Origin: Burkholderiaceae bacterium
Lineage (GTDB): Bacteria > Pseudomonadota > Gammaproteobacteria > Burkholderiales > Burkholderiaceae
DNA: 6,065 nt
NCBI GenBank assembly: GCA_022701845.1
Contig: JAKONS010000051.1
Coordinates: 1-6,065 of the forward strand
Reading direction: 5' to 3'
In this document: positions 1 through 6,065 of the stretch, piece by piece
Layout of the letters: every line of letters starts with the position of its first letter
Numbering within the stretch: the first letter of the stretch is position 1
Notes under the pieces: generated by a model
What the model was told of the DNA's origin: nothing
The model's database searches: none
The model's input: the letters and a program-made list of their open reading frames with translations, nothing else
Translations under genes and position numbers: made by a program

Positions 1-8
1 TGACCCGC

Positions 9-1346
9 ATGAGCCGATTTAGACGACCTGAACAATTCGACCTGCTGCCGTACATCGGCAAGTGGCTCGTGATTGCCTCCGTTGTGGCCTTCCTGGCCGG
101 CAGCGCTTCCGCACTTTTCCTCTTCGCGCTCGACCGCGCCACCGCCTGGCGCGAGGCCAACCGTTGGATCATCTGGTTGCTGCCGCTCGCTGGCGGCGCG
201 GTCGGCTGGGTGTACTTCAAGCTTGGCAAGCAGGTCGAGGCCGGCAACAACCTGCTGATCGACGAGATCCACGACCCGAAGAAGGTCGTGCCGCTGCGCA
301 TGGTCCCGCTCGTCCTGGGCGGCACCGTCATTTCACATCTCTTCGGCGCGTCCGTGGGTCGCGAGGGGACGGCGGTGCAGATGGGCGGCGCACTGGCGGA
401 CCAGCTCACGCACGTCTTTCGAATGCAGCCTGCCGATCGCCGCATCCTGCTGATGGCGGGCATCAGCGCTGGCTTCGCCTCCGTGTTCGGGACCCCGCTG
501 GCGGGGGCACTCTTCGGCCTCGAGGTGCTGGCCATAGGCCGGATGCGCTACGACGCCCTATTTCCCTGCATGGTCGCTGGCATCGTGGCCGATCAGGTCG
601 GCATGGCCTGGGGCGTGCACCACATGCACTACGCGATCGGAGAGGTGGTCGCGGTTACGCCTTGGAGCGTCGGAGCCGTCGTGATCGCTGGTGTGATTTT
701 CGGTCTCGTCGGCCTCGTGTTTGCGACTGCGACGCACCAGCTCGGAGGGCTTGTTAAGCGATGGATCTTTTATCCGCCGCTGCGCCCGATGTTGGGCGGC
801 ATCGTGATCGCGCTCGCCCTCTGGGCTCTCGGCAGAGCGGGCTTCGATGCGCATCGCTACATCGGGCTGGGCATTCCTAGCATCGTCAACGCCTTCCAGG
901 AACCTTCGGCGCCGTGGGATTTTTTTGGCAAGCTGGCCTTCACCGTCACCTCGCTCGGCACAGGCTTCAAGGGCGGCGAGGTCACGCCGCTGTTCTACAT
1001 CGGCGCGACCTTGGGCAACGCCCTGGCGCCCATGCTGCAGCTGCCCTTCGCCATGCTCGCCGGCATCGGCTTTGTGGCCGTGTTCGCGGGCGCGGCCAAC
1101 ACGCCACTGGCCACCATCGTCATGGCAATCGAACTGTTTGGGCCGCAGATCGGACCGCTCGCAGCCATCGGCTGCATCACCAGCTACCTCTGCTCCGGCC
1201 ACACCGGGATCTACCACGCACAGCGCGTCGGTCACATCAAACACCATGGCGGTCCCCCGGAGGAACTGCGTATCGCCGATGTCCCGCAATTCCGTAAAAA
1301 GCAGCAGACCCAGCACGTCTCCGCAACCAAAGATGACCACTCATGA
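9..1346 (+). CDS. CLC-F type (EriC-F) fluoride/proton antiporter
   Basis: A 445-residue polytopic inner-membrane protein of the CLC anion transporter superfamily, predicted to export fluoride in exchange for protons. Three CLC anion-site regions are visible. Chloride CLCs carry GSGIP in the first; here it reads GNNLLIDEIHD (residues 79-89). The second is GREGT (117-121), with Glu119 as the expected gating glutamate and Thr in place of the Pro of chloride CLCs. The third is GFKGGEVTPLF (319-329). A C-terminal SGHTGIY (396-402) sits where canonical CLCs place their anion-site tyrosine. These substitutions are those of the fluoride-selective CLC-F clade, apparently its Asn subgroup. There are no C-terminal CBS domains, as usual for bacterial CLCs. 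The ATG follows a TGA at 1-3 that may end an upstream gene. Only 8 bases precede the start, so a promoter or fluoride riboswitch cannot be judged. The stop overlaps the next start by 4 bases (ATGA). Family assignment is very secure; fluoride specificity is inferred from motifs. Confidence 0.9.
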   Translation: MSRFRRPEQFDLLPYIGKWLVIASVVAFLAGSASALFLFALDRATAWREANRWIIWLLPLAGGAVGWVYFKLGKQVEAGNNLLIDEIHDPKKVVPLRMVPLVLGGTVISHLFGASVGREGTAVQMGGALADQLTHVFRMQPADRRILLMAGISAGFASVFGTPLAGALFGLEVLAIGRMRYDALFPCMVAGIVADQVGMAWGVHHMHYAIGEVVAVTPWSVGAVVIAGVIFGLVGLVFATATHQLGGLVKRWIFYPPLRPMLGGIVIALALWALGRAGFDAHRYIGLGIPSIVNAFQEPSAPWDFFGKLAFTVTSLGTGFKGGEVTPLFYIGATLGNALAPMLQLPFAMLAGIGFVAVFAGAANTPLATIVMAIELFGPQIGPLAAIGCITSYLCSGHTGIYHAQRVGHIKHHGGPPEELRIADVPQFRKKQQTQHVSATKDDHS

Positions 1347-1774
1347 GTCGCGCTGAAAACTATCCGTCGACGGTGATGGCACTGCAGCTGTATTTCCCAG
1401 CCGGCAGCCATGCGAACCCAACCCGTATCTGGTATCACCTGAGCGTTCCAGGGTTTGCGCAGCAACTGTTGGTCTCGGCAAAGCGCGCGCACCTGCAGTC
1501 GGCGCTGCTCTACCACGTCGCATCGGGCCACCTCAAACGAGAGCGCGTGACGCATCATCAGATCGACGGCTCCCACATACTGCATTCGCAGTGCCTGGAG
1601 CTGATTGACACCGAAATGCAGCTACGCGCGTTCATCTGCCACGCGCAGCGCGTCCGCCACGGCAAGCATTGCCAATCCTTGCCCAAAAACCCTCGGCAGG
1701 CGGACATGGCTCAGTTCCGGCGCAAGCAGAAGCAGGAGAAGCGGGACGTTGTTTTGGAGGAGACGAAGTCATGA
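1343..1774 (+). CDS. DUF190-like (PII-like fold) small protein, copy 1
   Basis: A 143-residue soluble protein whose residues about 13-100 resemble DUF190. It has a first strand LQLYFPAG, a helix of the A..L..A...L..ALLY kind, a THH segment, then a strand-helix QCLELIDTEMQLRAF, equivalent to the IEIVDSEEKIEAF type block of DUF190 families. It is a clear sister of the next gene: about half the residues match between LYFPA and the LR.F block. DUF190 proteins have a ferredoxin-like, PII-like fold, have no established biochemical role, and often sit beside fluoride exporters of the CrcB/Fluc type. The C-terminus from about residue 103 departs from its sister and ends in a Lys/Arg/Glu-rich tail (RRKQKQEKRD), so the last strand may be lost or altered. 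The start overlaps the CLC stop by 4 bases. An internal ATG at 1376 (MALQLYF) would give a more typical DUF190 N-terminus, so the true start is uncertain. Confidence 0.72.
   Translation: MSRAENYPSTVMALQLYFPAGSHANPTRIWYHLSVPGFAQQLLVSAKRAHLQSALLYHVASGHLKRERVTHHQIDGSHILHSQCLELIDTEMQLRAFICHAQRVRHGKHCQSLPKNPRQADMAQFRRKQKQEKRDVVLEETKS
1756..1762 (+). promoter_or_regulatory. Strong ribosome binding site that points to the ATG at 1771
   Basis: GGAGGAG lies 8 bases before ATG 1771, and that ATG overlaps the TGA of copy 1 (ATGA). Site and overlap together mark 1771 as the native start of DUF190 copy 2. This matters because the frame opened by that ATG is not the frame that encodes the conserved domain. 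Confidence 0.6.
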
Positions 1775-2207
1775 CGACTCAGGCCCCCACTCCTACGTAC
1801 GACCTGACCGTTTGCGTCTGTACTTTCCCGCCAACAGCCGCGCCAAGGCCACGCGTTTGTGGCACCGATTGGGCGCGCCCGCGCTGGCGCAGCATCTGTT
1901 GGAGGTTGCTCGTCGCTCGGGTATTCAACAAGCCTTGCTGTACCCGATCGGATCGGGCTACCTGCCAGGGGAGCGGCTCACGCACCACCACCTTGAAGAC
2001 CATGCTTTGCGACATCTGCAATGTCTGGAGTTGCTTGACTCTGAAACTCGGCTTCGGACCTTCATGCAGGAGCACGCGGAGGAGTTGGGCAAGGTGCGGG
2101 CCGTTCTTTTCGCTTGCGAGCTTCCAATGACCGACGGCGAGTCGGAGTCGCCAACCAACGCCCAATCGTGCCGACCGCCAGTGCCGCCATCGACACGCGT
2201 CTCATGA
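1771..2207 (+). CDS. DUF190-like small protein, copy 2, with apparent 1-base frameshift near the start
   Basis: From about 1806 to the stop at 2207 the sequence encodes an intact DUF190-like domain: RLRLYFPANS, ARRSGIQQALLY, GERLTHHHLEDH, QCLELLDSETRLRTF and a last strand KVRAVLFACE, then a short Pro/Ser-rich tail. It is the sister of the gene before it. The best start, ATG 1771 with GGAGGAG 8 bases upstream and an ATGA overlap with copy 1, opens a different frame (MTTQAPTPTYDL...). The span 1771-2207 is 437 bases, one short of a multiple of three. One extra C in the five-C run at 1784-1788 would join the frames into MTTQAPHSYVRPDRLRLYF. The gene may therefore be a recent pseudogene, carry an assembly or sequencing error, or be rescued by slippage. 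A TTG at 1749, with AGGAG at 1734-1738, is an in-frame alternative start that would need no frameshift. Function is unknown, as for DUF190 generally. Confidence 0.62.
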
Positions 2208-2264
2208 GAGTGCCAGTCATGGCATCGGCTTCTCTTTTTCGTTCACGCTCACCAGGAGTTCATC

Positions 2265-2624
2265 ATGAAGGGTTTCCAGATCACGTTCTTTGCCGAGCAG
2301 GAACATCGACACGACCACACCCCCATGGGAGACTGGCTTTTGCAATTTGCCAAGGACAACGGTGCGTTGGGCGGAAGCTTGATGGGCGCGGCTACGGGTT
2401 TCGGATCCGCCGGAAAAATGCATTCCACTCACTTTTTCGAACTGGCCCAGCAGCCTGTGGCGGTGACGGTATCGGCCACGGAAGAGGTCGCCGAACGACT
2501 GCTTGCAGCGATTGCGCTTGAGCCGGTCACGGTGTTCTACATCCAGGTGCCAATGGTCTACGGGCGGATCGGCAAAGCAACGCCGCCCGCGTCGGCCGGT
2601 GATGCCGCTGATGCCGGCGATTGA
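2265..2624 (+). CDS. DUF190 domain protein, copy 3 (canonical form)
   Basis: A 119-residue cytosolic protein that matches the DUF190 pattern well. It has a first strand FQITFFAEQEHRH, a helix with MGDWLLQFAKDNGALGGSLMGAATGFG, the KMHSTHFFELAQQPVAVTV block, a TEEVAERLLAAI helix, and a closing strand VTVFYIQVPMVYGRI. It is much further from copies 1 and 2 than they are from each other. The HRHDH and MHSTHF segments give a cluster of histidines that could bind a metal; that is speculation. The ATG is preceded by AGGAG at 2254-2258, six bases upstream. A 57-base gap separates it from copy 2, and its TGA overlaps a possible TTG start of the ABC ATPase. DUF190 genes are common neighbours of fluoride exporters, which supports the same reading for the CLC gene at the front of this cluster. 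The Ala/Gly/Asp-rich last 15 residues are probably disordered. Confidence 0.85.
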   Translation: MKGFQITFFAEQEHRHDHTPMGDWLLQFAKDNGALGGSLMGAATGFGSAGKMHSTHFFELAQQPVAVTVSATEEVAERLLAAIALEPVTVFYIQVPMVYGRIGKATPPASAGDAADAGD

Positions 2625-2659
2625 CCGCAGCGTTGACCTTCGCCGAGGACCGTTTACGA

Positions 2660-3274
2660 ATGACTGTCGACAACTGCTTGCTGGCGATCTCCGGTCTTGC
2701 GTCGCCGTTCGGCGGTCCGTTCGATCTGGCCTTGAACGCCGGCGAATGTGTCTGCGTGCTCGGCAGATCAGGATCGGGCAAGAGCGTCCTGCTGCGCCTG
2801 ATCGCCGACATGGACCCCGGCACCGGCGGCGTGAACCTGGCCGGGAAACGCCGGGAGACATTTGCAGCGCCGGCGTGGCGAGGTCGTGTGATCTACCAGT
2901 CAGCCGAACCCGCTTGGTGGGCGTCAACGCCGGCAGCCCACTTCCCGTCTGCCGCGTCGAGCCGGGTCGCCGAACTGATGGCGGCGCTCGGGCTGGGCCC
3001 GGACCTGCTGGACGCCGACATCGCACGCCTTTCGACCGGCGAGCGTCAACGCCTGGCGCTCGTCCGCTCGATGGTGCGGGAGCCCGACGTGCTGCTGCTC
3101 GACGAGCCTTCGGCCTCGCTCGACGGCGCCTCCACGCTGGCGATTGAATCCCTGCTTCTGCAACAGCTCCGCTCCGGCCTCGGCATCGTGATGGTGACGC
3201 ACTCGCGTGAGCAGGCTGTGCGGATGAGCCATCGCCACTTCGAGATGCGCGACGGCAAGCTGCACGCGCCATGA
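2660..3274 (+). CDS. fetA: FetA-type ABC transporter ATPase (iron/metal export)
   Basis: A 204-residue ABC nucleotide-binding subunit predicted to drive the FetB permease encoded next. Counted from ATG 2660, Walker A is GRSGSGKS (35-42), the Q-loop Gln is at about 80, the signature is LSTGERQ (124-130), Walker B is DVLLLDEP (143-150), the D-loop is SASLD and the H-loop His is 181. The segment after the Q-loop, AEPAWW, is typical of FetA/YbbL ATPases. All catalytic residues are present, so it should be active. In E. coli FetAB exports iron and improves resistance to oxidative stress. ATG 2660 has GAGG at 2645-2648. An in-frame TTG at 2621 overlaps the stop of the DUF190 gene (TTGA) and would add 13 residues (MTAALTFAEDRLR); it is a real alternative through coupling. 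The stop overlaps fetB by 4 bases. The ATPase family and pairing are secure; the substrate is inferred from the pairing. Confidence 0.88.
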   Translation: MTVDNCLLAISGLASPFGGPFDLALNAGECVCVLGRSGSGKSVLLRLIADMDPGTGGVNLAGKRRETFAAPAWRGRVIYQSAEPAWWASTPAAHFPSAASSRVAELMAALGLGPDLLDADIARLSTGERQRLALVRSMVREPDVLLLDEPSASLDGASTLAIESLLLQQLRSGLGIVMVTHSREQAVRMSHRHFEMRDGKLHAP

Positions 3275-4062
3275 GCACCATCCATCTTCACGCCACGGAC
3301 GTGGCGCTCGCCACGTTGCTGGTGCTGATCAACGCCCTGGCGTCCGTGCTCCTGCACCTGCAGTTGCATCGGCAGGTGCTCTGGGCCGCTACCCGCATGG
3401 TCGTCCAGCTCCTGCTGGTCGGCTTGGTGCTGCGCTTCGTGTTCCAGGCGGCGTCGCCGGCGGCCACTCTCGGGATCGTCGCGCTCATGCTGCTGGCGGC
3501 CGCGCGCGAAGTCGCAGTGCGTCCAACTCGGCGTCTCAAGGGTGCCGGGAGTTACCGCATCGCGGCGGTGGTCGTCGGCTTCTCGAGCATCGCCACCGTG
3601 TTGCTCGCATTGATGACGGCGATCCGCCCGCAGCCCTGGTACGACCCGCGCTACGCCATCCCGCTGATGGGCATCGTGCTCGGCAGTGTGCTCAATTCGG
3701 CCAGCCTGGGTCTCGACAGCTTCTTCGAAGGCATCAGCACCGGGCGCCCGGCGATCGAGGCGCAGCTGGCGCTCGGCGCCAGCATCCACCAAGCGCTGGC
3801 CGCACCGATCCGCCATGCGATCCGCCGCGGGATGATTCCGATCATCAACCAGATGTCGGCCGCGGGTGTCATCACGCTGCCCGGCATCATGACGGGGCAG
3901 TTGCTGGCCGGCATGGATCCACTCGAGGCCGTGAAATACCAGATCCTGCTGCTTTTCCTGCTCACAGGCGCCGGCGGTCTCGCGTCGGCGGGCGCGGTCT
4001 ATCTGGCGGCGAGGGCTGTCACCGACGACCGACAGCGCCTGCGCGCAGATCGACTGAAGTAA
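3271..4062 (+). CDS. fetB: FetB-type UPF0014 ABC permease (iron/metal export)
   Basis: A 263-residue inner-membrane protein of the UPF0014 (YbbM/FetB) family. Hydrophobic segments lie at about residues 10-31, 43-62, 66-79, 97-118, 131-148, 188-215 and 225-249. Family landmarks are TRMVVQLLLVGLVL (41-54), DPRYAIPLMGIVLGSVLNSASLGLD (125-149), and ITLPGIMTGQLLAGMDPLEAVKYQI (201-225). The length is normal for the family. It forms the channel half of an ABC exporter with the preceding ATPase, from which it is translated by an ATGA overlap. In E. coli the pair acts in iron export. In plants the homologous STAR1/STAR2 and ALS3 proteins act in aluminium tolerance, so the substrate range of the family is not settled. 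It is the last gene of the overlapping run; about 60 bases without a clear gene follow its TAA. Confidence 0.9.
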   Translation: MSTIHLHATDVALATLLVLINALASVLLHLQLHRQVLWAATRMVVQLLLVGLVLRFVFQAASPAATLGIVALMLLAAAREVAVRPTRRLKGAGSYRIAAVVVGFSSIATVLLALMTAIRPQPWYDPRYAIPLMGIVLGSVLNSASLGLDSFFEGISTGRPAIEAQLALGASIHQALAAPIRHAIRRGMIPIINQMSAAGVITLPGIMTGQLLAGMDPLEAVKYQILLLFLLTGAGGLASAGAVYLAARAVTDDRQRLRADRLK

Positions 4063-4104
4063 CACTCAGATCATGTTTCGAAAATCCCGAATCTAAAGAA
4101 GATC

Positions 4105-4224
4105 ATGAACAGGCACCTTGCTTGTGCGCTCGCCTGGGCATCGCCGCCGCATCTGCGACGTTCAATGGCTCGGCTGAGAACACCCACGCCACCGGATCCG
4201 CATGCCGACAGGCAGGGCAATTGA
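4105..4224 (+). other. Short ORF ahead of the phosphoglycerate mutase, possible leader or relic
   Basis: ATG 4105 opens a 39-codon frame beginning MNRHLACALAWAS and ending at a TGA (4222-4224) that overlaps a TTG at 4221 in the mutase frame. AAAGAAG a few bases upstream is a weak ribosome site. The peptide is Pro/Arg-rich after residue 13 and resembles no family I know. It could be a coupling leader, the relic of a decayed gene, or chance. The mutase frame is also open across this stretch from a TTG at 4122, but that frame encodes an Ala/Ser-rich sequence unlike any GpmA N-terminus. Confidence 0.2.
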
Positions 4225-4226
4225 AC

Positions 4227-4973
4227 GTGTCGGCGCCACGATCGCAGGTGCAACTGCTGCTCATCCGACACGGTGAGTCCGAATGGAACCTGGCACAGCG
4301 TTTCACCGGCTGGGCCGACGTGGGTCTCACGCCGCGGGGTGTGCGTCAGATGCAGGAGGCCGGCCGTGCGATTCGGCGGTCAGGTCTGGTCGTCGACCGC
4401 GTCTTCTCCTCGATGCTGGTCCGTTGCGTACGGTCTGTCGACTGCTTGCTGCTCGCAGCGGGAAGTCCATCGGCGCCACGCACAGCCGACTGGCGGTTGA
4501 ACGAGCGGCACTATGGTGCATTGACGGGGTCATCCAAGGCCGAAGCCATCGCGCGGTACGGTGCCGATCAGGTGCAAGCTTGGCGCAGGTCGTACCGCGC
4601 GGTACCGCCGCCGTGGACTCAGGACGATGTCGATCGGGTGGCGACGGATCCATCGATGGAACCACCCTGCGCAGGGCTGGAACCCCTGCCCTTGGCGGAA
4701 TCACTCGCGCAAACCGTTCTGCGGGTGACCGCGCTCTGGCAGGAACTGATCGAACCATCATTGGCGTCGGCCCAAACGGTAGCTGTCGTCGGTCATGGCA
4801 ACAGCCTGCGGGCGCTGGTGATGCAGCTTGAAGAACTCAGTGAACAAGCGGTCTCGTGCCTGGAGATCGCCAACGGCGAAATGCGTGCCTATGAGTCAGG
4901 CGCTGGTCGCACACTGCATCTGCAATGCATCTGGCAGCCATCTGCGCTGGCGCCCATCTCAAAAATTCTTTGA
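4227..4973 (+). CDS. gpmA: 2,3-bisphosphoglycerate-dependent phosphoglycerate mutase, divergent accessory copy
   Basis: A 248-residue cytosolic enzyme of the histidine phosphatase superfamily, predicted to interconvert 3- and 2-phosphoglycerate through a phosphohistidine. Counted from GTG 4227, the phosphohistidine motif RHGESEWN is at 14-21 (His15), FTGWADVGLT at 26-35, LNERHYGALTG at 91-101 with the catalytic Glu93, WRRSYRAVPPPW at 119-130, and the second catalytic His190 in GHGNSLRAL. The length matches E. coli GpmA. Two places deviate: the usual SS.L.RA..T block reads SSMLVRCVRSV, and the usual IPTG.P loop near the end reads IANGEM. This suggests an accessory paralogue rather than the housekeeping gene. 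Start choice is uncertain. GTG 4227 has AGGG at 4214-4217. TTG 4221 overlaps an upstream TGA. TTG 4122 would add 35 residues with no GpmA counterpart. Its place after a fluoride exporter operon fits a role in protecting lower glycolysis, which is inference. Confidence 0.83.
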   Translation: MSAPRSQVQLLLIRHGESEWNLAQRFTGWADVGLTPRGVRQMQEAGRAIRRSGLVVDRVFSSMLVRCVRSVDCLLLAAGSPSAPRTADWRLNERHYGALTGSSKAEAIARYGADQVQAWRRSYRAVPPPWTQDDVDRVATDPSMEPPCAGLEPLPLAESLAQTVLRVTALWQELIEPSLASAQTVAVVGHGNSLRALVMQLEELSEQAVSCLEIANGEMRAYESGAGRTLHLQCIWQPSALAPISKIL

Positions 4974-4979
4974 GACAGC

Positions 4980-5006
4980 GGAATAAACGCAGGCGGCCAA
5001 GCGTCT
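4980..5006 (+). promoter_or_regulatory. Putative ECF sigma promoter (GGAAT-N17-CGTCT)
   Basis: GGAAT at 4980-4984, followed by AAAC, and CGTCT at 5002-5006 are separated by 17 bases. The form and spacing are those of many ECF promoters (GGAA-type -35, CGTC-type -10). It lies in the gap directly before the PF03640 gene and the ECF sigma gene, which suggests autoregulation. The expected start of transcription is near 5013, leaving a leader of about 40 bases with an AGGA ribosome site at 5043-5046. It is a single instance read by eye, so it remains a candidate. Confidence 0.5.
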
Positions 5007-5052
5007 GTCTGGATGTCAACTCTGACCAATTCCATCTTCCACAGGACTTCCC

Positions 5053-5430
5053 ATGAAATCTTCCCTTCTGCCCACCCTGATTCTTGCGCTCGCCGCGCTC
5101 GCCTCTGGCGCCGCTATGGCCGCCGCTCCGGTCAAGACAGCCGGCGGCATGCTGGTCAACACCAGCGGCATGACGCTCTACACCTTCGACAACGACACGG
5201 CGGGCAGCGGCAAGAGTGCCTGCAACGGCCCGTGCGCCGGACTGTGGCCACCGGTGATGGCAGAAGCGGACGCGAAGCCCGAAGGCGACATGACCATCGT
5301 TGTGCGCGACGACGGCACCAAGCAGTGGGCCTACAAGGGCAAGCCGGTGTACCTGTACAAGTCCGACATGAAGGCCGGCGACATGACCGGCGACAACTTC
5401 AAGAACGTCTGGCACGTCATCAAGCCCTGA
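5053..5430 (+). CDS. Secreted PF03640 (COG4315) repeat protein
   Basis: A 125-residue exported protein. Residues 1-23 are a typical Sec signal peptide (MKSSLLPTLILALAALASG, then AMA), with likely cleavage after Ala23 or Ala24. There is no lipobox cysteine at the cleavage site, so this member is probably a soluble periplasmic protein although the family is often labelled lipoprotein. The mature part has the two PF03640 repeats. The first, GMTLYTFDND (39-48), leads into the conserved CNGPCAGLWPP (57-67) with Cys57 and Cys61. The second, GKPVYLYKSD (96-105), leads to MTGDNFKNVWHVI. The biochemical function of the family is not known. The paired cysteines and many Asp residues would allow metal or redox roles, which is speculation. 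AGGA at 5043-5046 sits six bases before the ATG. It is the first gene of the ECF sigma unit and is probably a target of that sigma factor. Confidence 0.9.
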   Translation: MKSSLLPTLILALAALASGAAMAAAPVKTAGGMLVNTSGMTLYTFDNDTAGSGKSACNGPCAGLWPPVMAEADAKPEGDMTIVVRDDGTKQWAYKGKPVYLYKSDMKAGDMTGDNFKNVWHVIKP

Positions 5431-5466
5431 TCGACCAGAACCGCAGAGAGCACGACGCTTCATCCC

Positions 5467-5991
5467 ATGCGCGCACAGGACGAAGCCGCGATCGTCGCCT
5501 GCATTCCCAGCCTGCGCCGTTACGCGCGCGGGCTGGTGGCAGATACCACTCGGGCCGACGACCTGGTGCAGGACACGCTGGAGCGAGCGTGGAGCCGGTT
5601 CTCGCTTTGGCAGAAACGCGGCGACATCCGCGCCTGGATGTTCGGCATCATGCACAACCACTTCATCGACGGTGTACGCGCCAGGAGCAGCCGACCCGAG
5701 GACAGCGCGGGCGACGACCTGCCCGAAATCCCGCAGCGTGCCAGCCAGTCCGACGGCATTGAGGTCCGCGATCTGGACCGTATCCTGCAGCGGTTGCCTG
5801 TGGAGCAACGCGAGGTGATGCTGCTCATCGCAGTCGAAGAACTAAGCTACGCAGAAGCCGCCGCAGTGCTCGGCGTGCCCATCGGCACGGTGATGTCCCG
5901 CCTGGCGCGCGGCCGTGACAAGCTGCGACAGGAACTGCAAGGCCGCGCGCCATCAGCCCAAGTTGCCGCGCCCCTGCGCAGGATCAAGTGA
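5467..5991 (+). CDS. ECF-family RNA polymerase sigma factor (sigma-70 group 4)
   Basis: A 174-residue sigma factor with only the two domains of the extracytoplasmic-function class. Sigma region 2 spans about residues 10-75, with RYARGLVADTTRADDLVQDTLERAW for core binding and RAWMFGIMHNHFID for -10 recognition. A variable linker covers 76-100. Region 4 spans about 103-155, with LDRILQRLPVEQREVMLLIAVEELSYAEAAAVLGVPIGTVMSRLARGRDKL, a helix-turn-helix for -35 recognition. The length is normal and there is no extra C-terminal domain. It follows the secreted protein by 36 bases. Its own ribosome site is weak, so it may depend on translation or transcription from upstream. A probable anti-sigma gene starts one base after its stop. 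The family is certain; the signal and the regulon are unknown, apart from the nearby GGAAT-N17-CGTCT element. Confidence 0.93.
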   Translation: MRAQDEAAIVACIPSLRRYARGLVADTTRADDLVQDTLERAWSRFSLWQKRGDIRAWMFGIMHNHFIDGVRARSSRPEDSAGDDLPEIPQRASQSDGIEVRDLDRILQRLPVEQREVMLLIAVEELSYAEAAAVLGVPIGTVMSRLARGRDKLRQELQGRAPSAQVAAPLRRIK

Positions 5992-5992
5992 C

Positions 5993-6065
5993 ATGGACTC
6001 TCCCCCACTCAAACCCATTTCCACCGACGGCATCAAGCCGGTGACCGAAGCCGATCTGCATGCTT
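5993..6065 (+). CDS. Probable anti-sigma factor, N-terminal fragment (cut by the window end)
   Basis: ATG 5993 begins an open frame that runs off the window after 24 codons (MDSPPLKPISTDGIKPVTEADLHA). The PVTEADLHA segment is characteristic of the N-terminus of transmembrane anti-sigma factors that partner beta-proteobacterial ECF sigmas, where it usually continues into a YVDG type segment. The start lies one base after the sigma stop, as expected for a coupled sigma/anti-sigma pair that must be made in balanced amounts. No strong ribosome site is visible, again consistent with coupling. The membrane segment and sensor part would lie beyond the window, so they cannot be checked. Confidence 0.65.
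   Translation, partial: MDSPPLKPISTDGIKPVTEADLHA

Follow-up and report, generated by a model that had tools for sequence, protein, structure and literature searches.

The window analysed here is the whole stretch of 6,065 nucleotides at the start of contig JAKONS010000051.1 of a Burkholderiaceae bacterium (GCA_022701845.1). It carries a putative fluoride exporter gene of CLC-F type, three DUF190-type genes (D1, D2 and D3), genes for a FetA-like ATPase and a FetB-like permease, and a second copy of a phosphoglycerate mutase gene (Table 1). All of the genes lie on the plus strand, at the coordinates given by an earlier, sequence-only reading, which had also claimed that most junctions overlap or nearly do. 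This holds for four of them (CLC-F/D1, D1/D2, D3/FetA and FetA/FetB, each by a few bases), but D2 and D3 are separated by a gap of 57 bases. The mutase gene follows FetB after a gap of approximately 160 bases, in which a consensus scan found no promoter- or terminator-like site. The nine open reading frames scanned in the window include no eno, ppaC or uspA, and a sub-threshold sX6 match in the Rfam scan of the window (15.9 versus 40 bits) was taken as chance.

Table 1. Features of the cassette and its leader. Base 0 is the base preceding window base 1.
Feature	Coordinates	Strand	Evidence
Promoter-like site, outside window	-174..-145	+	10/12 consensus positions
Fluoride riboswitch aptamer (predicted), outside window	-145..-73	+	RF01734, 45.2 bits (cut-off 34)
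Anti-aptamer segment (candidate), outside window	-55..-48	+	Complement to aptamer
CLC-F type fluoride/proton antiporter (putative)	9..1346	+	PF00654, E 6.8e-70; CLC-F structures nearest
D1, chimera of DUF190 body and CLC-F C-terminal tail	1343..1774	+	Relatives, tail comparison
D2, DUF190 (class adjoining CLC-F), frameshifted close to start	1771..2207	+	Relatives; intact in L011, L012
D3, canonical DUF190, PII-like fold (model)	2265..2624	+	PF02641, 43.5 bits (gathering cut-off 23.4)
FetA-like ABC ATPase	2621..3274	+	ABC_tran, E 3.6e-22
FetB-like permease (UPF0014)	3271..4062	+	PF03649, E 6.9e-75
2,3-bisphosphoglycerate-dependent phosphoglycerate mutase, second copy	4227..4973	+	TIGR01258, 207.3 bits (cut-off 81.7); His_Phos_1

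The CLC-F gene and its leader

The motifs on which the lead gene had been called CLC-F, namely GNN (79), GREGT (117) and GFKGGEVTP (319), are all present. Its best matches among solved structures are the CLC-F entries 6d0j, 6d0k and 6d0n (195-198 bits), with 41.9 bits or less for the other CLC structures listed, and in the alignment with 6d0j the gating glutamate (GREG) and the GGEVTP region line up. We take GNN, GREG and the GGEVTP region to be the anion-site marks of CLC-F. The gene is under purifying selection (dN/dS 0.11-0.15 over three pairs). On its sequence, it is assigned to CLC-F, with fluoride/proton exchange as the predicted activity. That it instead encodes an ordinary chloride/proton CLC, in a cassette serving acid resistance, is very improbable; Pfam and NCBIfam label it simply as a CLC, and a more ordinary CLC is encoded approximately 16 kb away in the host genome, but the chloride-CLC equivalog models give 90.6 at best against a cut-off of 482, far from being reached, and the CLC-F structures score nearly five times the other CLCs. 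A fluoride riboswitch moreover precedes the gene, and on these structure scores and the riboswitch the chloride identity was rejected. The host genome also encodes a second CLC-F, on contig C9.

The riboswitch was found on extending the sequence upstream of the window, as the sequence-only reading had suggested. It maps close by, beyond the start of the window, on the strand that carries the CLC-F gene (G000:C26:374389-374317), and the match covers the full model (positions 1-64). A sigma-70-like promoter site precedes it; the scan gave one such site, whereas shuffled sequences gave 0.3 on average. The aptamer could be located by regular expression in the leaders of 54 of 80 CLC-F loci, and 50 of these 54 leaders contain an anti-aptamer complement of at least six bases, followed within 15 bases by TTTT in four of the 54. 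Fluoride binding and control of expression are predicted functions of the leader, for which this anti-aptamer element is an indirect sign.

The DUF190 genes

Among the window's genes searched for downstream of CLC-F in the 80 loci, DUF190 is the commonest, with D1/D2-type genes at 33 loci and D3-type genes at 27; the sequence-only reading had described DUF190 genes as known neighbours of fluoride exporters. No paper treating DUF190 and fluoride together was found in the literature searched. The count of three such genes in the cassette needs some qualification. Of the three, D3 alone matches Pfam by itself; D1 and D2 match no Pfam family above the gathering score and are filed as DUF190 because their relatives match PF02641. 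In the alignment of D1 and D2 with these relatives, PF02641 is recovered at E <= 1 in 24 of 25 members, the sole miss being the D1 of the window, and a Massilia homologue lies above the cut-off (28.7 versus 23.4 bits); between the profiles of the D1/D2 and D3 classes the match is weak (E 0.014, probability 3%). In the host genome the reading frame of D2 is shifted by one base shortly after it begins, either truly or through an assembly error, and the gene is intact in loci L011 and L012.

D1 is a chimera by sequence comparison, in which residues 1 to ~97 form a DUF190 body and residues ~98-143 a C-terminal tail of CLC-F origin. The tail aligns with that of the cassette's own CLC-F at a score of 82, a value reached by none of 5000 shuffles, but its best match is another CLC-F, that of P0017 (score 134), the cassette's own ranking 23rd of 121. 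The body is 69% identical to P0003, which together with P0004 represents unfused relatives of D1, and about 50% identical to D2; in the 25-row DUF190 alignment, chimeric structure is confined to the pair of D1 rows that come from this cassette. An origin of D1 by simple local tandem duplication is weakened, because the body is closer to P0003 than to D2 and the tail is closer to the CLC-F of P0017; recombination in which one CLC-F/DUF190 unit joined another and an internal stretch was deleted would fit better. No donor locus was found: a search of plasmids with P0017 gave no record of at least 80% identity, and the D1-tail/D2 stretch, searched as DNA, returned six records at 68%.

The structure model of D1 is of low confidence (mean pLDDT 66.5). 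Foldseek returned nothing for it at E <= 0.001; the weak hits to SbtB and 2dcl stand among unrelated folds and were not counted as proof. The D3 model (mean pLDDT 79.0) matches 1o51, CPII, 2dcl and SbtB, and its PII-like fold suggests a nucleotide-sensing gate on the exporter. In the SbtA-SbtB system (7egk) a small PII-like protein acts with a bicarbonate transporter, although the likeness to D3 is one of modelled fold alone. A more elaborate proposal, which we regard as speculative and quite unlikely in its entirety, would have the DUF190 proteins act as PII-like gates that recognise the C-terminal cytosolic tail of the exporter, D1 be a soluble regulator carrying a tail captured from another CLC-F, and hence its own binding site, as decoy or tether in a DUF190 oligomer, and FetAB be a selected, fluoride-induced metal exporter. 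The fusion of DUF190 to a CLC-F tail points to a possible place of partner binding on the exporter, and a PII-like partner, if true, would make fluoride export responsive to cell energy or nucleotides, an idea that is directly testable.

The FetAB-like genes and the phosphoglycerate mutase

The identification of the ABC transporter genes as fetAB stands at the level of their domains, including UPF0014 in FetB, but neither protein comes near the cut-off of its NCBIfam equivalog model (FetA, 94.9 versus 292 bits; FetB, 137.6 versus 410 bits). FetB is under purifying selection (dN/dS 0.09-0.19 over three pairs). These scores, together with the lack of any PDB structure matched by the FetB sequence, make it possible, at rather less than even odds, that the pump exports a substrate other than iron that matters under fluoride, for instance magnesium or aluminium, or a complex of a metal with fluoride; in Escherichia coli, overexpression of fetA-fetB confers protection against nickel as well (PMC6338753). 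NCBI nevertheless gives the name FetB to several of the nearest annotated relatives. Should FetAB be part of the response, it would tie fluoride stress to the efflux of iron or other metals.

The sequence-only reading had doubted that fetAB is a standard member of fluoride operons, and the pairing is rare indeed, with FetB downstream of CLC-F at four of the 80 loci, two of which are this same cassette. Its presence beside a fluoride exporter is, although rare, new here. FetB adjoins CLC-F at L011 and L012 and at three further loci (L036, L088 and, on a Massilia plasmid, L092). On the FetB tree (from which L146, of 172 residues, was left out) the pairing occupies three branches; the three changes could also be explained by one gain and two losses. 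FetA matches below 35% or 33% identity were left out of the listings. In the order sample, FetB lies within 10 kb of a riboswitch in three of 15 FetB genomes, two of them with this cassette, against 0.064 such pairs expected; once the two genomes of the cassette are set aside, this proximity is weak evidence. At L088 a riboswitch-CLC-F unit immediately precedes fetAB, and this fetAB locus shares synteny with G619, another Pseudomonadota genome, where a search for CLC-F found none; the association at L088 may therefore be a chance insertion. No fluoride genes were found around the FetB relatives at L138-L140, nor around those of plasmids L091, L093 and L094, which make up three of the four plasmid FetB loci read.

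The mutase falls short of the equivalog model PRK14115 (218.8 versus 305). It shares RHGES, ERHYGAL and HGNS, presumably the catalytic motifs, with 3lnt and with the other mutase of the genome (on contig C25), to which it is 47% identical. By rule its open reading frame opens at 4122, but a start at GTG 4227 or TTG 4221 is likelier because homology begins some 40 residues into that frame. A true mutase downstream of CLC-F is found in this cassette alone among the 80 loci; of the five Gpm-like matches, two (L014 and L058) proved to be histidine phosphatases and a third (L077) is a weak match of 26%. Plasmids L092, L158 and L159 do carry phosphoglycerate mutase and eno genes in the vicinity of CLC-F.

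Distribution and proposed function of the cassette

The cassette recurs in the same order, at 94-98% DNA identity, in Xylophilus sp. Leaf220 and Acidovorax soli (loci L011 and L012, where the whole gene order is kept), which is the recurrence proposed earlier as a check. The upstream DNA differs between the three cassette genomes, and the neighbours there include a transposase and integrases. D1 was found in none of the three same-genus genomes sampled, and FetB in neither of two. The aptamer with its promoter-like site, the CLC-F gene, the three DUF190-type genes, the FetAB-like genes and the mutase gene share one order in three genomes, and we consider the cassette, with a probability of roughly 85%, to be a horizontally spread, riboswitch-controlled fluoride-resistance operon. 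It is shared by at least three kinds of bacteria and is most likely turned on by fluoride. The fluoride-response interpretation first put forward for it is strengthened by the riboswitch, the recurring order and the gpmA precedent, and tempered by the rarity of fetAB, the chimeric nature of one DUF190 gene and the frameshift in another.

Transferable fluoride-resistance operons are a kind already known. For the operon on genomic island GI3 of Enterobacter cloacae FRM there is experimental evidence that its phosphoglycerate mutase gene (gpmA) is induced by fluoride. Like the cassette it has a fluoride riboswitch, an exporter, a mutase and signs of horizontal transfer; the exporter there is CrcB, accompanied by ppaC, uspA and eno (PMC5533749). 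The cassette instead combines CLC-F with DUF190 genes and fetAB, and none of those three companions is among the nine open reading frames scanned in the window. In the cassette, riboswitch, exporter and a spare fluoride-affected enzyme stand in line and may be co-transcribed.

The fluoride unit could be smaller, comprising only the riboswitch, CLC-F and the DUF190 genes, with fetAB and gpm as island passengers joined by proximity. The shared block exceeds 10 kb and includes genes without a known fluoride link (Lipoprotein_15, an ECF sigma factor and a beta-propeller protein), approximately 160 bases precede gpm, and close FetB relatives occur outside fluoride loci. We nonetheless judge this unlikely, as fetA overlaps D3 and fetB overlaps fetA, fetAB and CLC-F are neighbours in Massilia and on two further branches, and gpmA belongs to the proven operon of E. 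cloacae. The passenger stretch rather seems to begin after gpm, because the Lipoprotein_15/sigma stretch (5118-6065) matches four plasmid records at 92% and the cassette lies outside these matches.

For the complete fluoride-resistance operon, we infer each step of the DUF190 and FetAB roles under fluoride, and the following sequence of events is proposed. Rising cytoplasmic fluoride would stabilise the aptamer, the anti-aptamer segment would then be unable to pair with it, and the operon would be turned on, upon which CLC-F would move fluoride out of the cell in exchange for protons. The DUF190 proteins, as PII-like modules that by analogy would form trimers, may dock on the cytosolic side of the exporter and adjust its activity to energy state or adenine nucleotides, in the way that SbtB acts on SbtA. 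The FetAB-like pump would remove iron or another metal loosened or mis-complexed by fluoride and so limit oxidative damage, and the extra phosphoglycerate mutase may compensate for a block in the lower part of glycolysis, to which the fluoride-sensitive enolase belongs.

Most CLC-F loci differ from the cassette in having no FetB match downstream (76 of 80). A close counterpart is the plasmid fluoride island of Massilia forsythiae (L092, NZ_CP051686), which shares the riboswitch, CLC-F, DUF190 and fetAB in that order, its FetB being 68-73% identical, with a phosphoglycerate mutase nearby; unlike the cassette, it has an enolase, a histidine phosphatase, a crcB on the opposite strand and one DUF190 gene, and its mutase is divergent. 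CLC-F units of Achromobacter, Paraburkholderia, Pseudomonas and others (L014, L052, L154 and more) resemble the cassette in carrying both DUF190 classes after CLC-F, and some of these units also include enolase and other fluoride-target enzymes.

Fluoride riboswitch, exporter and leader

The sequence-only reading had proposed a fluoride-response cassette made up of a CLC-F exporter gene, three DUF190 genes (D1, D2 and D3), fetAB and a phosphoglycerate mutase gene, and had suggested a search for a fluoride riboswitch upstream of base 1. Every one of these genes was found in the window, the riboswitch lies upstream with a score above its cut-off (see table), and the fluoride system, which is of a known kind, had been correctly recognized. 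Three features are without report in the literature searched: fetAB, the chimeric DUF190 protein encoded by D1, and a putative exporter-gating role for DUF190, a PII-like reading that draws on structural modeling.

Among solved structures, the lead protein scores 195–198 bits against three CLC-F entries and 41.9 bits against the best other CLC, and the alignment with 6d0j includes the GREG glutamate and the GGEVTP region. Its dN/dS is 0.11–0.15 (three pairs). The same genome contains a second fluoride riboswitch and a second CLC-F (77% identical); visual inspection of the ORFs read around this pair revealed no DUF190, FetAB or mutase. Approximately 16 kb from the window's CLC-F lies a more ordinary CLC (33%).

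A promoter-like hexamer pair has the start of the aptamer match as its 3' limit. At the 3' end of the aptamer, GCCTACAG is complementary to CTGTAGGC, 20-odd bases farther downstream. A regular expression located the aptamer in the leaders of 54 of the 80 CLC-F loci, and 50 of these leaders carry a complement of at least six bases, forming an anti-aptamer hairpin, the four without it being L033, L038, L039 and L081. For 50 of the 54, no TTTT was counted in the 15 bases 3' of the complement, and the expression platform may therefore be Rho-dependent or translational. Locus L051 has four aptamer-like matches, and L082 has two, upstream of a CLC-F match split into pieces more than 5 kb apart.

Coordinates of features (base 0 is the base before window base 1)
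Feature	Position	Remarks
Window	G000 (own genome), contig C26:368179-374243	minus strand; contig end 800 bases away
Fluoride riboswitch RF01734	C26:374317-374389 (window -145 to -73)	45.2 bits, cut-off 34
Anti-aptamer hairpin	window -84 to -48
Start of homology with L011 and L012	window -468
Small ORF between fetB and gpm	window 4105-4224	39 codons
Lipoprotein_15 repeat protein and ECF sigma factor	window 5053-6065	protein secreted
Stretch matching plasmid records	window 5118-6065	92% match, four records
Second riboswitch and CLC-F	G000, contig C9:20126-21623	L004 8127-9630
Frameshifted D3, Acidovorax soli	L012 10262-10600	near its end
ORF joining both DUF190 classes	L077 9413-10186	257 residues
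Split CLC-F match	L082 2519-2713 and 8001-9119	residues ~1-65 and 65-436

Two DUF190 classes and a chimeric protein

D3 is above the Pfam DUF190 cut-off, and its structural model (mean pLDDT 79.0) matches 1o51 (E 1.6e-6, TM 0.84 by target), CPII, 2dcl and SbtB. D1 and D2 belong to a second DUF190 class that adjoins CLC-F, 24 of 25 aligned members of which match DUF190 at E <= 1; profile comparison of this class with that of D3 is weak. The CLC-F-linked and canonical classes also occur fused in one protein (an ORF in locus L077 and the database proteins P0155 and P0182), which suggests that they act jointly. A frameshift interrupts D2 in the window genome and D3 in A. soli. That two genomes have each lost a DUF190 copy suggests that the copies are redundant, sequencing error being a possible alternative explanation of the frameshifts.

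The last ~45 residues of D1 align with the CLC-F tail with a score of 82, compared with 48 for the best of 5000 shuffles. When this tail was compared with 121 CLC-F sequences (120 database matches and the window's), the best match was P0017 (134), the window's own CLC-F ranking 23rd. A database search with D1 returned four proteins: P0001 and P0002 have the fused form, and P0003 and P0004, 69% and 64% identical to the D1 body, end as normal DUF190 proteins. By these comparisons, the existence of unfused relatives and the best tail match to P0017 indicate that the body and tail derive from different parts of fluoride cassettes, and D1 probably arose by recombination between two CLC-F/DUF190 units. 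The dN/dS of D1 (0.26–0.53, three pairs, few changes) denotes weak to moderate selection; that of the tail alone is 0.19–1.35 on 6–7 changes per pair, which does not demonstrate constraint.

Association of the mutase and fetAB with fluoride genes

The mutase is the second dPGM of the genome, 47% identical to another on contig C25, and retains the RHGES, ERHYGAL and HGNS motifs; it is conserved between genomes, own and A. soli copies differing by 14 synonymous and seven other base changes in 248 codons. In Enterobacter cloacae FRM, where a single riboswitch operon comprises six genes, fluoride is reported to induce gpmA about 10-fold and eno about 177-fold (PMC5533749). FetAB is described as an iron exporter in Escherichia coli (PMC6338753, PMC6928379). 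A 2024 review states that transporters of divalent cations are found more often than expected in operons with fluoride exporters; "iron" and "ABC transporter" do not occur in it (PMC11139923). Among the matches listed in the literature search, none had a title linking FetAB to fluoride operons; two genome or proteome papers contain both "fluoride" and "FetB".

Same-strand matches to the window's own proteins (E < 1e-5) were counted within ~4 kb downstream of CLC-F in 80 loci, 76 of which had 4 kb to inspect. D1/D2-type DUF190 was found in 33, D3-type in 27, Gpm-like proteins in five and FetB in four (L011, L012, L036 of Pandoraea captiosa and L088 of Pseudomonas sp. P7548). Two of the Gpm-like matches represent this cassette, Pfam identifies those in L014 and L058 as histidine phosphatases, and that in L077 is a 26% match; a mutase-like gene (47–48%) lies on the other strand 3–5 kb upstream of CLC-F in L075 and L077. 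Among ten neighboring ORFs tried against Pfam, enolase was identified in L014, L034 and L077 and histidine phosphatase in L014, L034 and L058, and three ORFs had no family match.

The best 30 of 341 plasmid records were retained from a FetB search and four were examined. The Massilia forsythiae plasmid carries mutase, enolase, histidine phosphatase, riboswitch, CLC-F, DUF190, crcB (opposite strand), FetA and FetB; no fluoride genes were found around the FetB loci of Methylobacterium nodulans, Cupriavidus sp. EM10 and Pannonibacter phragmitetus. Other plasmid islands combine DUF190, eno and ppa (Pseudomonas putida, P. amygdali), CLC-F, DUF190, crcB and DUF190 (Paraburkholderia fungorum, Comamonas), or gpm, eno, universal stress protein, CLC-F and DUF190 (Klebsiella pneumoniae, Enterobacter ludwigii); fetAB is not listed in these six within the stretch read, for which gene tables are incomplete. 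On plasmids L157 and L159, arsenic-resistance genes adjoin the fluoride genes.

In an order-level sample of 300 genomes, FetB was present in 15 and a riboswitch match in 53 (44 above cut-off), and FetB lay within 10 kb of a riboswitch three times, where a simple calculation from length predicts 0.064 pairs; two of the three are this cassette (own genome and G171) and the other is G056. Across 398 genomes of the phylum, with FetB matches in 103 (many weak) and riboswitch matches in 67, the same three alone have the two nearby by coordinates. In a 44-row FetB tree, supported splits force five fluoride-linked rows onto three branches, one uniting the window, A. soli and Massilia (97/84) and the others L036 and L088, a distribution for which one gain and two losses are possible. 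FetB relatives without fluoride neighbors are found in L138–L140. In L088, the fetAB locus and the adjoining flank share synteny with G619, in which no CLC-F match is better than 26%; by this comparison the fetAB of L088 is resident and a riboswitch–CLC-F unit immediately precedes it, whether by chance or by selection. On this evidence, the recurrence of fetAB beside fluoride genes is real but thin. The dN/dS (three pairs) is 0.09–0.19 for FetB and 0.27–0.37 for FetA. The small ORF preceding the mutase stops just before its start and is, by eye, also open in L011.

Distribution and probable mobility of the cassette

Recurrence of the gene order elsewhere was borne out, the whole order being present in Xylophilus sp. 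Leaf220 (L011) and A. soli (L012) among the 80 CLC-F loci fetched. The DNA is 97–98% identical to that of Leaf220 in two blocks separated by a break of ~1.4 kb, and 94% identical to that of A. soli in a single 10.2 kb block. Upstream of the cassette, a transposase fragment (PF05598, DUF772) lies at the contig end in the window genome, and the other two have integrase genes unlike each other. The same cassette is found in G171, which may be the Leaf220 strain itself. In a family-level sample of 289 genomes, three carry D1-like genes: the window's own, G171 and, at only 48%, G133. None was found in three same-genus genomes; FetB was absent from two sampled and CLC-F from one. The closely similar cassettes, dissimilar upstream DNA and absence from the same-genus genomes sampled point to recent horizontal transfer. 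Downstream, the Lipoprotein_15/ECF sigma stretch seems to be a separate mobile block, since its plasmid matches occur without the cassette.
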